A stretch of 64,000 nt of DNA from Longimicrobium sp. (lineage in GTDB: Bacteria; Gemmatimonadota; Gemmatimonadetes; Longimicrobiales; Longimicrobiaceae). The stretch covers positions 1 to 64,000 of the forward strand of contig DASVWD010000234.1 in assembly GCA_036389795.1 (NCBI GenBank). Reading direction: 5' to 3'. The translations under genes were made by a program, and so were the position numbers. Of the stretch, positions 1-64,000 are shown in pieces (positions within the stretch are counted from its first letter, which is position 1; each line of letters starts with the position of its first letter). The notes under the pieces are model-generated. The model worked only from the letters and a program-made list of their open reading frames with translations. It was not told where the DNA came from and searched no databases.

Positions 1-30
1 GGCCCTCACCCGGCGCCGCTACCGCGTCGC

Positions 31-58
31 CACCCTCTCCCAACCTCGGGAGAGGGTG
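31..58. repeat. Hairpin repeat (GAGAGGGT family), possible terminator
   Basis: An 11-bp stem with arms 31-41 and 48-58 (CACCCTCTCCC pairing with GGGAGAGGGTG). It lies downstream of the M16 gene ending at 121 and could end that transcript. A related copy in the other orientation is at 37020-37075, including the flanking GGGTGAGGGC segment, so it is also a dispersed repeat. Confidence 0.6.
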
Positions 59-120
59 CTTCACGACTTCGGCGCGGAAGTCCGCCCCTGGCGCCGGGTC
101 GGTCGACGAGCGATCCGCCC

Positions 121-1446
121 TCAGCCGTCCCCCTCCTCCATCCCGCCGCCCACCACCACCCGCACCAGGCGGCCGGGGTCGAAGTGCTCCCGCGCGATCC
201 GCTGCACGTCCGCGGCGGTGACCGCCTCGACGGCGGCGGGGAAGCGCTCCCACCAGTCGCGCGGGAGGTCGTACGCCTCCAGCGTCGACAGGCGGCCGGC
301 GATCCCGCTGGGGGTCTCGAAGCCGCGCGGGAGGGAGAGCACCAGCGCGTCCTTGGCCCGGCGCAGCTCCGCCTCGTCCACCGGCTCGTCCATCAGCCGG
401 CGCATCTCCCTCAGCATCTCGGCCACCGCGTCGTCCGTCACCTCCACGCCCACCGCCGTCTCGGCCGACCATCCGCCGGGGTGCACGGCCGCCGTGAAGC
501 CCGAGCGCACGCCGTACGTCCACCCCTTCTCCTCGCGCAGGTTGGCGCCCAGCCGGCCGGTGATGGTGCTGCCGCCCAGGATGAAGTTGGCCACCGCCCC
601 CGCGATCCAGTCCGGCGAGCGGCGCGCCATCCCCCGGCCGACGATGCGGATCTCCGACTGCGAGGCCAGGTCCCAGTGCGCCAGCGCCGTCTTCCCCGCG
701 TTCGCGGGGGCGGGAGGCACCGGGGGGCAGGCGACGGGCGGCGCCTCGCCGGTCCAACGCCCGAGCGCCTCCTCCAGCAGGGCGCCGAGCTCCGCCGGGT
801 CGAACTCGCCGGCCGCCACCAGGAAGGCGCCGCGCGGCCGGTAGCGCTCGGCGTGGAAGGCGGCCAGCGCCTCGCGCGGGACGGCGCGGATCCCTTCCTC
901 GGTCCCGAACTCCGGGCGCCCGTACGGGTGGTCGGCGCCGAAGACCTCCAGCGCGGCGCGGTCGTCGGCCACGTTGGCGGGCTCGTCCAGCCGCGCCACC
1001 AGCGCGTCGAGCGACTCGTGGCGCACGCGCTCCGTCTCGGCCGCGGGAAAGGCCGGGCGGGTGACGACCTCGGCCAGGAGCGCCAGCCCCTCGGCCAGGG
1101 CCTCGGAAAGGAGCACCGCCTCGACGTCGGCGAAGTCGTGGCCCACGTGCGGGTGCACCGCCGCGCCCAGCAGGTCCAGCCGCGCGTTCAGCTCCTCCTC
1201 GCTCATCCCGGCCGTCCCCTCCGTCAGCAGCTGGCCGACCAGGTGCGCGGCGCCGGGATATTCGGGCGGGTCGGCCGCGGCGCCGGCGGGGAGCACCAGC
1301 CGCAGCACCACCTGCGGCACCCCGTGCCGGGGCGCGGCCACCACGCGCAGGCCGTTGGAGAGCGTCCAGCGCTCGGGGCGGGGGATGCGCGGCGCGGGGG
1401 GCGCCCCGGTGGTGGGGCGGGGGAGGACGGCGGCCTCAGTCGTCAT
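121..1446 (-). CDS. M16 family peptidase, non-catalytic partner
   Basis: A 441-residue insulinase/processing-peptidase-like protein with the two-lobed M16 fold (N-terminal domain about residues 25-220, then a second domain). The zinc motif HxxEH of active members is degraded: the equivalent position reads AHLVGQLL, without the Glu and the second His. In bacterial M16B pairs the subunit lacking zinc ligands forms the chamber and helps bind substrate, and I infer that role here. It is the second gene of a two-gene minus-strand operon; its ATG at 1446 overlaps the end of the catalytic partner by 11 bp, which implies translational coupling. There is no clear signal peptide from this start. Confidence 0.9.
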   Translation of the reverse strand: MTTEAAVLPRPTTGAPPAPRIPRPERWTLSNGLRVVAAPRHGVPQVVLRLVLPAGAAADPPEYPGAAHLVGQLLTEGTAGMSEEELNARLDLLGAAVHPHVGHDFADVEAVLLSEALAEGLALLAEVVTRPAFPAAETERVRHESLDALVARLDEPANVADDRAALEVFGADHPYGRPEFGTEEGIRAVPREALAAFHAERYRPRGAFLVAAGEFDPAELGALLEEALGRWTGEAPPVACPPVPPAPANAGKTALAHWDLASQSEIRIVGRGMARRSPDWIAGAVANFILGGSTITGRLGANLREEKGWTYGVRSGFTAAVHPGGWSAETAVGVEVTDDAVAEMLREMRRLMDEPVDEAELRRAKDALVLSLPRGFETPSGIAGRLSTLEAYDLPRDWWERFPAAVEAVTAADVQRIAREHFDPGRLVRVVVGGGMEEGDG

Positions 1447-2746
1447 CCGGCGCCTCCGCTCCCGGGCGCGGGACCACCAGCAGGGAGGCCGCCCGCTCCC
1501 CGGCCAGCCACTCGCCCGCGGCGCGCGCCACGTCGTCCGCCGTCACCTCGGCGTAGGCGGCCAGCACGCGCTCGGCCTCGCCCGCGTCGCCCAGCACGGT
1601 GGCGGCGTACGCCAGCGCGTCGGCGCGGTTCTCCACCGTGGCCAGCTCGCTGGCGTGGTCGCGGCGCACGCGGCGCACCGCCCCCAGCACCTCGTCGTCG
1701 GAGACGCCGTTCTTCGCCACGTCCTCCAGCACCGCGCGGACGGCGTCCTCCAGCGCCTCGCCCGGCACGCCCGAGCGCGCGGTGGCCACGATGCCGAAGA
1801 CGCCGCAGAGGGAGGTGGGGTAGAGGTAGGTGTCGACGTCCTGCGCCAGCTCGGCGCCCCGCACCAGCGCCCGCTGCAGCCGCGAGCTGTCGCCGTCGGC
1901 CAGCAGGTAGGCCAGCACGTCGAGCGCCACCCACTCCCTGGTCCCGAACCCCGGCGTGGCGTGCGCGCGGTAGAGGCGGGGGAAGGAGACGTCGTCCTCC
2001 ATCACCTCGCGGGCGACGGCCGGCAGGGGCGGCGCGCCGTCGGCGGAGGGCGCCGGCGGGGCGCCCGGCCCGCCCGGCAGGTCGCCGAAGTACCGCTCGG
2101 CCAGCGCGAACGCCTCGCCCTCGCCCAGGTCGCCGGAGAGGACCAGCACCGCGTTGCCGGGCGCGTAGTACGTCTGGTAGAATGCGCGCGCGTCTTCCAG
2201 GGTGATGGCCTCCAGGTCGGGGAGGTAGCCGATGGTGGGCCAGCGGTACGGGTGCCCGGGGGGGAAGAGCATCTCGTGCAGCCGCTGGTCGGCCATCCCG
2301 TACGGGCGGTTCTCGTAGGCCTGGCGGCGCTCGTTGATCACCACCCCGCGCTGCACCTCGAGCATCTCGGCGGTGAGCACGGGGAGGAAGAAGGCCAGGC
2401 GGTCGCGCTCCAGCCAGAGCGGCAGCTCCACCGCGTGGGTGGGGACGGTCTCGTGGTACTCGGTGCGGTCCAGCCAGGTGGAGCCGTTGTTGGTGCCGCC
2501 CACGCGCTCCAGCAGGTCGTCGAACTGCCCCTTGGGCGCGTGCAGCGACCCCTCGAACATCAGGTGCTCCAGCAGGTGCGCCAGCCCCGTGCGCCCGGGC
2601 CGCTCGTCACGCGAGCCGGCGCGGTACATCAGGTGGACGGACACCAGCGCCGCGGCGCGGTCTTCGTGGTGGACCACGCGCATCCCGTTGCCCAGCACGC
2701 GCGTGCGGCTGGGGATGCGCAGGTCGGTGGTGATCGTGGCCGGCAC
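1436..2746 (-). CDS. M16 family zinc peptidase, catalytic subunit
   Basis: About 436 residues from a GTG start at 2746; further upstream the open frame has repeat-like, non-protein composition, so I trimmed it. The zinc motif HLLEH is intact (segment GLAHLLEHLMFEGS), and the distal glutamate lies in the later segment VVINERRQAYENRPYG, as expected for HxxEH-type inverzincins. M16 enzymes degrade small peptides or process secreted substrates. It is followed, with an 11-bp overlap, by a non-catalytic M16 paralogue, the usual heterodimer arrangement. The start is the least certain part because no strong ribosome binding site is visible; conserved M16 sequence begins within the first 15 residues of the chosen start. 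Confidence 0.92.
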   Translation of the reverse strand: MPATITTDLRIPSRTRVLGNGMRVVHHEDRAAALVSVHLMYRAGSRDERPGRTGLAHLLEHLMFEGSLHAPKGQFDDLLERVGGTNNGSTWLDRTEYHETVPTHAVELPLWLERDRLAFFLPVLTAEMLEVQRGVVINERRQAYENRPYGMADQRLHEMLFPPGHPYRWPTIGYLPDLEAITLEDARAFYQTYYAPGNAVLVLSGDLGEGEAFALAERYFGDLPGGPGAPPAPSADGAPPLPAVAREVMEDDVSFPRLYRAHATPGFGTREWVALDVLAYLLADGDSSRLQRALVRGAELAQDVDTYLYPTSLCGVFGIVATARSGVPGEALEDAVRAVLEDVAKNGVSDDEVLGAVRRVRRDHASELATVENRADALAYAATVLGDAGEAERVLAAYAEVTADDVARAAGEWLAGERAASLLVVPRPGAEAPDDD

Positions 2747-2927
2747 GTCGTCTCGGTCGCTTCGTTCGGTGGATGATCCGTCCCCCTGCCCGGCGGACGG
2801 GGGGACGGGGCCTGCTGCATGGAAGGGGCCGAATCTAACCCCCGGCCCCGGGGTCGCGCGACGGGGGTGGGTCCGGCCGGATGCCGAGGTGAGGTGTCGG
2901 TGTCGAGGGTTGGCGTCGCGTCGGGGC

Positions 2928-2978
2928 GGGTGAACCCGCAGCAACAACAGCAGGAAGCCTCGCAAACCGCGCGAGGCT
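2928..2978 (+). repeat. GCAACAAC two-hairpin element, copy 1
   Basis: Hairpin 1 is GGG-TGAA-CCC (2928-2937), then GCAGCAACAAC, then hairpin 2 with arms AGCCTCGC and GCGAGGCT. It is in the psd/M16 intergenic region. Confidence 0.8.
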
Positions 2979-3061
2979 GTGGGGGCGAGTTGCCGTGCGC
3001 CCAACCGGCTTCAGTGGGGAAGCGGCTTCGACGGACGAGGCATGCCTCGCCACTACGCCGT

Positions 3062-3117
3062 AACGCACTCACGCACTTACGCACTCACGCACTTGAACTT
3101 CGCACTCGCCGTTCGCA
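3062..3117. repeat. GCACTCAC micro-repeat tract
   Basis: A degenerate tandem tract with an 8-9 bp period based on GCACTCAC/GCACTTAC/GCACTTCG, just before psd. Similar tracts are near 30545-30597, 31648-31682, 34850-34882, 36664-36702, 47129-47160, 47178-47210, 49492-49527 and 57646-57681, always between genes. Confidence 0.7.
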
Positions 3118-3127
3118 CGCTCCCTGC

Positions 3128-4084
3128 ATGCCGCCCGACCGCATGACCCGGGCTGACGAGCGACCCGACACCCCCGACACCCCCGACACCCCCGGCGCCG
3201 GCGCGCGCGCGGTGCTCACCCTCCTCCGGCGCCTGCCGCAGGGGGCGCTCTCGCGCGCGTTCGGGCGCATGGCCGACGTGCGCGTGCCGAAGCCGCTCAG
3301 GAGGCCGGTGTTCGGCGGGTTCGCGCGCTTCGTGGGGGCGGACCTGGGCGAGGCGGCGGAGCCGCTAGAGAGCTTCCCCACCCTCAACCGCTTCTTCACG
3401 CGCGAGCTGAAGCCCGGTGCGCGGGCCTGGCCGGACGACCCGCGCGTGGCGGCGTGCCCCGTGGACGGGGCGGTGGGGCAGGCGGGGCGGGTGACGGGGG
3501 GAAAGCTGATCCAGGCGAAGGGGCGCGACTATCGGCTGCGCGACCTGCTGGACGAGGACGGCCAGTGGGAGCGCTTCGAGGGCGGTGCCTTCGTGACGCT
3601 GTACCTGAGCCCGAAGGACTACCACCGCATCCACTCGCCGTGCGCGGGGACGATCCCGCGGGCGCGGCACGTCCCCGGCGCGCTGATGCCGGTGAACCTC
3701 CCCTCGGTGCTGCACGTCGCCGACCTGTTCGCGCGCAACGAGCGGCTGCTGTGCTACGTCGACGGGCCGCTGGGGCGCGTGGCGGTGGTCGCGGTGGGCG
3801 CCTACAACGTGGGCCGCATCTCCGCCGCCTTCGACCGCGAGTGGAACGCGCCCCCCGGTACCGACGCCTGGGTGACCAACCGCAGGGGCGTCGACGCGCG
3901 GAGCAAGGTCTACGACCCGCCCGTCCCGGTCGAGCAGGGCGGCCACATCATGACCTTCCACCTGGGCTCGACGGTGGTCCTCGTCTTCGAGCCCGGCCGC
4001 GTGGAGCTGGCGCCGGAGCTCCAGCCCCACGCGCCGGTGCGGCTGGGGATGGCGGTCGGGCGGGCTCCGGGGCCCCGGCCCTGA
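3128..4084 (+). CDS. psd: Phosphatidylserine decarboxylase
   Basis: Decarboxylates phosphatidylserine to phosphatidylethanolamine at the cytoplasmic membrane. About 318 residues. The self-cleavage site is visible as HLGSTVVLVF, where cleavage between Gly280 and Ser281 (numbered from this start) generates the pyruvoyl prosthetic group and the small alpha chain. Other family motifs are CPVDGAVG and the conserved histidine region DYHRIHSPCAG, and the N-terminal segment FPTLNRFFTRELKPGAR is typical of Psd. Two in-frame ATGs, 3128 and 3143, are possible starts; neither has a strong ribosome binding site, and the first ~25 residues contain a TPDTPDTP repeat. It is monocistronic, divergent from the M16 operon; phosphatidylserine synthase is not in the window. 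Confidence 0.95.
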   Translation: MPPDRMTRADERPDTPDTPDTPGAGARAVLTLLRRLPQGALSRAFGRMADVRVPKPLRRPVFGGFARFVGADLGEAAEPLESFPTLNRFFTRELKPGARAWPDDPRVAACPVDGAVGQAGRVTGGKLIQAKGRDYRLRDLLDEDGQWERFEGGAFVTLYLSPKDYHRIHSPCAGTIPRARHVPGALMPVNLPSVLHVADLFARNERLLCYVDGPLGRVAVVAVGAYNVGRISAAFDREWNAPPGTDAWVTNRRGVDARSKVYDPPVPVEQGGHIMTFHLGSTVVLVFEPGRVELAPELQPHAPVRLGMAVGRAPGPRP

Positions 4085-4317
4085 GCGCGCGCGGACTCAG
4101 CCGGTGTATGGCAGTAATCCACCTGCAGGCCCGCCGCTGACGGACGAAATACTCCGTCGGGCCAGCGACGAGGGTCGTCCGTAATCGTCCGGATCGACCA
4201 CCACATTGTCCCGTCCGAGCCGAGATCGACGAATTGTCGACAACCTTCCGGCGCCTCCCCGGCATCTCACACTTCGCACCGTTCCGGCCAGGTCCCTCAC
4301 CATCGCGCCGAGATTCC

Positions 4318-5469
4318 GTGACCACCATTTCGATCGCCGCGCCCGCCGTCGCGGAGCCGGCCCTCGCGCAACGCCCGGAGGTCCGGGCGCCGCGCCCCGG
4401 GCGGCTGCCGCTCCTGCTGCTGGCCGCGTACACCCTCTTCGTCCCGCTCTTCGCGGCGCGGAACTACTACGTCAACGAGCAGCGGCTCGGCCGGCCGTCG
4501 TGGTGGCGCGCGCTGGGAGTGTCGGCGTTCGAGGTGTACGTGTGGGCCGTGCTGTGCCTGGGGGCGTGGTGGCTGGCGCGGCGCTACCCGCTGGACCGCG
4601 GCGGGTGGCGGCGCGGCGCCCTGGCGTTCGCGCTGGGCGGCCTGGTGCTCGCCAGTTTCCGCTCCCTCACCGAGTACTGGTTCACCGGCTGGCTGAACGC
4701 GGACTTCGGCGTGCCGCCGGACTTCGCGTTCTACGAGACCCTGTCCCGCTTCCCCAGCGGCCTCATGTTCAGCTACACGCTGGTGGGGATGATGCACGGC
4801 CTGGAGTACTTCCGGCGGCTGCGCGAGCGCGAGCTGGCCGCCGCGCGGCTGGAGGGCGAGCTCTCCCGCGCGCGGCTCAGGGCCCTCAAGGCGCACCTGC
4901 AGCCGCACTTCCTCTTCAACGCGCTGAACACCGTGGCCTCGCTGGTGCGCCGCGACCCCGAGGCCGCCGAGGAGATGATCGGCGACCTGAGCGACCTGCT
5001 GCGCGCCAGCCTGGCCCACGAGCACACCCAGGAGGTCACCCTGCGCGAGGAACTGGCCACGCTCGAGCCGTACCTGCGCATCCAGCAGGCGCGCTTCGGC
5101 GAGCGGCTGGAGGTGGTGCGGCGGGTGGAGGCGAGCGCGCTGGACGCGCGGGTCCCCCACCTGGTGCTGCAGCCGCTGGTGGAGAACGCCATGCGCCACG
5201 GCGTGGCGCGCCGCCCCGGGCGCGGGCGCGTGGAGGTGTGCGTCGGGCGCGAGGGCGGCGTCCTTCGCCTGCGCGTGGCCGACAACGGGCCGGGCTTCCC
5301 GCTCGCCTACCGCGAGGGCGTGGGGCTGGGGAGCACCCGCGCGCGGCTCCGCCACCTCTACGGCGGCGAGCGGCTCACCATCCGCCCGGCGCCGGGCGGC
5401 GGCGCGGTGGTCGAGCTGGAGCTGCCGTTCCGCCGCGGCGGCGGCGCCCCGGGCCGGGAGGCGGCGTGA
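4318..5469 (+). CDS. LytS/YehU-type membrane histidine kinase
   Basis: About 383 residues from a GTG at 4318; an alternative TTG at 4234 would add 28 residues of poor composition. The N-terminal half has about four hydrophobic segments (residues ~30-170), followed by a His_kinase domain of the LytS class with the phospho-acceptor motif LQPHFLFNALNTV (His197) and an HATPase region with VENAMRHG and DNGPGF. Kinases of this class sense envelope or metabolite signals and phosphorylate LytTR regulators. The downstream regulator starts inside this stop codon (GTGA overlap), so the two are almost certainly a translationally coupled two-component pair. Confidence 0.93.
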   Translation: MTTISIAAPAVAEPALAQRPEVRAPRPGRLPLLLLAAYTLFVPLFAARNYYVNEQRLGRPSWWRALGVSAFEVYVWAVLCLGAWWLARRYPLDRGGWRRGALAFALGGLVLASFRSLTEYWFTGWLNADFGVPPDFAFYETLSRFPSGLMFSYTLVGMMHGLEYFRRLRERELAAARLEGELSRARLRALKAHLQPHFLFNALNTVASLVRRDPEAAEEMIGDLSDLLRASLAHEHTQEVTLREELATLEPYLRIQQARFGERLEVVRRVEASALDARVPHLVLQPLVENAMRHGVARRPGRGRVEVCVGREGGVLRLRVADNGPGFPLAYREGVGLGSTRARLRHLYGGERLTIRPAPGGGAVVELELPFRRGGGAPGREAA

Positions 5470-6230
5470 CGATCCGCGCCCTGATCGCCGACAACGAGCC
5501 GCCGGCGCGCGCCCGCGTGCGCGACCTGCTGGCGGCCGAGCCCGACGTGGAGGTGGTGGGCGAGGCCGCCGACGGGGGCGAGGCGCTGGAGCGCGTGCGC
5601 GCCGAGCGCCCCGACCTGCTCTTCCTGGACGTGCAGATGCCCGTGCGCGACGGCTTCGCGGTGCTGCGCGCGCTGGGGAGGCGCCCCCCGGTCACCATCT
5701 TCACCACCGCCCACGACGAGTTCGCCGTGCGCGCCTTCGACGTGAGCGCGGCCGACTACCTCCTCAAGCCGCTGCGCCGCTCGCGCTTCCGGGCGGCGCT
5801 GGCCAAGGCGCGCGCCGCGCTCGCGGCCGGCGGCCCCGCGCTCTCGGAGGCCGAGCTGCGGCGGGTGGTGGCCGAGGCGGTGCGCGCGCCCGCGTACCTG
5901 GAGCGGCTCGCGGTGCGCCTGGGGAAGCGGATCGTGGTGCTGCGCACGGCCGAGGTGGACTGGATCGAGGCCGAGGGGAACTACGCGCGCATCCACGCGG
6001 GCGGCCGCCGCTACCTCCTCCGCCAGACGCTGTCGGGGCTGGAGGCGTCGCTCGACCCCGCCCGCTTCGTGCGCGTGCACCGCTCGGCGATCGTGAGCGT
6101 CGACCGCATCCGCGAGGTGCACCCGCTGGCGAGGGGGAGCTACGACCTGGTGCTGGAGGGGGGCGCCGTGGTCACCACCGGCCATCGCTACCGCGAGCGG
6201 CTCCAGGGCGTGATCGGCGGCGTGCGCTGA
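5466..6230 (+). CDS. LytTR-family response regulator
   Basis: A 254-residue cytoplasmic regulator beginning at a GTG that overlaps the kinase stop codon by 4 bp. The receiver domain (residues 1-120) has the phospho-acceptor Asp55 in LFLDVQMPV and the conserved Lys in YLLKPL. The acidic pocket reads ADNEPPAR, so the usual second Asp of the DDE triplet is Asn; this may lower Mg2+ affinity but does not remove the acceptor. The C-terminal LytTR DNA-binding domain (about 145-250) has IEAEGNYARIH and FVRVHRSAIVSVDRI. Such regulators bind direct repeats upstream of membrane or transport genes; the target here is not evident. A long hairpin repeat follows at 6271-6339. Confidence 0.95.
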   Translation: MTIRALIADNEPPARARVRDLLAAEPDVEVVGEAADGGEALERVRAERPDLLFLDVQMPVRDGFAVLRALGRRPPVTIFTTAHDEFAVRAFDVSAADYLLKPLRRSRFRAALAKARAALAAGGPALSEAELRRVVAEAVRAPAYLERLAVRLGKRIVVLRTAEVDWIEAEGNYARIHAGGRRYLLRQTLSGLEASLDPARFVRVHRSAIVSVDRIREVHPLARGSYDLVLEGGAVVTTGHRYRERLQGVIGGVR

Positions 6231-6270
6231 GGCGTGCTCCGGGTCCTGGATCGAACACGGAAAACTCCAG

Positions 6271-6339
6271 GCCTCACGCGGAGTCGGCAGAGTCGACGGA
6301 GGGGTTTCCCTGCCGACTCCGCCGGCTCCGCGTGAGGCT
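6271..6339. repeat. Long imperfect hairpin, CACGCGGAG family
   Basis: Outer arms GCCTCACGCGGAG and CTCCGCGTGAGGC enclose inner GTCGGCAG/CTGCCGAC complementarity. It is downstream of the LytTR gene and upstream of the converging ChW lipoprotein gene, so it may end both transcripts. Confidence 0.75.
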
Positions 6340-6390
6340 GATCCTTGCCGGACTCCGATCAGCACCGGGACCGGGAACCGGCCGCGGCGC

Positions 6391-7641
6391 TCACTTCGTC
6401 ACCTGGACGTACTGCTGGCCGCGGGCGTTGAGCGTCCCGTCGGGGTTGGTGAGCGCGTACGGCCAGGGCGAGCCGTCCCAGCGGTTCACCGCGTCGTAGC
6501 TCCACCACGAGGCGCCCACGATGCGGCTGTCGTTCTTCACGTGGTCGACCATCGCCGCCATGTCGGGCCCGTTGAACGAGCCGACGAAGATCTTCTGCCC
6601 GCGCGCCGCCGCCCACGACGCCGCCTGGTTCATCCACGCCGCGAACGTGGCCGCGTCCAGCGCCAGGCCGTGGAAGCGCCACTCGGCGACCGGCGGGTCC
6701 TGCCCCGTCAGGTTCCGGTACGCGGCGATGAAGCGGTCCGCGTAGTCGGTGAAGTGGGGGTAGCCCGCCGGCGTGGCGTTGGGCTGCGTGAAGCCGCCGT
6801 TCGAGAAGCGCGCGGTGGGGTCGATGGAGCGGATGTGCGCCACCGCGTCGCGGAAGACCCGGGCGTACTCCTCGGGAGTGTACAGGCAGGTGGAGCCGTC
6901 GTGGTCGGGCTCGTCGCCGATGATGTAGATCAGGTACCTGCCCCTGTTGCGGTCCACGAAGGCGTTGTCGACCTGGAAGTACTTCTCGCAGTTCCCCGCC
7001 CACACGAACTGGCGGGCGTAGCTCTCGTGCTGCCCCACGCCGGCCGTGCCCTGCAGGAGCACGCCGTTGGGGGTGCCGGTGCGGCTGTCGGTCCAGGCGT
7101 AGAACGGCTTGCGCAGCCGGATGGTGATGGCCTCCACGCGCAGCGCCTGGCCGGTGGTGCCCGCCACCTCGCCGTCGCAGACCTCGCTCTGCCAGCCCGT
7201 GCCCTGCACGTAGGCCCTGTAGCAGATGCTGAGGTCCGGCGCGTTCCTGAGCCGGATCCTGACCGCCTCCAGCCGCAGCGCCTGCCCCGTGGTGCCGATG
7301 GTCTGCCCGTTGCCGCAGACCTCGCCCATCCAGCCGTAGTTCTCCACGTGCCCCTGGTAGCACACCTCGGCCGCCGGGCTGGTGCTCCCCGACAGGCTGA
7401 TCTGCAGCGCCTCCAGCCGGCGGTCCTGGCCGATCGTCCCGGCCACCTGGCCCTCGGACACCCAGCCCATCCAGCCCCAGTCCTGCGCGTGCGCCTGGTA
7501 GCCGACCGTGGCCGCGGGAGACGCGTTGGACCCGTGCCGCGGGCCCGGGGCCAGCTCCGGCCCGGGACGGGTCGGCTCGTCGGTGCAGGCGGCCAGCGCC
7601 AGCAGGCCGGCGAGCGCCAGGATGCGATTGCGATTGCCCAT
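6391..7641 (-). CDS. Lipoprotein with three ChW repeats and a glycosidase-like domain
   Basis: A 416-residue lipoprotein with a good GGAGG site six bases before the ATG at 7641. A signal peptide ends in a lipobox around Cys19 (LALAAC). Residues ~46-84, 92-131 and 138-177 are three copies of a ChW (clostridial hydrophobic with conserved W) repeat; each has the GWMG/GW core, a (C/S)DGE- or NGQ-like turn, GTTGQ and LRLEAxxIRL. ChW repeats are thought to bind extracellular ligands and are best known in clostridia. Residues ~180-416 look like a TIM-barrel glycoside-hydrolase core, with IIGDEPDHDG, an Asn-Gly-Gly segment and SWWSYDAVNRW near the end. Probable role: cell-surface carbohydrate or cell-wall binding or cleavage. 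The catalytic acids cannot be assigned by eye. Confidence 0.8.
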   Translation of the reverse strand: MGNRNRILALAGLLALAACTDEPTRPGPELAPGPRHGSNASPAATVGYQAHAQDWGWMGWVSEGQVAGTIGQDRRLEALQISLSGSTSPAAEVCYQGHVENYGWMGEVCGNGQTIGTTGQALRLEAVRIRLRNAPDLSICYRAYVQGTGWQSEVCDGEVAGTTGQALRVEAITIRLRKPFYAWTDSRTGTPNGVLLQGTAGVGQHESYARQFVWAGNCEKYFQVDNAFVDRNRGRYLIYIIGDEPDHDGSTCLYTPEEYARVFRDAVAHIRSIDPTARFSNGGFTQPNATPAGYPHFTDYADRFIAAYRNLTGQDPPVAEWRFHGLALDAATFAAWMNQAASWAAARGQKIFVGSFNGPDMAAMVDHVKNDSRIVGASWWSYDAVNRWDGSPWPYALTNPDGTLNARGQQYVQVTK

Positions 7642-8074
7642 ACGAAACCTCCGGTACCTCGTACCTCTGGATTGTGGACACCAACGATCTCTGCCGCCCT
7701 TTCGACCCGGGGGGGCGCGGCGCCTCCGGCCCTCCCGGTCGGCTGAAGCGGCGCGGGTGACGAGCCCCGGGTCGTCCCAACCTCCTGCAGTCGTGGCGCC
7801 GCAACGCTCGCAAATCACGTGTTTGCTGCCAACGAACCGGGGACGAACCGGGCGCTCGACGATGACAAATCCTCCTTTCGCCGTGACCAATCAGGACACG
7901 GGTAGAAGGCTGGTAAGATCGTGTTGGGCAACAGGTTGCTGGATGGTGCGCTGACTCTGGACAGATTGGGATCACGCAGGAAGGCAGAGGAACGGCGGAC
8001 GTCGATTCTCTTTTCCGCGCGTGAGGATTTTCAATAACTCTCCCGGACGGTTCCTTGCGGAGTGACAGGAAAGC
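7642..8074. other. Intergenic region, nothing recognised
   Basis: A relatively AT-rich stretch upstream of the ChW lipoprotein. It must contain that gene's promoter on the minus strand, but no good -35/-10 pair or repeat stands out. Short open frames here lack ribosome binding sites and have non-coding composition. Confidence 0.6.
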
Positions 8075-8106
8075 GAAGGAGGGCGCCGCTGGGGCGCCCT
8101 CCTTTC
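8075..8106 (-). terminator. Terminator of the outer-membrane barrel gene
   Basis: A stem GAAGGAGGGCGCC (8075-8087) pairs with 8093-8105, 26 bases after the stop codon at 8132. A T-rich stretch follows on the minus strand. Confidence 0.8.
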
Positions 8107-8131
8107 GATCGTGCGGCGGCGAGGTGGAGCT

Positions 8132-8668
8132 TCAGAACGCGTAGCCGAAGCTCAGCCCGAACCAGGGGGCGAAGTCGTTGGTGGTGAAGATCGGGGTCAG
8201 GCCCACGCGGAAGAGGAAGCCGCCGCCCGGGCGCTGGTAGCGGTAGCCCAGCACGCCCGTGCCGTACACGGTGGTCGAGCTCAGGTCGGCGTCCTCGTCG
8301 AAGTCGTCGAGCTCGCCGAAGTCGAAGTCGGCGGTGGCCACCGCCAGGCCGACCCCCGTCTCGAAGTGGCTGCTCCCGTTGCCCCACAGCTTGCTGGCCG
8401 TGATCGGCGCGATGGCGATGGTGCCGCTGTCGCCGCTGTCGTCCTCGGCCCGGACGAACATGAAGCCGACGCGGCCGGCGACGCTGGGGGTGATCAGGCG
8501 GTCGTAGTTGATGCTGTACAGCAGGCCGCTGCCGAGGAGCTCCACGTAGACGGCGTTGCGGGCCAGGGGCGGCTGGACCTCCTCCTGGGCGGCCGCCGGG
8601 CGCGCGGCGAGCGGGAGCGAGGCGGCGAGGGCGAGTGCGAGTGCGGCGGCGCGAGTGGCTCTGGACAT
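8132..8668 (-). CDS. Small outer-membrane beta-barrel protein
   Basis: 178 residues from ATG 8668. It has a clear Sec signal peptide (Arg-rich start, Ala/Leu core, AAAQEE cleavage region near residue 27), then alternating hydrophobic/polar strands typical of an OmpW/opacity-type barrel (YVELLGSGLLYSINYDR, GTGVLGYRYQR, FLFRVGLTPIF). The last residue is Phe (SFGYAF), as expected for recognition by the BAM complex. An acidic loop, DFDFGELDDFDEDADL, lies in the middle. No specific function can be assigned. It is monocistronic, between two terminators, with a weak AGG-type ribosome binding site. Confidence 0.85.
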   Translation of the reverse strand: MSRATRAAALALALAASLPLAARPAAAQEEVQPPLARNAVYVELLGSGLLYSINYDRLITPSVAGRVGFMFVRAEDDSGDSGTIAIAPITASKLWGNGSSHFETGVGLAVATADFDFGELDDFDEDADLSSTTVYGTGVLGYRYQRPGGGFLFRVGLTPIFTTNDFAPWFGLSFGYAF

Positions 8669-8867
8669 GGGAGTACCTGTCGGGCGGGTGGATGGAAAGC
8701 GTGACCAGCGCCCGGCCGGCAGGGCAATCTCGCGGCCCAACATGCGTTTCCACGCCCAAGTCGTTGTCGTCGATCGTCCTGGTCTCGCTCCGGCTCCCGG
8801 GGGTGGTCGCCGCTTCGTCCCGCTCCGGACACAATTCCCTGTAGCCCCGAGCGGACAGCGAACGGAA

Positions 8868-8900
8868 GCGACCCCCTTCCGGCGCTCGGAAGGGGGTCGC
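8868..8900 (-). terminator. Terminator of the first RiPP precursor
   Basis: A perfect 13-bp stem GCGACCCCCTTCC (8868-8880) with 8888-8900, 32 bases downstream of the precursor stop. Its left arm is identical to that of the hairpin at 9419-9453 on the other side of the precursor gene. Confidence 0.85.
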
Positions 8901-8931
8901 GTCGTGCCCGGGTCCGGTGGGTCCGGCTCGC

Positions 8932-9264
8932 TCAGGCGGTGAGCGGGCAGGCGTCCAAATCCAGCGAGCAGAGGCCGTCGCAGCTCAGGTCGCAGGTGAT
9001 GCCGCCCGTCTCTTCGCAAGCGAAGTCGCAGGTGAAGCGGCCCTCGCAGGTGTTCTCGCAGGTGCAGCTCACGCAGCTCCCCCCGCACGACACGTAGCAC
9101 GTGTACTGGCGCCTGCAGGTGGGGTCGTAGCAGGTGTACGGCGCCTCCAGCGTGGCCGTGGCGGCCTCCTGGGCGGCGACGGTGCCGCGCTGCCCCGGCG
9201 CCTCGGGGAGCACGTGGAAGCTCTCGACCTGCAGGTCGTCCAGCCTGAGCTTGCGCGGTTGCAT
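8932..9264 (-). CDS. Cys-rich RiPP precursor with pinensin-type leader
   Basis: 110 residues with a strong GGAGGGA site before ATG 9264. The leader starts MQPRKLRLDDLQVESF, matching the LxLDDLxVESF motif of pinensin-type lanthipeptide precursors of Bacteroidota and Longimicrobium-like genomes. The C-terminal core (about residue 42 onward) has 14 Cys, many in Thr-Cys or Ser-Cys pairs (YTC twice, FTC, ITC, VSC, LSC), suited to dehydration and thioether or disulfide formation. No dehydratase, cyclase, protease or exporter of a RiPP pathway is in the window, so this is an orphan precursor probably modified in trans. Its function (antimicrobial, signal or surface peptide) is unknown. Confidence 0.85.
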   Translation of the reverse strand: MQPRKLRLDDLQVESFHVLPEAPGQRGTVAAQEAATATLEAPYTCYDPTCRRQYTCYVSCGGSCVSCTCENTCEGRFTCDFACEETGGITCDLSCDGLCSLDLDACPLTA

Positions 9265-9418
9265 CGGGTCCCTCCGGAAAGCGAAGAAGAGGTGGGCTGG
9301 TCCGGGCCCGGCCTGCCATCGCCTGCCCGGGGCCGTCGACGGTAGACGGTACGCTGCGCGCAGCGCGCCGGATCTTTCGCGGGGGAGGGAAGGGCGCCGG
9401 GATTCGGGCCGTGACGCG

Positions 9419-9453
9419 GCGACCCCCTTCCGGACGGGCCGGAAGAGGGTCGC
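9419..9453 (-). terminator. Terminator of the M20-M2/M3 peptidase operon
   Basis: A stem of 15 bp with one mismatch (9419-9433 with 9439-9453), 28 bases after the peptidase stop at 9481. It is nearly the same sequence as the hairpin at 8868-8900. Confidence 0.85.
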
Positions 9454-9480
9454 GTCCAGGGGATCGGCCCGGACGGGCGG

Positions 9481-11118
9481 CTACGACCCGACGAATTCGT
9501 CGATGAAGAAGCGCGAGGTGAGGCCCTCGCCGGTGGCGTGCACCAGCAGCTCGTTCCAGTCCAGCGTGGCGCCGGGGCCGAAGATCCGCTCGCGCAGGAA
9601 GCGGCCCACCGACGGCTGCCCCGCGATGCTCCTCCCCGCGGGGACGCCCCGGCGCGCGTGGGCCGAGATCTGCGACGCCATCAGCTCGCCCAGCAGGTAG
9701 TTGTGGTAGTAGACGGGCGAGAGCGAGAGGTGCACCTTGGCCGCCCAGTCCGGCTCGTCGCGGCCGTCGGGGCGGCGGATGTACTGCAGGCGCTCCACCA
9801 GGTCCCACCAGAGCGCGTTCAGGTCCGCCCGGTCGGGGTCGCGGTACAGCTCGCGCTCGAAGTACACCATCACCAGGATCCACCGCGCCGACACCAGCAT
9901 GGCCGCGCGCTGCTGGCGGCGGATGTCGGCCGCCTCGCCCTCGTCCAGCCCGGCGCCCATCACGTCCTCGAGCCAGGCCGGGTCGCGCGTGAGGCGGCCG
10001 AAGTACATGGCGATGGCCTCGGTGGAGAGCGTGTGGGCGATGGTGCGCAGCAGGAAGGGGAGCTCGCCCGGGACGTAGCGGTCGTACACCGCGTGCCCCA
10101 GCTCGTGGAGGATGGTGCCCATCCACTTCTCGTTCGGCCGCATGTTGCACAGCACGCGCACGTCGCCCTCGCGGTCCACGTCCAGGCAGAAGGCGTGCTG
10201 GTCCTTCCCCTCGCGCTCGTACAGGTCGCTACGCTCCAGCACGTCGTCGGCGGGGAGCCCGATGCCGCGGAAGAACTCCGCCGCCACCTCCACCGGGTCG
10301 CAGTCCTCGAAGAAGGCGTCCAGGTCCACCCGCCCCCCCGCCGCCGGCGCCTCCTGTGCGAAGAAGTCGTCCCAGTGCCAGGGCCTGAGGCTCTCGGGCG
10401 GCACCCCGTAGCGGGCGGAGAGGTCGCGGTCCAGCTCGTCGCGGAAGCGGCGGAAGGGGAGGTCGGTGCGGTCGCGGAACTCGTCCAGGATGCCGAAGAG
10501 CCGCTCCTCGCCCAGCTCCTGGATGCGCAGCTCCATCGCGTAGTAGTTCTCGAACCCCAGCGAGCGCGCGGCCGCGTTCCTCCTGCGCACCAGCTCGCGC
10601 AGCGGTCCGGCGGCCTCGCGCCCGATCTGCTTGCTGGCCTCCCACGCCTCGCGCCGCACGCGGCCGTCGGTCTCCTCCTCCAGCACCTCCAGCAGCTCGT
10701 TGTTGGAGACGCGCCCGCCGCGGAAGGTGGAGCGGAAGGTGTGGAAGAGGTGCTCCAGCTCGCTCGCCCGCGCCACCAGGTCTTCGATCGTCTCGCGCGG
10801 GAGCTGGTTGGCGGTGAAGTCGTGGTCCAGCAGCACCAGCTGGCGCCGGAGCCGCGGGTCGCGCACCTCGCCCGACTCCAGCCAGGCGCGCACCCGGCGG
10901 GCGCTCCCGGCGTCGGCGTAGAGCGTCTTGACCGCCGCGCGGGCGCGGGCCGCGCGCTCGTACGCCTCGTCGCCCGCGCCGACCGCCGCGTCCCACCCGG
11001 CCAGGTGGGCCTCGCGCAGCAGCGGCGCCAGCCCGGCGGCGTGCTCCTCCACGAAGGCGGCGGCCTCGGCCTCCGCGGCCGCGGCCCCGGGCGCGGCGGC
11101 CGTCTCCACGGTGCTCAT
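9481..11118 (-). CDS. M2/M3-type zinc metallopeptidase
   Basis: 545 residues from ATG 11118, which overlaps the M20 peptidase stop by 4 bp (ATGA). Largely helical, without a signal peptide. The gluzincin motif is TILHELGHAVYD (His338, Glu339, His342), and the third zinc ligand is probably Glu367 in TLSTEAIAMYFGR, 25 residues later as in M2 and M3 families. The downstream contact region LSPVYYHNYLLGELMASQI, with its Tyr/His cluster, resembles angiotensin-converting-enzyme-like M2 peptidases more than oligopeptidase F. Predicted role: peptidyl-dipeptidase or oligopeptidase in peptide catabolism, acting with the coupled M20 dipeptidase. Confidence 0.9.
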   Translation of the reverse strand: MSTVETAAAPGAAAAEAEAAAFVEEHAAGLAPLLREAHLAGWDAAVGAGDEAYERAARARAAVKTLYADAGSARRVRAWLESGEVRDPRLRRQLVLLDHDFTANQLPRETIEDLVARASELEHLFHTFRSTFRGGRVSNNELLEVLEEETDGRVRREAWEASKQIGREAAGPLRELVRRRNAAARSLGFENYYAMELRIQELGEERLFGILDEFRDRTDLPFRRFRDELDRDLSARYGVPPESLRPWHWDDFFAQEAPAAGGRVDLDAFFEDCDPVEVAAEFFRGIGLPADDVLERSDLYEREGKDQHAFCLDVDREGDVRVLCNMRPNEKWMGTILHELGHAVYDRYVPGELPFLLRTIAHTLSTEAIAMYFGRLTRDPAWLEDVMGAGLDEGEAADIRRQQRAAMLVSARWILVMVYFERELYRDPDRADLNALWWDLVERLQYIRRPDGRDEPDWAAKVHLSLSPVYYHNYLLGELMASQISAHARRGVPAGRSIAGQPSVGRFLRERIFGPGATLDWNELLVHATGEGLTSRFFIDEFVGS

Positions 11119-12491
11119 CGCAGCTCCTCGTACAGGAGCGCCACCGCCTCGGCGCCCTTGTGGAAGTTCTCCACCGACATCCACTCGTTGGGGGCGTGCG
11201 CGTTCTCGCCCGGGAGCCCGAAGCCGATCAGCACCACCGGCGCCCCCAGGATCTCCTGGAACTGCTGGACGATGGGGATGGAGCCGCCCTCGCGGATCGT
11301 CACCGGCTCGCGCCCGAACGCGCGCGCCAGCGCCCGCCGCGCCGCGTCGAACACGGGGCCCGAGGGCTCGGCGTACCAGGGCTGCCCGCCGTGCAGCGCC
11401 TCCACCTCCACCTTCACCCCCTCGGGGGCGAGCGAGAGGACGTGGTCGGTGAAGGCGCTCTCCACCTCCTTGTAGTCCTGGTCGGGGACCAGGCGCATCG
11501 ACACCTTCGCCATGGCCCGCGCGGGGAGCACGGTCTTGGCGCCCTCGCCCGTGTAGCCGGAGAGGAGGCCGTTGACGTCGAGGGTGGGCCGCGCCCAGAT
11601 GCGCTCCAGCGGCCCGTACCCCTGCTCGCCGCCCAGCTTCGGCGCGCCGACCTCCGCGCGCAGGGTCTCCTCCTCGAAGGGGAGGCCGGCGATGGCCTGG
11701 CGCTCGGGAGGCGTGAGCTCGCGCACTTTGTCGTAGAAGCCGGGGACGGTGACGCGGCCCCGCTCGTCGTGCAGGGCGGCGATGATCCTGGCCAGCGCGT
11801 TGGCGGGGTTCACCACCGCGCCGCCGTACGCGCCCGAGTGCAGGTCGGTGGCCGGGCCCTGCACGCGCACCTCCATGTACGCCAGCCCGCGCAGCCCGAT
11901 GGTGATGGAGGGGAGCCCCGGCGCGAACATGGTGGTGTCGTGGATCAGCACGGCGTCGCAGCGCAGGCGACTGGCGTTGGCGCCCAGGAACTGCCCCAGG
12001 TTGGGCGAGCCGACCTCCTCCTCGCCCTCCACCAGGAACACGACGTTGACGGGGAGCGCTCCGCCGTCCGCCAGGAGCGACTCGACGGCCTTGAGGTGGA
12101 GGTAGACCTGCCCCTTGTCGTCGACGGAGCCGCGCGCGAAGAGCTTCCCGTCGCGCACGGTGGGCTCGAACGGGGGCGACTGCCACTCGTCGAGCGGCTC
12201 GGCCGGCTGCACGTCGTAGTGGCCGTAGACGAGCAGCGTGGGCGCGCCCTCGCCGGCGCCGCGCCACTCGCCCAGGACCACGGGGTGGCCGTCGGTGGGG
12301 ATCACCTCGGCGGCGAGCCCGGCGGCCTTCATCCGCCCGGCCAGCCACTCGGCCGCCGCCGCGGTGTCGCCCCGGTGCTCGGATTTGGCGCTGACGCTGG
12401 GGATGCGCAGCCACTCGTTCAGCTCGGCGAGGCTCTGCTCGCGGCGGCTCTGGAGATGCTCGGTGACGGACATTCGCACGCTCGGGTTCAT
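11115..12491 (-). CDS. M20 family dipeptidase
   Basis: 458 residues, a co-catalytic zinc aminoacyl-dipeptidase of the M20 family. Metal-binding motifs are intact: YGHYDVQP (His and its following Asp), ARGSVDDKGQ (bridging Asp), and EGEEEVGS (catalytic and ligand Glu). The inserted dimerisation domain includes GPATDLHSGAYGG, and the last zinc His lies near GFGLPGENAHAPNEW. It is soluble with no signal peptide. It is the first gene of a two-gene minus-strand operon with the M2/M3 peptidase, consistent with stepwise degradation of peptides to amino acids. The ATG at 12491 is the first good start; a second Met seven codons in (12473) is possible. Confidence 0.95.
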   Translation of the reverse strand: MNPSVRMSVTEHLQSRREQSLAELNEWLRIPSVSAKSEHRGDTAAAAEWLAGRMKAAGLAAEVIPTDGHPVVLGEWRGAGEGAPTLLVYGHYDVQPAEPLDEWQSPPFEPTVRDGKLFARGSVDDKGQVYLHLKAVESLLADGGALPVNVVFLVEGEEEVGSPNLGQFLGANASRLRCDAVLIHDTTMFAPGLPSITIGLRGLAYMEVRVQGPATDLHSGAYGGAVVNPANALARIIAALHDERGRVTVPGFYDKVRELTPPERQAIAGLPFEEETLRAEVGAPKLGGEQGYGPLERIWARPTLDVNGLLSGYTGEGAKTVLPARAMAKVSMRLVPDQDYKEVESAFTDHVLSLAPEGVKVEVEALHGGQPWYAEPSGPVFDAARRALARAFGREPVTIREGGSIPIVQQFQEILGAPVVLIGFGLPGENAHAPNEWMSVENFHKGAEAVALLYEELR

Positions 12492-12638
12492 TCGTTGGAT
12501 CGCCAGACCGGGCCAATATAGCCCGCGGCTCCGAATCGGCTACCCGGGCGGATTGCGTCGGAGCTTGCGCCGACGTCGATTCGTGCTGAAACTGCGTGGG
12601 GCCAGTGACCGAACCCGTTCACCCTCGGAGAACACGAG

Positions 12639-12761
12639 ATGGGCAAAGGCGACCAGAAGACGCGCAAGGGCAAGATCCGCCGGGGCACCACGGGGAAGAC
12701 CCGCCCCAAGCACGAAGGCAAGAAGAAGCCGCCGAAGACCGCCGCCGGCGCGAAGAGCTGA
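12639..12761 (+). CDS. thx: 30S ribosomal protein bTHX
   Basis: A 40-residue, very basic protein starting MGKGDQKTRKGKIRRGTTGK, which matches the bTHX family (consensus MGKGDxxTRRGKIxxGxxGK). In Thermus and relatives bTHX sits at the top of the 30S head and stabilises rRNA packing. About 40% of residues are Lys or Arg. The CTCGGAG sequence eight bases upstream is a suitable ribosome binding site, and a strong terminator hairpin follows at 12783-12809, so it is transcribed alone. It is easily missed because of its size; start and stop are unambiguous. Confidence 0.93.
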   Translation: MGKGDQKTRKGKIRRGTTGKTRPKHEGKKKPPKTAAGAKS

Positions 12762-12782
12762 GCTCCTGTAGCGCCGCCGAGC

Positions 12783-12809
12783 CCACCCCGCGCGTGATCC
12801 GCGGGGTGG
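12783..12809 (+). terminator. Terminator after bTHX
   Basis: A 10-bp perfect stem CCACCCCGCG / CGCGGGGTGG with a 7-base loop, 21 bases after the bTHX stop, followed by GTTCGT. Confidence 0.8.
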
Positions 12810-12843
12810 CGTTCGTGCTGCCGTCGTGCACCCAGGAGGGCCG

Positions 12844-13404
12844 ATGAGAGCGCTCACCCTCGTGCTCACGATGCTCGCGCTGCAGGCGTGCGCGTCCGCC
12901 CGCGTCGACCCGGAGCGGGCGCGGCAGGCGGACGAGCGCGCCGTGTACCGCGTGGTCATCGACAGCCTGTTCGTTCACCCGGGCGTGTCCGTGCTCGTGC
13001 TCATGGACAGCACGCAGGTGCATGAGCCCGGGAACGTGGTGCCCGGCTTCGAAGCGGTGATCGCGGACATGCATGCGAAGAGCCGCACGCCAGTGCTGCT
13101 TCCCACGGACCTGCGCGCCTCCGTGCCGATCCTCTGGTTCACCGCGGCGCAACGGCAGGAGGACTACTCCACGATAGGTGACGTGTGGGAGCGCTTCTAC
13201 GCACGCTACCCGGGAGCGAGAGGGGCCTCCGGAGGCTTCCACTACCTGTCGCGCGTCGGCTTCGACGCGGAGCGGCGGCGTGCGGCGGTCCAGACCGGAA
13301 CGCAATGCCACTACCTCTGCGGGCACGGGAACGTGGTGGTCCTGAAGCGCTCTCCGGAGGGCAGGTGGCGGATCGTCGGCATGGCCCCCACTTGGGTGAG
13401 CTGA
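12844..13404 (+). CDS. Putative lipoprotein of unknown function
   Basis: 186 residues with an excellent AGGAGGG site before ATG 12844. The N-terminus is a lipoprotein signal with the lipobox near MLALQAC (Cys16). The mature part has no domain I recognise; it contains YRVVIDSLFVHPG, an aromatic DVWERFYARYPGARG segment, and two cysteines near the end in CHYLCGHGNVVVLKR that may form a disulfide. The ending, a basic strand then WRIVGMAPTWVS, suggests a compact beta-rich domain. Codon use is a little less GC-extreme than in the neighbours. It is monocistronic. Confidence 0.8.
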   Translation: MRALTLVLTMLALQACASARVDPERARQADERAVYRVVIDSLFVHPGVSVLVLMDSTQVHEPGNVVPGFEAVIADMHAKSRTPVLLPTDLRASVPILWFTAAQRQEDYSTIGDVWERFYARYPGARGASGGFHYLSRVGFDAERRRAAVQTGTQCHYLCGHGNVVVLKRSPEGRWRIVGMAPTWVS

Positions 13405-13524
13405 GGCGGCCAGTCGGGAGACGGTGTCCCGGAGCTTGGCGGGTTTGGCAGGGGATGGTGCGATGTGCCGTTCCCCGCGCATCTTCATGGCCGCTGATCC
13501 GGCATTCTCCCGGCCACCCGTGCG

Positions 13525-14079
13525 ATGCAGCTCGACTTCCCCCAGCTTTCCGGCGCGCTCGCCATCCTGTCGGCGATGATCACGCCCGCGGTGCTCATCT
13601 CCGCGTGCGGATCGCTGATCATCGCCACGTCCACGCGGCTGGGGCGGGTGATCGACCGCACGCGCGACGTGTCGCAGCAGTTCGCGGAGCTGGCGCGCGC
13701 GGAAGAGCGCACCATGCTGGAGGAAGAGCGGAAGCTGATGTTCGACCAGCTCGCCGGCCTCACCCGGCGCGCGCGGCTGCTGCAGCACGCCATGAGCCGG
13801 CTGTACCTGGCGGTGAGCGTGTTCGTGGCCACCAGCGTGTCGATCGGCATCGTGGCCGCCACGGCCGAGCGCTGGGCCTGGGTGCCGATCGTGCTGGGGC
13901 TGGCGGGCGCGGGGCTGCTCTTCGCGGCCAGCCTCAACCTGATCCGCGAGTCGCGCATCGCCGTGGCGGCCATCGACGAGGAGATGGACTTCGTGTGGCG
14001 CCTGGGCCAGCACCACGCCCCGGAGAACCTGCTGGAGCGCGGCGGCCGCCGCGGCTGGTTCGGCCGCCGGGGAGCCTGA
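13525..14079 (+). CDS. DUF2721 family membrane protein
   Basis: 184 residues. An N-terminal membrane segment (about 8-35, including MITPAVLISACGSLIIATSTRL) is followed by a charged helical linker (RVIDRTRDVSQQF onward), then two further membrane helices (about 90-115 and 118-140) and a basic C-terminus. This three-helix layout with the conserved STRLGRVIDRTR segment is typical of DUF2721 proteins, whose function is unknown. It appears to be transcribed alone and is followed by a repeat at 14146-14195. Confidence 0.85.
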   Translation: MQLDFPQLSGALAILSAMITPAVLISACGSLIIATSTRLGRVIDRTRDVSQQFAELARAEERTMLEEERKLMFDQLAGLTRRARLLQHAMSRLYLAVSVFVATSVSIGIVAATAERWAWVPIVLGLAGAGLLFAASLNLIRESRIAVAAIDEEMDFVWRLGQHHAPENLLERGGRRGWFGRRGA

Positions 14080-14145
14080 AGGCGCCGCCCGCCCGTCCCG
14101 GAAGCCGGCTCCGCGCACGAGACCGGCGGAATGCGCAGAAGCCGG

Positions 14146-14195
14146 TAGTCCGCGAAGGCGGACTTCGTGTGGTCGTTGCAGCGAATTCATTCGCC
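14146..14195 (-). repeat. GCAACAAC two-hairpin element, copy 2 (inverted)
   Basis: On the plus strand it reads AGTCCGCGAAGGCGGACT, then a spacer, GTTGCAGC and GAATTCATTC. On the minus strand this is the same order of parts as copy 1, with different but still paired stems. Confidence 0.8.
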
Positions 14196-14275
14196 CGACC
14201 CAGCCCGATTCCCCTCCGGCCCGCCGCTTGCGGCGCCCACCCCTCCCACGTCGATCCGCAGACAGAGGAGGAACG

Positions 14276-14689
14276 ATGAGCCGAATCGACCAGACGCGGC
14301 GCGCGCCGGACGAGCCCGGGAGCCGCTCGCCGGCCAGCCGGGAGGCGAAGGAGCAGGGGATGAGCGGGCACCAGGGCGGCCCCCGCTCGGAGCAGGCGGA
14401 AGGCAGCGGCGAGAGCCGTCAGGCGGCGCAGGGCACCCAGCGCGTGGAGAACCCGCACGAGCCGGAGGTGCGCAAGGGCTTCGCTGCGGGCCAGGCGCCG
14501 TCGGAGCAGGGAAGGGGATCGCCGAAGCCCGACACCATCGCCGAGCACCAGCAGGGGATCGGGGCGAAGAGCGGCAGCACGGGCGCGCACGACACCACCA
14601 GCGCCGAAGAGGCCGCGCGCGGCGAGCCCCACGACACCCACGTCCGCGACGGGCGCCAGCACACCCCCGGCGACCGGCAGCGCGACTGA
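14276..14689 (+). CDS. Hydrophilic, probably disordered small protein
   Basis: 137 residues with a strong AGAGGAGG site before ATG 14276. The composition is dominated by Gly, Ser, Glu, Gln, Arg and Asp with almost no aliphatic core, so it is likely disordered. Recurrent short pieces (SREAKEQGMSGHQGG, EVRKGFAAGQAPSEQG, PDTIAEHQQGIGAKSG) resemble the low-complexity character of hydrophilin or stress-associated proteins; that comparison is only compositional. It is monocistronic with its own rho-independent terminator (14711-14754). Function unknown. Confidence 0.8.
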   Translation: MSRIDQTRRAPDEPGSRSPASREAKEQGMSGHQGGPRSEQAEGSGESRQAAQGTQRVENPHEPEVRKGFAAGQAPSEQGRGSPKPDTIAEHQQGIGAKSGSTGAHDTTSAEEAARGEPHDTHVRDGRQHTPGDRQRD

Positions 14690-14710
14690 TCCCGGGCCGG
14701 CCCAAACGAA

Positions 14711-14754
14711 GACGGTGCCCGCGGCGCGATTTCGCCGCGGGCACCGTCTTTTTT
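14711..14754 (+). terminator. Rho-independent terminator
   Basis: A perfect 16-bp stem GACGGTGCCCGCGGCG (14711-14726) with 14733-14748, followed by six T. It ends the hydrophilic gene on the plus strand. The same stem recurs at 15249-15285. Confidence 0.92.
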
Positions 14755-14856
14755 GGATGCACGCAGAGCAGCAGAGTCAGCGGAGGAACACCGTCGTTGC
14801 GCACCGCGGAGCGGCGAAGGGGTCGGCCGCCGGCTGCGCGGGCTCGCGGAGGTCGG

Positions 14857-15096
14857 TCAGGGCTCGCAGAGGTCGGTCTCGGCGCACTGGTACTGCGTCT
14901 CGGGCGGCGAGGCGCACTCGGGGCAGGTGTAGACGGGCTCGCAGGTGGAGCCGTAGTCCGGCGCGGTCCAGCACCCCGGGAGCCAGTAGGTGGGAACGTC
15001 GTGCGCCTTGACGGTGCCCTTCCCCTTCGCGCCACCGTCGGCCGTGGGGAACGACTCGACCTGGAGGTCGTCGAGCTTGAGCTTCAGCTTCTGCAT
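14857..15096 (-). CDS. Second orphan RiPP precursor, pinensin-type leader
   Basis: 79 residues with a CCGGAGA site before ATG 15096. It begins MQKLKLKLDDLQVESFPT, the same LDDLQVESF leader motif as the precursor at 8932-9264, but the core is different and shorter. The core (about residue 40 on) has six Cys, in GCW, STC, YTC, PEC, YQC and DLC, and several Thr/Ser that could be dehydrated. A shared YTC piece is the only obvious core similarity. It is a lone gene with no modification or export genes nearby, so any maturation must act in trans. Leader membership in the pinensin-type group is well supported; the product class is inferred. Confidence 0.83.
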   Translation of the reverse strand: MQKLKLKLDDLQVESFPTADGGAKGKGTVKAHDVPTYWLPGCWTAPDYGSTCEPVYTCPECASPPETQYQCAETDLCEP

Positions 15097-15248
15097 GGGT
15101 CTGTCTCCGGTGAGAGGCCGCGCGGCCGGTAGGCGCGGAGGGGAGATGGGTGAGGGCGCCACTCAATTCGCGGCGGAATCCGGCAAGTGGAAGGTGTACG
15201 CGATCCGCCGGGAGCGCAACGCCTTCATCCCGGTCCGAGGCGAACGAA

Positions 15249-15285
15249 GACGGTGCCCGCGGCGCGATTCGCCGCGGGCACCGTC
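15249..15285 (-). terminator. Twin of the 14711 hairpin
   Basis: The 16-bp stem is identical to that at 14711-14748 with a loop one base shorter. It could end the minus-strand gene that stops at 15404. The two twin hairpins bracket the second RiPP precursor. Confidence 0.7.
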
Positions 15286-15300
15286 GTTCGTTGTTGAGGA

Positions 15301-15362
15301 TCACACGGAGTCGACGGAGTCAACAGAGAAAACCCTCCGTTGACTCCGTTTCCTCCGTGTGA
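15301..15362. repeat. Long hairpin, CACACGGAG family
   Basis: Arms TCACACGGAG and CTCCGTGTGA enclose inner GGAGTCAAC/GTTGACTCC complementarity. It is directly next to the twin hairpin at 15249-15285. Confidence 0.75.
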
Positions 15363-15403
15363 GACTTTCGGTTCTGAATCCGAAGGAGCCTCGGCAGACC
15401 GGG

Positions 15404-15820
15404 TCAATCCCCTTCGTCGTCGTCCGGACGGCGGGAGGCGGCGTCGGGGCGCCGGCGCGGGGCGCGCCGGGGCCGGGCATCGTCGCCCGTGCCCTCCGCG
15501 CCGTTGCGCGAGGGGCCGCCCGCCTTCCGGCGCGGGGCGCGGCGCCGGGTGGGGGCGGGCCGCCGGTCCGCGGCCTGGAGCGGCTCCTCCCCGTCCTCGT
15601 CGAGCGGGTGGCGGGCCATGGCGTCGGTCCCGCGGTGCGCGCCTTCGGGCGGGAGCGACACCTCGCTTTCCTCGTCGAGGCGGTGCTTGCGCTTGAGGCC
15701 CACGATGAAGAGGAACAGCCCCGTGGCGCCGAGCACCAGGGCGGCGCCCCCCATCACCTTCTTGCGCAGGTCCCCGGGCCGTCCTTCCCCCTCCTCCGCT
15801 CTGTCGGGCTGCTCCGCCAT
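15404..15820 (-). CDS. Single-pass membrane protein with basic disordered tail
   Basis: 138 residues from ATG 15820 with an AGGAG site. One transmembrane helix (about residues 24-42, VMGGAALVLGATGLFLFIVGL) is followed by KRKH and a long Arg/Pro/Asp-rich tail (RRAPRRKAGG, RRPDAASRRPDDDEGD). By the positive-inside rule the tail is cytoplasmic. No known domain; function unknown. Confidence 0.7.
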   Translation of the reverse strand: MAEQPDRAEEGEGRPGDLRKKVMGGAALVLGATGLFLFIVGLKRKHRLDEESEVSLPPEGAHRGTDAMARHPLDEDGEEPLQAADRRPAPTRRRAPRRKAGGPSRNGAEGTGDDARPRRAPRRRPDAASRRPDDDEGD

Positions 15821-16015
15821 CGGTCTGCTCCTGGTGTGCCGCGTGGTCGTCACCGGCAAGGATACCACCCCCCGCGCGCCCCACGCCAGTGGGCGCGCGA
15901 GAGCCGTAAACGTCCGTGGACGCTCGACTTCCGCGGGGAATGGGCCGGTCGGTCTGGGAGGGGAACGTTTGGAATATAACGCCGAAGTCCCGCGCGCGTC
16001 ACATGCGGACGAAAA

Positions 16016-16044
16016 ACGGGCCGGGGCGCGCCGCCCCGGCCCGT
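16016..16044 (-). terminator. Terminator of the flotillin operon
   Basis: A 13-bp perfect stem ACGGGCCGGGGCG / CGCCCCGGCCCGT with a 3-base loop, 25 bases after the flotillin stop. The minus strand continues with TTTTTC. Confidence 0.9.
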
Positions 16045-16068
16045 CCACCGTCCGTCACCGGCGGGTCG

Positions 16069-17403
16069 TCAGTCCCCCGCGGGTCCCACCGCCGGCACCG
16101 CCAGGCGCCGCCGCTCGTCCGCCTGGCCGTCGGCGGACGCCACGCCGTCCAGGATGCCGCCCCTGGACACCAGCTGCGCGGCCAGGACCGTCTGGATCAC
16201 GCTGGTGATGGTGCTGGCCGTGGAGTCCGGCGCGCTCACGCCGCCGCCCGCGATCGTCACCAGCTTCGCCTTCGACAGCGCGTCGGCGATGAAGGGCGCG
16301 ATCTCGGGGAGCATCTCGATCTGCTTGTAGCGGAAGTACGCCTCGCCGCCCATCTGGATCGCCTCGTTGACCTTGCGGATGCTCTCGGCGGTCGCCTCGG
16401 CCACGGTGCGGATGCGGATGGCCTCGGCCTGCGCCTGGGCCTGCGCGTCGATCGCCATCTTCTCGGCGTCGGCGCGCGCCTGGGCGATCTGCGTGGCCTC
16501 CAGCTCGGCCTGGCGCTGCAGGGCCAGCGCCTCCTGCTTCTTGGCCTCGGCCTGGGCGATCAGCGCCGCGTTGGCCGCGCGCGTCTGCTCCAGCTCGCGC
16601 TGCTTGTCGCTGATCACGCGCTCGGCCTCCAGCTCGGCCTCCTTGGCGCGGCGCGACTGCTGCGCGGCCACGATGTCGGCGTTGGCCTGCGCCTCGGCGG
16701 CCGACTGGCGGCGCCGCGCCTCGGCCACCTCGCTCTGCACCACCTTGATGTTCAGCGAGTTGAAGCTGAGCCCCAGGTCGGTGAGCTCGCGCGAGCACGC
16801 CTTGCGGATGATGATGGCCAGCGGGTCGTCGTCGTCCTCCACCGGCACGCCCATCCGGTCCAGCTCGCGGACCACGGCCACGGGCTGCTCCTCCGGCAGC
16901 GCCACGTCGGTGCCGCGCATGGCGGGGAGCCTGGGCGCCGTCTTGGCCGAGAAGAGCTGGTCGTGCGTGAGCAGGTTGATGGCGCGCCGCCCCGAGCTGC
17001 TCAGCAGGTCGATGAGGATGTTGAGCTGCTCCTCGTCGGGCTTCGAGAAGAAGCGGTTGGCCGCCGTCTTGATCATCGCGTCGCTGTCGCCCACCGAGAC
17101 GATGGCCGAGGCCAGCACGCGCACCTTGATCGGCTGCGGCACGCCGTTCCGGTCCAGGTCGGCCGTCTGGTCGGTGATGTCGAGGTCGACGTTGATGGCC
17201 TTGCTGGAGAGGGTGGTCCCCGTGGTGAAGAGGGGGATCTCCTTCGACTTGCCGGGGCCGCGGTAGATGATGGTGTGCCCGGAGAGCCAGCTCACCATGC
17301 GGATCGTCCCCGCCTCGACGTTCTTGAGGATCGACGACACGATGAGCGGCATCATCACGAAGACGCCGAACAACACCAGCAGGATCAAGAGACCCATTCC
17401 CAT
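16069..17403 (-). CDS. Flotillin-family SPFH protein
   Basis: 444 residues. It has an N-terminal membrane hairpin (about 3-28), an SPFH/Band 7 domain (about 30-210, including VEAGTIRMVSWLSGHTIIYRGPGKSKEIP), then a long Ala/Glu/Gln-rich coiled coil (about 215-370, rich in AEAQA and EAELEAERV) and a Gly-rich tail. Flotillins oligomerise on the inner face of the membrane and organise lipid domains. It sits 23 bp downstream of an NfeD-like membrane protein, the usual YuaF-YuaG type pairing, and ends in a strong terminator. The exact cargo is unknown. Confidence 0.93.
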   Translation of the reverse strand: MGMGLLILLVLFGVFVMMPLIVSSILKNVEAGTIRMVSWLSGHTIIYRGPGKSKEIPLFTTGTTLSSKAINVDLDITDQTADLDRNGVPQPIKVRVLASAIVSVGDSDAMIKTAANRFFSKPDEEQLNILIDLLSSSGRRAINLLTHDQLFSAKTAPRLPAMRGTDVALPEEQPVAVVRELDRMGVPVEDDDDPLAIIIRKACSRELTDLGLSFNSLNIKVVQSEVAEARRRQSAAEAQANADIVAAQQSRRAKEAELEAERVISDKQRELEQTRAANAALIAQAEAKKQEALALQRQAELEATQIAQARADAEKMAIDAQAQAQAEAIRIRTVAEATAESIRKVNEAIQMGGEAYFRYKQIEMLPEIAPFIADALSKAKLVTIAGGGVSAPDSTASTITSVIQTVLAAQLVSRGGILDGVASADGQADERRRLAVPAVGPAGD

Positions 17404-17426
17404 GGTTCCTCCAGGGAGTTAGAGCG

Positions 17427-18254
17427 TTACCGGCCGGCGGGGATCGCCGTCGTCCCGGTCCACGACACCGTGCAGCGGTTGCGGGCGCCGTCCACCTCTT
17501 CGATCAGGAGCGCGTCTCCCGCGTGCACCCGCACCCCCTTCGCGCGGTCCTCGGGGCGCAGCGTGGCCAGGAGCTGCACCACCTGCCCGTCCAGCTCGAT
17601 GGAGACCAGCCCCTGGCCGTTGCGGTCGAAGCCGGTGACGGCGGTGGCGGTGTCCATCAGCGCGCTCTCCAGGGTGAGCGCGGGCTGCGAGGCGAAGCGG
17701 AAGAGGAAGTTCCAGAACGGCCCCACCAGCAGCTTCTCGAAGGCGAGCCCGCCGGCCAGCGCCACGGCGAAGAGCAGGAGCCCGCCCAGCCACTCGCGGG
17801 CGAAGAGCCCCGTGGCCCCCAGCCCCACCAGCACGCTGAAGATCACCCGCGGCGACAAGAGCGACAGCAGGAAGTCGCCCGCCGTCTTCCCGGCGCCGTG
17901 CTGCAGCTGGTGGTGGTGGTCGAAGCCGTCGTGGTGGTGCCCGTGCCCCACGCCGTGCCCGTGGCCGACGTCGTGCCCATGCCCGCCGACGTGGTGTCCG
18001 TGCCCGACGTCGTGCCCGTGTAGCCCGGCGTGGTGGCCGACGTCTCCCACGTGGTGGCCCACGGAGACGTCGTGCGCGCCCGCGTGCAGGTGCCCGGCGT
18101 GCGCGCCGTGCCCGTGCAGCGACACGTCGCCGACGTCGTGGCCGTGGCCGTGGTGGCCGCCGGAGTGCTGCCCGCCGTGGCTCAGCGCGCCGCCGATCGC
18201 CATCACGGCGAGGCCGCAGAAGCCCAGGAGAAGCGCGAAGAGGTAGAGGTCCAT
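17427..18254 (-). CDS. NfeD/YuaF-like membrane protein with histidine-rich insert
   Basis: 275 residues. A first membrane helix (about 3-23) is followed by a striking His/Gly-rich stretch (about residues 25-120) with 33 His by my count, built of HGHDVGHGH-like units. Two more membrane helices follow (about 130-175), then a soluble C-terminal domain (about 195-275) with the fold pattern of NfeD OB domains (TAVTGFDRNGQGLVSIELDGQVVQLLA). NfeD-like proteins partner with flotillins, and this is the first gene of such an operon. The His-rich loop lies between the first helix and the second and would probably be periplasmic; it may bind Zn, Ni, Co or Cu. I know no standard family member with this insert. 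Confidence 0.85.
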   Translation of the reverse strand: MDLYLFALLLGFCGLAVMAIGGALSHGGQHSGGHHGHGHDVGDVSLHGHGAHAGHLHAGAHDVSVGHHVGDVGHHAGLHGHDVGHGHHVGGHGHDVGHGHGVGHGHHHDGFDHHHQLQHGAGKTAGDFLLSLLSPRVIFSVLVGLGATGLFAREWLGGLLLFAVALAGGLAFEKLLVGPFWNFLFRFASQPALTLESALMDTATAVTGFDRNGQGLVSIELDGQVVQLLATLRPEDRAKGVRVHAGDALLIEEVDGARNRCTVSWTGTTAIPAGR

Positions 18255-18477
18255 CGGGGTTCGGTCCCGGAGCGGGGCTCGCGGGCGGCGTGCACTACGG
18301 GGGCCGGCGCGCGGAGTTTCCGCCGGTTCCGCGCATGCGAGGGGCTGTGCCGCGAGCGGGGCTCTGGAATGGGGTGGACGGGAGGCGGTTCGGTCGGCCG
18401 GCCCTAAATATATGCGAGATCGTCGCCTGCGCCACTGTGAGGGCGTCGGCTGCCGCATCGCCCGCGGGCGGGGTCGC

Positions 18478-18584
18478 AGGGGCGAGCCCGCGAGTCCGTG
18501 CGAAGGCGGCCCTCGCTCGTGAGCCCCGGCCGCCCGCGCGCACGCGCCGGCATCCGCCAGTCGAGGCAGGCCTCGCCCCTACGA
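18478..18584. repeat. MITE-like GTAGGGGCGAG element, copy 1
   Basis: Ends AGGGGCGAG and CTCGCCCCTACGAG as inverted repeats, with GCCGGCATCCGCC inside. About 107 bp. Confidence 0.7.
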
Positions 18585-18719
18585 GACGCGCGGCTCCCGC
18601 CATCGCAGTCGAAGCCCCGCCCGCGCCGATCCCGCGTACGCACGAATCGTCGGGCGGGGCTTTCCGGGGTTCCAGCGGGCGGCTTATGCCGATTGAGAAT
18701 CTGATCCGGTAATCGGGCT

Positions 18720-18841
18720 CGTAGGGGCGAGGCATGCCTCGCCCGCTGCTTGTCGCAACACCAAAGTTCGTCGAAGTGGGCCGGGCATGTCGCCGTGTGA
18801 TGGCCTTCGGCCATCCGGGCGAGGCATGCCTCGCCCCTACG
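18720..18841. repeat. MITE-like GTAGGGGCGAG element, copy 2
   Basis: Both ends carry the full palindrome GCGAGGCATGCCTCGC, giving terminal repeats CGTAGGGGCGAGG and CCTCGCCCCTACG. The interior differs from the other copies and the element is the longest of the set. Confidence 0.7.
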
Positions 18842-18904
18842 GGAACTTCGATCGCGAATACCGAAGCAGATCGTCAATCAGCATCAGCCGCCCGCTCGCG
18901 CCGA

Positions 18905-19132
18905 TCAGCCCTGGTCCACCCCGCGGCCGGTCTTCTCCTGCAGCTCGTCGATCTTCTTCGACGCCTCGGCCTTGGTGAGGCCGTCGTCCACCTCCTCGCC
19001 GGCCTCCTCGGCCAGGGTGTGCAGGTACGAGCGCTGGGCGCCGGTCATCGGCTCGTCGCCGGTCACCCAGTTGTCCGGGTCCTTGATCATGTTGCCCTGG
19101 TCGGCCGTCTCCGCCGTGCGCCTGTCCGTCAT
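18905..19132 (-). CDS. DUF3072 family small protein
   Basis: 75 residues with a GGGAG ribosome binding site before ATG 19132. The segment DNWVTGDEPMTGAQRSYLHT followed by LAEEAGEEVDDGLTKAEAS matches DUF3072, a short helical family of unknown function found widely in soil bacteria. It is acidic and soluble. About 45 bp upstream of its start lies a near-palindrome, GCGCAAACGTTTACGC (19178-19193), reminiscent of LacI-type operators but unproven. Confidence 0.85.
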   Translation of the reverse strand: MTDRRTAETADQGNMIKDPDNWVTGDEPMTGAQRSYLHTLAEEAGEEVDDGLTKAEASKKIDELQEKTGRGVDQG

Positions 19133-19385
19133 CGATCGTGCTCCCGATCAAAGGTGACTCACTCCTAACCGTCTCTCGCGCAAACGTTTACGCACGATCC
19201 ATACCAAACAAAATCCGAAAGTAGGGGCGAGTCGTCTCCGTCATCTTCAAACCCGGCCCTCCATTCGCCATATTCCACCCGCCTCGCCTGCCGCCCCGCC
19301 CGGCCGCGAGTGTCATAATCGGCCGGGGCCGGGCGTTGGGAAGGCGACGGATGGAAAACGAACCGACGACCCCACGGGAAACGAG

Positions 19386-19814
19386 ATGAAGAAGACCCTG
19401 TTGGCGGCGGCGCTGCTGCTGCTCTCCGCCTGCTCCGACACCACCCAGCCGCCGCTGGCCGGCGTGCTGGTGACCATGACCGGCAACAGCTTCGGCCGCA
19501 ACTCCACCACCGGCATCGCCACCGTGCCGTACGTGGTGTTCAACTCCACCGGCGCCATCATCGCGGTCCCCATCTGCAGCCAGCGCGTGGCGGCCGTGGT
19601 CGAGAGGCGCAACGGCGCCACCTGGGAGGTGGTCGACTCGCCCACCTGCGAGGAGGCGCCGGGGAGCGTGCCGGCCCAGCTCCAGCCCGGGAGCCGGCTG
19701 AGCAGCGAGGCGCTGCTCGACGTGCCCGGGCACTACCGGCTGCGCATCCCCTTCACGGCGAGCGGGCAGACGGTGCAGCTCGAGTCCGTCTCCCCCGAGT
19801 TCGACGTCGGCTGA
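19386..19814 (+). CDS. Putative lipoprotein
   Basis: 142 residues. The signal peptide MKKTLLAAALLLLSAC ends in a clear lipobox with Cys16. The mature part is beta-rich, with strands such as GVLVTMTGNSF, YVVFNSTGAIIAVPI and HYRLRIPFTASGQTVQLESV, which suggests a single immunoglobulin-like or small beta-sandwich domain. Two mature Cys, in IPICSQR and SPTCEEA, could pair. Context gives no hint of function; the next gene, on the same strand, follows after 98 bp. Confidence 0.8.
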   Translation: MKKTLLAAALLLLSACSDTTQPPLAGVLVTMTGNSFGRNSTTGIATVPYVVFNSTGAIIAVPICSQRVAAVVERRNGATWEVVDSPTCEEAPGSVPAQLQPGSRLSSEALLDVPGHYRLRIPFTASGQTVQLESVSPEFDVG

Positions 19815-19912
19815 CGCACCCTGGCCCGGGGCGGGCGCGCGGCGTAGCTTCCGCGCGCTGGCACAACGCACGTTCCCGCGCACCGCGCGCGCCCGACCCC
19901 GGAGCCGTCCGC

Positions 19913-20929
19913 ATGAGACCCGCCCGTCCCCTCCCGGCAGCCGCCGTCCTCGCCCTCGCGCTCCCCGCGGCGCTCTGTGCCCAGCGGGTCCCGCTCCGCC
20001 CCGTCGCCACCTACTCCATCGTCGCGCGCGACTCGGCCACCGGCCAGCTGGGCGTGGCCGTGCAGTCGCACTGGTTCAGCGTGGGCACCGCCGTCACCTG
20101 GGCCGAGGCGGGGGTGGGCGCCGTGGCCACGCAGTCGTTCGCCGAGCCGGCGTACGGGCCGCTGGGGCTGGAGCTGATGCGCCTGGGGCGGCCCGCCCCC
20201 GAGGCGCTCCGGGCGCTGGTCTCCACCGACCCCGACAGCGCGGTGCGGCAGGTGGCGATGATCGACGCCGCGGGGCGGGTGGCCGCCTACACCGGCGGGC
20301 GCGACATCGCCGCCGCCGGCCACCACGTGGGGCGCGGCTACTCGGTGCAGGCCAACCTGATGGAGAAGCCCACCGTGTGGCCGGCCATGGCGCGCGCCTT
20401 CGAGAGCGCCCAGGGCGACCTGGCCGAGCGGCTCCTGCAGGCGCTGGAGGCGGCCCAGCGCGAGGGCGGCGACATCCGCGGGCGCCAGTCGGCCGCCATC
20501 CTGGTGGTCGGGCCCGAGAACACGGGCCGGCCGTGGGCGGACCGCCTCTTCGACCTGCGGGTGGAAGACCACCCCGAGCCGCTGAGGGAGCTGCGCCGCC
20601 TGGTGACGCTCGCGCGCGTGTACCAGAACCTGAACGCGGGCGACGCCGCCGTCACCCGGGGCGACATGGCGGCCGCGGCCGCCGCGTACGGGCGCGCCAC
20701 CAGCATCGCCCCCGACTCGGCGACGAACGGCGAGGCGGTGTTCTGGACGGGGATCAGCTTCGCCGCGGCCGGGCGGGTGGACGAGGCGCTGCCGTGGCTG
20801 CGCCGCGCCTACGCCGTGCACCCGAAGTGGGCCGAGCTGGTGCCGCGGCTCCCCGCCTCGGGCCTGCTGCCGAACGACCCCGCCCTCATCCGCCGCCTGG
20901 TGCAGGGGATGTCGGGCGGCCGCGACTGA
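19913..20929 (+). CDS. Secreted DUF1028 protein with C-terminal tetratricopeptide-like region
   Basis: 338 residues. The signal peptide ends around ALCAQ (residue ~24). Residues ~30-235 form a DUF1028 domain, whose hallmark TYSIVARDSATGQLGVAVQS is followed by HWFSVGTAVTWAEAGVGAVATQS. DUF1028 is related to Ntn-hydrolases, and an enzymatic role on small molecules is suspected but not established. The C-terminal ~100 residues (LVTLARVYQNLNAGDAAVTRG onward) look like two or three TPR-type helical hairpins. The ATG is well placed, but the ribosome binding site is weak. Confidence 0.88.
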   Translation: MRPARPLPAAAVLALALPAALCAQRVPLRPVATYSIVARDSATGQLGVAVQSHWFSVGTAVTWAEAGVGAVATQSFAEPAYGPLGLELMRLGRPAPEALRALVSTDPDSAVRQVAMIDAAGRVAAYTGGRDIAAAGHHVGRGYSVQANLMEKPTVWPAMARAFESAQGDLAERLLQALEAAQREGGDIRGRQSAAILVVGPENTGRPWADRLFDLRVEDHPEPLRELRRLVTLARVYQNLNAGDAAVTRGDMAAAAAAYGRATSIAPDSATNGEAVFWTGISFAAAGRVDEALPWLRRAYAVHPKWAELVPRLPASGLLPNDPALIRRLVQGMSGGRD

Positions 20930-20959
20930 GCGCGCATGCGGCGGGACCGGCCGGGAATC

Positions 20960-21060
20960 GAGGACGTCATCCCGAGGGGCGCGGTAGCGACCCGAGGGAT
21001 CCACTCGCCCTGCCAGGCGGGTCGCGCCGCGCGGAGATGTCGGCTGGCCTTCCCGGCCCG
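20960..21060. repeat. GTCATCCCGAGG-type interspersed repeat
   Basis: Contains GACGTCATCCCGAGG and CGACCCGAGGGATCCACTC, a degenerate form of the TCATTCTGAG...GAAGAATCTAC repeat seen again near 28024-28106 and 28300-28395. It lies entirely between genes. Confidence 0.6.
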
Positions 21061-21092
21061 CCCGCCGTCCGCCACGGAGCCGGGAGCGGGCG

Positions 21093-21503
21093 ATGCGTGA
21101 CCCGGACGAGCTGTTCGCCGCGCTGGCGGGGTCGCGCTTCCGGGCGCACTTCCGCCTGCGCGGGCCCGAGCTGGCGTACCTGCGCCGGCGCGGGATGGAC
21201 GCCGTGCTGCGCCACGCCGACGAGATGATCGGCGCGCGCCTGGCCCCCGCGCACCCGCCCAACGACGGGAGGCAGACGCCGATGCGCGGCCACCCCGTCT
21301 TCCTGGCGCAGCACGCCACCGCCACCTGCTGCCGCGGCTGCCTGGAGAAGTGGCACCGCATCCCCAGGGGCCGCGAGCTCACCCCCGGGGAGCGGCGCCA
21401 CGTCGTTTCCGTCCTCGCCCGCTGGATCGCCGAGCAGGAGCGCGCCGCCCCCGAGCCGCCCGAGGAAGGTCCGGACGAGCAGCTGGGGCTCGGGGTGGAG
21501 TAG
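21093..21503 (+). CDS. DUF4186 domain protein
   Basis: 136 residues. The core motif PPNDGRQTPMRGHPVFLAQH followed by ATATCCRGCLEKWH is diagnostic of DUF4186, a family with a conserved Cys-Cys-x2-Cys and His set that could bind metal. Function is unknown. It starts at ATG 21093, after GGGAGCGGGCG. The C-terminal tail is acidic and variable. A GCAACAAC two-hairpin repeat follows immediately. Confidence 0.88.
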   Translation: MRDPDELFAALAGSRFRAHFRLRGPELAYLRRRGMDAVLRHADEMIGARLAPAHPPNDGRQTPMRGHPVFLAQHATATCCRGCLEKWHRIPRGRELTPGERRHVVSVLARWIAEQERAAPEPPEEGPDEQLGLGVE

Positions 21504-21520
21504 GGAAGGGGGCCACAGGC

Positions 21521-21572
21521 GGCTGAAGCCGCGGCAACAACGGCAGAAAGCCTCGCAGACCCCGCGAGGCTT
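21521..21572 (+). repeat. GCAACAAC two-hairpin element, copy 3
   Basis: Hairpin 1 is GGC-TGAA-GCC, then GCGGCAACAAC, then AGCCTCGC / GCGAGGCT with loop AGACCC. Confidence 0.8.
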
Positions 21573-21687
21573 CCACCGCGAACCCCACTCGCTCCGGCGC
21601 TCGGTTCGCCGCGCGACGCGCCCGTGCGGGAGCGGGCGGGGCCGGCCCGGCACCGCTCATTCATCCGTCCCCCGGAGGGGAGGACCC

Positions 21688-23830
21688 GTGGCGATCTCCC
21701 ACGAAGACCTCTACAAGGAGCTTCGCCGCGCCGTGCTTGCCAGGCACTTCGCCCTCGGCCGGCACTGGCGCGCGAACCACTTCACCAACCTGAACCACCT
21801 CGGCGAGTCGGTCCGCCCGGGGGGACCTGCCGGAGCCGGGCGCGGTGGCGAAGGCGGCGTGCTGGACGGGATGGTCCGTCCCCGAGCGCGGCGGCGCCCG
21901 GCGCTACGGACACGAAGACGAGCTCCGCGACACGCCCGAGCTGGCGGTGGAGCGCTGGCGCGTCATGCGCCACGACCGCACCAACGCGCTGATGATGACG
22001 GGGCTGCGCCTGGTGGGCCTCTGCGTGGAGCACCGGCTGGGGCATCCCGACGCGCGCAGGCTGGTGCGCATCGTCCTCGACACGCTCGAGTCGCTGTACA
22101 AGTTCAGGGAGCCGGACGGCCCCTTCGCCGGCTACGTCCTGCGCTGGGACCCGGCGACGACCGACGAGTGGGAGACGGAGATCGATTCCAAGGGGAGGGA
22201 GAGGCCGCGGGTCTGCTGCCAGTTCCTCGTCAACCAGGACGCGAAGTCGTTCGCGCGGAGCCGCTACCTCTACTGCACGCCGCTGAACGACCCGCGCTAC
22301 GTGGACGCATGCCGGGTGCGGCACGGCCAGGACCGCTTCCGGCGCTGGGAGCCCTCCATGGACGAGTACGTCGGCCTGGTGGCGGGCTACTTCATGATCT
22401 TCCACACCTTCCGGGACGAGGCGGACGCGGGGGACGCGGAAGCGCGGCACCTGGTCGACCGGGTCCGCGAGCAGACGCGGCTCGTCGGGCGCTACCTGCA
22501 GCACGTGGGCTACCTGCTGGTGAGGCCCTGCGGGGGCTTCGCCAACCGCGGCGCCGCCGGTCCGAACCCGGCGTACGAGTACCCGTTCTCCCGCGTCTTC
22601 GAGCGGATCACCGGCGACCGCTTCGCGGTGCCCGGCACCGCCACCTTCGCCAGGGCGGTCGACATGGCCGGCCTCCGGGCGGGGTGGGAGCGGAGCCCGC
22701 TGCTCTCGGGCGTGGCCGCGCTCCGGCGCCTCAGGTCGTCGCCGGCCTGGCCCTCGCTCCAGGCCGCCTTCGGCCCCGAGCCGCAGGAGACGTGGGGCGA
22801 GTTCGGCGGCGCCACGCGCGACACGCTGAGGGAGGCCGCCGAGATCCTGCTGAACCTGGACGCCTTCGACGTGTCGGGCGACGGCCGCTTCGACTTCGTC
22901 GCGGCCCGGTTCTACAAGACGGTGTGCCTGGATTCGCCCCAGCGGGGGTTCGAGCTGTTCATGAGAGCGGCGCCGCACCGGGGCAACTGGTCGGACGTCC
23001 ACAAGCCGCTGATCGCCCTCACCGCGCTCGACGACGACGATCCGGTGGTGCGCGACGAGTACCTGCGCTGGTACGACGCGTTCGTCCACCCCTGGGTCTA
23101 CGGGCCGGGGGACGACGAGGTGCTCGGGACGGGTGCCACGCTGTCCGGGTCGACGAAGCCCGGGCCCGAGCCGTGGTCGATCTCGGCGCTGACCGCCGCG
23201 GTGGCGATGCTGCTGAGGGCGGACGACCCGGTCCGGCGCCCCCCGACCGAGCGGAAGCTCGTCGGCCACCTGCAGTGCATGCGCGAGACCCTCGACGGGA
23301 CGTGCGGGCGCGACCTCGTCCTCTCGCACGGCGAGCCGCCCGGGCGCGAGTTCGAGTCGGTGGGCGAGTCCCACGACAAGAACGGGAACTGGTTCGGATA
23401 CATGGCTCCGCTGGCCCTGGCCTGGCTGCACCAGACCGGGGAGGACGTGGACGCGATCCCGGAGATCCCCGTCCCGGGCGCCGACAGCGTGCGGGGCTGG
23501 CCGAAGCCGGTGGTCCCCGCGGACGTCCTCCGGGCCGCCCACACCGACCGCCTCCCCGTCCCGCTCGGCGCGTTGCGGCGCGGCTTCTTCCCGCCCCCGG
23601 ACCCGGGCGACGTCGACCTGTTCGAGGACCCGCCGCCCAAGCCGTCGGACGACGAGATCGGCGACGTTCCCGCGCCGGTCCCGGGGCCCACGCACAGGCT
23701 GGAGCACGTCGCCGTCCCGCCGGCCACGCCCGCCACGCGGACCTTCCGGCTCCCGCTCCCCCCGCCGCTCCCGAACGGTGCGGATGGCGGGACCGGGACG
23801 GGCCGCCTTCGCCGCCGCCGATCACCCACG
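21688..23830 (+). pseudogene. Unknown large protein interrupted by a frameshift
   Basis: A GTG at 21688 behind GGAGGGGAGG starts MAISHEDLYKELRRAVLARH and runs in frame to about 21818. The protein then continues in the +1 frame (GDLPEPGAVAKAACWTGWSV onward). Removing one G from the six-G run at 21819-21824 restores one frame, so this is an assembly error, a real mutation or a programmed slip. The restored product is about 700 residues, helix-rich with many Trp, Tyr and Arg, and might be an alpha/alpha-toroid. I recognise no family. No stop occurs in the second frame before 25609, deep inside the next gene, so the 3' end given here is a composition-based estimate. Pro-rich sequence near 23640-23790 is probably the true tail. 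Confidence 0.55.
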
Positions 23831-23921
23831 CCGATCCCTTCCCCCGGGCGCCCGCCCCTCGTACGTTTCCTCGTCTCCCGCGATCGTCACGCGAAGTCCA
23901 ATCCCGCGCTCCGGCCGAACC

Positions 23922-25565
23922 ATGCGATCCATCCGCACCATCCTGCTCGCGCTCGCCTCCGCGGCGGTGCTCGCCGCGTCCGCGGCGGCCGCCCAGCAGC
24001 CGGCGCAGATCACCCCGAACGAGATCGACGCCCACGTCCGCTTCCTCGCCTCGGACCTGCTGGAGGGGCGCGCCCCCGCCACGCGCGGCGGCCGGCTCAC
24101 GGCGGAGTACATCGCCGCGCAGCTGCGCGCCTTCGGGGTGGAGCCCGGGGCGGGCGGGAGCTGGTTCCAGCGCGTGCCGATCGACGTGGTGGGCGCCGAC
24201 GCGGCCACCATCCGCGTGGCGGCCTCCGGGCGGGCGACGGCGAATCTCCGCTACCCCGAGGAGGTGGTGGTCTGGCCCGGCTCGGCCGCGGAGCAGTCGA
24301 GCGCGCGCGCCGAGATCGTCTTCGCCGGGTACGGCGCCGCCGCGCCCGAGTACCGCTGGGACGACTTCAAGGGGATGGACCTGAAGGGGAAGGTGCTGCT
24401 GGTGCTGGTGAACGACCCGCCCGCTCCCGCGAACGAGCCGAACCACTTCGGCGGGCGGGCGATGACCTATTACGGGCGCTGGACCTACAAGTTCGAGGAG
24501 GCCGAGCGCCGCGGCGCCGCCGGGGCGCTCATCGTCCACACCACCGAGCAGGCCGGCTACCCCTGGCACACCGTGGTGGGCTCGTGGGCCAAGGAGCAGC
24601 GCATGCTCCCGCGCGACCCCAAGCTCCCGGCGCCGCTCGCCTTCCGCGGCTGGATCACCGACAGCGCCGCCACCGCGCTGCTGCGCCAGGCGGGGCTGGA
24701 CCTGGCCGAGCTGCGCCGCCGGGCCGGGTCGCGCGACTTCCGCCCCGTGGCCACCGGGATCACGCTGGACGTCGGCTTCCGCAACTCGGTGCAGCACCTG
24801 GAGAGCGAGAACGTGGTGGGCGTGGTGCGCGGGAGCGACGCGCGGCTGCGCGACGAGTACGTGGCGTTCAGCGCGCACTGGGACCACCTGGGGATCGGAC
24901 CGAAGGTGAACGGCGACTCCATCTACAACGGCGCGCTCGACAACGCCTCGGGCGTGGCCGACCTGCTGGCGGTGGCCCGCGCGGCGGCCGCGCGGCCCGC
25001 GCCGAAGCGCTCGCTCCTCTTCGTCTTCGTGACCGCCGAGGAGAGCGGGCTGCTGGGCTCGGAGTACTTCGCGCTGAACCCGGTGGTCCCCATCGGGCGC
25101 ATCGTGGCCAACCTGAACGTGGACGGCGGCAACCTGCTGGGCCGCTCGCGCGACTTCCGCGTCCTGGGCGACACCAAGAGCTCGCTGGGGCCGTCGTTCG
25201 CCGGGCTGGTCGGCCCGCGCGGCTGGCGCGTCTCGCCCGACGAGCACCCCGAGCGCGGCTACTTCTACCGCTCCGACCACTTCTCCTTCGCCAAGGCGGG
25301 CGTCCCCTCGGTCTCCATCGCGGCGGGGACCGACTACGAGGGGCGGCCCGAGGGGTGGGGGACGGCGCAGCAGGAGGACTACACCGCGCACCGCTACCAC
25401 CAGCCGAGCGACGAGTACCGGCCCGACTTCGACCTCACCGGCGCCGTGCAGCTGTCGAACCTGCTGCTGGACTTCGGCACCGCGCTGGCGAACGCGCCGG
25501 ACGTCCCCCAGTGGAACCGCGACGCCGAGTTCGCCTCCGTGCGCCCCCCGCGCTCGACGCGCTGA
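23922..25565 (+). CDS. Secreted M28 family aminopeptidase
   Basis: 547 residues with a Sec signal peptide (LALASAAVLAASAAAAQQP). A PA insert occupies about residues 130-290. The M28 catalytic core shows the zinc ligands and catalytic residues in order: FSAHWDHLG (first His), YNGALDNASGVADLL (bridging Asp), FVTAEESGLLGSEY (Glu general base and ligand), NLNVDG (Asp ligand) and the final His in the YHQPSDEY region. Predicted activity: release of N-terminal residues from peptides outside the cytoplasm. I start at ATG 23922 rather than at upstream codons because the signal peptide begins there. It overlaps the run-on frame of the preceding unknown gene. Confidence 0.95.
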   Translation: MRSIRTILLALASAAVLAASAAAAQQPAQITPNEIDAHVRFLASDLLEGRAPATRGGRLTAEYIAAQLRAFGVEPGAGGSWFQRVPIDVVGADAATIRVAASGRATANLRYPEEVVVWPGSAAEQSSARAEIVFAGYGAAAPEYRWDDFKGMDLKGKVLLVLVNDPPAPANEPNHFGGRAMTYYGRWTYKFEEAERRGAAGALIVHTTEQAGYPWHTVVGSWAKEQRMLPRDPKLPAPLAFRGWITDSAATALLRQAGLDLAELRRRAGSRDFRPVATGITLDVGFRNSVQHLESENVVGVVRGSDARLRDEYVAFSAHWDHLGIGPKVNGDSIYNGALDNASGVADLLAVARAAAARPAPKRSLLFVFVTAEESGLLGSEYFALNPVVPIGRIVANLNVDGGNLLGRSRDFRVLGDTKSSLGPSFAGLVGPRGWRVSPDEHPERGYFYRSDHFSFAKAGVPSVSIAAGTDYEGRPEGWGTAQQEDYTAHRYHQPSDEYRPDFDLTGAVQLSNLLLDFGTALANAPDVPQWNRDAEFASVRPPRSTR

Positions 25566-25612
25566 GCGGTCCCGGATCGGAGATGCTCTTCGCGATTCCG
25601 ATCGGGTAAACC

Positions 25613-25716
25613 CGTAGGGTCGAGGCATGCCTCGACCGGCGGATGCCGGCTCCTATGCGGCAGGCGGGCTCTTGCGCCGATGCCCCTGTGCTCGGACTCG
25701 CATGCTCGCCCCTACG
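25613..25716. repeat. MITE-like GTAGGGGCGAG element, copy 3
   Basis: 104 bp between CGTAGGGTCGAGGC and CTCGCCCCTACG. The interior includes GGCGGATGCCGGC and GCGCCGATGCCCC. Confidence 0.75.
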
Positions 25717-25821
25717 AACTACATCGGGTTGGCAAGGCGGGAGCGCGATCACCGGCCTGCATTCGCGCGGAGTGCCCGCGGAGCCCGCCTCACCGCGCCG
25801 CATCTGGCCCCCGCGCCGAAC

Positions 25822-25870
25822 CAGCCTGCGAAGGCAGGCTTCTCGCCGGTGTTGCCGCGGGTTCACCCGC
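25822..25870 (-). repeat. GCAACAAC two-hairpin element, copy 4 (inverted)
   Basis: AGCCTGC...GCAGGCT pairs as hairpin 2. Hairpin 1 on the minus strand is GGG-TGAA-CCC, with GCAACACC between them, one base from the usual core. Confidence 0.75.
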
Positions 25871-25942
25871 CCCGGCGCGAATGGTGGCCGAAGCGAGAAT
25901 TCTCGATCCGAAGCGACGATCACTCTCCCCTGGAGGAACCCC

Positions 25943-26512
25943 ATGAGCCGGATGAAGCTCGCGCTCGCGCTGGTGGCGCCCGCGCTGCTCCTGGCGCCGC
26001 TCCCGGCGCTCGCGCAGGAGAGGCCCGAGCAGGCCGCCGAGCGCTACTTCGAGGCGATGAAGGGCGGCGACTGGACCGGGGCCGCCGCCATGATGCACCC
26101 GAGCGCGCTGCAGGCGTTCAAGCAGCTCCTGCACGGCGTGGGCGCCATGCAGCGCGGCGACGTGATGCTCGACTCGCTCTTCGGCCTCAGGTCCGCCGAC
26201 CTGCCGGCGCTGTCGGACGCGCAGGTCTACGCCCGCGTCATCGAGCGCCTGATGTCGAGGGACCCCGAGACGCGGCAGATCATGAGCAAGGCGCGCTACC
26301 ACGGCCTGCGCCACGCCATGGTGGGCGACACCGCGCACGTGGACTACGAGATGGGCCTCACCGTGCAGGGCACCCCCATCACCGTCCCCGCCCGCATCAG
26401 CCTGATGCGCGACGGCGGGCAGTGGAAGGCGCTCCTCTCGCGCGACACGGAGCAGATGCTGAGGGACCTGGAGCGCGCGCTGGGGACGCCCGCCGCTCCG
26501 GCCCGGCCGTGA
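25943..26512 (+). CDS. Secreted NTF2-like protein of unknown function
   Basis: 189 residues with TGGAGGAA before ATG 25943. The signal peptide ends near ALAQERP (residue ~24). The mature start AAERYFEAMKGGDWTGAAAMM and the ending GQWKALLSRDTEQMLRDL have the layout of an NTF2/DUF-type cone domain that holds small ligands; this is a fold-level guess only. It overlaps the next gene by four bases (GTGA), so the two are coupled. Confidence 0.8.
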   Translation: MSRMKLALALVAPALLLAPLPALAQERPEQAAERYFEAMKGGDWTGAAAMMHPSALQAFKQLLHGVGAMQRGDVMLDSLFGLRSADLPALSDAQVYARVIERLMSRDPETRQIMSKARYHGLRHAMVGDTAHVDYEMGLTVQGTPITVPARISLMRDGGQWKALLSRDTEQMLRDLERALGTPAAPARP

Positions 26513-26787
26513 GCGGCGCCGCGTCGTCCGGCGTTCCGTCCGACGCGCTCGACCCCGGCTTCGCGCAGGGCGGCGAGCTGGCCGAGCTGTGCGTGCGCGC
26601 CGTCACCGTCGCCGCGCACGACCTGGGGCTCGACCCGCGCCTCTTCGTCGAGGAGCTGGCGCAGGGCGAGATCGGCCTGCTGGTCCACTACCTGGACCAG
26701 GCGGCCGGGCACGTGGACGACGTGGACCTGCGGCTCCGCATCGAGGGTCTCCTGCACCGCCTGACCGCGTGGACGGAGGGCGCGTGA
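26509..26787 (+). CDS. Small acidic helical protein
   Basis: 92 residues from a GTG that overlaps the preceding stop. Predicted helices are ELAELCVRAVTVAAHDLGLD and EELAQGEIGLLVHYLDQAAG. There is no signal peptide and no domain I recognise. The tight overlap and coding-like composition favour a real gene, but no database-recognisable motif is visible. A terminator at 26816-26852 follows. Confidence 0.6.
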   Translation: MSGAASSGVPSDALDPGFAQGGELAELCVRAVTVAAHDLGLDPRLFVEELAQGEIGLLVHYLDQAAGHVDDVDLRLRIEGLLHRLTAWTEGA

Positions 26788-26815
26788 GCTGAAACCCGCC
26801 TCCGGGGGAGTGCGT

Positions 26816-26852
26816 ACGGCGCGGCGAAACTCGCCGCGCCGTTCTTTTCTTT
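26816..26852 (+). terminator. Rho-independent terminator
   Basis: A 12-bp stem ACGGCGCGGCGA / TCGCCGCGCCGT followed by TCTTTTCTTT. It ends the 25943-26787 unit. Confidence 0.92.
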
Positions 26853-26873
26853 CACGATTCCGGAGGACCCCCC

Positions 26874-27992
26874 ATGCACCCGCGGACCCCCGTCCGTCTC
26901 GCCGCGCTCGCCTGCGCCGTGCTCGTCTCCGCCGCACCCCTGGCCGCGCAGGACGCGGGAGACGAGGACAACGTCCCCGCGTGCCCCGTCGACCACCACA
27001 GCCTCGAAATCCCCGCCCCCGGCCACGGGCTCAGCCTGGGCAACTCCGCGCGCCACACCGGAATCCGCGTCAACCTGGTCGACCGGTGCGTGGAGCGCGT
27101 GAGCGGGGTGAACCTCACGCTCTGGAAGCCGAAGGACAACCCGGACCTGGTGGTCAACGGAGTGGCGGTGGGCCTGCTGGCCCCGGTGGCGCGCGACATC
27201 AACGGCGTGGGCGTGGGCGGGCTGGCGGTAATCGCCGAGGAAGACCTGCACGGGATCGGCGCCGGGGGGCTGGCGGTGATCGTGGAGGAGCGGATCGTGG
27301 GCATCGCCGCGGGCGGCCTGGCGGTGATCGGCGACCGGGGGATCGACGGGATCGCGGCCGGCGGGCTGGCGACCATCGCGGAGGGCGACGTCAACGGCGT
27401 CGCCGCGGGCGGGCTGGCGGCCATCACCGAGGGGCGGCTGACGGGGATCGCCGCGGGCGGCCTCGCCAGCATCGTGGACGGGTCGGTGCGGGGGATCGGC
27501 ATCGGCGGGCTCGCCAGCATCGTGGACGGGCCGGTGACCGGCCTGAGCGTCGGGGGGCTGGGGGTGGTGGTGGACGGGGAGGTGACGGGCGTGAGCGTCG
27601 CGGGGCTGGGGGTGGTGGTGGACGGCCCGGTGCGCGGCGTCACCATCGGCGGGCTGGGGGCGGTCGCCGACGGCCCGATGGACGGGATCAACGTCGGCGG
27701 GCTGGGCGTGGTGGCCGACGGGCGGGTGCGCTGGCTGACGGTGGGCGGGCTGGGCGTGGTGGCGGAGGAGATCGCGGGCCTCGGCGTGGCCGGCGCCTAC
27801 ACGCGCACCGAGCGGCTGAGCGGCGTGGCCGTGGCCCCGTACAACGACGTGCGCGGCACGCAGCGGGGGCTCACGATCGGCATCTACAACTACACGCGCG
27901 ACCTGCGGGGCGTGCAGCTCGGCCTGCTCAACTACGTGCGCCACAACCCCCCCGGCCGCCGCCTGCTGCCGATCGTCAACTGGGGCGGCTGA
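26874..27992 (+). CDS. Surface protein with twelve 16-residue solenoid repeats (LA_2272-like)
   Basis: 372 residues with CGGAGGA before ATG 26874. The signal peptide ends around PLAAQDA. Residues ~111-302 are twelve consecutive 16-residue units with consensus G-[IV]-x-x-G-G-L-[AG]-x-[IV]-x-[DE]-x-x-[VI]-x, which should stack as a short beta-solenoid. The C-terminal part (RGLTIGIYNYTRDLRGVQLG, then LLPIVNWGG) matches the ending of LA_2272-type surface-repeat proteins of Leptospira and Bacteroidota. It is probably exposed at the outer membrane. The repeats are similar at DNA level (48 bp), so copy number could vary between strains. Confidence 0.85.
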   Translation: MHPRTPVRLAALACAVLVSAAPLAAQDAGDEDNVPACPVDHHSLEIPAPGHGLSLGNSARHTGIRVNLVDRCVERVSGVNLTLWKPKDNPDLVVNGVAVGLLAPVARDINGVGVGGLAVIAEEDLHGIGAGGLAVIVEERIVGIAAGGLAVIGDRGIDGIAAGGLATIAEGDVNGVAAGGLAAITEGRLTGIAAGGLASIVDGSVRGIGIGGLASIVDGPVTGLSVGGLGVVVDGEVTGVSVAGLGVVVDGPVRGVTIGGLGAVADGPMDGINVGGLGVVADGRVRWLTVGGLGVVAEEIAGLGVAGAYTRTERLSGVAVAPYNDVRGTQRGLTIGIYNYTRDLRGVQLGLLNYVRHNPPGRRLLPIVNWGG

Positions 27993-28424
27993 GCGGTAAA
28001 ACGAGAACATTTCCCACGAACGCCGTCATTCTGAGGGAGCGTCCGCGCGATATTCCCCCTCCACTCGAGAGGTGGGACGCGACCGAAGAATCTACTTCGC
28101 CTTCCTGGTGGCCAGATCATCGTGCACAAAAGCCGGCCACGCTCGGGGATGATACCACGTTCCGGAGCATCGTTCTGGTTCCAAACAGACAGCAACAGAT
28201 TGGAATCACACAGAGAACACAGAGAAACAGAGGAACAGAGAAAACCGAAGTCCTCTGTTTCTCTGTGTGAGGCCTTTCAGGACCTATTCCCGAACGATGC
28301 TCTGCAAGGTGGTATGAGTAGATTCCTCAGGCGCCGCCGGGCTTCGGTGCGGGAGGGATTTCGGTGCGGCGGCGCCTTCGGAATGACATTCGTTCGAATG
28401 TCGCAACGGGAGGGGGAACGCAAA
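27993..28424. other. Repeat-only intergenic region
   Basis: No gene is visible. It contains TCATTCTGAGG...GAAGAATCTACTTCG (28024-28106), a long CACACAGAG hairpin (28206-28270) and a second TCATTC-type copy with TTCGGAATGACATTCGTTC (28370-28400). Confidence 0.75.
28206..28270. repeat. Long hairpin, CACACAGAG family
   Basis: Arms TCACACAGAG and CTCTGTGTGA enclose AAACAGAGGA/TCCTCTGTTT, so nearly the whole 65 bp can fold. Confidence 0.8.
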
Positions 28425-28456
28425 GATGCGGACGAGGCGTTTGTCTCGTCCGCATC
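28425..28456 (-). terminator. Terminator of the winged-helix gene
   Basis: A 12-bp perfect stem GATGCGGACGAG / CTCGTCCGCATC with an 8-base loop, 21 bases after the stop at 28478; TTTGCG follows on the minus strand. Confidence 0.85.
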
Positions 28457-28477
28457 GGTGTTCTCGCGGCGGGTCGG

Positions 28478-28882
28478 TCAGTCGACGCGGGCGAGCTGTC
28501 GGGCGTAGCCGCGCAGGCCCTGGACCACGTCGTCGGCGTAAGCCAGCATGTCGCCGACCTTCACCTCGGCGTCGCGCGGCAGGGCCAGCTCCAGCGCCTC
28601 GACGGCGCGGATGATGGCCTCGGCGCGGGCGTGGCGCGGCGAGCCGCTCTCGGCCACGTGCGGGCTGGAGACGCGGCGGCGGCGCAGCTTCTCGAACTCG
28701 GTGCGCCCGGCGTCGCTCACCGACACCCACTCGCCCTTCTCCTCCACCAGCCCGCGCGACCGGAGCGCACGCACCACGCGCCCGTCCAGGTGTGCGGACG
28801 GCACGGGGCCGGTCTGGCGGTAAAGATACCGCAGCAGGTCGACCTGCTTGTCGTTGAGCTTTTCGGTGAGATTTGGTTGCAT
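28478..28882 (-). CDS. Winged-helix-like small protein
   Basis: 134 residues from ATG 28882; an upstream in-frame TTG at 28909 is an alternative. Neither has a good ribosome binding site, so it may be leaderless. Residues ~8-65 (NDKQVDLLRYLYRQTGPVPS, then RVVRALRSRGLVEEKGEWVS) follow a winged-helix pattern, with a recognition-helix-like RVVRALRSRG and a wing. The C-terminal half is helical. Likely a DNA-binding regulator; target unknown. Confidence 0.7.
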   Translation of the reverse strand: MQPNLTEKLNDKQVDLLRYLYRQTGPVPSAHLDGRVVRALRSRGLVEEKGEWVSVSDAGRTEFEKLRRRRVSSPHVAESGSPRHARAEAIIRAVEALELALPRDAEVKVGDMLAYADDVVQGLRGYARQLARVD

Positions 28883-29210
28883 GGGCGAAATACTATGCAC
28901 GATAGTCAAAAACGCAAGCTTTCTCTGCGTGCCGCGGTCCGTTCGCGCTGAAGGGACATTCTAAAGGCAACCGGCGTTGTCACAAACAGATGGACGGGAG
29001 TAGACGGCGGACGGCGAAATTCCGTTCTGCTTCTCCCCGAGCCGGCCGCGCGAATACACGTCGCTACAGCATCCGTTCCACGAAAAAGTCTGCCGAACAT
29101 GGAAAGATTCGTTTGCGCCCTTTTGCCAGCGGACTGCAATACACTGGCGATCGCTTCGTCGCTTCGATATGACCCCGCACCTCGTACTCCGTACCTCGTA
29201 CTCCCGTACT
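28883..29210. other. Intergenic region without recognised gene
   Basis: A 328-bp, comparatively AT-rich gap between the winged-helix gene and the end of the siroheme decarboxylase gene. It includes CGTACTCCGTACCTCGTACT-type micro-repeats (29175-29210). Short open frames here look non-coding. Confidence 0.6.
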
Positions 29211-30362
29211 TCACCCCCGCATCGCCTCGGGATCGAGCCCCACCGTCCGGCACCACTCCGCGTACGCGAAGGGGGAGATCTCGGACGGCTTGATCTCGCT
29301 GCGGCCGCCCCAGAAGACGTTGGTGTAGGAGACGGGGATGCCGGCCTCCTCCAGGTGCCGGTCGATGGCGGCCTTGTGCGCCAGGACCACGTCCTTGTCG
29401 GTGCCGTGCGCCACGCCCATGACGTTGACGCCGCCGAACTCGGGCCCGCCCTCGCGCCAGTAGGCGTGCGTCATGATGTAGTGGCGGCCCACCTCGCGCC
29501 CGGCGTCGATCTCGCGCCCCGGCGGCACGCGCCAGTGGAAGAGCGCGTTGTAGCGCGTCACCCGCTCGCCGGCGGCGTTGGGCTTGTAGTGCTCCAGGAA
29601 GGTGGAGAAGCGCCCGATCACCCCGCGGCGGTTCAGGTCGCGCGCCACCTCGTAGAACGTCTCCAGCGGCACCCCGGCCTCCGCGGCGCGCGCCGCCCAG
29701 GGGTGGTCGCGCACCTCGTCGACGGCGAGCTCGCGCTTGAGCGCCTCCAGGACGCGCCACTGCAGGGTGCTGAGCTCCACCACGTTGACGTCCAGCACCT
29801 TGCCGGGCTCGTCGGAGCGCTCTCCCGGCTCCAGCCCGCGCCGGCGCACGTGGCCCACGCCGAGCGTGAACAGCGCCCTGGCCGGGAGGAGCTTGTACGC
29901 GAGCGCGCCCGTCTGGCGCACCAGGAACTCGCAGTGCTTCTCCATCGAGTAGCCCTGCGGCACCTTGAGCGTGGTCCACAGCCGGTACTTCGACCCCGTG
30001 GTCTCGCGGTCGGTGGAGCGGATGACGACGTGGCCGGAGAAGGGGTCCTGGCGGAACATGTACTCGAAGGCCGCGTCCAGCCGCTCGGGGGGCACCTGCC
30101 AGGCCACCAGGGCGCCGGGGGCCAGGTTGGTGGCCATCAGCGTCTGGCGCACGCGGCGGATGGTGCCGGCGGCCAGCAGCGCGCGGATGCGCTCCAGCAC
30201 GGTGTCGAGCTCCACGCCGGAGAGCCGCGCGATCTCCTGGAACGGCTCCTCCTGGAACCCCTGGAGCCGGTCTTCCGAGACGGCCAGGATCGCCGCGTTG
30301 ACGGGGTCCGTGGTCTCGACGGGCACCGCCGCGAGGGCGCCCGCTGTGCTATCGTCCATCAT
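29211..30362 (-). CDS. Fused siroheme decarboxylase (AhbA-AhbB-like)
   Basis: 383 residues made of two tandem Lrp/AsnC-like halves. The first (about 18-150) starts with a winged-helix segment, FQEIARLSGVELDTVLERI, and ends in RLWTTLKVPQGYSMEKHCEF. The second (about 185-350) has LQWRVLEALKRELAVDEVRD and RYNALFHWRVPPGREIDAG. This layout matches siroheme decarboxylase AhbA/AhbB or NirD-L/NirG-H, which remove two acetate carboxyls from siroheme to give 12,18-didecarboxysiroheme in the alternative haem or haem d1 pathway. The family is often mislabelled as a transcriptional regulator. CbiX ferrochelatase is encoded 10 kb away, which supports a siroheme route. Confidence 0.85.
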   Translation of the reverse strand: MMDDSTAGALAAVPVETTDPVNAAILAVSEDRLQGFQEEPFQEIARLSGVELDTVLERIRALLAAGTIRRVRQTLMATNLAPGALVAWQVPPERLDAAFEYMFRQDPFSGHVVIRSTDRETTGSKYRLWTTLKVPQGYSMEKHCEFLVRQTGALAYKLLPARALFTLGVGHVRRRGLEPGERSDEPGKVLDVNVVELSTLQWRVLEALKRELAVDEVRDHPWAARAAEAGVPLETFYEVARDLNRRGVIGRFSTFLEHYKPNAAGERVTRYNALFHWRVPPGREIDAGREVGRHYIMTHAYWREGGPEFGGVNVMGVAHGTDKDVVLAHKAAIDRHLEEAGIPVSYTNVFWGGRSEIKPSEISPFAYAEWCRTVGLDPEAMRG

Positions 30363-30392
30363 CCTGCTCGCCTTTCGATTGGATCACACCGG

Positions 30393-30458
30393 GGCTTTCG
30401 CGCCAGGGGCGGCGAAAGCCGCGGCTACAACTGCAGGAAGCCTCCTGCGGAGGCTGCG
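30393..30458 (+). repeat. GCAACAAC two-hairpin element, copy 5 (variant)
   Basis: Hairpin 1 is longer (GGCTTTCGC...GCGAAAGCC), the core is GCGGCTACAAC, and hairpin 2 is AGCCTCC / GGAGGCT. It is upstream of the siroheme decarboxylase gene. Confidence 0.7.
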
Positions 30459-30505
30459 GGGCGGCCATCCTCCCGTCGATCAGACATTTGCGCGGGGGCG
30501 GCCGC

Positions 30506-30531
30506 GGTCGAGGCCCGCCTCGCCCCTACGG
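30506..30531. repeat. Partial GGGGCGAG palindrome
   Basis: GTCGAGGC...GCCTCGCCCCTACG, one end of the MITE-like element without a matching left end nearby. GCACTTTCGCACTCAC micro-repeats follow (30545-30597). Confidence 0.6.
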
Positions 30532-30597
30532 TACGCCGCTCTTCACTTTCGCACTTTCGCACTTTCGCACTCACGCACTCACGCACTCACGCACTCC

Positions 30598-31422
30598 TCA
30601 GTCGTCCCCCTCGCCGTCCTTGCGGAGCGTGAGCTTGTAGACCTCCGGCGGGGCGTTGGGCTTCACGCGCACCGACTTGGCGGGGATGCCGACGTTGACG
30701 TGGTAGGGGCGCACGTCCTTGGTGGCGAGCGCCATGGCGCCCACCATGGCGTTCTCGCCCACCCTGGTGCCCGCCAGCACGGTGGCGTGGTAGGTGATGC
30801 GCACGCCGTCGCCGATGATGGTGGGCAGGTCCGAGACGTCCTGCTGGTCGACGATGGAGTGCGTGTGCGAGTAGATGTTGGCGTAGTCGGAGATCGACAC
30901 CTTGTTGCCCAGCACGATGCCGCCGCGGTCGTCCAGCAGCACGTTGCGGTGCACCACCACGTCGTCGCCCGCCTCCAGGTTGTAGCCGAAGGAGAACTCC
31001 ACGAAGTGGAAGCACTTGAAGTTCTTCCCCACGCGCTTGAGGATGAACGGCGCCAGCACGCGCCGGAAGCGCACGCCCAGGTGCACGTTGCCGCCCAGCG
31101 GGCTCTTGTCGAACATCTGCCACATCCACAGCAGCGGCTTGCGCTCCGTGAACTTCTCTACGTCGACCTCGGCGTAGTATTCGGGCTCGAGCGTGATGTT
31201 GCGCGCGTCCATCTGCGCCAGCGCGGCCTGCGCGGCGAGCGGCAGGTGGCGTGGGTCGGCGTCGGCGAGCTGCGGGTAGTAGATGCCGGTGAGCGTGCGG
31301 CGGCACAGCTCCCAGCGGTCGTCGCCGCGCTCGAGCGCCTCGCGCAGCTCGCCCAGCCAGCGGTCGTAGACGTCGGTGGCCGCGGCCGCGGGCTCGACCT
31401 GGCGGAGCGGATAGATCGGCAT
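30598..31422 (-). CDS. Hexapeptide-repeat acyltransferase
   Basis: 274 residues. The N-terminal ~110 residues are helical and unfamiliar. Residues ~120-250 form a left-handed beta-helix of the LbH type, with turns such as EAGDDVVVHRNVLLDDRGGI, VLGNKVSISDYANIYSHTHS and IIGDGVRITYHATVLAGTRVG, and the probable catalytic His in IYSHTHS. This is the pattern of maltose/galactoside O-acetyltransferases and related serine acetyltransferase-like enzymes. The acceptor is unknown, possibly a cell-surface sugar. The end GIPAKSVRVK is typical of the family. Confidence 0.88.
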   Translation of the reverse strand: MPIYPLRQVEPAAAATDVYDRWLGELREALERGDDRWELCRRTLTGIYYPQLADADPRHLPLAAQAALAQMDARNITLEPEYYAEVDVEKFTERKPLLWMWQMFDKSPLGGNVHLGVRFRRVLAPFILKRVGKNFKCFHFVEFSFGYNLEAGDDVVVHRNVLLDDRGGIVLGNKVSISDYANIYSHTHSIVDQQDVSDLPTIIGDGVRITYHATVLAGTRVGENAMVGAMALATKDVRPYHVNVGIPAKSVRVKPNAPPEVYKLTLRKDGEGDD

Positions 31423-31837
31423 GGGTGGGGGCTTTCCGGGGTCCTCTGGCCTGTACCTTCCCTTCCGGCCGAAAGGTAGAGCGCTGGCGCGGGCGAGGCA
31501 AATGAACGTGTGGCGCCGCGTCGGCCGGCAGCCCCCGCCTTGGCGCCTGGCGCGCCTGTCCCTCCCCGAACTTCAGGGGAGGGACTTCGGCGCTTCGCGC
31601 GACTGGCCGGCACCGGCTCCGTTCCAACACACCAGGGACCAGGCACTCGGGACTTCGCACCTCGCACTTCGCACCTCGCACTCGGCGATTGCCTTGCGCG
31701 CCGGCCTGGAGCAGATTGGAGGGACGAAACCCCGCGGCGGGGAAGGGCGTACACAGACGGGTTACCCGGATCCGAACGTGCGGCGGGCACGAAAATCGCG
31801 CCGCGCCGGCCCCTCACGAGCAGCGAAGGCCCACACG
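31423..31837. other. Repeat-bearing divergent gap
   Basis: A 415-bp gap between the acyltransferase gene and a small plus-strand gene. It has a GTCCCTCCCC...GGGGAGGGAC hairpin with TTCGGCGCTTCGCGCGAC (about 31558-31605; a related copy in the other orientation is near 62158-62212) and GCACTTCGCACCTCG micro-repeats (31648-31682). No gene is visible. Confidence 0.65.
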
Positions 31838-32224
31838 ATGCACGACGTGCTCCGCGCCCGGCTGATGCGCCACATCGAGGCGCTCCCCGAAGCACAGGTC
31901 TACCAGGTGCTCGACTACATCGAGTTCCTGACTTCCAAGTACGCCCGCGAGAACCTGCGGCAGCCCGGCGCGTTCCAGCGCTTCACCGAGGTGCTGGAGG
32001 ACAAGATGCGCGGCCAGGGGCTGGCGTTCGGCACCATCAAGGGCGCGCTGGGCGTGATGGGCACGGCGGGGCGCGTGGTCTCGGGGATCACCGAGGCGGG
32101 GCGCTCGGTGATCCGCGAGGTGGAGAGCGTCATCGCGCCGGCCGACGACCCGCGGCCCGCGCAGCTCCCCCCGCCCACGCGCCAGCCCGACGGCGACCCG
32201 CAGGCCGGGCCCGCGCCGAACTGA
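31838..32224 (+). CDS. Small protein of unknown function
   Basis: 128 residues. The start, LRARLMRHIEALPEAQVYQV then LDYIEFLTSKYARENL, resembles the N-terminal helical segment common in DUF2281-like proteins. A Gly-rich middle (GLAFGTIKGALGVMGTAGRV) and a Pro-rich tail follow. It is 34 bp upstream of a DUF1232 gene and probably cotranscribed with it. Ribosome binding site AGCGAAGG. Function unknown. Confidence 0.75.
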   Translation: MHDVLRARLMRHIEALPEAQVYQVLDYIEFLTSKYARENLRQPGAFQRFTEVLEDKMRGQGLAFGTIKGALGVMGTAGRVVSGITEAGRSVIREVESVIAPADDPRPAQLPPPTRQPDGDPQAGPAPN

Positions 32225-32258
32225 CGCGGCGGAACTCACCAGCGAACGGACGGGAGGC

Positions 32259-32747
32259 ATGGCTGAGCGGAGGCGGAGGTCCATCCCCGTGCGGGGACCG
32301 GGGTACGACGACGACGAGGGCGACGACGACCTGGTGGGCCCGCGCATGCAGGCGCCCCGGCTGCGCCGCCGGCGGGGTCCCGCCGGCGAGCGCGAGAGCC
32401 TGCGCACGCTGGTGCGCGACATCCCCAACTTCGTGAAGCTGCTTGGGCGGCTGGCGAAGGACCCGCGCGTCTCCGCCGCCGACAAGGCGATCGTGCTGGC
32501 GGCCATCGCCTACCTGTTCATCCCGGCCGACGTGATCCCCGACTGGATCCCCGCCCTGGGCGAGGTCGAGGACGTGTTCCTGCTGGCGCTGGCGCTCAGC
32601 CGCCTGCTGAACAACGCCGGGATCGACGTGCTGATGGACCACTGGGACGGCGACGTGGCCAGCCTGGAGACCGCCCTGGCGGCGCTCGACCGGGCCAGCT
32701 CCTTCCTCCCCGAGCCCGTGCGCGGCCTGCTGGGACGGCGGCGCTAG
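32259..32747 (+). CDS. DUF1232 (YkvA-like) membrane-associated protein
   Basis: 162 residues. A basic and acidic N-terminus leads to a DUF1232 domain (about 55-110), whose signature is DKAIVLAAIAYLFIPADVIP followed by DWIPALGEVEDVFLLALAL. The family is small, membrane-associated and of unknown function. It follows the 128-residue gene with a 34-bp gap and ends in a rho-independent terminator at 32776-32811. Confidence 0.9.
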   Translation: MAERRRRSIPVRGPGYDDDEGDDDLVGPRMQAPRLRRRRGPAGERESLRTLVRDIPNFVKLLGRLAKDPRVSAADKAIVLAAIAYLFIPADVIPDWIPALGEVEDVFLLALALSRLLNNAGIDVLMDHWDGDVASLETALAALDRASSFLPEPVRGLLGRRR

Positions 32748-32775
32748 TCACGGCCTCGCCCGGCCGGGACGAACG

Positions 32776-32811
32776 AAAGCCGGCTCCCTCGCAGGGGAGC
32801 CGGCTCTTCTT
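32776..32811 (+). terminator. Rho-independent terminator
   Basis: A stem AGCCGGCTCCC (32778-32788) / GGGAGCCGGCT (32795-32805) followed by CTTCTTC. Confidence 0.88.
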
Positions 32812-32875
32812 CGGGGCGGACCAGGCGCGATTCCAGGAGTGGTACCAGACCGTACCTCGCACTTCGCTCTCGCAG

Positions 32876-34487
<1,612 letters not shown>

Positions 34488-34519
34488 GACACGCCCGCGC
34501 GGGCAGCCTGTGACGGAGG

Positions 34520-34553
34520 AGGCCGGACCTCGGGAGCATGCGAGGTCCGGCCT
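34520..34553 (+). terminator. Terminator after guaB
   Basis: A 13-bp perfect stem AGGCCGGACCTCG / CGAGGTCCGGCCT with an 8-base loop, followed by TCGCTCGTGG. Confidence 0.85.
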
Positions 34554-34580
34554 TCGCTCGTGGGGTAGTCGCCGTTCGAT

Positions 34581-34652
34581 CTCACGCGGAACAGCAGAGT
34601 CAGCAGAGAACGGCGAGGCGCTCTGCCGACTCTGCTGGCTCTGCGCGCGAGG
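34581..34652. repeat. Long hairpin, CTCACGCGGA family
   Basis: Inner arms AGCAGAGTCAGCAGAG and CTCTGCCGACTCTGCTGGCT pair; the outer ends are CTCACGCGG and GCGCGCGAG. Confidence 0.7.
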
Positions 34653-34709
34653 CATGCAGCTCATACCACTTTGCAGAGCATCGTTCGGGTACAGCTTTCT
34701 GATAGAGCA

Positions 34710-34798
34710 TCACACAGAGGACACAGAGGACACAGAGGACACAGAGAAACTTCAATCGCGTCTTCAGTTCCTCCGTGTTCTCTGTGTCCTCTGTGTGA
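34710..34798. repeat. Long hairpin with CACAGAGGA tandem units
   Basis: Four tandem ACACAGAGG units on the left pair with GTGTTCTCTGTGTCCTCTGTGTGA on the right, one of the longest inverted repeats in the window. Confidence 0.8.
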
Positions 34799-34905
34799 TT
34801 CCAATCTGTTCGGAACCAGAACAATGCTCGGCAATCTGGTATAACCCCGAAGTGCGAAGTGCTGAGTGCGAAGTGCTCAGGTGTTCGACGCTCCCGCCGA
34901 TGCGC

Positions 34906-34939
34906 AAAGGCCGGCGCTCACATTGAGCGCCGGCCTTTT
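34906..34939. terminator. Free-standing terminator-like hairpin
   Basis: A 15-bp stem AAAGGCCGGCGCTCA / TGAGCGCCGGCCTTT with loop CAT. T-rich on the plus strand and A-flanked, but 420 bp beyond guaB, so its client is unclear; the peroxiredoxin transcript on the minus strand may reach it. Confidence 0.6.
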
Positions 34940-35027
34940 CGCGATCTTTGACTTTCTATCGCCGTACCTCACCTTGCCGCCGCCCCGGTCTCTCCCGCGG
35001 GGCGCGAAGCGCGCGGGCGCAGCCCGT

Positions 35028-35127
35028 TAGTCCGCGCAGGCGGACTTCGTGTAGTTGTTGCAGCGAATTTATTCGCCCGACCATCCGCGCAGGCGGACAT
35101 CGTGTGGTCGTTGCAGCGAATTCATCC
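35028..35127 (-). repeat. GCAACAAC two-hairpin elements, copies 6 and 7 in tandem (inverted)
   Basis: Copy 6 is about 35028-35077 (TAGTCCGCGCAGGCGGACTT, GTTGTTGCAGC, GAATTTATTC). Copy 7 is about 35083-35127 (TCCGCGCAGGCGGACA, GTCGTTGCAGC, GAATTCATC). The pair is the only head-to-tail duplication of this element in the window. Confidence 0.8.
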
Positions 35128-35137
35128 CCCGACGAAG

Positions 35138-35608
35138 CTATGCCGCCAGCGCCTGCTTGATCTCCTCGAACGGCGGCAGCAGGCTGGGGTTCGTCTCGTG
35201 CCAGGCGTAGCGCACCACCCCGTCGGTGCCGATCACGAACGCCGCGCGGTCCGACGCCTGCCGGAGCCCCGGCCCCACCGGCGCCTCGCGCAGCACCCCG
35301 AACGCCCGGCTCGCCTCGCGGTTGAAGTCCGAGAGGAACAGGTAGTCCGCCCCGAGTTCCTCGCGGAAGCGGCGCAGCACGTACGGCGAGTCCACGCTGA
35401 CGGCCGCCACGCGCCCGTTCAGGCCGTTGTAAGATGCAAGGTCGTCGCGCACCGTGCACAGCTCCTCCGTGCAGGTGCTGGAGAACGCCAGCGGAAAGAA
35501 GAGCACCACCAGCGGCCGCTCGCTCCACAGCTCCGCCAGCGACACGTGCTTGTGCTCGTGCGAAGGCAGCGCCACGTCGGGCGCCTGCTCGCCCACCTTC
35601 AGTCCCAT
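35138..35608 (-). CDS. AhpC/TSA-family peroxiredoxin (AhpE/BCP-like)
   Basis: 156 residues. It reduces peroxides using a peroxidatic cysteine in FPLAFSSTCTEELCTVRD. A second Cys four residues after the first (T-C-TEEL-C) could act as an intramolecular resolving cysteine, as in some BCP enzymes. Other signatures are GEQAPDVALPSHEH near the start and SDFNREASRAFGVL. Cytoplasmic. It is 32 bp downstream of an acidic unknown protein on the same strand and probably cotranscribed. Confidence 0.92.
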   Translation of the reverse strand: MGLKVGEQAPDVALPSHEHKHVSLAELWSERPLVVLFFPLAFSSTCTEELCTVRDDLASYNGLNGRVAAVSVDSPYVLRRFREELGADYLFLSDFNREASRAFGVLREAPVGPGLRQASDRAAFVIGTDGVVRYAWHETNPSLLPPFEEIKQALAA

Positions 35609-35640
35609 CGCCCGCCCCTCCTCGCGTCTGGAAAGTCGTC

Positions 35641-36096
35641 TCACCCGCCCGCGCCGAGCCGCAGCGAGCCCAGCGCGGCGCGCACCGCCCCGCGCTCCGC
35701 CTCCTCGCGCCCCGCGGGGCAGAAGTACGTGGCGAACGCCACCGCGCCCGGCGCCGTCGCCACCGCCACCATCCAGTACAGCGCCTCCCCTTCGTCCTCG
35801 TCCTCGCTCACGAACTCGCAGAGCGCCATCTCCGCCCCGCCCGCGAGCGGCACGTCCTCCACCTCGTCCTCCTCCAGCTCCACGCCGCGGTCTTCCAGGA
35901 ACGCGTAGAGCTCCTCGGCCGGGTCGGGGAAGTCGTCCTCGTCCGCCGCGAACCCCACCAGGTGCAGCGTCCCCTCGCCGTCCTCGCTCCACACCTCCAC
36001 CCCGTCGCCGTCCTCGTCGGGCGCGGCCGACCACCCGGGCGGCACCGCCAGGTCGAAGCGTCCCTCGGGGTCGCGGAAGCGTCCAGCGTCGCTCAT
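35641..36096 (-). CDS. Acidic protein of unknown function
   Basis: 151 residues, rich in Asp and Glu. The start FRDPEGRFDLAVPPGW resembles the opening strand of PsbP/Mog1-like domains found in bacterial stress proteins. The alternation of strands (GTLHLVGFAADED, ALYWMVAVATAPGAVAFATY) fits a single alpha/beta sandwich. No signal peptide. The ribosome binding site is weak. It is upstream of, and likely in one unit with, the peroxiredoxin. Confidence 0.75.
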   Translation of the reverse strand: MSDAGRFRDPEGRFDLAVPPGWSAAPDEDGDGVEVWSEDGEGTLHLVGFAADEDDFPDPAEELYAFLEDRGVELEEDEVEDVPLAGGAEMALCEFVSEDEDEGEALYWMVAVATAPGAVAFATYFCPAGREEAERGAVRAALGSLRLGAGG

Positions 36097-36351
36097 CGGG
36101 CCCGGATCGCGTGGCAGGGGGATGACGAGGCTGCGGAAGATGCGGCGCGGCGCGTCCGGAAGCAAGCGCCCGGAGCGCCGCCGCCACGCGCGCGGAGGTT
36201 GGCGGAGTGGACGGGGAGATGTCAGGAAACCGCGTGCAAAAACGTTGTTTCTCTTGACAAAGGACCCGGCACGGAAACTGCCGATTCCGCCCCGCGGCGC
36301 ACGGCTCGATGCGCTGCTTCCCACCCCCACGAGGAGGCGCCTATCCGCACC

Positions 36352-36504
36352 TTGGGTGTCAGTCTCATCGCCATCGCAGCCATCGTGGCCAGCCTCACCA
36401 TCGTCCGCCAGCGTCAGGAAGAGCCGGGCCGGGACAAGGAAAAGAGGCCCGAGCACTCTCCGGCTGCCGTCGACCTGGAGCAGCTTCGCGCCGCCGGCCT
36501 CTGA
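36352..36504 (+). CDS. Small single-pass membrane protein
   Basis: About 50 residues if started at TTG 36352. The hydrophobic stretch SLIAIAAIVASLTIV is a transmembrane or uncleaved signal segment, followed by RQRQEEPGRDKEKRPEH. GAGGAGG at 36331-36337 is ideally spaced for a start at the in-frame ATC 36343, which would give an N-terminus IRTLGVSLIAIA. ATC as an initiator is rare, so the start is open. No homologue is recognised. Confidence 0.5.
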   Translation: MGVSLIAIAAIVASLTIVRQRQEEPGRDKEKRPEHSPAAVDLEQLRAAGL

Positions 36505-36702
36505 GCCGGCACTCCAGGCCGCACCGGGAGGGTGATCCTCCGGGGCGCGGGTGTCCCAACTGGGACGTCCGCGCCCTGTGTCGTTTCGTCGCGTGTCTCC
36601 GTCTCCATCGTGTGACGCCCCGCCGTAACGCAACGATGCAGTAACCGCCCCCCGCCGCCCCATTCACCCTCTCCGCACTTCGCACCTCGCACTTCGCACT
36701 GC

Positions 36703-36851
36703 GGTTTTGGGCGTGTCCCTCCGCTGCGCTCCGGGCCGGGCTGCGCGCGCGGTAGGGCACGATACGACTGTGCCCAACCGCGCCGGGCCGCCGCCGCCAC
36801 GATACCCCTGTGGCGGCGGCGTCCCGGCCCTGTCGGGCGCGCATCCCTCAC
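36703..36851 (-). repeat. Branched ~145-nt element, copy in minus orientation
   Basis: Read on the minus strand it starts GTGAGGGATGCGCGC and ends GGGACACGCCCAAAACC. Hairpin I is a GCCGCCGCCAC / GTGGCGGCGGC stem. Hairpin II is GGGCAC / GTGCCC. Confidence 0.85.
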
Positions 36852-36879
36852 GCGGGGGTCTCGTCGCGGAGATGAGTTC

Positions 36880-36985
36880 CGTAGGGGCGAGCCTGCGAGT
36901 CCGAGCACCGGTGGCATCGGCGCAAGAAGCCGCCTGCCGCGCATGTAATGGCATCCGCCCGGTCGAGGCATGCCTCGCCCCTACG
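36880..36985. repeat. MITE-like GTAGGGGCGAG element, copy 4
   Basis: 106 bp with ends CGTAGGGGCGAG and CTCGCCCCTACG. The interior has GGTGGCATCGGCGC and ATGGCATCCGCCC. It directly follows a branched element. Confidence 0.8.
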
Positions 36986-37231
36986 AGAACCCCGCTCCCC
37001 GCACCGACCCCGTAAAGTCCACCCTCCCGAAGTTGCGAGAGGGTTGCCGCTCTAAGGCGGCGGGTGAGGGCTTGCCTGCAATGTAGATGAACGTCATTCC
37101 GGCCATGAAATTCGTTTATTCGGCTCCTCTTCGGGCGCGATTTCCCTGCAAACATCTGTGTGAATGTCAGCAGAATCCAGTGCTGGCGCTGGATTTCTCC
37201 CCACACTGGCGTAGGAATTCGCCAAGTGAGG

Positions 37232-37260
37232 TTGACACAATGGGTTAAGTGTTTTATAAT
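37232..37260 (+). promoter_or_regulatory. Perfect consensus sigma-70-type promoter
   Basis: TTGACA (37232-37237), a 17-bp spacer and TATAAT (37255-37260). It drives the lytic transglycosylase gene, with an expected 5' leader of about 77 nt. Confidence 0.9.
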
Positions 37261-37343
37261 TGTCGTCCATGTTGAATGCCGACTATGGCGAGTGCGGCGG
37301 CTATCTCGATGCTGCCGCATTTTCCGTGGCCCAGACAGGAGAC

Positions 37344-38087
37344 ATGCCGGTGAATAAGCATGGGATCTCTACCGCGGCGGACAGGTCGCGGCTCAGCAAC
37401 GATACTCGCTCGCTCCTGCGCTCGCGGTGGGTGCGGGGGATGCTGGTGGGCGTGGCGGCGCTGCAGGGCGTGGCCGTGGCCGTGGGCAAGGCGGGCTACC
37501 AGGAGCGCCCGAACCCGCTGGAGGGCGGCGCCACGCTCGGGTCGGTGGCCATGAACCTGGCGCCCGTGGTGGTCGCCAAGCCGATCCGCGTGGCCGTCCA
37601 GGTCAGGAAGCCCGCCGCGAAGCCGAAGGCCGAGCCCCGGCTGGCCTCGGCCGAGAAGCTGGCCGAGAAGTACCGCCGCAAGGGCTTCGAGGTGTCGCCG
37701 CGCCTGGCGCGGCTGATCGTCGAGGCGGCCGTCGACAACCGCATCGACCCCGAGATCGCCTTCGGCCTGGTGAAGACCGAGAGCGGCTTCAAGGACCGCG
37801 CGACCAGCCACGTGGGCGCCATCGGCCTCACGCAGCTCATGCCGGCCACCGCGCGCTGGCTGAAGCCCGGCGTCACCGCGGGCCAGCTGCGCGACTCGGA
37901 GACGAACCTGCGCATCGGCTTCCGCTACCTGCGGGACCTGCTGGACAAGTACGACGGCAACGCCGAGCTGGCGCTCACGGCCTACAACCGCGGCCCCGGC
38001 ACCGTCGACCGCGTGCTGAGGCGCGGCGGCGACCCCGACAACGGGTACTACGGCATGGTCATGGGGTGGCGCAACAGCCACCGCTGA
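37344..38087 (+). CDS. Lytic transglycosylase (SLT domain)
   Basis: About 247 residues from ATG 37344, preceded by AGGAG. An N-terminal hydrophobic segment (about 31-50, GMLVGVAALQGVAVAVG) anchors or exports it. The SLT-type domain (about 125-247) has the catalytic glutamate in GLVKTESGFKD, GAIGLTQLMPATA, the conserved YLRDLLDKY and ALTAYNRGPG. It cleaves peptidoglycan to 1,6-anhydro products. A longer in-frame start at 37260 exists but would begin inside the -10 box. It ends at a strong bidirectional terminator. Confidence 0.93.
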   Translation: MPVNKHGISTAADRSRLSNDTRSLLRSRWVRGMLVGVAALQGVAVAVGKAGYQERPNPLEGGATLGSVAMNLAPVVVAKPIRVAVQVRKPAAKPKAEPRLASAEKLAEKYRRKGFEVSPRLARLIVEAAVDNRIDPEIAFGLVKTESGFKDRATSHVGAIGLTQLMPATARWLKPGVTAGQLRDSETNLRIGFRYLRDLLDKYDGNAELALTAYNRGPGTVDRVLRRGGDPDNGYYGMVMGWRNSHR

Positions 38088-38118
38088 CGCGGCCACGCGC
38101 ACCGGCGTGCTCCTGTAC

Positions 38119-38154
38119 GAGAAGGGGCGCATCCCTCGGGATGCGCCCCTTCTC
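38119..38154. terminator. Bidirectional terminator
   Basis: A perfect 17-bp stem GAGAAGGGGCGCATCCC / GGGATGCGCCCCTTCTC with a 2-base centre, between the convergent transglycosylase and ferredoxin genes. Confidence 0.92.
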
Positions 38155-38177
38155 GCCGTCCGGTGCGGACGGAACGG

Positions 38178-38414
<237 letters not shown>

Positions 38415-38541
38415 ATCTGCGCTCCGGAGGTTCGTTCGGTTCGGTTCGAGGCTGCGTCAGGGCGCCGCGGAGGCCGCCGGGCGGAAGAATAGCGACCCCG
38501 CCCCGGCTTGTCCACCCGGAATTCGGACGGACGTTCGAACG

Positions 38542-39414
38542 CTACGCAAGATGCGTGTCGAACCACGCCAGCGTGGCCTCGGCGGCCGTGCGCAGCGCGT
38601 CGCTGGCGCCCGCGTACGGGTGCTTCGCCCCGAGGGTGTGGTCGGCGCCCTCGATCACCAGCAGCTCGGCGTTCTCGCCCGCCGCGGCGAACAGGGCGTG
38701 CCCCTCGTCCACCGGCACCGTCTCGTCGGCGTCGCCGTGCACGATCAGCCAGGGGACGGCCACCTCCGCCGCGGCCGCGCCGATGTCCAGCCGGTCGCGG
38801 TGCTCCACGAAGTCCACCCAGTAGTCCGGCGCGATCGGCATCTGCTGCCTGGTCCGGGCGTTCTCGATCAGCACGTCCTCGCCCCGGCGCCAGCGCGCCA
38901 CCTGCTCCTCGGTCCAGCGCCCCGGGACGCTGGCGATCGCCGCCCAGGTGACCAGCGTGTCGAGGCGCGGGTCCACGGCGGCCGTGAGCACCGCCTCGCC
39001 GCCCCCGCGCGAGTGGCCGAAGAGCCCCACGCGCTTCGGGCGGCGCTCCGTCAGGCGCCCGGCCTCGAGCGCGTCCAGCACCATGCGGATCTCGTCCAGG
39101 TTGCGCGAGTGCGTGTTCTCGCGGAACAGCTCCAGCGCCGAGAAGTCCACCCCGTCGGCCCCCACCCCGTTGCGCGAGAAGTCGAAGGTGACCGCCGCGT
39201 GCCCGTGCGCGGCCAGCGCCTTCGCCAGCGCGGGCCACGGGCCCCAGGTGCGGAACCCCTTGAACCCATGGCAGACCACCACCGCGCTCTTCGGCCTGGT
39301 CCCCGCCTTCACCCGCACGTCCCCGCGCACCGGCGGCCCGCCGTCCCCCGGCCGCAGCTCGAAGCGGGTGCAGGCGATGGTGGTGCCGGTGGCGGCGGCG
39401 GTCGTTTCGGTCAT
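38542..39414 (-). CDS. Alpha/beta hydrolase
   Basis: 290 residues from ATG 39414 behind GAGGTGAG. Conserved features are the oxyanion region VVCHGFKGFRTWGPW, the nucleophile elbow GLFGHSRGGGEAV (Ser), the acid in HGDADETVPVDEG and the His in EGADHTLGAKH. It belongs to the dienelactone-hydrolase or prolyl-oligopeptidase-like branch with no signal peptide. The substrate is unknown, probably an ester. The upstream ~80 bp are filled by a GGGGACAGGGGACAG repeat. Confidence 0.92.
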   Translation of the reverse strand: MTETTAAATGTTIACTRFELRPGDGGPPVRGDVRVKAGTRPKSAVVVCHGFKGFRTWGPWPALAKALAAHGHAAVTFDFSRNGVGADGVDFSALELFRENTHSRNLDEIRMVLDALEAGRLTERRPKRVGLFGHSRGGGEAVLTAAVDPRLDTLVTWAAIASVPGRWTEEQVARWRRGEDVLIENARTRQQMPIAPDYWVDFVEHRDRLDIGAAAAEVAVPWLIVHGDADETVPVDEGHALFAAAGENAELLVIEGADHTLGAKHPYAGASDALRTAAEATLAWFDTHLA

Positions 39415-39423
39415 CGTCTCACC

Positions 39424-39560
39424 TCGGGAAAAGAAGGGGACAGGGGACAGGTTACAGGGGACAGCCGGCAACACCGATCGCCGCCTCCCCGGCTCCTATT
39501 CTCCATCCTCCGCAGTCGAAGCAGGCTGTCCCCTGTTCCCTGTCCCCTGCAGCCTGCAGT
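39424..39560. repeat. GGGGACAG repeat pair
   Basis: GGGGACAGGGGACAG (39436-39465) and its inverse CTGTCCCCTGTTCCCTGTCC (39528-39550) face each other. The inverse arm lies inside the 3' end of the DR2241-like gene. Related tracts occur at 44262-44300 and 56320-56345. Confidence 0.7.
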
Positions 39561-40383
39561 CGAGGTAGCGGATGCGGCGCAGGTTGGTGGGGTCTTCGAA
39601 GTCGCCCTCGCGCGCGCGGCCGAGCGTCCCGTCCGCCGCCGCGGCGACGACCGCGCGCACCTGGGCCAGCTCCTCGGGCGCCATCGGCCCCAGCCCGGGA
39701 ACGTCGGTGCGCGGCGAGCGCTCGATCGTGAGCACCTGGCGCGCCAGGGAGACGAACATCGAACACGCCTCGGGGCACGGCACCCGCGCGTCGCCGTCGA
39801 CCGGCCCCTCTTCACCCAGGCCCAGCGGCGTGCCGGCGTCGATCTCCCACGCCACGCGGCGCAGGCAGACGGCGTCGGCGCAGCAGGCGCGCGCCGCGAG
39901 GCGCACCGCGTCATCCGCCAAGAGCTTCACGGGCGCGTAGATGCCGCTCTGCCGGCCCGCCGTCTCGCGCCAGTGGGTAACGCGCAGGGCGCCCGTGCGC
40001 CCCGCGTGCCAGTGCGCCGCGCACGCCGGGTACAGGTAGTCGAGCGCCGTCCACAGCCCGCGCTCGTCCAGGTCCACCAGCGCCCACCCCTGCCGCAGGT
40101 TGGGCGAGGTCTTGAGCGGCCGGTGCTCGCCCGCGCTGGTGGTCTGCGCGATCCGCCGCGCGAAGAAGGGGTCCGGGGTCACCCACTCCAGCGACTGCGG
40201 GGAGCGGTGCACGTCGCGGCGGTGGCGCACCTCGTAGCGGCCGGGCGCCGTCGCCAGGAGCCGCGCCTGGAGGAAGACGCGCCCCGCCGGGCCCGCCTCG
40301 TCCACCCAGGCGGCCAGCGCCCGGCGCGCCTGGGCCACCCCGCCGGGGGCGTGCGCGCCGCGTGCCTCCGGCGTGTCAGACAC
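39496..40383 (-). CDS. DR2241-like iron-sulfur partner of CbiX
   Basis: 295 residues. The Cys set around ARACCADAVCLRR (167, 168, 173) and PCPEACSMF (203, 207) should bind a [4Fe-4S] cluster, as in the second domain of Deinococcus DR2241, where CbiX and this domain are fused. Here they are separate genes overlapping by 8 bp, this one downstream. It probably supports metal insertion into sirohydrochlorin, or a redox step with it. The last ~25 residues (QGTGNRGQPASTAEDGE) are encoded by a dispersed CTGTCCCCTG repeat, so the original C-terminus was probably shorter. Confidence 0.8.
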   Translation of the reverse strand: MSDTPEARGAHAPGGVAQARRALAAWVDEAGPAGRVFLQARLLATAPGRYEVRHRRDVHRSPQSLEWVTPDPFFARRIAQTTSAGEHRPLKTSPNLRQGWALVDLDERGLWTALDYLYPACAAHWHAGRTGALRVTHWRETAGRQSGIYAPVKLLADDAVRLAARACCADAVCLRRVAWEIDAGTPLGLGEEGPVDGDARVPCPEACSMFVSLARQVLTIERSPRTDVPGLGPMAPEELAQVRAVVAAAADGTLGRAREGDFEDPTNLRRIRYLDCRLQGTGNRGQPASTAEDGE

Positions 40384-41182
40384 CGGCCGCCTCGCGCAGG
40401 CCCAGGCGCTCGGAGAGCCGCGCCCCGGCCTCGCGCGCGCGCTGGACGACGATCTCGGCCACCTCGGGGAAGGTGCCCACGGGGTCGGCGTAGTAGATGG
40501 TGCGCCCGTCCTGCTCGGTCACGTGGCTCACGGCCGGGCGGTTGAGCCCCAGGTCGTCGGGAATGGTCTCCTGCGTGTGCCACCCCTCGGCCACGAAGAA
40601 GGGGACCAGCACCACCCGCCGCTCCTCCATCGCCTCCAGCACCTCGCCCACCTCCGGCGCCTGGTCCAGGAAGCCGGTCCGCACGTGGCCGAAGACCCCG
40701 GCCGCCGCCGCCTCGCGGGTGACGCGGTAGATCACCTCGGCCGAGTTGCTGTTGCGCTCCGTCCCGTGGCCGATGATGACGAGTCCGGCCCGCTTCGCCT
40801 CCTCGCCAGAGAGCCCCGCCGACTCCTCGGCGCGGCGCAGGATCATCCCCGCCATCGACGGGTGCGTGCCGACGGGGAGGGTGTAGCGGACGGTCTTGCC
40901 CAGCTTGTGGGTGACGGAGGGCGCCGGGCCCGAGAGCCCCAGCTCGCGGGGGATCACCTCCTCGGTGAAGTAGCCCTCGGAGATGAAGAGGGGGACCACG
41001 TAGACGTCCCCCGACTCGACGAGGTCGAACACCTCGCGCATGGAGGGCTCTTCCTTCCAGAAGCACTCGCGCACCTCGTCGAAGGCGCCCGTCCGCCGGA
41101 TCGCCTCCGCGTGCCGGTAGACGGGCGCGCTCGAGTCCGCGTTCAGGTGCGACCCGTGCCCGATGATGACTAGCGCCTGCAC
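40376..41182 (-). CDS. cbiX: Sirohydrochlorin ferro/cobaltochelatase, two-domain CbiX
   Basis: 268 residues from a GTG start with GGAG upstream. Two homologous chelatase halves are present: ALVIIGHGSHLNADSS at the N-terminus and GLVIIGHGTERNSNSAE in the second half, each with the metal-binding/catalytic His. Further His residues (TLPVGTHPSM; EGWHTQETIP) lie where long-form CbiX proteins have them. It inserts Fe2+ (siroheme) or Co2+ (cobalamin) into sirohydrochlorin. It is coupled by an 8-bp overlap to the iron-sulfur protein downstream. Together with the fused siroheme decarboxylase at 29211-30362, this favours the iron branch. Confidence 0.92.
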   Translation of the reverse strand: MQALVIIGHGSHLNADSSAPVYRHAEAIRRTGAFDEVRECFWKEEPSMREVFDLVESGDVYVVPLFISEGYFTEEVIPRELGLSGPAPSVTHKLGKTVRYTLPVGTHPSMAGMILRRAEESAGLSGEEAKRAGLVIIGHGTERNSNSAEVIYRVTREAAAAGVFGHVRTGFLDQAPEVGEVLEAMEERRVVLVPFFVAEGWHTQETIPDDLGLNRPAVSHVTEQDGRTIYYADPVGTFPEVAEIVVQRAREAGARLSERLGLREAAGV

Positions 41183-41290
41183 GTCCAGCTACTCCTTCGC
41201 GTGGGTGTCGGAGAGCGGAAGTTGGGGCGGGTGGTGGGCCGCGGCAAGAGAGGAGCGGGCGCATAGGGACGGACGCCGGACCCGGATGCA

Positions 41291-41321
41291 GCAACGGCCG
41301 CGGTTCATCCGCGGCCGTTGC
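41291..41321 (-). terminator. Terminator of the two-gene unknown operon
   Basis: A 13-bp perfect stem GCAACGGCCGCGG / CCGCGGCCGTTGC with loop TTCAT, 28 bases after the stop at 41349. Confidence 0.9.
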
Positions 41322-41348
41322 ATAAGACGAGCGAGGGTGAGGCTGGCG

Positions 41349-41741
41349 TCAGGCGGCGACGCGTCCGTAATCCCTGCGGAGTTCCTCCAGCAGCTCGCGT
41401 CCCCGGCGCGGGTCGCGGTGCGGCCGCGCCGCTCTCAGCCGTTCGTCGAGGATACTGCTGAGCTCCTGGGTGTAATACGAGGCCCGCTCCTGCGACAACT
41501 CCGGCACCGGCGTCCCCTCGCGCTCCTCGATCTCGGCGAGGACGTCGGCGAAGGCCTCGGCCACCTGGGCCGCGCGCTCCGCGTTCCCGATCGCCGACGC
41601 GGACATCTGCGCGCGGTCACGCAGCAGGATCTCCCGCAGCCCGGGGCTCCGGAAGCGCTCGCGCTCGTAGAGCCGGAGCATCGCATCGTAGATCACGTAG
41701 ATCACGATGTCTTCCGAAGCGTTTCGCAGTTTCTCGAACAT
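41349..41741 (-). CDS. Helical protein of unknown function
   Basis: 130 residues, highly charged and helical throughout (ASEDIVIYVIYDAMLRLYER, AERAAQVAEAFADVLAEIEE). It follows the 162-residue gene by only 4 bp and is the last gene of the pair. No domain recognised. Base composition is slightly lower in GC than the flanking genes. Confidence 0.75.
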   Translation of the reverse strand: MFEKLRNASEDIVIYVIYDAMLRLYERERFRSPGLREILLRDRAQMSASAIGNAERAAQVAEAFADVLAEIEEREGTPVPELSQERASYYTQELSSILDERLRAARPHRDPRRGRELLEELRRDYGRVAA

Positions 41742-41745
41742 CGTC

Positions 41746-42234
41746 TCAACTCCTGAATTCGATGATGTCGAAACAGCCCCTGGGCAGAACCTCCACCCGG
41801 TACTCCACGGAGAGCGGATGCGCCCGCTCGGAAACGGGAACCTCGAATGCGATGCCGCTCACCCGGTCGAACGGGATGACGTAGAGCACGGGCCGGAACT
41901 CCCATGTGACTGCCGATTCCACGATCTGATCGATCTCCGCGAATCGCGCCGGGGTGATGAACCCCTTCTCGCGCTTCATCCTCGCTCCACGCATGATGCC
42001 GCCGCGGTTGCGCTTGATCGCGTCGCTGTGGCGCTCGCCCCTGCGGCATTCGTCCGCCAGGTTCCGGTAGATCTCGGCCGGGCTGGCGGTCGGCGGCACG
42101 TTCACATGTCGCGCCGCAGTGGTCCCGTCGAAGTGCGGGCTGCACCACGCGTAGTGGATCCCACCGTAGAACCGCTCCGCGATCGCGTGCGCCAGCCACG
42201 TGCTGGCGGAGTACAGCAGAAGAGGCCGGTCCAT
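41746..42234 (-). CDS. Conserved-looking protein of unknown function
   Basis: 162 residues starting MDRPLLLYSASTWLAHAIAE. Aromatic-rich N-terminus (FYGGIHYAWCSPHFDG) and a mixed alpha/beta C-terminal half (FRPVLYVIPFDRVSGIAFEV, EYRVEVLPRGCFDIIEF). A basic middle (RRGERHSDAIKRNRGGIMRG) could bind nucleic acid. It is the first gene of a two-gene unit with the 130-residue protein and has lower GC than its surroundings. I recognise no family; the pairing is suggestive of an accessory module but nothing more. Confidence 0.75.
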   Translation of the reverse strand: MDRPLLLYSASTWLAHAIAERFYGGIHYAWCSPHFDGTTAARHVNVPPTASPAEIYRNLADECRRGERHSDAIKRNRGGIMRGARMKREKGFITPARFAEIDQIVESAVTWEFRPVLYVIPFDRVSGIAFEVPVSERAHPLSVEYRVEVLPRGCFDIIEFRS

Positions 42235-42357
42235 TCAAACGAAGGAGCGTGGATCACGCAAAGTGGACGTGCAGTACTTAAATTGACGAAAGCGAACGAC
42301 TCGCGCAAGCCCTCGCTCCACAGCCGCCAGGGCTTGCCGGATTTTCCTGAAGGTGAG

Positions 42358-42801
42358 CTAAAGCGCCTGCGCCTGCCGCACCAGCAGGTCGTAGTTGGCG
42401 CGCTGGGCGGGGGTCATCTTCGCGGGGAGGGCGACAATCACGGCCGGGCGCGACGTGCTCTCGGGGAGGTGCAGCACCAGGGCGTCGCGGGGGGCGGGGC
42501 GGGCGTAGTCGGTGGAGCGGCCGCTCGCGTCGATCTGCACCGTGCGGCCGGGGGCCGCCAGCGTGGCCAGCACGCGGCCGTACTCCGTCCACTCCTCCAG
42601 CGGGTCCGACGACTCGTCGGCCACGGCGGGGATCAGGCGATCCTCGTAGTAGGCCAGCGCCCGGCGGTACGCGTCGGGGCTGGCCGCCTTCAGGTCGCGC
42701 AGCTGCGTGCGGTAGAAGTCGCGCGGGTCGCGCGCACCGGATTCCTGGAGGGCGCGCTCGAAGCGCTCGTCGGCGCGGGCGCGGAGGTCTGCGTCTGCCA
42801 T
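42358..42801 (-). CDS. Protein of unknown function
   Basis: 147 residues from ATG 42801. An N-terminal helical half (ADERFERALQESGARDPRDF, ASPDAYRRALAYYEDRLIPA) is followed by short strands ending in ALVLHLPESTSRPAVIVALP and a helix ANYDLLVRQAQAL. Cytoplasmic. No domain recognised. It lies 44 bp downstream of the putative metallopeptidase gene and may be cotranscribed. Confidence 0.75.
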   Translation of the reverse strand: MADADLRARADERFERALQESGARDPRDFYRTQLRDLKAASPDAYRRALAYYEDRLIPAVADESSDPLEEWTEYGRVLATLAAPGRTVQIDASGRSTDYARPAPRDALVLHLPESTSRPAVIVALPAKMTPAQRANYDLLVRQAQAL

Positions 42802-42845
42802 CGTTCCCGGTGGGCTGAATCGACCGCGCGGATTGTACGCGCCCC

Positions 42846-43685
42846 CTACCGTCCGCGCCAGCCGCAGCCGGCCTCCGACAGCGTGGCCCAGTCCACCTCG
42901 CGCGGCGGGGCGGCCGCCATCTCCCGCCGCCAGTCGCGCTCGACGTCGGCGAGCGGGCGCCCGGCCGCCCGCTCCAGCGCCGCGGGGCCGCCCGTCCACA
43001 GCGCGCGCACGGCGCGGGTCCCGTGCCGCGCGCGGAGGTGGCCGAGCAGGCCGCCGGCCTGGAGGTACGCCGTCAGGTCGTCCTGCGCGCGGAAGGCGCC
43101 GGTGAGGCGGTCCAGCGGCAGCGCGCGACCGCTCTGCACCAGGAAGGCGGCCACGGTCTCCAGGTCGTACGGCCCGCACGTCCCCTCGGCGAGCACCGCC
43201 ACGCCCTCCTGCACCCAGTCCCCCGCCGGCGAGCGGCCCCAGGCGCCGATCGAGACGGCGTGCATCGCCTCGTGGCGCGCGGACGGCCTCCGCCTGGCGC
43301 TCGCGGCGACGACGGCGACGCGCTCCTCCGGGTACGCGGTGCCGCCGCGCACGGCCTGGCCCGTCAGCCGGCCCATCTGCGCGCGGTCTTCGACGTAGAA
43401 AACGTGGAGCGTGCGCCCGTCTTCCCCCAGCTCCAGCAGCCGGTAGGCGTCCGCGCGCGCCCGGGCCGCCAGCGCCGCCAGCTCGGCCGCGTGCCGCGCC
43501 GCGTACGAGCCCGGCTGCACGTAGACGCGCAGCTTCGGCGCGTCGACGCGCCTCCAGCGGAAGCCCGGGGTGGTGCGGAACGTGGAGACGAGCGGCGTCT
43601 CGTACGCGTCGGCGGCGGGCGCCTCGCCCGAGCAGGCGGGAGACGCGAGGAGCGGGAGGAGCAGGACGCAGGCGGGGATTCGCAT
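42846..43685 (-). CDS. Putative secreted gluzincin-type metallopeptidase
   Basis: 279 residues with a signal peptide ending near LASPACSGE (Cys18, possibly lipidated, though the Pro at -2 is atypical). The region RHEAMHAVSIGAWGRSPAGD has a HExxH motif (His138, Glu139, His142), followed by WVQEGVAVLAEG with Glu160 as a likely third zinc ligand, the arrangement of peptidase-MA/M61-like proteins. Substrate unknown. The gene upstream (DUF3052) is 8 bp away, so an operon is likely. Confidence 0.8.
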   Translation of the reverse strand: MRIPACVLLLPLLASPACSGEAPAADAYETPLVSTFRTTPGFRWRRVDAPKLRVYVQPGSYAARHAAELAALAARARADAYRLLELGEDGRTLHVFYVEDRAQMGRLTGQAVRGGTAYPEERVAVVAASARRRPSARHEAMHAVSIGAWGRSPAGDWVQEGVAVLAEGTCGPYDLETVAAFLVQSGRALPLDRLTGAFRAQDDLTAYLQAGGLLGHLRARHGTRAVRALWTGGPAALERAAGRPLADVERDWRREMAAAPPREVDWATLSEAGCGWRGR

Positions 43686-43693
43686 CGGGAGGT

Positions 43694-44134
43694 CTACCGC
43701 GGCGGGCGGTCCTCGAGGCGGTAGACCAGGCGCAGCCCCGACCAGGTGGCGTCGATGGCGCAGACCTTGGTGTCGACCATCCCGTTCTCCAGCGCGACGG
43801 CGCGCACCACGTCCTCGGTGAGGTCGGTGGGAACCCGCGACGCCTTCTTCGGCCAGGCGACCCACAGCATCCCCGCGGGCGAGAGCGAGCGCGCCAGGCG
43901 GGCGTACTCCGCGCGCAGCTGGTCCGCGGCGGTGGTGAAGAAGACGACCAGGTCCAGCCCCGCCGACTCCTCGCCGTCCGCGAGCACCGCGACGTCCGGC
44001 GGCAGCTCGCCCAGCGCGGCCGCGAAGCCCGGCGGCGCGTGGTCGAAGCGCACGCGGTGGCCGGGCTTGATCCCGAGCTTCTTCGGCAGCGGCGTCCCGC
44101 TGTAGCCGGCGGACGTGGAGGAGGTGGAATCCAT
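43694..44134 (-). CDS. DUF3052 family protein
   Basis: 146 residues. The opening AGYSGTPLPKKLGIKPGHRV and the later LVVFFTTAADQL and SRVPTDLTEDVVRAVALENG match DUF3052, a small soluble family of unknown function common in Actinomycetes and soil bacteria. The fold looks like a minimal Rossmann-like domain. It is first in a minus-strand cluster with the metallopeptidase. Confidence 0.88.
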   Translation of the reverse strand: MDSTSSTSAGYSGTPLPKKLGIKPGHRVRFDHAPPGFAAALGELPPDVAVLADGEESAGLDLVVFFTTAADQLRAEYARLARSLSPAGMLWVAWPKKASRVPTDLTEDVVRAVALENGMVDTKVCAIDATWSGLRLVYRLEDRPPR

Positions 44135-44380
44135 CGCAGGCGCGAAGTCAGCGGGTCAGGTGGACCGTCGGGACGGCCGAAGCGTAGAACTCCCTGCGGC
44201 GCGCGGACCGGGGAGCGTATCCTGCGCGTCCGCTGGCCGACGGGACGGCGACGAGCATGCAGGCTGTCCCCTGTAACCTGTCCACTGTCCCCTGTCCGTT
44301 ACAAGAGTTTCCTTCCCTGAACGGAACGGAACTTGTAACATGCAGGCCCCCTCGTCTCGAACCCGGCCCAGGGAGGTCCC

Positions 44381-44920
44381 ATGCCGAACAACGCATTCAG
44401 CGCCCGCCCGCCCGCCTTCGCCGGCACCCAGGGGACGATGGAGCTCTCGTGGGAGCTGTTCGGCGAGCTGAGCCGGGTGCTGGCGCTGCGCGTGGCGCGC
44501 GACTACCGGCCGGACCTGGTGATCGGCATCGCCACGGCGGGCGTGATCCCCGCGGCCACCGTGGCGGCCATGCTGCACGCTGACTTCGAGTCGATGAAGA
44601 TCTCGCGCCGCGACGGCGCCCGGCTGCAGGCGTCCCCGCGGGTGCTCTCGCCCACGCCCGTGGAGGCGAAAGCGCGCCGCGTGCTGATCGTGGACGAGAT
44701 CACCACCAGCGGCGACACGCTACGCCTGGCGCTGGCCGCCGTGCGCGAGGTGGGCCCGGCCGACGTGCGCACCGCCACCAGCTTCGTGCGCCCGGGCGGC
44801 TACCGCCCCAACTACTTCGCGCTGGAGACCGACCAGCTCGTGGTCTACCCCTGGGACCGCCAGGTGGTCACCGACGGCGAGCTGGTGACGCATCCCACGT
44901 ACGCGGGGCTGACGGCTTGA
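44381..44920 (+). CDS. Phosphoribosyltransferase-family protein
   Basis: 179 residues. The PRPP-binding motif is VLIVDEITTSGDTL. The hood region (VIGIATAGVIPAATVAAM) and a C-terminal WDRQVVTDGEL complete a type I PRTase. It is closest in style to hypoxanthine/xanthine-guanine phosphoribosyltransferases, which salvage purine bases to nucleotides, though the base specificity is not readable here. It starts at ATG 44381, preceded by GGGAGG. A very long inverted repeat follows 14 bp after the stop. Confidence 0.88.
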   Translation: MPNNAFSARPPAFAGTQGTMELSWELFGELSRVLALRVARDYRPDLVIGIATAGVIPAATVAAMLHADFESMKISRRDGARLQASPRVLSPTPVEAKARRVLIVDEITTSGDTLRLALAAVREVGPADVRTATSFVRPGGYRPNYFALETDQLVVYPWDRQVVTDGELVTHPTYAGLTA

Positions 44921-44934
44921 ACTGCAAGTGTGTT

Positions 44935-45018
44935 AGTCCTTAGTGCTTAGTCTTTTAGTGGGATCGTGCGCGAGGGACGGCCCCGCACGATCCCACTAAG
45001 GACTAAGCACTAAGGACT
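44935..45018. repeat. Long inverted repeat of TTAGTGCTTAG units
   Basis: Outer arms of 18 bp (44935-44952 with 45001-45018) and inner arms of 13 bp (44958-44970 with 44984-44996) are both perfect, leaving a short internal loop and a 13-base apex. It lies between the convergent phosphoribosyltransferase and rho genes, next to the rho terminator. Confidence 0.88.
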
Positions 45019-45032
45019 AAAGCACTAAACAA

Positions 45033-45067
45033 CGAAGGCCGGCCCCGTGGCACGGGGCCGGCCTTCG
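45033..45067. terminator. Terminator of rho
   Basis: A perfect 17-bp stem CGAAGGCCGGCCCCGTG / CACGGGGCCGGCCTTCG with a 1-base centre, 30 bases after the rho stop. Confidence 0.88.
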
Positions 45068-45096
45068 CACGTTCGACGGCGGCGGGCGAGAGCGGA

Positions 45097-46347
45097 TCAG
45101 CCCTTCGCCATCGAGTCGAGGAACTCCTTGTTGTTCTTCGTCTTCCGCATGCGGTTGAGCAGGAAGTCGATGGCCTCGGCCGGAGGCATGTCGGAGAGGA
45201 AGTTGCGCAGCAGGTACACCCGCGTCAGCTCCAGCTCGTTCAGCAGCAGGTCCTCGCGCCGCGTCCCCGAGCGGTTCAGGTCGATCGCCGGGAAGATGCG
45301 CTTGTCGGCGATGTGCCGGTCGAGCGCGAGCTCCATGTTGCCGGTGCCCTTGAACTCCTCGAAGATCACCTCGTCCATGCGGCTGCCGGTCTCGATGAGC
45401 GCGGTGGCCACGATGGTGAGAGAGCCGCCCTCCTCGATGTTGCGCGCGGCGCCGAAGAAGCGCTTGGGCTTGTGCAGCGCGTTGGCGTCCACGCCGCCGG
45501 AGAGGATCTTCCCGGAGTGCGGCACCACCACGTTGTAGGCGCGCGCCAGGCGGGTGATGGAGTCCAGCAGGATCACCACGTCGCGGCCGTGCTCCACCAG
45601 GCGCTTGGCCTTCTCCAGCACCATCTCGGCCACCTGCGTGTGCCGGTCGGCCGGCTCGTCGAAGGTGGACGAGATCACCTCGGCCTTCACGTTCTCCTGC
45701 ATGTCGGTGACCTCCTCGGGGCGCTCGTCGATGAGCAGCACGATGAGGTGCACCTCCGGGTGGTTCTCGGTGATGGCGTTGGCGATCTTCTGCATCAGGA
45801 TCGTCTTGCCCGCCTTCGGGGGCGCCACGATCAGGCCGCGCTGCCCCTTGCCGAGCGGCGCGATCAGGTCCATCACCCGCATCGACAGGTCGCCCGAGGC
45901 GGCCTCCAGGTGCACCCGCTCGTCGGGGTAGCGCGGGCGCAGGTTGTCGAAGGCGATGCGGTGCTTGGCCTTCTCAGGCTCGTCGCCGTTGACCCGCTCC
46001 ACCTTGAGCAGCGCCAGGTAGCGCTCGCCCTCCTTGGGCGGGCGCACCTGCCCCAGCACGGTGTCGCCGGTGCGCAGGTCGAAGCGCTTGATCTGGCTGG
46101 GCGAGACGTAGATGTCGTCGGGCCCGTACAGGTAGTTCCAGTCCTGCGAGCGGAGGAAGCCGTACCCCTCGGGCAGGACCTCGAGCACGCCCTCGCCGCG
46201 CAGCACCACCTCGCTGTCGAGCAGGTTCTGCTCGATGCGGTAGATGAGGTCCTGCTTACGGAGCCCCGAGTAGTTCGAGATGTTGAGCCCTTCCGCCATC
46301 TCGTGCAGCTCGGCGATGCTCTTGGATTTGATGGCTGTGATGTCCAC
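45097..46347 (-). CDS. rho: Transcription termination factor Rho
   Basis: 416 residues, the usual length. The N-terminal RNA-binding OB/CSD domain contains [20 protein letters not shown]. The ATPase core has Walker [13 protein letters not shown] and Walker [17 protein letters not shown]. The Q-loop/R-loop region, with [20 protein letters not shown], and the arginine-finger area are intact. Rho is a hexameric RNA helicase that ends transcription. ATG 46347. The upstream region is 1.1 kb without a gene on either strand, which could hold an autoregulatory leader. Confidence 0.98.
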
Positions 46348-47433
46348 GACTGGCTCCGAATGTGTCTATGCGATACCGCGGCCCACGGGGCCCGCTGCCG
46401 CCGCGTCCGCTGGAATTGTTCCGATGAAGCTGGGAAAAGAGACCAGGGAGGAGGCGCACCCGCGCCCTGAGCCGGATAGGCGGTCTTGGCTGTGAGACGG
46501 TACGCGCAACCTAACGACCGCTTTTTTCCCGCGCAAGACCAAACGTTTGGCGGGTTTCCGGCCTGGCGCCGCGGAATGTTGCCGCTGTCCCTGGTGTCGG
46601 TTCGACCGGCCCGCGCGCACGAACCGGGCCACGCTCCCGCCACACGCGCGCGCAACGTCTTGCCCTGTATCGCTTTTCAAGGCGCGGCGCCCAACCTTTC
46701 GCGGCGGTCTGATGCGGGGGAGATACCCGCCGGAGCGCGCCAGGTGCCATGAGCCCGGCTCACTAACACAACTCTTACGATTCCTTAATCTTAGACCCGG
46801 TCCAGACGGCCCCCGCGACCGCATACCCCGGCGCCGCGCCGGTCTCCGGACGTTGCCGCGCGCCTGGGCCGGCCGCGGAGGCGCCGCGCATCCCGTGTCG
46901 GAAAACGTCGGCTGCGGTACGGATCCCAGGACGGCTCGCGTCGGGTACCCATCGCGGGAACCCACGCGGGATGCGGCGGCCGCGTGAGGGATGCGCGCCC
47001 GGAGGGCCAGACCGGGGCGGCCGGGCAGTTTCGGCCGACGCGGGCCCGGCGCGGTTGGGCAGCGTTGTTTGCTGCCCTACCGCGCGCGCAGCCCGGCCCA
47101 GAGCGCAGCGGAGGGACACGCCCAAACCGAAGTGCGAAAGTGCTGAGTGCGAAAGTGGTGGATGCAGGCTGACTCTCGCACTCTCGCACTCTCGCACTCT
47201 CGCACTTCAACTACCCCGAGAGAGCCTTCCGAACCATTCGGCGCGAAGCAGGCCGGCCGGTGCCGCACCGGTGTCCCACGCTGGGGCGCGGGTGGGACTG
47301 CGGGCGGGGAATGCGCGCCCCGGCCCGGACGACGCCGTACCACCGCCGCCCACGCGGAAATCCCTGAAAACAAAGGGGTGTACGCATCGTCCGCTTCGTG
47401 CGCTCCAGCCCGCGCCGCGGCGCGGTACGCTCC
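46348..47433. other. Largest gene-free region (rho upstream)
   Basis: About 1.1 kb. Next to rho is a purine-rich stretch, then CGCTTTTTTCCCGCG (46520-46535) and an AT-rich spot TTCCTTAATCTTAGACC (46780-46797) that could be promoter material. A branched element follows at 46984-47128, then GTGCGAAAGTGCTGAG and CTCTCGCACTCTCGCACT tracts (47129-47210). No gene is visible. Confidence 0.75.
46984..47128 (+). repeat. Branched ~145-nt element, plus orientation
   Basis: It starts GTGAGGGATGCGCGCCC and ends GGGACACGCCCAAACC. Hairpin I is CGGCCG / CGGCCG and hairpin II is GGGCAGC / GCTGCCC, flanked by the conserved GCCCGGCGC and CAGCCCGGCCC segments. Confidence 0.85.
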
Positions 47434-47463
47434 TTGACAAACGGCCGCGGCACGAGGGAGATT
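47434..47463 (+). promoter_or_regulatory. Possible promoter of the 47506 gene
   Basis: TTGACA (47434-47439) is perfect; the best -10 candidate, GAGATT after 18 bp, is weak. Confidence 0.45.
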
Positions 47464-47505
47464 CCGGACGGATCGTCGCAACGCGCGACTGACGGAGCTG
47501 AGGCG

Positions 47506-47862
47506 ATGGCACGGCACAACCGAGAGGGCCGGGGCGAGGACCAGCGCGGCCGCACCTACATGGTGGGGTACCAGCCCGACTGGTTCCGACACGTGAAGGT
47601 GACGCGCGGGCTGGACAGCGGGCGCCAGTCCACCAAGACCCTGCTGCGCAACCCCGACCCGCCGGCCGCCGAGCCGGGGCGCCGGGTGCGCACGCACATC
47701 AACGCCCCGGAGCTGGGCCTCGACTTCGAGGTGATCATCGACGACGTGCGGCACGTGGTGCGCCGCATCATCGTGGAGACGGTGGTCCCCGAGGGCGACG
47801 ACGCCGGCGAGGTGATCGCCTTCTCGCTCTCGCGCAACCCCGACGAGTCGCCCGACGACTGA
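47506..47862 (+). CDS. Small basic/acidic protein of unknown function
   Basis: 118 residues from ATG 47506, with GGAGCTGAGG upstream. The segment RTYMVGYQPDWFRHVKVTRG and the strand-rich DFEVIIDDVRHVVRRIIVET suggest a compact soluble domain with an acidic tail. No recognised family. It is 57 bp ahead of a histidine kinase gene on the same strand and could be cotranscribed with it. Confidence 0.75.
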   Translation: MARHNREGRGEDQRGRTYMVGYQPDWFRHVKVTRGLDSGRQSTKTLLRNPDPPAAEPGRRVRTHINAPELGLDFEVIIDDVRHVVRRIIVETVVPEGDDAGEVIAFSLSRNPDESPDD

Positions 47863-47919
47863 GCGCCCGGCCGGCTCCACCCGCCGGCCGCGGCGGCCCC
47901 CGCCCTTTTCTTCCCAGGC

Positions 47920-48771
47920 ATGATCCTTCAGGCGGACCCCGCCGCGGGCGAGAACTCGCAGGTGCTCTTCGCCGTCGCCGTCATCGTGGTGGTGAGCGTG
48001 ATCGTGTTCACCACCGGGGTGATCTTCGCGCTCCTGCGCAGGAGCGACCGGCGCCGCGCGGAGGAGGAGAAGCTGGCGGCCATCGGCACGGCCACCGCGC
48101 GCATCCTGCACCAGATCAAGAACCCGCTGCAGACCATCGTGCTGCACGCCGACATCCTCCAGGACGAGCGCATCGTCTCGGAGCAGTCGCAGCGCCGCGA
48201 GGTGTGCGAGGCCATCGTGGGCGAGAGCCAGCGCCTGGTGGCGATGCTCGACGAGCTCTCGGTGTATGCCAGCGGCGCCAGGCGCGCGCTCAACCGGCGC
48301 CCCGTGCGCCTGGACGACGTGGTGCGCCAGGTGGCCGGCCACGAGGCGCGCGAGTCGGCGGAGACGGGCCTCAGGGTGGACGCCAGCGGGATCGGCGAGG
48401 CCACGGTCTACGCCGACGTCTACTACCTGCGGCAGGTGTTCGACAACCTGGTGCGCAACGCCCGCGAGGCGATGGACGGCCAGCCCGACCCGCGGCTCTG
48501 GCTCACGGTGGCGCGCGCGGGCGGCAACGCCGAGGCGCGCGTGATCGACAACGGCCCCGGGATCGAGCCCGAGAACCTGCACCGCGTCTTCCAGCCGTTC
48601 GTCTCCACCAAGGGGAAGGGGATGGGGCTGGGGCTCGCCATCTGCCGCGACATCGTGGAGGGGCACGGCGGCAAGCTGGACGTGGAGTCGACGCCCGGAA
48701 AGGGCACCACCTTCACCGTCTCGCTCCCGCTCTACACCGACGTCCCCGCGCTCGCCGGCGCGGGCGCCTGA
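47920..48771 (+). CDS. Membrane histidine kinase
   Basis: 283 residues. A single transmembrane helix (about 15-38) is followed directly by HisKA, with the phospho-acceptor in ILHQIKNPLQTIVLHADIL (His64), and a complete HATPase_c (DNLVRNAREAMDG N-box, VIDNGPGIEPENL G1, GKGMGLGLAICRDIVEGHGG G2). There is no sensor domain to speak of, so it may read membrane state or rely on a partner. There is no response regulator adjacent. It ends at a bidirectional terminator. Confidence 0.92.
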   Translation: MILQADPAAGENSQVLFAVAVIVVVSVIVFTTGVIFALLRRSDRRRAEEEKLAAIGTATARILHQIKNPLQTIVLHADILQDERIVSEQSQRREVCEAIVGESQRLVAMLDELSVYASGARRALNRRPVRLDDVVRQVAGHEARESAETGLRVDASGIGEATVYADVYYLRQVFDNLVRNAREAMDGQPDPRLWLTVARAGGNAEARVIDNGPGIEPENLHRVFQPFVSTKGKGMGLGLAICRDIVEGHGGKLDVESTPGKGTTFTVSLPLYTDVPALAGAGA

Positions 48772-48821
48772 GGCCGCGCGTCCCGCCGATCCCACCCGGC
48801 ACTGCCGTTCCACAAAATCGC

Positions 48822-48852
48822 CGAGGGGCGCCTGAAATTCAGGCGCCCCTCG
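48822..48852. terminator. Bidirectional terminator
   Basis: A perfect 15-bp stem CGAGGGGCGCCTGAA / TTCAGGCGCCCCTCG with a 1-base centre, between convergent genes. Confidence 0.9.
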
Positions 48853-48885
48853 CGCTTTCCGGGCGGAGACGGCGAACCGCGTCGG

Positions 48886-49476
48886 CTATGGTCCTGCCTT
48901 CACGACCTTCTCGAGGGTGTAGACCAGGTCGCCGAACTGCGATTCGTCGCCGTTGGCGGAGTTGGCGGCGGCGTGGAAGACGACGGACCCCGCCGCGGAG
49001 GCGGGCGCCGTCCACTCGACGGTCCACTCGATCCGCCCCGGCGCGGCGGGCTGGACGCCCGGGCGCGCGTGGCCGGCATACTGCACGCCGCTGGGCGTGC
49101 CCTCCACCACCTTCACCCGCTCGTCCGGCGCGCGGAAGCTTCCCGCCTGGCGCCCCGCCGCCGCTCCGTCCGCGAAGCGCGCCGAGAGTTCGAAGCCGCC
49201 CCGCTGCAGGTCGCCGCGCGCGAGGGAGACGGTGATCCGGTAGGGCTCGCCGGGGCGGTAGGCGTCGGGGATGCCTGCGAGCGACAGCGTCCCGCCCGCC
49301 TCGTTGAGCGCCTCGCCCATGTGGCACTGGGCGCAGGTCGGCTCGCCGAAGCCGCCGGTGAACCCCGGGGGCGGCCCGTCCGGGAACGCCCCCCGCGCGC
49401 CCCGCACCGGGATGGCGATCCCCGCGAAACCGATCGCCGCAACGGCGAGCGCGGCCGAGACTCTCCAGAGCTTCAT
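48886..49476 (-). CDS. Secreted protein with one haem-c motif and a Reeler-like domain
   Basis: 196 residues. A signal peptide (LAVAAIGFAGIAIPV) precedes a single CxxCH in TCAQCHMGE (Cys48, Cys51, His52). The rest has Reeler-like features: LSLAGIPDAYRPGEPYRITV, and a C-terminal NSANGDESQFGDLVYTLEK that resembles the ending of bacterial choice-of-anchor/Reeler proteins. It may be a periplasmic electron carrier or a substrate-binding cytochrome. It is 55 bp downstream of the propeller protein and probably cotranscribed. Confidence 0.82.
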   Translation of the reverse strand: MKLWRVSAALAVAAIGFAGIAIPVRGARGAFPDGPPPGFTGGFGEPTCAQCHMGEALNEAGGTLSLAGIPDAYRPGEPYRITVSLARGDLQRGGFELSARFADGAAAGRQAGSFRAPDERVKVVEGTPSGVQYAGHARPGVQPAAPGRIEWTVEWTAPASAAGSVVFHAAANSANGDESQFGDLVYTLEKVVKAGP

Positions 49477-49531
49477 CCCTTCACCCGCGTACTTTCGCAC
49501 TTTCGCACTCACGCACTCACGCACTCGCCGT

Positions 49532-50509
49532 TCAAGGCAGCTTCGCCCGGCCAATGGTGTTGACGTCGGTGCCGAACCAGATCTCGCGCGCGGGGCGGTG
49601 GAAGTACATGTGCCGCACCGTGCCGCCGCCGCTGGGGATCGGCGCGGGGCTGGTGAACTGCTCCGTCCTGGGATCGAAGCCGACGAAGCGGTTCGGCTGC
49701 GAGCCCGTCTCCACCGCCCAGAGCATGTCCTGGTCGTCCACCGCCATCGCGTAGGGGCGTGACCCGGCGCCGCCGGGCATCTGCCACTCCTTGAACTGGC
49801 GCGTGGCCGGGTCGTAGCGCCCCAGGTATCCGCCCGCGTGGTCCACGTACCACACCTTCCCGTCCGAGGTCATCCCGATGCGGCGGCTGCGGGCCGCCTC
49901 GCGCGGGAGGGCGATCTCGGTGAGCTGCATGGTGGCCGGATCGATGGTGGCCAGCTTGTTGGTGCCGAAGAGGTTCAGCCACGGCCGCCCTCGCGCGTCC
50001 AGCACGATCCCGTACGGCCGCGCCCGCGGCGTGGGCACCGCGATCAAGCGCACCTGCCCGCTCGCCGGCTCCAGCTTCCCGACCATGTTGGCGCCCTGCA
50101 GCGTGAACCAGAGGTCGCCGCGCTGGTCGAAGACGAGCGTGTGCGGGTCGCGCGCGGCCGGGTCGGGCATCGGGTAGCGGCGCACCTGCCCGGTGCGCGG
50201 GTCCAGGCGGCCGATGTGCCCGTTCCCGTTCCCCGCGTACCACACCGCGCCGTCGCGCGCGACGATCAGGTTGTGCGGCAGCGCCCGCTCCTCCAGCTCG
50301 AAGCGGCGGAACTGCCCGGTGCGCGGGTCCAGGTACGCCACGTAGTTCCCCACCTGCCCCACGAACCAGACGCGCCCGTCGGGGCCCACGTACGGGTCGC
50401 GCGGCCGGCTCTCCGCCCACGGCACCGGCCACTCGCGGATCTCGACGTCGTTGTAGGCGGCCGCGGCCCCGAGCAGGGGAACGGCCATCAGCGCGATCGC
50501 TCGTCTCAT
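49532..50509 (-). CDS. Virginiamycin B lyase-like beta-propeller protein
   Basis: 325 residues, with a signal peptide ending near GAAAAYNDV. The body is a run of about seven Vgb/NHL-type blades, each with D-x-x-G-x-x-W-(F/Y)-(V/T/A) (VGPDGRVWFVG, VARDGAVWYAG, FDQRGDLWFTL, LDARGRPWLNL, MTSDGKVWYVD). True Vgb lyases linearise streptogramin B with an active-site His, but most family members have other roles. Here a sensor or binding role next to a haem-c protein is as likely. Confidence 0.88.
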   Translation of the reverse strand: MRRAIALMAVPLLGAAAAYNDVEIREWPVPWAESRPRDPYVGPDGRVWFVGQVGNYVAYLDPRTGQFRRFELEERALPHNLIVARDGAVWYAGNGNGHIGRLDPRTGQVRRYPMPDPAARDPHTLVFDQRGDLWFTLQGANMVGKLEPASGQVRLIAVPTPRARPYGIVLDARGRPWLNLFGTNKLATIDPATMQLTEIALPREAARSRRIGMTSDGKVWYVDHAGGYLGRYDPATRQFKEWQMPGGAGSRPYAMAVDDQDMLWAVETGSQPNRFVGFDPRTEQFTSPAPIPSGGGTVRHMYFHRPAREIWFGTDVNTIGRAKLP

Positions 50510-50999
50510 TCGTACCTCCGCGCGGTGTAAAAGAGGGCCGGTTCGGGTGAAGAAGACCCCATGCCGAAGAAAAACGTTGATCGCGTCACTGGAGGCAAGA
50601 GGCAGAGCGTGTCACGGCGGTCGCGCGCGGTCACCCCGGCGGGCAGAGGTGGAAGTGGCGTTCGGGTTCCGGTAGGGTCCGCATCGAACCGAACGACCGG
50701 TGGAGAAATCGGATGACCACGTCCATCTACTGAGTTTACCCGGAGGCGGCGTAGTGGAGGATCACTTCGAGAGACTTCGAGAGAAGAGCAGTGGCGAGCG
50801 TGATGATCGGCGCGAGCGGAACCAAAGGGCCAGTCCCAGGGCAGCCGCACGTGGCACGCGACACGATTCCCTGCCGCGGTGATCGGCCTGCTGCCGGTCG
50901 GCGGCGCGTTCATGGTTTCACCCGATCATTCTGCGCATGCGCTTCCCCTGCGCACGCGCCATGGACGACCGCTACTGCCACACTCACCGACGTGCCGCC
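50510..50999. other. Gap before the S8 protease
   Basis: 490 bp, with GC content dropping toward the S8 gene. No repeats of the families seen elsewhere and no credible gene. It marks the left edge of an atypical segment (about 50.5-53.4 kb). Confidence 0.6.
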
Positions 51000-52547
51000 A
51001 TGTACGTGAGGTTCCACTGTGGCGGAGCGATGGCCGAACTGGAACGGATCGACGACCTGCAGGCGATCGTGCTCCGGGGTGACGAGGCATCCAGGCCCTT
51101 CTGGACTCGCCTGAAGACTTCAGCTGCAGCAGGGTTGCTCCGCGCCCTGCCTCCCTCAAGGTGGCGATCCGATCTGAGTTCCACGCACGTGGCCCCATTC
51201 CATCGGGGAGGCTTTCGATTTCTGCAATATGGGAGAGGAGGACTGCGCGATTGGTCAACCAACCAGCTGCTGGGGACCCCACCAGGGCCCGTGCGTCCGG
51301 TATACAGGGATGCTGAAGACCACCTTCTGATCGGGACGAATCGGCTGTGCGTGAAGTTCAGCCGCCGCCTCGCACCCGCGGAGATGCAGGCCTTCGTCGC
51401 CAGGACCGGTCTTGCACCGCTGACGGGCCTCGCCTTCGGCGAAAACCTCCATGTCTTCACCCTCCCGCCTGCCTCCGATCCCCTGGAGGTTGTGGAGAAG
51501 CTCGGCGGCGACAGCACCGTTTCGTTCGCAGAACCGGTGTTCGTCGAGCACCTGCCGGGCAGGGCGACGGCTTCCGATCCCGATCTTGGTAAACAGTGGC
51601 AATGGAAGAACACCGGCTCCGGAGGCGGCAAGGCCGGTGCGGACGTCCGTGCCGAGGAAGCCTGGAAAGTGACCCGGGGTGCGGGTGTGACCGTCGCGGT
51701 CGTCGACAACGGGTTCGACGTGGCTCACCAGGATTATCGGGCGGGGATCTCGCCATTCTCCGGCTACTTCGAAAAAGGCGGTCAGTTCACACGCAACCTG
51801 GAGAAGTTCCCGCGCAGCAAGCACGGAACGTTCTGCGCGGGCATGGTCGGGGCCCGTCAGAACAACGCTTTGGGAGGATCCGGCGCCGCACCCGAATGCA
51901 GCCTCATGCTGGTTGCCTGCCTCGAAGACGCACTGGGAACCCAGCTCACGCTCGCCCGTGCCATCGGCTATGCGACCAAGCCCACGACGGAGGTCAAGGA
52001 ATCCTCTGGAGCGGGGGCCGATATCATCTCCTGCAGCGTTGGACCGAAGAGCGGCGGCTGGAAAAGCACTCTCGTTCTACGCGAGGCGCTGAACAACGTG
52101 AGTCACGGCCGCAATGGTCTGGGAACACTGGTTTTCTGGGCAACATCGAATGAGAACATCGACATCAGCCGCGACGATGTCTGTTCACATCCCAACGTGG
52201 TCGCGGTCGGGCGCTCCACGAACCGGGACACCGACGATGGGTCGGCTCACGGAGAGAAGCTGGAACTCCTTGCCCCGGGCAAGCGCGTCTTCAGCACGAT
52301 TCCAGGAGACCGATACGGCACCCTGACCGGGACCAGCTTTGCGGCACCATGCGCGGCGGGCGTTGCGGCTCTCGCCCTGAGTGTGAACCCCAAGCTCTCG
52401 GCACGCGATCTTCGCCAGATTTTGAAGCTGTCCTGTGACAAGATCGGCGGACCCTACGACGCCAGCGGTCACTCGCGGACTCATGGGTTCGGCCGTGTGA
52501 ATGCTGTGCGCGCGGTTCGCATGGCACAGGAAGCGGACGTCCCCTGA
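51000..52547 (+). CDS. S8 subtilisin-like serine protease with N-terminal extension
   Basis: About 515 residues from ATG 51000 (in-frame alternatives: 50937 and 51030). The catalytic triad is intact: Asp236 in TVAVVDNGFDVAHQDY, His275 in SKHGTFCAGMVGA and Ser446 in TLTGTSFAAPCAAGVAAL. A propeptide-like segment (about 105-185, LCVKFSRRLAPAEMQAFVAR) precedes the catalytic domain. No signal peptide is visible from these starts; the first ~100 residues resemble nothing I know. The coding sequence uses more A and T than its neighbours, consistent with recent acquisition. A secreted protein follows 35 bp later and is probably its partner or substrate. Confidence 0.88.
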   Translation: MYVRFHCGGAMAELERIDDLQAIVLRGDEASRPFWTRLKTSAAAGLLRALPPSRWRSDLSSTHVAPFHRGGFRFLQYGRGGLRDWSTNQLLGTPPGPVRPVYRDAEDHLLIGTNRLCVKFSRRLAPAEMQAFVARTGLAPLTGLAFGENLHVFTLPPASDPLEVVEKLGGDSTVSFAEPVFVEHLPGRATASDPDLGKQWQWKNTGSGGGKAGADVRAEEAWKVTRGAGVTVAVVDNGFDVAHQDYRAGISPFSGYFEKGGQFTRNLEKFPRSKHGTFCAGMVGARQNNALGGSGAAPECSLMLVACLEDALGTQLTLARAIGYATKPTTEVKESSGAGADIISCSVGPKSGGWKSTLVLREALNNVSHGRNGLGTLVFWATSNENIDISRDDVCSHPNVVAVGRSTNRDTDDGSAHGEKLELLAPGKRVFSTIPGDRYGTLTGTSFAAPCAAGVAALALSVNPKLSARDLRQILKLSCDKIGGPYDASGHSRTHGFGRVNAVRAVRMAQEADVP

Positions 52548-52582
52548 GCGTCCGCCTCGCAACCTCATCCAAGGAGCCAGCA

Positions 52583-53356
52583 ATGGTAAAGGCGCTATGT
52601 CGTCTCTGGGTCGTGAGTCTCACCCTCGCCTGGGGCGTGGTGGAAGCGGCCGCCCAGTCTCCCAACGCGCTCATGAGCGTCTCCGAGTCCGGCAGGGCGC
52701 AGCGAGCCGTTTCGTCGCAGAACTTCTGGATCGGCTCGCAACTCGGGTACAAGTTCGGGGATTCCGGCGAGTTCGCGGACAATCTCCTTTTCAGCGGCCA
52801 GATGGTCCTGCAGAACTTCGCGTGGGGAAAGATGCCTGCGGGCCTCGCGATTCCGCTGATGGGGAACGTCTCGCGCATCGTCACCGACGTGGACTCCCTC
52901 GAATCGGCAACGGAAGCCCTTCTCCTTTCCTCCGAGGGGCTGGCGCTCGGACTTCACCCCACCTACACGCGGGGTGGTGACCAGGACCAGCTCAGGACGC
53001 GGCTGTACGGCCAGTTCGGGTGGAAGCTGAATGCGCTGCGTGACTCGACGGAGACCGTTTACCTTCACCAGGGCCGCCTGGGGGCGGGCTTCGAGCTCGA
53101 GCTGCGTCCGAACCCCGACGCCAGGACGCCGCTCACGATCAGCCTCAACCCGGCACTCACCTTCTTCGACCGCGACCGCTTCAAACGGGTCACCAACGAG
53201 GACCGCTCCTCGTTCCTCAGCCTGACTTCGACCGGAATCATCCCCATCAGCGACGGCTTCGGACTGCTGGCGGAGGGGATTGCCGCAGAAGGGAGCAAGC
53301 CCGTCTGGCGCTTCGGGATCATTCTCGCTCCGACCGGCGACGACGACGACAGCTGA
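52583..53356 (+). CDS. Secreted/outer-membrane protein paired with the S8 protease
   Basis: 257 residues, with AAGGAG before ATG 52583. The signal peptide ends near EAAAQSP. The mature region alternates strands (FWIGSQLGYKFGDSGEFADN, RLGAGFELELRPNPDARTPL) and could be a small barrel, but it ends in DDDDS rather than an aromatic, which argues against a classic BAM substrate. Base composition matches the protease gene. I recognise no family. Confidence 0.8.
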   Translation: MVKALCRLWVVSLTLAWGVVEAAAQSPNALMSVSESGRAQRAVSSQNFWIGSQLGYKFGDSGEFADNLLFSGQMVLQNFAWGKMPAGLAIPLMGNVSRIVTDVDSLESATEALLLSSEGLALGLHPTYTRGGDQDQLRTRLYGQFGWKLNALRDSTETVYLHQGRLGAGFELELRPNPDARTPLTISLNPALTFFDRDRFKRVTNEDRSSFLSLTSTGIIPISDGFGLLAEGIAAEGSKPVWRFGIILAPTGDDDDS

Positions 53357-53485
53357 ACCGGCCGGAGCGGCACGCGAGTCCTGGCCCGCGTTGCGCCCGC
53401 GAGCCGCGGTTCGGGCCACGATCCCGCCGGCTGCTCTCGCGGGCACTGTCTTACCGTTCATGAAGATACAGCTGTAGCGCTCCGC

Positions 53486-55117
53486 TCACACCGCCCCCAG
53501 CCCCGTGTTCGCCCGGACGTTGAGCTCGCTGTAGAGCTCGGCGTCCGGGCGGGCGCGCGTCAGGAGCGAGCCCAGCACCGCCGCCAGGAAGCCCAGCGGC
53601 ACCGATACGATCGCCGGGTTGTCGAGCGGGAAGACGGGGGCCGCCTGGATCAGGTGGCGGGTGGCGGCGCCGGGGGCGTCGACGCCCATCACCGCCGGGG
53701 AGAGGACGATCAGCACCACCGACGAGACGAGCCCCACCACCATCCCCGCCACCATCCCGTTGGTGTTGAAGCGCCGCCAGTAGAGCGTGAGCAGGATCGC
53801 CGGCACGTTGGCGGACGCCGCCACCGCGAAGGCGAGCCCCACCAGGAACGCCACGTTGAGCGACCTGAGCGAGATCGCAAGCACGATCGACAGCGCGCCG
53901 ATCACCGCGGCGGCGATGCGGGCCACCAGCACCTGCTCGCGCTCGTCGTGGCGCTCGCCGCGCTTGACCACGCTGAACCAGATGTCGTGCGCGAACGCCG
54001 AGCTGCTGGCGATGGTGAGCCCCGCCACCACGGCCAGGATCGTGGCGAAGGCGATGGCCGCCACGAACGACAGGAACACCTCGCCCCCCAGCTTCTCGGC
54101 CAGGAGCGGCGCGGCCAGGTTCTGGTTGGGGACCAGCGCGCCCTCCTTCATCACCCCGATGTTCTGCTTCCCCACCAGGGTGGCCGCGCCGAAGCCCAGG
54201 AAGGTGGTCATGATGTAGAACGAGCCGATCAGGATCATCGCCCAGACCACCGAGGTGCGCGCGGCCTTGGAGTCCTTCACCGTGTAGAAGCGTACCAGGA
54301 TGTGCGGCAGCCCCGCCGTGCCGAAGATGAGCGCGATCCCCAGCGAGATCAGCGAGAGCGCCCCCCACGGCCCGTGGTAGTAGAGCCCCGGCCGGGTGAA
54401 GTCGCGCACCACGGGCGCCGAGCCGTCGGGGCAGACGCCGGCCTTGGGCGCGCCCGTCTCGCAGAAGCTCCCCGTCACCTTCGCCACCGCCGCGAAGAAC
54501 TCGGTGAGCGAGAAGCCGAAGCGCGACAGCACCAGGATGGAGAGCAGGATGGTGCCGCTCATCAGCAGCACTGCCTTGACGATCTGCACCCAGGTGGTGG
54601 CCAGCATCCCCCCGAAGATCACGTAGACCAGCATCAGCACGCCCACGATCACGATGGCCGTGCGGAAGCCGATCTGCGGGATCAAGAGGCTCACGATGGA
54701 GCCGGCGCCCACCATCTGCGCGATCATGTAGAACAGGCTCACCGTGAGCGTGCTGATGGCGGCCACGGTGCGCACCGAGGGCTGGCGGAAGCGGAACGCC
54801 AGCACGTCGGCCATGGTGAACTTCCCCGTGTTGCGCAGCGGCTCGGCCACCAGCAGCAGCACGGTGAGGTACGCCACCAGCCAGCCGACGGAGTACATGA
54901 ACCCGTCGTAGCCGTAGAAGGCGATGAGCCCGGCGATCCCCAGGAAGCTGGCCGCCGACATGTAGTCGCCCGCCACGGCCCAGCCGTTCTGGAAGCCGGT
55001 GATGCGCCGCCCGGCGCTGTAGAACTCGGCGGTGGTATGGGTGCGCCGCGACGCCCAGAAGGTGATGCCGAGCGTGACGGCGATGAAGAGCACGAACATC
55101 ACGAGCGCGGTGTTCAC
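53486..55117 (-). CDS. actP: Sodium:solute symporter, ActP (acetate)-like
   Basis: 543 residues from a GTG at 55117, about 13 membrane helices. SSS-family motifs include EFYSAGRRITGFQNGWAVAG followed by DYMSAASFLGIAGL, characteristic of the acetate/glycolate permease ActP. It overlaps the DUF485 gene by 4 bp (GTGA), the conserved yjcH-actP pairing. It takes up acetate and similar small monocarboxylates with Na+. The periplasmic loop GSFCETGAPKAGVCPDGSAP has two Cys. ActP specificity is inferred from sequence and pairing. Confidence 0.93.
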   Translation of the reverse strand: MNTALVMFVLFIAVTLGITFWASRRTHTTAEFYSAGRRITGFQNGWAVAGDYMSAASFLGIAGLIAFYGYDGFMYSVGWLVAYLTVLLLVAEPLRNTGKFTMADVLAFRFRQPSVRTVAAISTLTVSLFYMIAQMVGAGSIVSLLIPQIGFRTAIVIVGVLMLVYVIFGGMLATTWVQIVKAVLLMSGTILLSILVLSRFGFSLTEFFAAVAKVTGSFCETGAPKAGVCPDGSAPVVRDFTRPGLYYHGPWGALSLISLGIALIFGTAGLPHILVRFYTVKDSKAARTSVVWAMILIGSFYIMTTFLGFGAATLVGKQNIGVMKEGALVPNQNLAAPLLAEKLGGEVFLSFVAAIAFATILAVVAGLTIASSSAFAHDIWFSVVKRGERHDEREQVLVARIAAAVIGALSIVLAISLRSLNVAFLVGLAFAVAASANVPAILLTLYWRRFNTNGMVAGMVVGLVSSVVLIVLSPAVMGVDAPGAATRHLIQAAPVFPLDNPAIVSVPLGFLAAVLGSLLTRARPDAELYSELNVRANTGLGAV

Positions 55118-55488
55118 GGCACCCTCCGCGCGTGGCGCCGCACCACCTCGTGCTCCATCGCGTCGAAGGTCCTGGCCCGCCGCACGTACAGCCACATCAG
55201 CACCCACGCCATCACGAACTGCGAGAGCGCGAACAGGTACGCCAGGTTGATCTCGCCCACCACGTCGCGCTCCATCACGCCGGGGAAGTAGCCCACCAGC
55301 ACCGGGAGCGCGAAGTAGTAGACGATGAAGAACACCGTGGCCGGGACCATGAAGCGCCGCTTGGCCCCGACCAGCTCGCGGAACTCGGGCGCGGCCTCGA
55401 TCGCCTCCCAGTCGGCGTCGGGGCCCGCGTGGACCAGGGTGTCGTCGTCGGCGCCGGGGGGCGGAGGCGGCGGGGTGCGCTCGGGCAT
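55114..55488 (-). CDS. DUF485 (YjcH-like) membrane protein
   Basis: 124 residues with a Pro-rich, acidic N-terminal extension (TPPPPPPGADDD) before the DUF485 core (FRELVGAKRRFMVPATVFFI; then two membrane helices, the second containing LFALSQFVMAWVLMWLYV). DUF485 proteins are the small partners of ActP-type transporters. It is the first gene of the symporter operon. Confidence 0.92.
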   Translation of the reverse strand: MPERTPPPPPPGADDDTLVHAGPDADWEAIEAAPEFRELVGAKRRFMVPATVFFIVYYFALPVLVGYFPGVMERDVVGEINLAYLFALSQFVMAWVLMWLYVRRARTFDAMEHEVVRRHARRVP

Positions 55489-55582
55489 CGGGCGGTGTCC
55501 TCCGGGTCGGGACGAGGCCTAAGGGACGTGGCGACGGGAGCGGACGAGAAGCGCCCGCGCATGCTACGGGCCAGCCGCGGCG

Positions 55583-55612
55583 TTGACAAGTGCGCGGGCG
55601 GCGCGCCATTCT
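55583..55612 (+). promoter_or_regulatory. Promoter of the cytidylate-kinase-like gene
   Basis: TTGACA (55583-55588), an 18-bp spacer and CATTCT (55607-55612). Confidence 0.6.
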
Positions 55613-55673
55613 GCGTAAGACTCGCAGGGAGCGCCGCATCGGCCGCCAGCTCACCAGCCGACGGGAGAGCCGC

Positions 55674-56309
55674 ATGAGCGTGATCACGATCGCGCGCCAG
55701 CTCGGGGCGAGCGGCGAGGCGGTGGCCAACCGCCTGGCCGCCTCACTGGGGTGGCGGCTGCTCGACCGCGCGCTGGTCGAGCGCATCGCCGAGGAGCTGG
55801 AGGTGGCGCCGGAGCAGGTGGAGGCGTGCAACGAGCGGGTGGAGGGGTTCGTGGAGCGGCTGGGCTCGTACCTCTCCGAGGGCTTCCCCGAGATGATGCC
55901 GATGGCGATGGTGCCGCCCCTGTCGCCCGAGTCGACGGCGCGGGCGGCGCGGCGCATCGTGGCGGCGGTGGCGGACGAGGGCCCGGCGGTGATCGTGGGC
56001 CACGGCGCCATGTGCATCCTCCAGCGGCACCCCGCGGTGATGCACGTGCTGCTGCACGCGCCCTTCGCCACGCGGGTGGCGCGGGCGGGCGACCACTTCC
56101 ACCTGGACGAGAAGGCGGCCGCGGAGCGCGTGCGCCGCTCCGACGCCGACCGCAGGCGCTACATCCGCGAGCACTTCGACCGCGACTGGCTGGACCCCAC
56201 GCTCTACCACCTGTCGGTCGACACCGGCACCTTCGGCGTGGAGGGCGCGGCGGAGCTGATCCAGGAGGCGGCGGGGCGGATGCTGGGAGTGCTGCCGCAG
56301 GTGCGGTGA
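55674..56309 (+). CDS. Cytidylate-kinase-like family protein
   Basis: 211 residues with GGGAGAG before ATG 55674. The P-loop-like ITIARQLGASGEAVANRLA and the following LGWRLLDRALVERIAEEL match the cytidylate-kinase-like family (AAK_26-type), whose members are predicted P-loop kinases. The catalytic Arg-rich lid is DADRRRYIREHFDRDW. The substrate is unlikely to be CMP itself because the core cmk motifs differ. Soluble. Followed by a repeat-filled gap. Confidence 0.85.
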   Translation: MSVITIARQLGASGEAVANRLAASLGWRLLDRALVERIAEELEVAPEQVEACNERVEGFVERLGSYLSEGFPEMMPMAMVPPLSPESTARAARRIVAAVADEGPAVIVGHGAMCILQRHPAVMHVLLHAPFATRVARAGDHFHLDEKAAAERVRRSDADRRRYIREHFDRDWLDPTLYHLSVDTGTFGVEGAAELIQEAAGRMLGVLPQVR

Positions 56310-56386
56310 ACGGAACCGCGGGGAACAGGGGACGGGGGACAGCCAGCGCGACGCAGGTCCGGCGCGTGGATCTGGTCGGGCGACAG

Positions 56387-56489
56387 CGTAGGGGCGAGGC
56401 CTGCCTCCCCCGGCGGACGCCAGCCCGTGCGCGGAGGCGGCCACTTGCGCCGCGCCGCCGGTCTTCGGACTCGCAGGCTCGCCCCTGCG
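56387..56489. repeat. MITE-like GTAGGGGCGAG element, copy 5
   Basis: About 103 bp from CGTAGGGGCGAGGCC to GCTCGCCCCTGCGG. The right terminal repeat has TGC instead of TAC. The interior carries GGTCTTCGGACTCGCAGGC. Confidence 0.7.
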
Positions 56490-56587
56490 GGCCCGCTGCG
56501 AGTCGAGCAGGAGCAAGAATGGATGCCCGCCGGGGCGTTTCCACAACCAGACGCGGGAGGGCGGGCGGTGCGGAAGGGGGAAGGCCG

Positions 56588-57427
56588 GTGACGGGGGATC
56601 GGGAGAGGCCGCTCCGCCTGGGGCACATCACGTACAGCAACTGCTTCCCCGTCCACGCGCGGGTGATCGACCGCGGCGCGCCGGACGGCATCGAGGTCGT
56701 CGAAGGCGTGCCGTCGTTCCTCAACCGCCTGCTGGAGCGCGGGGAGATCGACGTGGCTCCGTCCTCCAGCATCGAGTACGCGCGCCACCCGGACCGCTAC
56801 CGCATCCTCCCGGACCTGGTGATCGGCTCGCGCGGCGCGGTGCGCAGCATCCTCTTCCTCTCCCAGCGCCACCCGTCGGAGCTGGACGGCGCCACGGTGG
56901 CGATGCCGACCGCCTCGGCCACCTCGGTGGTGCTGCTCAAGATCCTGCTCGAGAAGCGGTGGAAGGCCCGGCCGCGCCCGGTGTGGTTCGACCAGGCGCG
57001 CGACGACCCGTTCGCCGCCGGGGCCGACGCGGCGCTCTTCATCGGCGACGTGGCGCTGCGCGCGGAGCTCCACCCCGAGACGCACTTCCGCTACGACCTG
57101 GGCCAGGAGTGGTACGAGCAGACCGGGCTCCCCTTCGCCTTCGCGGTGTGGCAGGCGGGCGGCGGCACCGACGAGCAGCTCCGCTGCCTGCACCGCACGC
57201 TGCTGGAGTCGCGCGCCTACGGGCTGGAGCACCGGGCGGAGCTGGCCGCGCGCTACGCCGGCCGCTTCGGCTTCCCGCCCGAGTTCCTGGACGCGTACTG
57301 GGCCGGCCTCTCGTTCGAGCTGGACGCGGCGATGGTCGGCGGCCTGCGCGAGTTCTACCGGCTGGCGGCGGAGATCGGCGAGATCGGCGAGGCGCCGGAG
57401 CTCAGGTGGGTAGCCGGAGGCGGCTGA
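56588..57427 (+). CDS. mqnA: Chorismate dehydratase, futalosine menaquinone pathway
   Basis: 279 residues from GTG 56588, behind GGAAGGGGG; an in-frame ATG at 56519 would add 23 residues of repeat-derived sequence. The start [18 protein letters not shown], the substrate-binding [20 protein letters not shown] and [14 protein letters not shown], and the C-terminal [11 protein letters not shown] are characteristic of MqnA, which converts chorismate to 3-enolpyruvylbenzoate, the first step of the futalosine route to menaquinone. Other mqn genes are not here. The stop codon lies inside the first hairpin of a GCAACAAC repeat. Confidence 0.95.
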
Positions 57428-57474
57428 AGCCGCGGCGACAACGGCAGAAAGCCTCGCAAACTGCGCGAGGCTTC
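57421..57474 (+). repeat. GCAACAAC two-hairpin element, copy 8
   Basis: Hairpin 1 CGGC-TGAA-GCCG contains the mqnA TGA in its loop. Then GCGACAAC, and AGCCTCGC / GCGAGGCT. Confidence 0.82.
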
Positions 57475-57494
57475 AACCGCAACGGCACGTTCGC

Positions 57495-57645
57495 GTGAGG
57501 GATGCGCGCCCGGAGGGCCGGGACGCCGCCGCGACACGGGGTATCGTCGCGGCGGTGGCCCGGCGCCCGTTGGGCACGGTCGTATCGTGCCCTACGGCGT
57601 GCGCAGCCCGGCCCGGAGCGCAGCGGAGGGACACGCCCAAACCGC
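57495..57645 (+). repeat. Branched ~145-nt element, plus orientation
   Basis: It starts GTGAGGGATGCGCGCCC. Hairpin I is GCCGCCGCGAC / GTCGCGGCGG around a GGGGTATC-bearing loop. Hairpin II is GGGCACG / CGTGCCC. It is followed by GTGCGAAGTGCGAAG repeats to 57681. Confidence 0.88.
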
Positions 57646-57694
57646 AGTGCGAAGTGCGAAGTGCGAGGTGCGAAGTGCGGTCGGCGGTTCGTCG

Positions 57695-59077
57695 TCACTC
57701 CCCGCCCGGGTCGCGGGCGAGGCCGAGCTGGCGCAGCTTCTTCTGCAGGCTCTGGCGGTGCAGGCCCAGCGCGCGGGCGGTGGCGGACACGTTGCCGCCG
57801 TGCCGCTCCAGCGCCGCCTCCAGGAAGGTGCGCTCGAACGCCTCCACCGCCCGCTCGCGCGCCTCGGCGAAGGGGAGGTCCGCGAGCGCGGCGTCCACCG
57901 GGCGGAGCGGAGCGGCGCTCTTCCCCACCTGCGGCGGCAGGTCGGCGGCCTCGATCACCTCGCCCTCGGCCAGCACCACGGCGCGCTCGACGGCGTTGCG
58001 CAGCTCGCGCACGTTCCCCGGCCACTCGTGCGCCAGCAGCGCGCGGCGGGCGCCCTCGCCGAAGCCCGCGAGCGTCCGCCCGTGCCGCTCCCCCATCTCG
58101 GCCAGGAAGTGCAGGGCCAGCGGCAGCACGTCCCCCCTCCGCTCGCGCAGCGGGGGCAGGTGCAGGGTGACCACGTTCAGGCGGTAGAGCAGGTCCTCGC
58201 GGAACGTGCCCTCGGCGGCCATGCGCTCCAGCGGGCGGTTGGTGGCGGCCACCACGCGCACGTCGACGGGGACCGGCTTCGTGGAGCCGACGCGGGTGAC
58301 CTGCCGCTCCTCCAGCGCGCGCAGGAGCTTGGCCTGGGCGGGGAGCGCCAGGTCGCCGATCTCGTCCAGGAACAGGGTGCCGCCATCGGCGGCCTCGAAG
58401 AGCCCCTCGCGGTCGCGGTCGGCGCCGGTGAAGGCGCCGCGCGCGTGGCCGAACAGCTCGCTCTCCACCAGTTCCCCCGGGAGCGCCGAGCAGTTGAGCG
58501 CCACGAACGGCCCCGCGCGGCGGCGGCTCTCGGCGTGCAGCGCGCGGGCGACCACCTCCTTTCCCGTGCCGCTCTCGCCGGTGACCAGCACGGTGGCGTC
58601 GGTGGGCCCGGCGCGGCGGATCACCCGCGTCACCTCGCGCAGCTCCGGCGAGTCGCCGATCAGGCCGCGGTACTCGCCCGCCAGCTCCTCGCGCAGCCGC
58701 GCGTTCTCGGCGCGCAGCGCCAGCACCTCGCGCGCGCGGCGGACGGCGGCGCGGATCTCCTCGTTGTCGAACGGCTTGGGGACGTAGTCGTACGCGCCCT
58801 CCTTGAGCGCGCGCACGGCGGTGCGCTCGTCGCCGTGCGCGGTCATCAGCACGAAGAGCGCGGCCGGGTGGCGCGCGCGGACCTCCTCCAGCAGCTGCAG
58901 GCCGTCCATCGCGGGCATGGTGAGGTCCGAGACCACCAGGTCGGCGGGGGCGGCCTCCAGCGCGGCGAGCGCGGCCGGGGCGTGCTCGGCCTCGCGCACC
59001 TCGTGGCCGTCGGCCTCCAGCAGCTCGGCCAGCGAGAAGCGGATCGCCGGCTCGTCGTCGACGACGAGGATCTTCAC
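57695..59077 (-). CDS. NtrC-family sigma-54 response regulator
   Basis: 460 residues from a GTG that overlaps the preceding stop by 4 bp. The receiver domain (1-120) has Asp51 in [12 protein letters not shown] and the conserved Lys in YVPKPF. The AAA+ domain has Walker [12 protein letters not shown], the sigma-54 contact loop ARGAFTGAD (GAFTGA present) and Walker [13 protein letters not shown]. The C-terminal Fis-type helix-turn-helix includes [20 protein letters not shown]. It activates sigma-54 promoters; the cognate kinase could be the one encoded at 62215-63609. Confidence 0.95.
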
Positions 59078-59547
59078 GGCTCCAGGCGCCGGGTGTCGGG
59101 ATCGTCGAATCCACGCACGAGATGCCGCGTCAGCGTCCAGCGTCCAGCCCGGCACCGACCCTCCACATCCCTGACGATCTCCGCGAGCGCGATGTACATG
59201 GGCTTGTCGCTCTCCCCCTTTTCGTAGCTCCCGAAGCCTCCCTCCGTGCCGAGCTTCCACTCGCTGACCTTGACGTAGACGCGCTCACCCTCCCGAGCGA
59301 CCTGCCACTGGCCATACTCGATGTAGCCGGCGTTCACCGTATACGCGAATCGGAAGTAGCACCCGATCCCCGCGAAGGTGAGAAGTAGCTCGTCGGGGTA
59401 GCGAGCGATGATCTTGAGGCCCTGAACCTCATCCTTCTCGGCCGCAGCGTGGAGGCGTTCGAGGATCGCACGCGCAGCATGCTCTGAAGCAGCGAAGGCC
59501 CTCCTTACGTTGCGAAGGTACGGAAAGGCCTCGCCGTAGTCGTCCAT
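59074..59547 (-). CDS. Unknown protein coupled to the NtrC-type regulator
   Basis: 157 residues, ATG 59547 with AGGAGAAG upstream. Mixed alpha/beta with many aromatics ([39 protein letters not shown]), no signal peptide and no recognised domain. Its stop overlaps the regulator's GTG (GTGA). Its GC content is clearly lower than that of the regulator, so it looks like an insertion that became coupled. Confidence 0.75.
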
Positions 59548-59574
59548 CAGCTTCTCCTGGTGAAGTAGGTGGAG

Positions 59575-60078
59575 CTATGGGCGCGCGTCGCCCTGCGTGG
59601 GATCGGGCGCCGGGTCCCGCTGCTCCGCCTGGAAGCGGCGCTGGATCTCCTCGGGGGGGACGCTCTCGATCTGGTGGCCGAGCAGCCACTCGTGCCCGAA
59701 CGGGTCGCGCAGGCGGGCCTGGCGCTCGCCGTGGTCGTAGTCGGTGGGCGGGCGCAGCACCGTGGCGCCGGCCGCGGCGGCCCGCTCGACCAGCTCGTCC
59801 ACGTTCTGCACGTGCAGGTGGATGGTGAGCCCGGTGCCTCCGAACGCCTGCGGGCTGTGGATGCCGTGCTCGGGGTGCTCGTCCGCGATCATGAGCGTCG
59901 CCGGGCCGAGCTGCAGCTCCGCGTGCGCCACGCGGCCGCCGGCCTCCTGCATCCGGAACGTCTCCCGCGCGCCGAAGACCTGCGTGTACCAGTCGATCGC
60001 CCGGGCCGCCCCGCGCACGCACAGGTAGGGGAAGACCTCGCGGACCGGGGGCGCGGGACCGGTGCTCTCGGCGCTCAT
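59575..60078 (-). CDS. Glyoxalase/bleomycin-resistance (VOC) family protein
   Basis: 167 residues from ATG 60078. Typical VOC pattern: PYLCVRGAARAIDWYTQVFG, HAELQLGPATLMIADEHPEH, and a second half ending in RDPFGHEWLLGHQIE. It resembles the PhnB/COG2764-type subfamily, which is rarely a true glyoxalase. Cytoplasmic; substrate unknown. Confidence 0.92.
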   Translation of the reverse strand: MSAESTGPAPPVREVFPYLCVRGAARAIDWYTQVFGARETFRMQEAGGRVAHAELQLGPATLMIADEHPEHGIHSPQAFGGTGLTIHLHVQNVDELVERAAAAGATVLRPPTDYDHGERQARLRDPFGHEWLLGHQIESVPPEEIQRRFQAEQRDPAPDPTQGDARP

Positions 60079-60140
60079 GGGTCTCTTTCGTCGAACGGTG
60101 GCGGGGATCGGATGGCTTGCTCGGTCCGAAGGTGCCTCGG

Positions 60141-60190
60141 GCGAATGAATTCGCTGCAACAACCACACGAAGTCCGCCTGCGCGGACTAC
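60141..60190 (+). repeat. GCAACAAC two-hairpin element, copy 9
   Basis: GCGAATGAATTCGC as hairpin 1 (loop within GAAT/ATTC), TGCAACAAC, and AGTCCGCCTGCGCGGACT as hairpin 2. Confidence 0.85.
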
Positions 60191-60253
60191 CGGCTTCGGC
60201 GTGGGGCCGGGCTCGGTGCGCGGAGGCGGGCCACGCACAGGCGACCCGAACCT

Positions 60254-61030
60254 CTATCTCCGGCGCGGGGTGACGCCGAGGATGCCGACATAGGAGCCGT
60301 CCGCATCGACATCCGCGGAGGGGACCCGGAGGCCGGAGATGGTGCCGTCCAGGTACAGGGCGTCGCGGCACCCCAGCACGTCGCGGACGAAGAGGGCCAG
60401 CTGGCGCACGGTGACGCCGTCGGGCGCGTAGACCAGCGCCACCTCCCGCGGACTGCACACGGCGACGGCGTTGCGCGACACCTTCTGCCCCACCAGCCAG
60501 TGCGGACTGCCGGCGCGCAGCAGGAGCGGGCCGGACTGCGTGGCCTCGCGCATCCGCGGCAGCAGGGCGCCGGCGCGGCCCGTCTCCACGATCCGCGCCG
60601 TCCCGTCGGCGGCGATGGAGAAGACGCCGTTCGGCTGGTAGAAGAAGTTCCCCCGCAGTTCGCCCGCCGGCGGCTCGGCGCTGCGGTTGAGGGGACGCAG
60701 CGTGCGGCCCCGCTCCACGTGCAGCCCGGCGGGGAGGCGCGAGCGGTAGAAGATCCCCGCGTTGGTGGCCGCGAGCAGCGTGTCGCCCCGCGCCGCGAGC
60801 CAGCGGTCCAGCGCGGCCAGGCTCCCGAACGGCCGCCCCGCCTCGTCGCGCCAGTACAGGCGCAGGTCGGCGCGCGCGAGGTCCACCCGCACCACCTGGT
60901 AGCGCCCCCCGCCCGAGCGCATCTCCCGGTACTCGACCGCCCGCCGCCCCTGCTCCTGCGCCGCGCACGCCGTGGCCACGACGGACAGCATCGCCGCGAG
61001 CCGGAAACCCCACGCGGTCCTCCCTCCCAC
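60254..61030 (-). CDS. Phosphodiester glycosidase-like (NAGPA) secreted protein
   Basis: About 258 residues from GTG 61030; starts at GTG 61108 (overlapping the methyltransferase stop) or ATG 60991 are alternatives. The signal region is RLAAMLSVVATACAAQEQ. Core features are LLAATNAGIFYRSRLPAGLH, GNFFYQPNGVFSIAADG, the RMREATQSGPLLL segment and the end CRDALYLDGTISGLRVPSAD, as in NAGPA/DUF2233 proteins that hydrolyse sugar phosphodiesters. It is downstream of a methyltransferase in the same orientation. Confidence 0.85.
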   Translation of the reverse strand: MGGRTAWGFRLAAMLSVVATACAAQEQGRRAVEYREMRSGGGRYQVVRVDLARADLRLYWRDEAGRPFGSLAALDRWLAARGDTLLAATNAGIFYRSRLPAGLHVERGRTLRPLNRSAEPPAGELRGNFFYQPNGVFSIAADGTARIVETGRAGALLPRMREATQSGPLLLRAGSPHWLVGQKVSRNAVAVCSPREVALVYAPDGVTVRQLALFVRDVLGCRDALYLDGTISGLRVPSADVDADGSYVGILGVTPRRR

Positions 61031-61104
61031 CGCGCGGCGGGGGGAGGGCCGGGGAGGGGGGCTGCCCGCCGCCGCGCCGAAGCCCGGCCAGCACAGAGAG
61101 GGCC

Positions 61105-61806
61105 TCACTCGCCGCGCTCCGCCTGGCCGTAGAGGAAGAACGTCTCCGTCGCCGCCACCTCGGGGCGCCAGCCGAGCGCGGCGAGCCGGGGGGCCAGCTC
61201 CTCGGGGCGGTGGAACACCTTCACGATGCGGAACTCGCGCCCGTCGTTCAGCTTGCGCACGCTCACCACGTCGTCCTGCGCGGGGAGCACGTGGTCGCGC
61301 GCGGTCGAGAGCTCCGTGCGCAGCGAGTCCACGAAGATCGCCCGCCCGCCGGGCTTCAGCGCCGAGCGCACCAGCGCCCAGAACTCCTCGAAGCGCTCCG
61401 GCGGCACGTGCGACAGCCAGAAGCTGAAGAACGCCACGTCGTACGCCGCGTCGGGCCTCCACCCGAAGATGTCCGCCTGGACGTAGCGCACCCGCCCGTC
61501 GCCGACGCGCCGCCGGTTCAGCTCCAGCACCTCGGGCGAGGCGTCCACCGCCGTCACGCGGTCGGCGTAGCGGACGAGCTGCTCCGTCCACCAGCCGGTG
61601 CCGCACGCCAGCTCCAGCACGCACCCCGCCGGGCTCCACGCCGCCAGCGCGCGCCGCACCGCCTCCACCTCGGCGTTCCAGCGCGCGCGGTGCTCGGGGC
61701 CCAGGTCGTAGCGCCCCTGCCGCAGGAACCACTCGTCGTACTCCCCCGCGCGGACGCGGTAGTACTCCTTCTGCTGCTCGATCAGGTCGGCGGGCTCGAT
61801 GCTCAA
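61105..61806 (-). CDS. Class I SAM-dependent methyltransferase
   Basis: 233 residues. Motif I is VLELACGTGWWTEQL, motif II is VTAVDASPEVLELN, and VRYVQADIFGW plus DVAFFSFWLSHVP cover the later motifs. The N-terminal EQQKEYYRVRAGEYDEWFLR is common in UbiE/MenG-like and biotin-type methyltransferases, but the substrate cannot be set. Soluble. It is followed closely by the glycosidase-like gene. Confidence 0.93.
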   Translation of the reverse strand: MSIEPADLIEQQKEYYRVRAGEYDEWFLRQGRYDLGPEHRARWNAEVEAVRRALAAWSPAGCVLELACGTGWWTEQLVRYADRVTAVDASPEVLELNRRRVGDGRVRYVQADIFGWRPDAAYDVAFFSFWLSHVPPERFEEFWALVRSALKPGGRAIFVDSLRTELSTARDHVLPAQDDVVSVRKLNDGREFRIVKVFHRPEELAPRLAALGWRPEVAATETFFLYGQAERGE

Positions 61807-61869
61807 AGGAATCGGCTTCGATGAAGGTGACTGGGAAGCGGGGCCGACGAATGATAACCGCTGAACGGC

Positions 61870-62012
61870 GGTTGCGGGCGTGTCCCCCTGAAGGGGGCCG
61901 GGCTGCGCGCGCGGTAAGGCAGCAAACCACGCTGCCTAACCGCGCCGGGCCCCGGTCGCGCCAAACCCCACGGCGCGCCCGCGTCCCGGCCCTCCGGGCG
62001 CGCATCCCTCAC
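61870..62012 (-). repeat. Branched ~145-nt element, minus orientation
   Basis: Read on the minus strand, hairpin I is CGCGCC / GGCGCG around a GGGGTTT-bearing loop and hairpin II is AGGCAGC / GCTGCCT, so the first pair changed from G-C to A-T relative to the other copies. Confidence 0.85.
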
Positions 62013-62034
62013 GCGGGTCTCGTCCGGATGGGGC

Positions 62035-62139
62035 CGTAGGGACGCGCCTGCGAGTCCGTGCGGAATCTGCATCGGCTCGTGAATCCACCCATCGCGCACG
62101 AGCCACCATCCACCGGTCGAGGCATGCCTCGCCCCTACG
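62035..62139. repeat. MITE-like GTAGGGGCGAG element, copy 6
   Basis: 105 bp with left end CCGTAGGGACGCG (degenerate) and right end CTCGCCCCTACG. Adjacent to a branched element, the same order as at 36.7-37.0 kb. Confidence 0.75.
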
Positions 62140-62214
62140 CGCCGATCCCCGCCCCCGCCCGTCGCGCGAAGCGCCGAAGTCCCTCTCCCGCGCAGCGGGG
62201 GAGGGACAGGCGCC

Positions 62215-63609
62215 TCAGGCGCCAGGGAGGGGGCCCCCCGCGGCAGCGCCGATGCCTGGTTTCGCCGATGTCTCTCCCCCGCCCCGCCGCGGCACCCGCA
62301 GCCGGAACTCCGCCCCACCGCCGGCCGCGTCCGCCACCTCCGCCGCCCACCCCTCCTCGCGCGCCAGGCGCCGCACCACCGCCAGCCCCAGCCCGGTGCC
62401 GCCGCCGCCCGAGTGGAACGGCTCCCAGATGCGCTCGCGCTCAGCGGACGGCACGCCGGGGCCGTGGTCGCGGACCGAGACCTCCACCGCCTCCGGCAGC
62501 TCGCGGGCGCGCAGCTCCACCGCCGTCCCCTCCGGCGCGTGCGCCAGCGCGTTCAGCAGCAGGTTGAGCAGCGCCTGCGCCAGCGGCTCGCGCGCGGCGG
62601 GCGCCGCCACCGCGGCTCCGTCCAGCACCAGGCGCACGCGCGAGCGCTCCGCCCGGGCCCCCACCAGCAGCGCCAGGTCTTCGAAGAGCGGCGAGAGCGG
62701 CGTCTCCCCCCCGGCCGACGGACCGCGCGGCGCCCGCCGCGCGATCCCCAGCAGGTTCGCCACCAGCCGCTCCACCCGCCCCACCTCCTCCAGGATCACC
62801 GACGCGTAGCGCCGCCGCTTCGGCTCCTCCACCTCCTCCTCGGCCAGCCGCTGCGCCAGCGAGCGCACCCCGGTGAGCGGGTTGCGGATCTCGTGCGCCA
62901 GCGACGCCGCCAGCTCGCCCACCACCGCGAGCCGCTCCTGCTCCGCCGCCGCCGCCGCGATCTCGCCGCTGCGCGCCGCCCGCACCTCGATGTCGTAGAA
63001 GCGCAGCCGCGCCACGCCGATGAAGATGAGCGCCTGCAGCCACACCATCAGCAGCGGCATCACGTACACCGCGATCCGCCCGTCCGTCAGCCACCCGCCC
63101 ACGATCCCCACGGGGAACACCACCGCCATCAGCCCCACCACCAGCAGCGTCGCCCGCCGCTCGCGCAGGCTGCGCCCCACGTGGGCGCCCAGCGAGCGCA
63201 CCAGGATCCACGTCGCCACGCCCCACGCGCCCAGGTTCCACGCCTGCAGCGGCAGCTCCGCGTGGCGCCGCCCCACCGAGCGCAGGTCCACCGGCAGGAG
63301 CGCCAGCGCCAGGAGGAGCGCGCCCGCCGCCAGCCAGCGCGGGCGCCCCGACTCCCACAGCGCGAAGGCCAGGAAGAGCCCCGGCGCCAGGTGGATGGCC
63401 CCGCTCATCACGGGGTCCATCCGCTCCCACGCGCCCGTCGCGAAGGCCCACCCCTGCGCCGCCAGCCACACCGCGATCGAGCACCAGAAGAGCACGAACC
63501 ACCGCACGGCGCTGCTCTTCGGGTTGAAGAGCAGCAGCAGGGCCGAGCCGAACACCGTCACGCCCAGCGCGAAGAAGGCGACGGCGGCCGCCAGGGGAGC
63601 GTTCGTCAC
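62215..63609 (-). CDS. Membrane sensor histidine kinase, NtrB/PilS style
   Basis: 464 residues from GTG 63609. Six or seven membrane helices occupy residues 1-205 as the input domain. Then HisKA with VVGELAASLAHEIRNPLTGV (His239) and HATPase_c (LLNLLLNALAHAPEGTAV, VRDHGPGVPSAERERI, GGGGTGLGLAVVRRLA). Its start overlaps the stop of the TonB receptor gene upstream by 4 bp, so they are coupled. An NtrC-type regulator is encoded 3 kb downstream on the same strand and is a plausible partner. Confidence 0.93.
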   Translation of the reverse strand: MTNAPLAAAVAFFALGVTVFGSALLLLFNPKSSAVRWFVLFWCSIAVWLAAQGWAFATGAWERMDPVMSGAIHLAPGLFLAFALWESGRPRWLAAGALLLALALLPVDLRSVGRRHAELPLQAWNLGAWGVATWILVRSLGAHVGRSLRERRATLLVVGLMAVVFPVGIVGGWLTDGRIAVYVMPLLMVWLQALIFIGVARLRFYDIEVRAARSGEIAAAAAEQERLAVVGELAASLAHEIRNPLTGVRSLAQRLAEEEVEEPKRRRYASVILEEVGRVERLVANLLGIARRAPRGPSAGGETPLSPLFEDLALLVGARAERSRVRLVLDGAAVAAPAAREPLAQALLNLLLNALAHAPEGTAVELRARELPEAVEVSVRDHGPGVPSAERERIWEPFHSGGGGTGLGLAVVRRLAREEGWAAEVADAAGGGAEFRLRVPRRGGGETSAKPGIGAAAGGPLPGA

Positions 63610-64000
63610 AGGGTCAGCCCCAGGCCCAGCACCAGGGTGCGGTCGGCGAAGAAGGCGGGGACCGGGCGGCGCTCGGCGTACCCGGCGCCGTAGGTATAGC
63701 CCTGCACGTTCCCCCTGTCCAGCAGGTTCAGCATCTCCAGGTACACCACCCCCACCCCGGCGCGCATGGGGATGTAGCGCGTCACCCGCCCGTCCAGCCG
63801 CGCGTACGACGGCAGCCGCGCCCCGTTCGGCGCCCCGTAGACGGGGCCTCCGTCCGCCGCCGGCCCGACGACTTCCGTGAACGGCCGCCCGCTCGAGAGC
63901 CTGAGCGTGCTCCCCACCTCCCAGTTGTCGACGACGGAGAGCCGCGCGACGCCGGTGAGCGTGTGCCGCACGTCCACCGCCGAAGGCGCCTCGCGCCCGT
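63606..64000 (-). CDS. TonB-dependent receptor, C-terminal part (cut by window edge)
   Basis: At least 131 C-terminal residues, with the gene continuing past 64000. It shows the last strands of an outer-membrane barrel: VDVRHTLTGVARLSVVDNWE, TLRLSSGRPFTEVVGP, YLEMLNLLDRGNVQGYTYGA and the final FADRTLVLGLGLTL. N-L-x-D-x-x-N-V near the end is typical of TonB receptors. The ligand is unknown. It overlaps the histidine kinase start by 4 bp. Confidence 0.85.
   Translation of the reverse strand, partial: GREAPSAVDVRHTLTGVARLSVVDNWEVGSTLRLSSGRPFTEVVGPAADGGPVYGAPNGARLPSYARLDGRVTRYIPMRAGVGVVYLEMLNLLDRGNVQGYTYGAGYAERRPVPAFFADRTLVLGLGLTL

What the first reader, a model, noticed from the sequence alone, without database searches (positions are those of the whole stretch)
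57495..57645. Four copies of a branched ~145-nt element with compensating stem changes
Copies are at 46984-47128 and 57495-57645 (plus) and 36703-36851 and 61870-62012 (minus). All start GTGAGGGATGCGCGC and end GGGACACGCCC, with a possible closing stem GGGCCGG/CCGGCCC around two hairpins. Hairpin II reads GGGCACG/CGTGCCC, GGGCAGC/GCTGCCC, GGGCAC/GTGCCC and AGGCAGC/GCTGCCT, so pairs change on both sides. Hairpin I stems differ completely, but three of the four copies keep a GGGGT loop. That pattern points to selection for RNA or DNA structure, not just copying. All four sit in gene-free gaps, two of them right next to a MITE-like element.
Basis: seen in the sequence. Interest (0 to 1): 0.75.

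Follow-up and report, generated by a model that had tools for sequence, protein, structure and literature searches.

The report
Branched, strand-biased intergenic DNA repeat family
A bacterium of the Longimicrobium group carries roughly 230 differently worded copies of a ~145-base sequence that always keeps the same multi-armed fold and tends to point the same way relative to DNA replication, which suggests an undescribed mobile DNA element whose fold, not its exact letters, is what gets preserved.

Summary
The four copies are real and belong to a family of about 230 (head matches, <=1 mismatch) in this 7.5-Mb genome; it occurs patchily across one bacterial family and in no genome sampled outside it. 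Covariation is strong: 24 of 44 pairs changed on both sides, score 0.228 against 0.064 for shuffles. Hairpins I and II share a loop, roughly GNNGTWT. The 102 intact copies examined all differ; arms of one helix are tightly associated (V 0.66-0.99), while different helices assort freely. None overlaps a called gene, none is visibly decayed, about 10% have lost the inner arms. Orientation follows local GC skew (85:34), confirmed on a second batch and independent of gene direction; RAYT-type REPs show the same bias, two control repeats do not. No Rfam match; no reverse transcriptase or TnpB in this genome. Most likely a non-autonomous mobile DNA element that folds as single-stranded DNA on the lagging-strand template, REPIN-like but branched, enzyme unidentified. 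RNA function is not excluded.

The parts
57493..57636 (+). copy 1, full element (outer stem to outer stem)
   Evidence: covariance model 130 bits; DNA fold z -4.1
57493..57507 (+). 5' strand of outer helix: P1 GCGTG, A, P1b GGG, A, P2 TGCGC
   Evidence: invariant or covarying pairs
57509..57517 (+). hairpin 0: CCC-GGA-GGG; loop GNA or GNNA in the family
   Evidence: alignment
57518..57563 (+). hairpin I with base CCGGG/CCCGG, variable distal stem, loop containing GGGGTAT
   Evidence: covariation
57564..57599 (+). hairpin II, constant T.T mismatch, loop GTNGTWT (this copy has one extra base in the base stem)
   Evidence: covariation in 10 of 12 pairs
57601..57609 (+). 3' strands of P2 (GCGCA) and P1b (CCC)
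57612..57630 (+). hairpin III (CCC-GGA-GC-GCA-GC-GGA-GGG; other copies CCCC-TTCA-GGGG etc.)
57632..57636 (+). 3' strand of P1 (CACGC)
   Evidence: G-C to A-T double change in 11 of 72 copies
57637..57648 (+). weakly conserved 3' tail CCNRAACCNGCAGT
   Evidence: flank information content
46982..47121 (+). copy 2, full element
   Evidence: 111 bits
36711..36853 (-). copy 3, full element
   Evidence: 141 bits
61878..62014 (-). copy 4, full element
   Evidence: 123 bits
57419..57474 (+). neighbouring REP, same two-palindrome layout as the repeats flanking a Y1 (RAYT) transposase gene in this genome; not part of the element
   Evidence: sequence comparison with L032

Best explanation
It is a non-autonomous, REPIN-like mobile or formerly mobile DNA element whose active form is the folded plus strand, exposed as single-stranded DNA on the lagging-strand template during replication. 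Shown: high copy number; restriction to one bacterial family with patchy abundance; placement only between genes; a conserved branched fold with compensating changes; one-sided orientation relative to GC skew; frequent loss of the inner arms. Inferred: an enzyme recognises the fold and the repeated GNNGTWT loops of hairpins I and II and cuts and pastes or copies the element as single-stranded DNA, so only folding copies spawn new ones. The enzyme is unknown.
For: Copy number and patchiness within one genus: about 230, 60, 47, 23, at least 19, 2, 1, 0, 0, 0. No match in 125 genomes of other families in the order. 0 of 75 and 0 of 39 copies overlap called genes. Absent from the corresponding sites of relatives at two loci, including relatives rich in copies. 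Orientation follows GC skew: 51/75 in the first batch (p 0.002), 30/39 in the second (p 0.001), 18/20 there at strong skew; skew given gene direction p 0.0013 and 0.00015. Two control repeats show no bias while RAYT-type REPs show the same bias. Covariation and within-helix association. Twelve of 114 copies lack the inner arms, often between GCGC repeats. IS608/ISDra2 use the lagging-strand template (PMC6006769); REPIN hairpins carry compensatory changes (PMC3116915).
Against: No transposition intermediate or clean empty site was seen, and no target-site duplication. No enzyme was identified: the two Y1 transposase genes have other REPs, and RAYTs form no clade shared by copy-rich genomes. No identical young copies: 102 of 102 differ, and decayed copies are missing, so a simple burst does not fit. 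Skew bias was not significant in the small G030/G040 sample (13:11). GC skew is only a proxy for replication direction.
Confidence: 0.5

Rival explanations
1. A multi-copy structured RNA (in untranslated regions or as small RNAs): the fold is selected because the plus-strand transcript acts as a regulator, stabiliser or protein-binding RNA.
For: Strong covariation and conserved loops. Among tandem contexts 34 sense versus 15 antisense in the first batch. Non-standard pairs shared by several copies in hairpin I include G.T but never A.C, so plus-strand wobble seems tolerated there.
Against: Orientation is explained better by GC skew than by genes. Outside hairpin I wobble pairs are 2 of 2040 against 5 A.C, whereas tRNAs of these genomes have 5.3%. 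No Rfam match. Near-absence in sister species argues against an essential role.
Confidence: 0.25
2. No selection on the fold at all: the arms are kept complementary by template switching at near-palindromes during replication, and copies are homogenised by recombination.
For: Near-perfect Watson-Crick pairing with few intermediates; free assortment of helices; deletions at hairpin bases.
Against: Does not explain invariant unpaired bases, the shared loop motif, the two invariant A.G sites, orientation bias, or the lack of decayed copies. P1 arms ~135 nt apart stay matched while everything between reassorts.
Confidence: 0.1
3. A host signal read on the lagging-strand template, such as a primosome-assembly or replication-polarity site.
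For: Strand bias up to 22/24 and 18/20 at strong skew; regular fold; intergenic spread.
Against: Zero to two copies in several species of the same genus.
Confidence: 0.1

Closest known systems
REPINs / REPs mobilised by RAYT (TnpA-REP) transposases (PMC3116915, PMC3733652, PMC6006769)
   Same: hundreds of intergenic copies, imperfect palindromes with compensatory changes, lagging-strand logic, often adjacent to other REPs
   Different: a branched fold with an outer helix and four hairpins instead of one or two hairpins; no GTAG/GTGG foot; not the repeat that flanks either Y1 transposase gene here
Bacterial MITEs (ERIC, NEMIS, RUP and others)
   Same: 70-300 bp, intergenic, non-coding, high copy
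   Different: only a 5-bp outer stem instead of 15-30 bp terminal inverted repeats; no target-site duplication
IS110 bridge RNAs
   Same: structured element with two functional loops
   Different: here both loops are the same motif, no open reading frame is attached, and only one weak IS110 gene is in the genome
Integron attC sites
   Same: folded single strand, structure conserved over sequence
   Different: dispersed rather than in cassette arrays; no integron integrase above the family cut-off

Membership tests
REP/REPIN | GT[AG]G tetranucleotide at the foot of the hairpin | tested here: not met
   5' foot is GC[GA]TGAGGG and the upstream flank is variable; the complement of hairpin II has GTA but the following G is lost in variants
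REP/REPIN | same repeat flanks a RAYT gene | tested here: not met
   the two Y1_Tnp genes in the genome carry other REPs and no head or tail of this element within ~1.5 kb; 18 loci in relatives likewise show no full element
REP/REPIN | high-copy, extragenic, hairpin with compensatory changes | tested here: met
MITE | terminal inverted repeats of 15-30 bp | tested here: not met
   outer stem is 5 bp, then a mismatch and 3 bp
MITE | target-site duplication | tested here: not met
   left and right flanks of a copy are no more alike than flanks of different copies
Known RNA family (Rfam 15) | match at curated threshold | tested here: not met
Structured RNA | transcribed as a functional RNA | not testable with these tools
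   no expression data
Structured RNA | wobble pairs tolerated on the RNA strand | tested here: inconclusive
   almost absent outside hairpin I, shared G.T but no shared A.C inside it
TnpB omega-RNA element (IS605) | TnpB gene in the genome | tested here: not met
   PF07282: no match in own genome
Retroelement | reverse transcriptase in the genome | tested here: not met
   PF00078: no match in own genome, 98% complete
Integron attC | integron integrase | tested here: not met
   TIGR02249: none over cut-off in 10 genomes
IS110 bridge RNA | RNA encoded beside an IS110 recombinase | tested here: inconclusive
   one weak IS110 gene in the genome against ~230 copies; adjacency not examined

The most novel reading that the evidence does not exclude
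A new class of mobile single-stranded DNA element with a branched, multi-arm fold carrying two copies of the same recognition loop, propagated on the lagging-strand template by an enzyme not yet known, with helices that reassort freely between copies.
Probability: 0.35. Interest if true: 0.78.

Novelty: new variant of a known kind. Interest (0 to 1): 0.63.

Why it matters
One genome offers a natural experiment: over a hundred sequence-different but fold-identical copies, so the contribution of each helix and loop can be read from variation alone. Tight association within helices with none between them is hard to get by plain copying, and the replication-strand bias ties the fold to single-stranded DNA. 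If mobility is shown it would extend the REP/REPIN idea from simple hairpins to branched structures and point to a new single-strand DNA enzyme.

Tried and rejected
Target-site duplications: none. RAYT as partner: REPs differ, no shared clade (three RAYT loci gave no usable protein and three recovered rows were probably wrong frames). Autonomous parent with the same ends around an ORF: none in the ~829 kb screened. Reverse transcriptase, TnpB, integron integrase, IS110. Empty sites by synteny: sites lack the element in relatives but spacers are too diverged to show a junction. Viral contigs: none. Single matches in Rhizobiaceae, Actinomyces and Methylobacterium lack the rest of the element, so chance. 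A first count of wobble pairs left out hairpin I; including it weakened the DNA-versus-RNA argument.

Full report
Observation. The four copies are in the window as described. With the outer stem they span 46982-47121 (+), 57493-57636 (+), 36711-36853 (-) and 61878-62014 (-). The 15-base head occurs 230 times with at most one mismatch in the window's own genome (7.5 Mb, 285 contigs) and 0 times reversed as control. Forty stretches plus the window (829 kb) gave 76 intact copies, four of them cut at a contig end, and 7 copies without the inner arms; a second set of forty stretches (708 kb) gave 34 full and 5 short copies. The stretches were chosen around listed copies, so densities are not genome averages. 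Covariance-model scores are two-peaked: intact copies at 111 bits or more, deletion forms near 45, then only reverse-strand echoes and weak matches; decayed copies were not seen.

Anatomy. From the alignment and folds: P1 GCGTG/CACGC, an A.G site, P1b GGG/CCC, an A.G site and P2 TGCGC/GCGCA form one long interrupted helix. Inside P2 sit hairpin 0 (CCC, loop GNA or GNNA, GGG), hairpin I and hairpin II; hairpin III lies on the 3' side between P1b and P1. A weakly conserved tail CCNRAACCNGCAGT follows. Single-strand DNA folding of the plus strand gives this layout for the window copies (hairpin 0 is shortened or missing in some minimum-energy folds), with z-scores -3.3 to -6.3; the minus strand also folds stably but its best fold lacks P1b. 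Hairpins I and II end in the same kind of loop, about G(N2-3)GTWT: hairpin II is mostly GTNGTAT or GTNGTTT, hairpin I mostly GGGGTAT or G(G)GGGTTT. In a related genome hairpin I carries CAACAGCAGTATCGTTG, nearly the tip of hairpin II, so the two arms look like duplicates (inference).

Covariation. On 46 diverse copies 96.6% of pair cells are standard pairs against 86.5% after shuffling; 24 pairs have changes on both sides against 12.6; the covariation score is 0.228 against 0.064, and at most 0.041 when partners are slid. The alignment was made by sequence only, but the structure was drawn from one of its rows, which favours 'cells paired'; the double-change measures are less exposed. In 102 full own-genome copies, all different, the arms of one helix are associated with Cramer's V of 0.95, 0.99, 0.95 and 0.66 (the last is hairpin I, loosely parsed), whereas 14 of 15 pairs of different helices show no association and the fifteenth (hairpin 0 with I) has p = 0.012 uncorrected. 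P1 arms, ~135 nt apart, stay matched while everything between reassorts. Clonal copying from a few sources does not give that; helix-by-helix selection, or arm-to-arm correction, does (inference).

RNA or DNA. Outside hairpin I's distal stem, own-genome copies have 2 G.T and 5 A.C among 2040 pairs, while 40 tRNA genes from these loci have 46 wobble pairs in 873. In hairpin I, G.T occurs at several positions in 2 to 38 copies and A.C only as singletons. So wobble evidence is mixed: little wobble overall, but where non-standard pairs spread they favour plus-strand wobble. It does not decide the question. The GNA and GNNA loops resemble known extra-stable DNA mini-hairpin loops (own knowledge; not tested).

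Orientation. The plus strand lies on the strand with G over C in 51 of 75 copies (p 0.002), 31 of 36 where skew exceeds 0.02. After removing the coding-strand effect from third-position skew, skew still predicts orientation given gene direction (p 0.0013). A second batch of loci repeated it: 30 of 39, 18 of 20 at strong skew, p 0.00015 given gene direction, and no significant effect of gene direction (22 of 39). Two other intergenic repeats, taken away from elements, show no bias (27:35; 7:10) and the genome's RAYT-type REP shows the same bias (26:11; 46:25 with a second pattern). The G030/G040 sample was too small to show it (13:11). G-rich usually means leading strand, i.e. the sequence of the lagging-strand template (established knowledge), which is where IS608-type elements act (PMC6006769). 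Replication direction itself was not observed.

Setting. No copy overlaps a called gene by more than 30 bases (0 of 75, 0 of 39; gene calls come from a home-made hexamer caller). Other repeats stand at set distances: 20 of 31 copies of the repeat ending CGGACTCGCAGGCTCGCCCCTACG lie 20-32 nt upstream, and 16 of 55 AGTGCNN arrays start 8-30 nt downstream, with free-standing examples of both. Left and right flanks share no site duplication. Short forms lose hairpins 0, I and II; three of them are identical and cut exactly between the P2 arms, as expected if GCGC repeats at the hairpin base slip during replication (inference); spread of a short form is an alternative.

Distribution. Same bacterial family: five more genomes in four genera; other families of the order: 0 of 125. 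Named genome records with the full element are Gemmatimonadetes MAGs only; placing the window in the Longimicrobium group rests on these matches and general resemblance. At two window sites the relatives lack the element.

Mechanism. I favour a non-autonomous mobile element recognised as a folded single strand on the lagging-strand template. What is shown is the fold, covariation, free assortment, strand bias, intergenic placement and patchiness; mobility itself and the enzyme are inferred. The genome has no reverse transcriptase, no TnpB and no clear integron integrase, leaving its two Y1 (RAYT) genes as the only known single-strand transposases found among those tested, and these have different REPs. 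Against a fresh burst stands the lack of identical copies; against old dead repeats stands the lack of decay. Fast turnover with recombination between copies would reconcile these (inference).

Known kinds. Nothing in Rfam and nothing in the paper searches describes it; those searches cover open-licence papers only. REPINs share copy number, location and compensatory changes (PMC3116915), but the REP membership tests for the GTAG foot and a cognate RAYT gene fail. I rate it a new variant of the structured-repeat kind.

Noticed in passing
L031 and L032 (two Y1 transposase loci of the same genome): Each RAYT gene is flanked by its own two-palindrome REP; the L032 type is also scattered between genes, e.g. 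window 57419-57474, and shares the element's strand bias.
   Followed up: partly
L061:5645-5709 and about 30 other places; beside window copies 36711 and 61878: A ~64-nt repeat ending CGGACTCGCAGGCTCGCCCCTACG stands 20-32 nt upstream of the element in about two thirds of its occurrences, in one orientation; it also exists alone.
   Followed up: partly
many intergenic gaps, e.g. window 57645-57690 and 34849: Heptamer arrays AGTGCGN, often directly after stop codons and followed by their inverted counterpart, begin 8-10 nt after many element copies.
   Followed up: partly
G000 contigs C4, C10, C31, C33, C46, C51, C59, C77, C138, C153: The assembly breaks inside copies of the element, so the true copy number is probably higher.
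   Followed up: no
L039 / L174: In one relative a copy is interrupted in hairpin I by a sequence that looks like an insertion-sequence end.
   Followed up: no
L234, L238, L244: Three separate loci hold the same 51-nt short form, cut exactly between the P2 arms; either a repeated slippage product or a short form that spreads itself.
   Followed up: no
L202 and L192 (two other genera): Much diverged relatives keep hairpin 0 and the hairpin II loop CAGTCGTAYCG although the outer helix has changed sequence.
   Followed up: no
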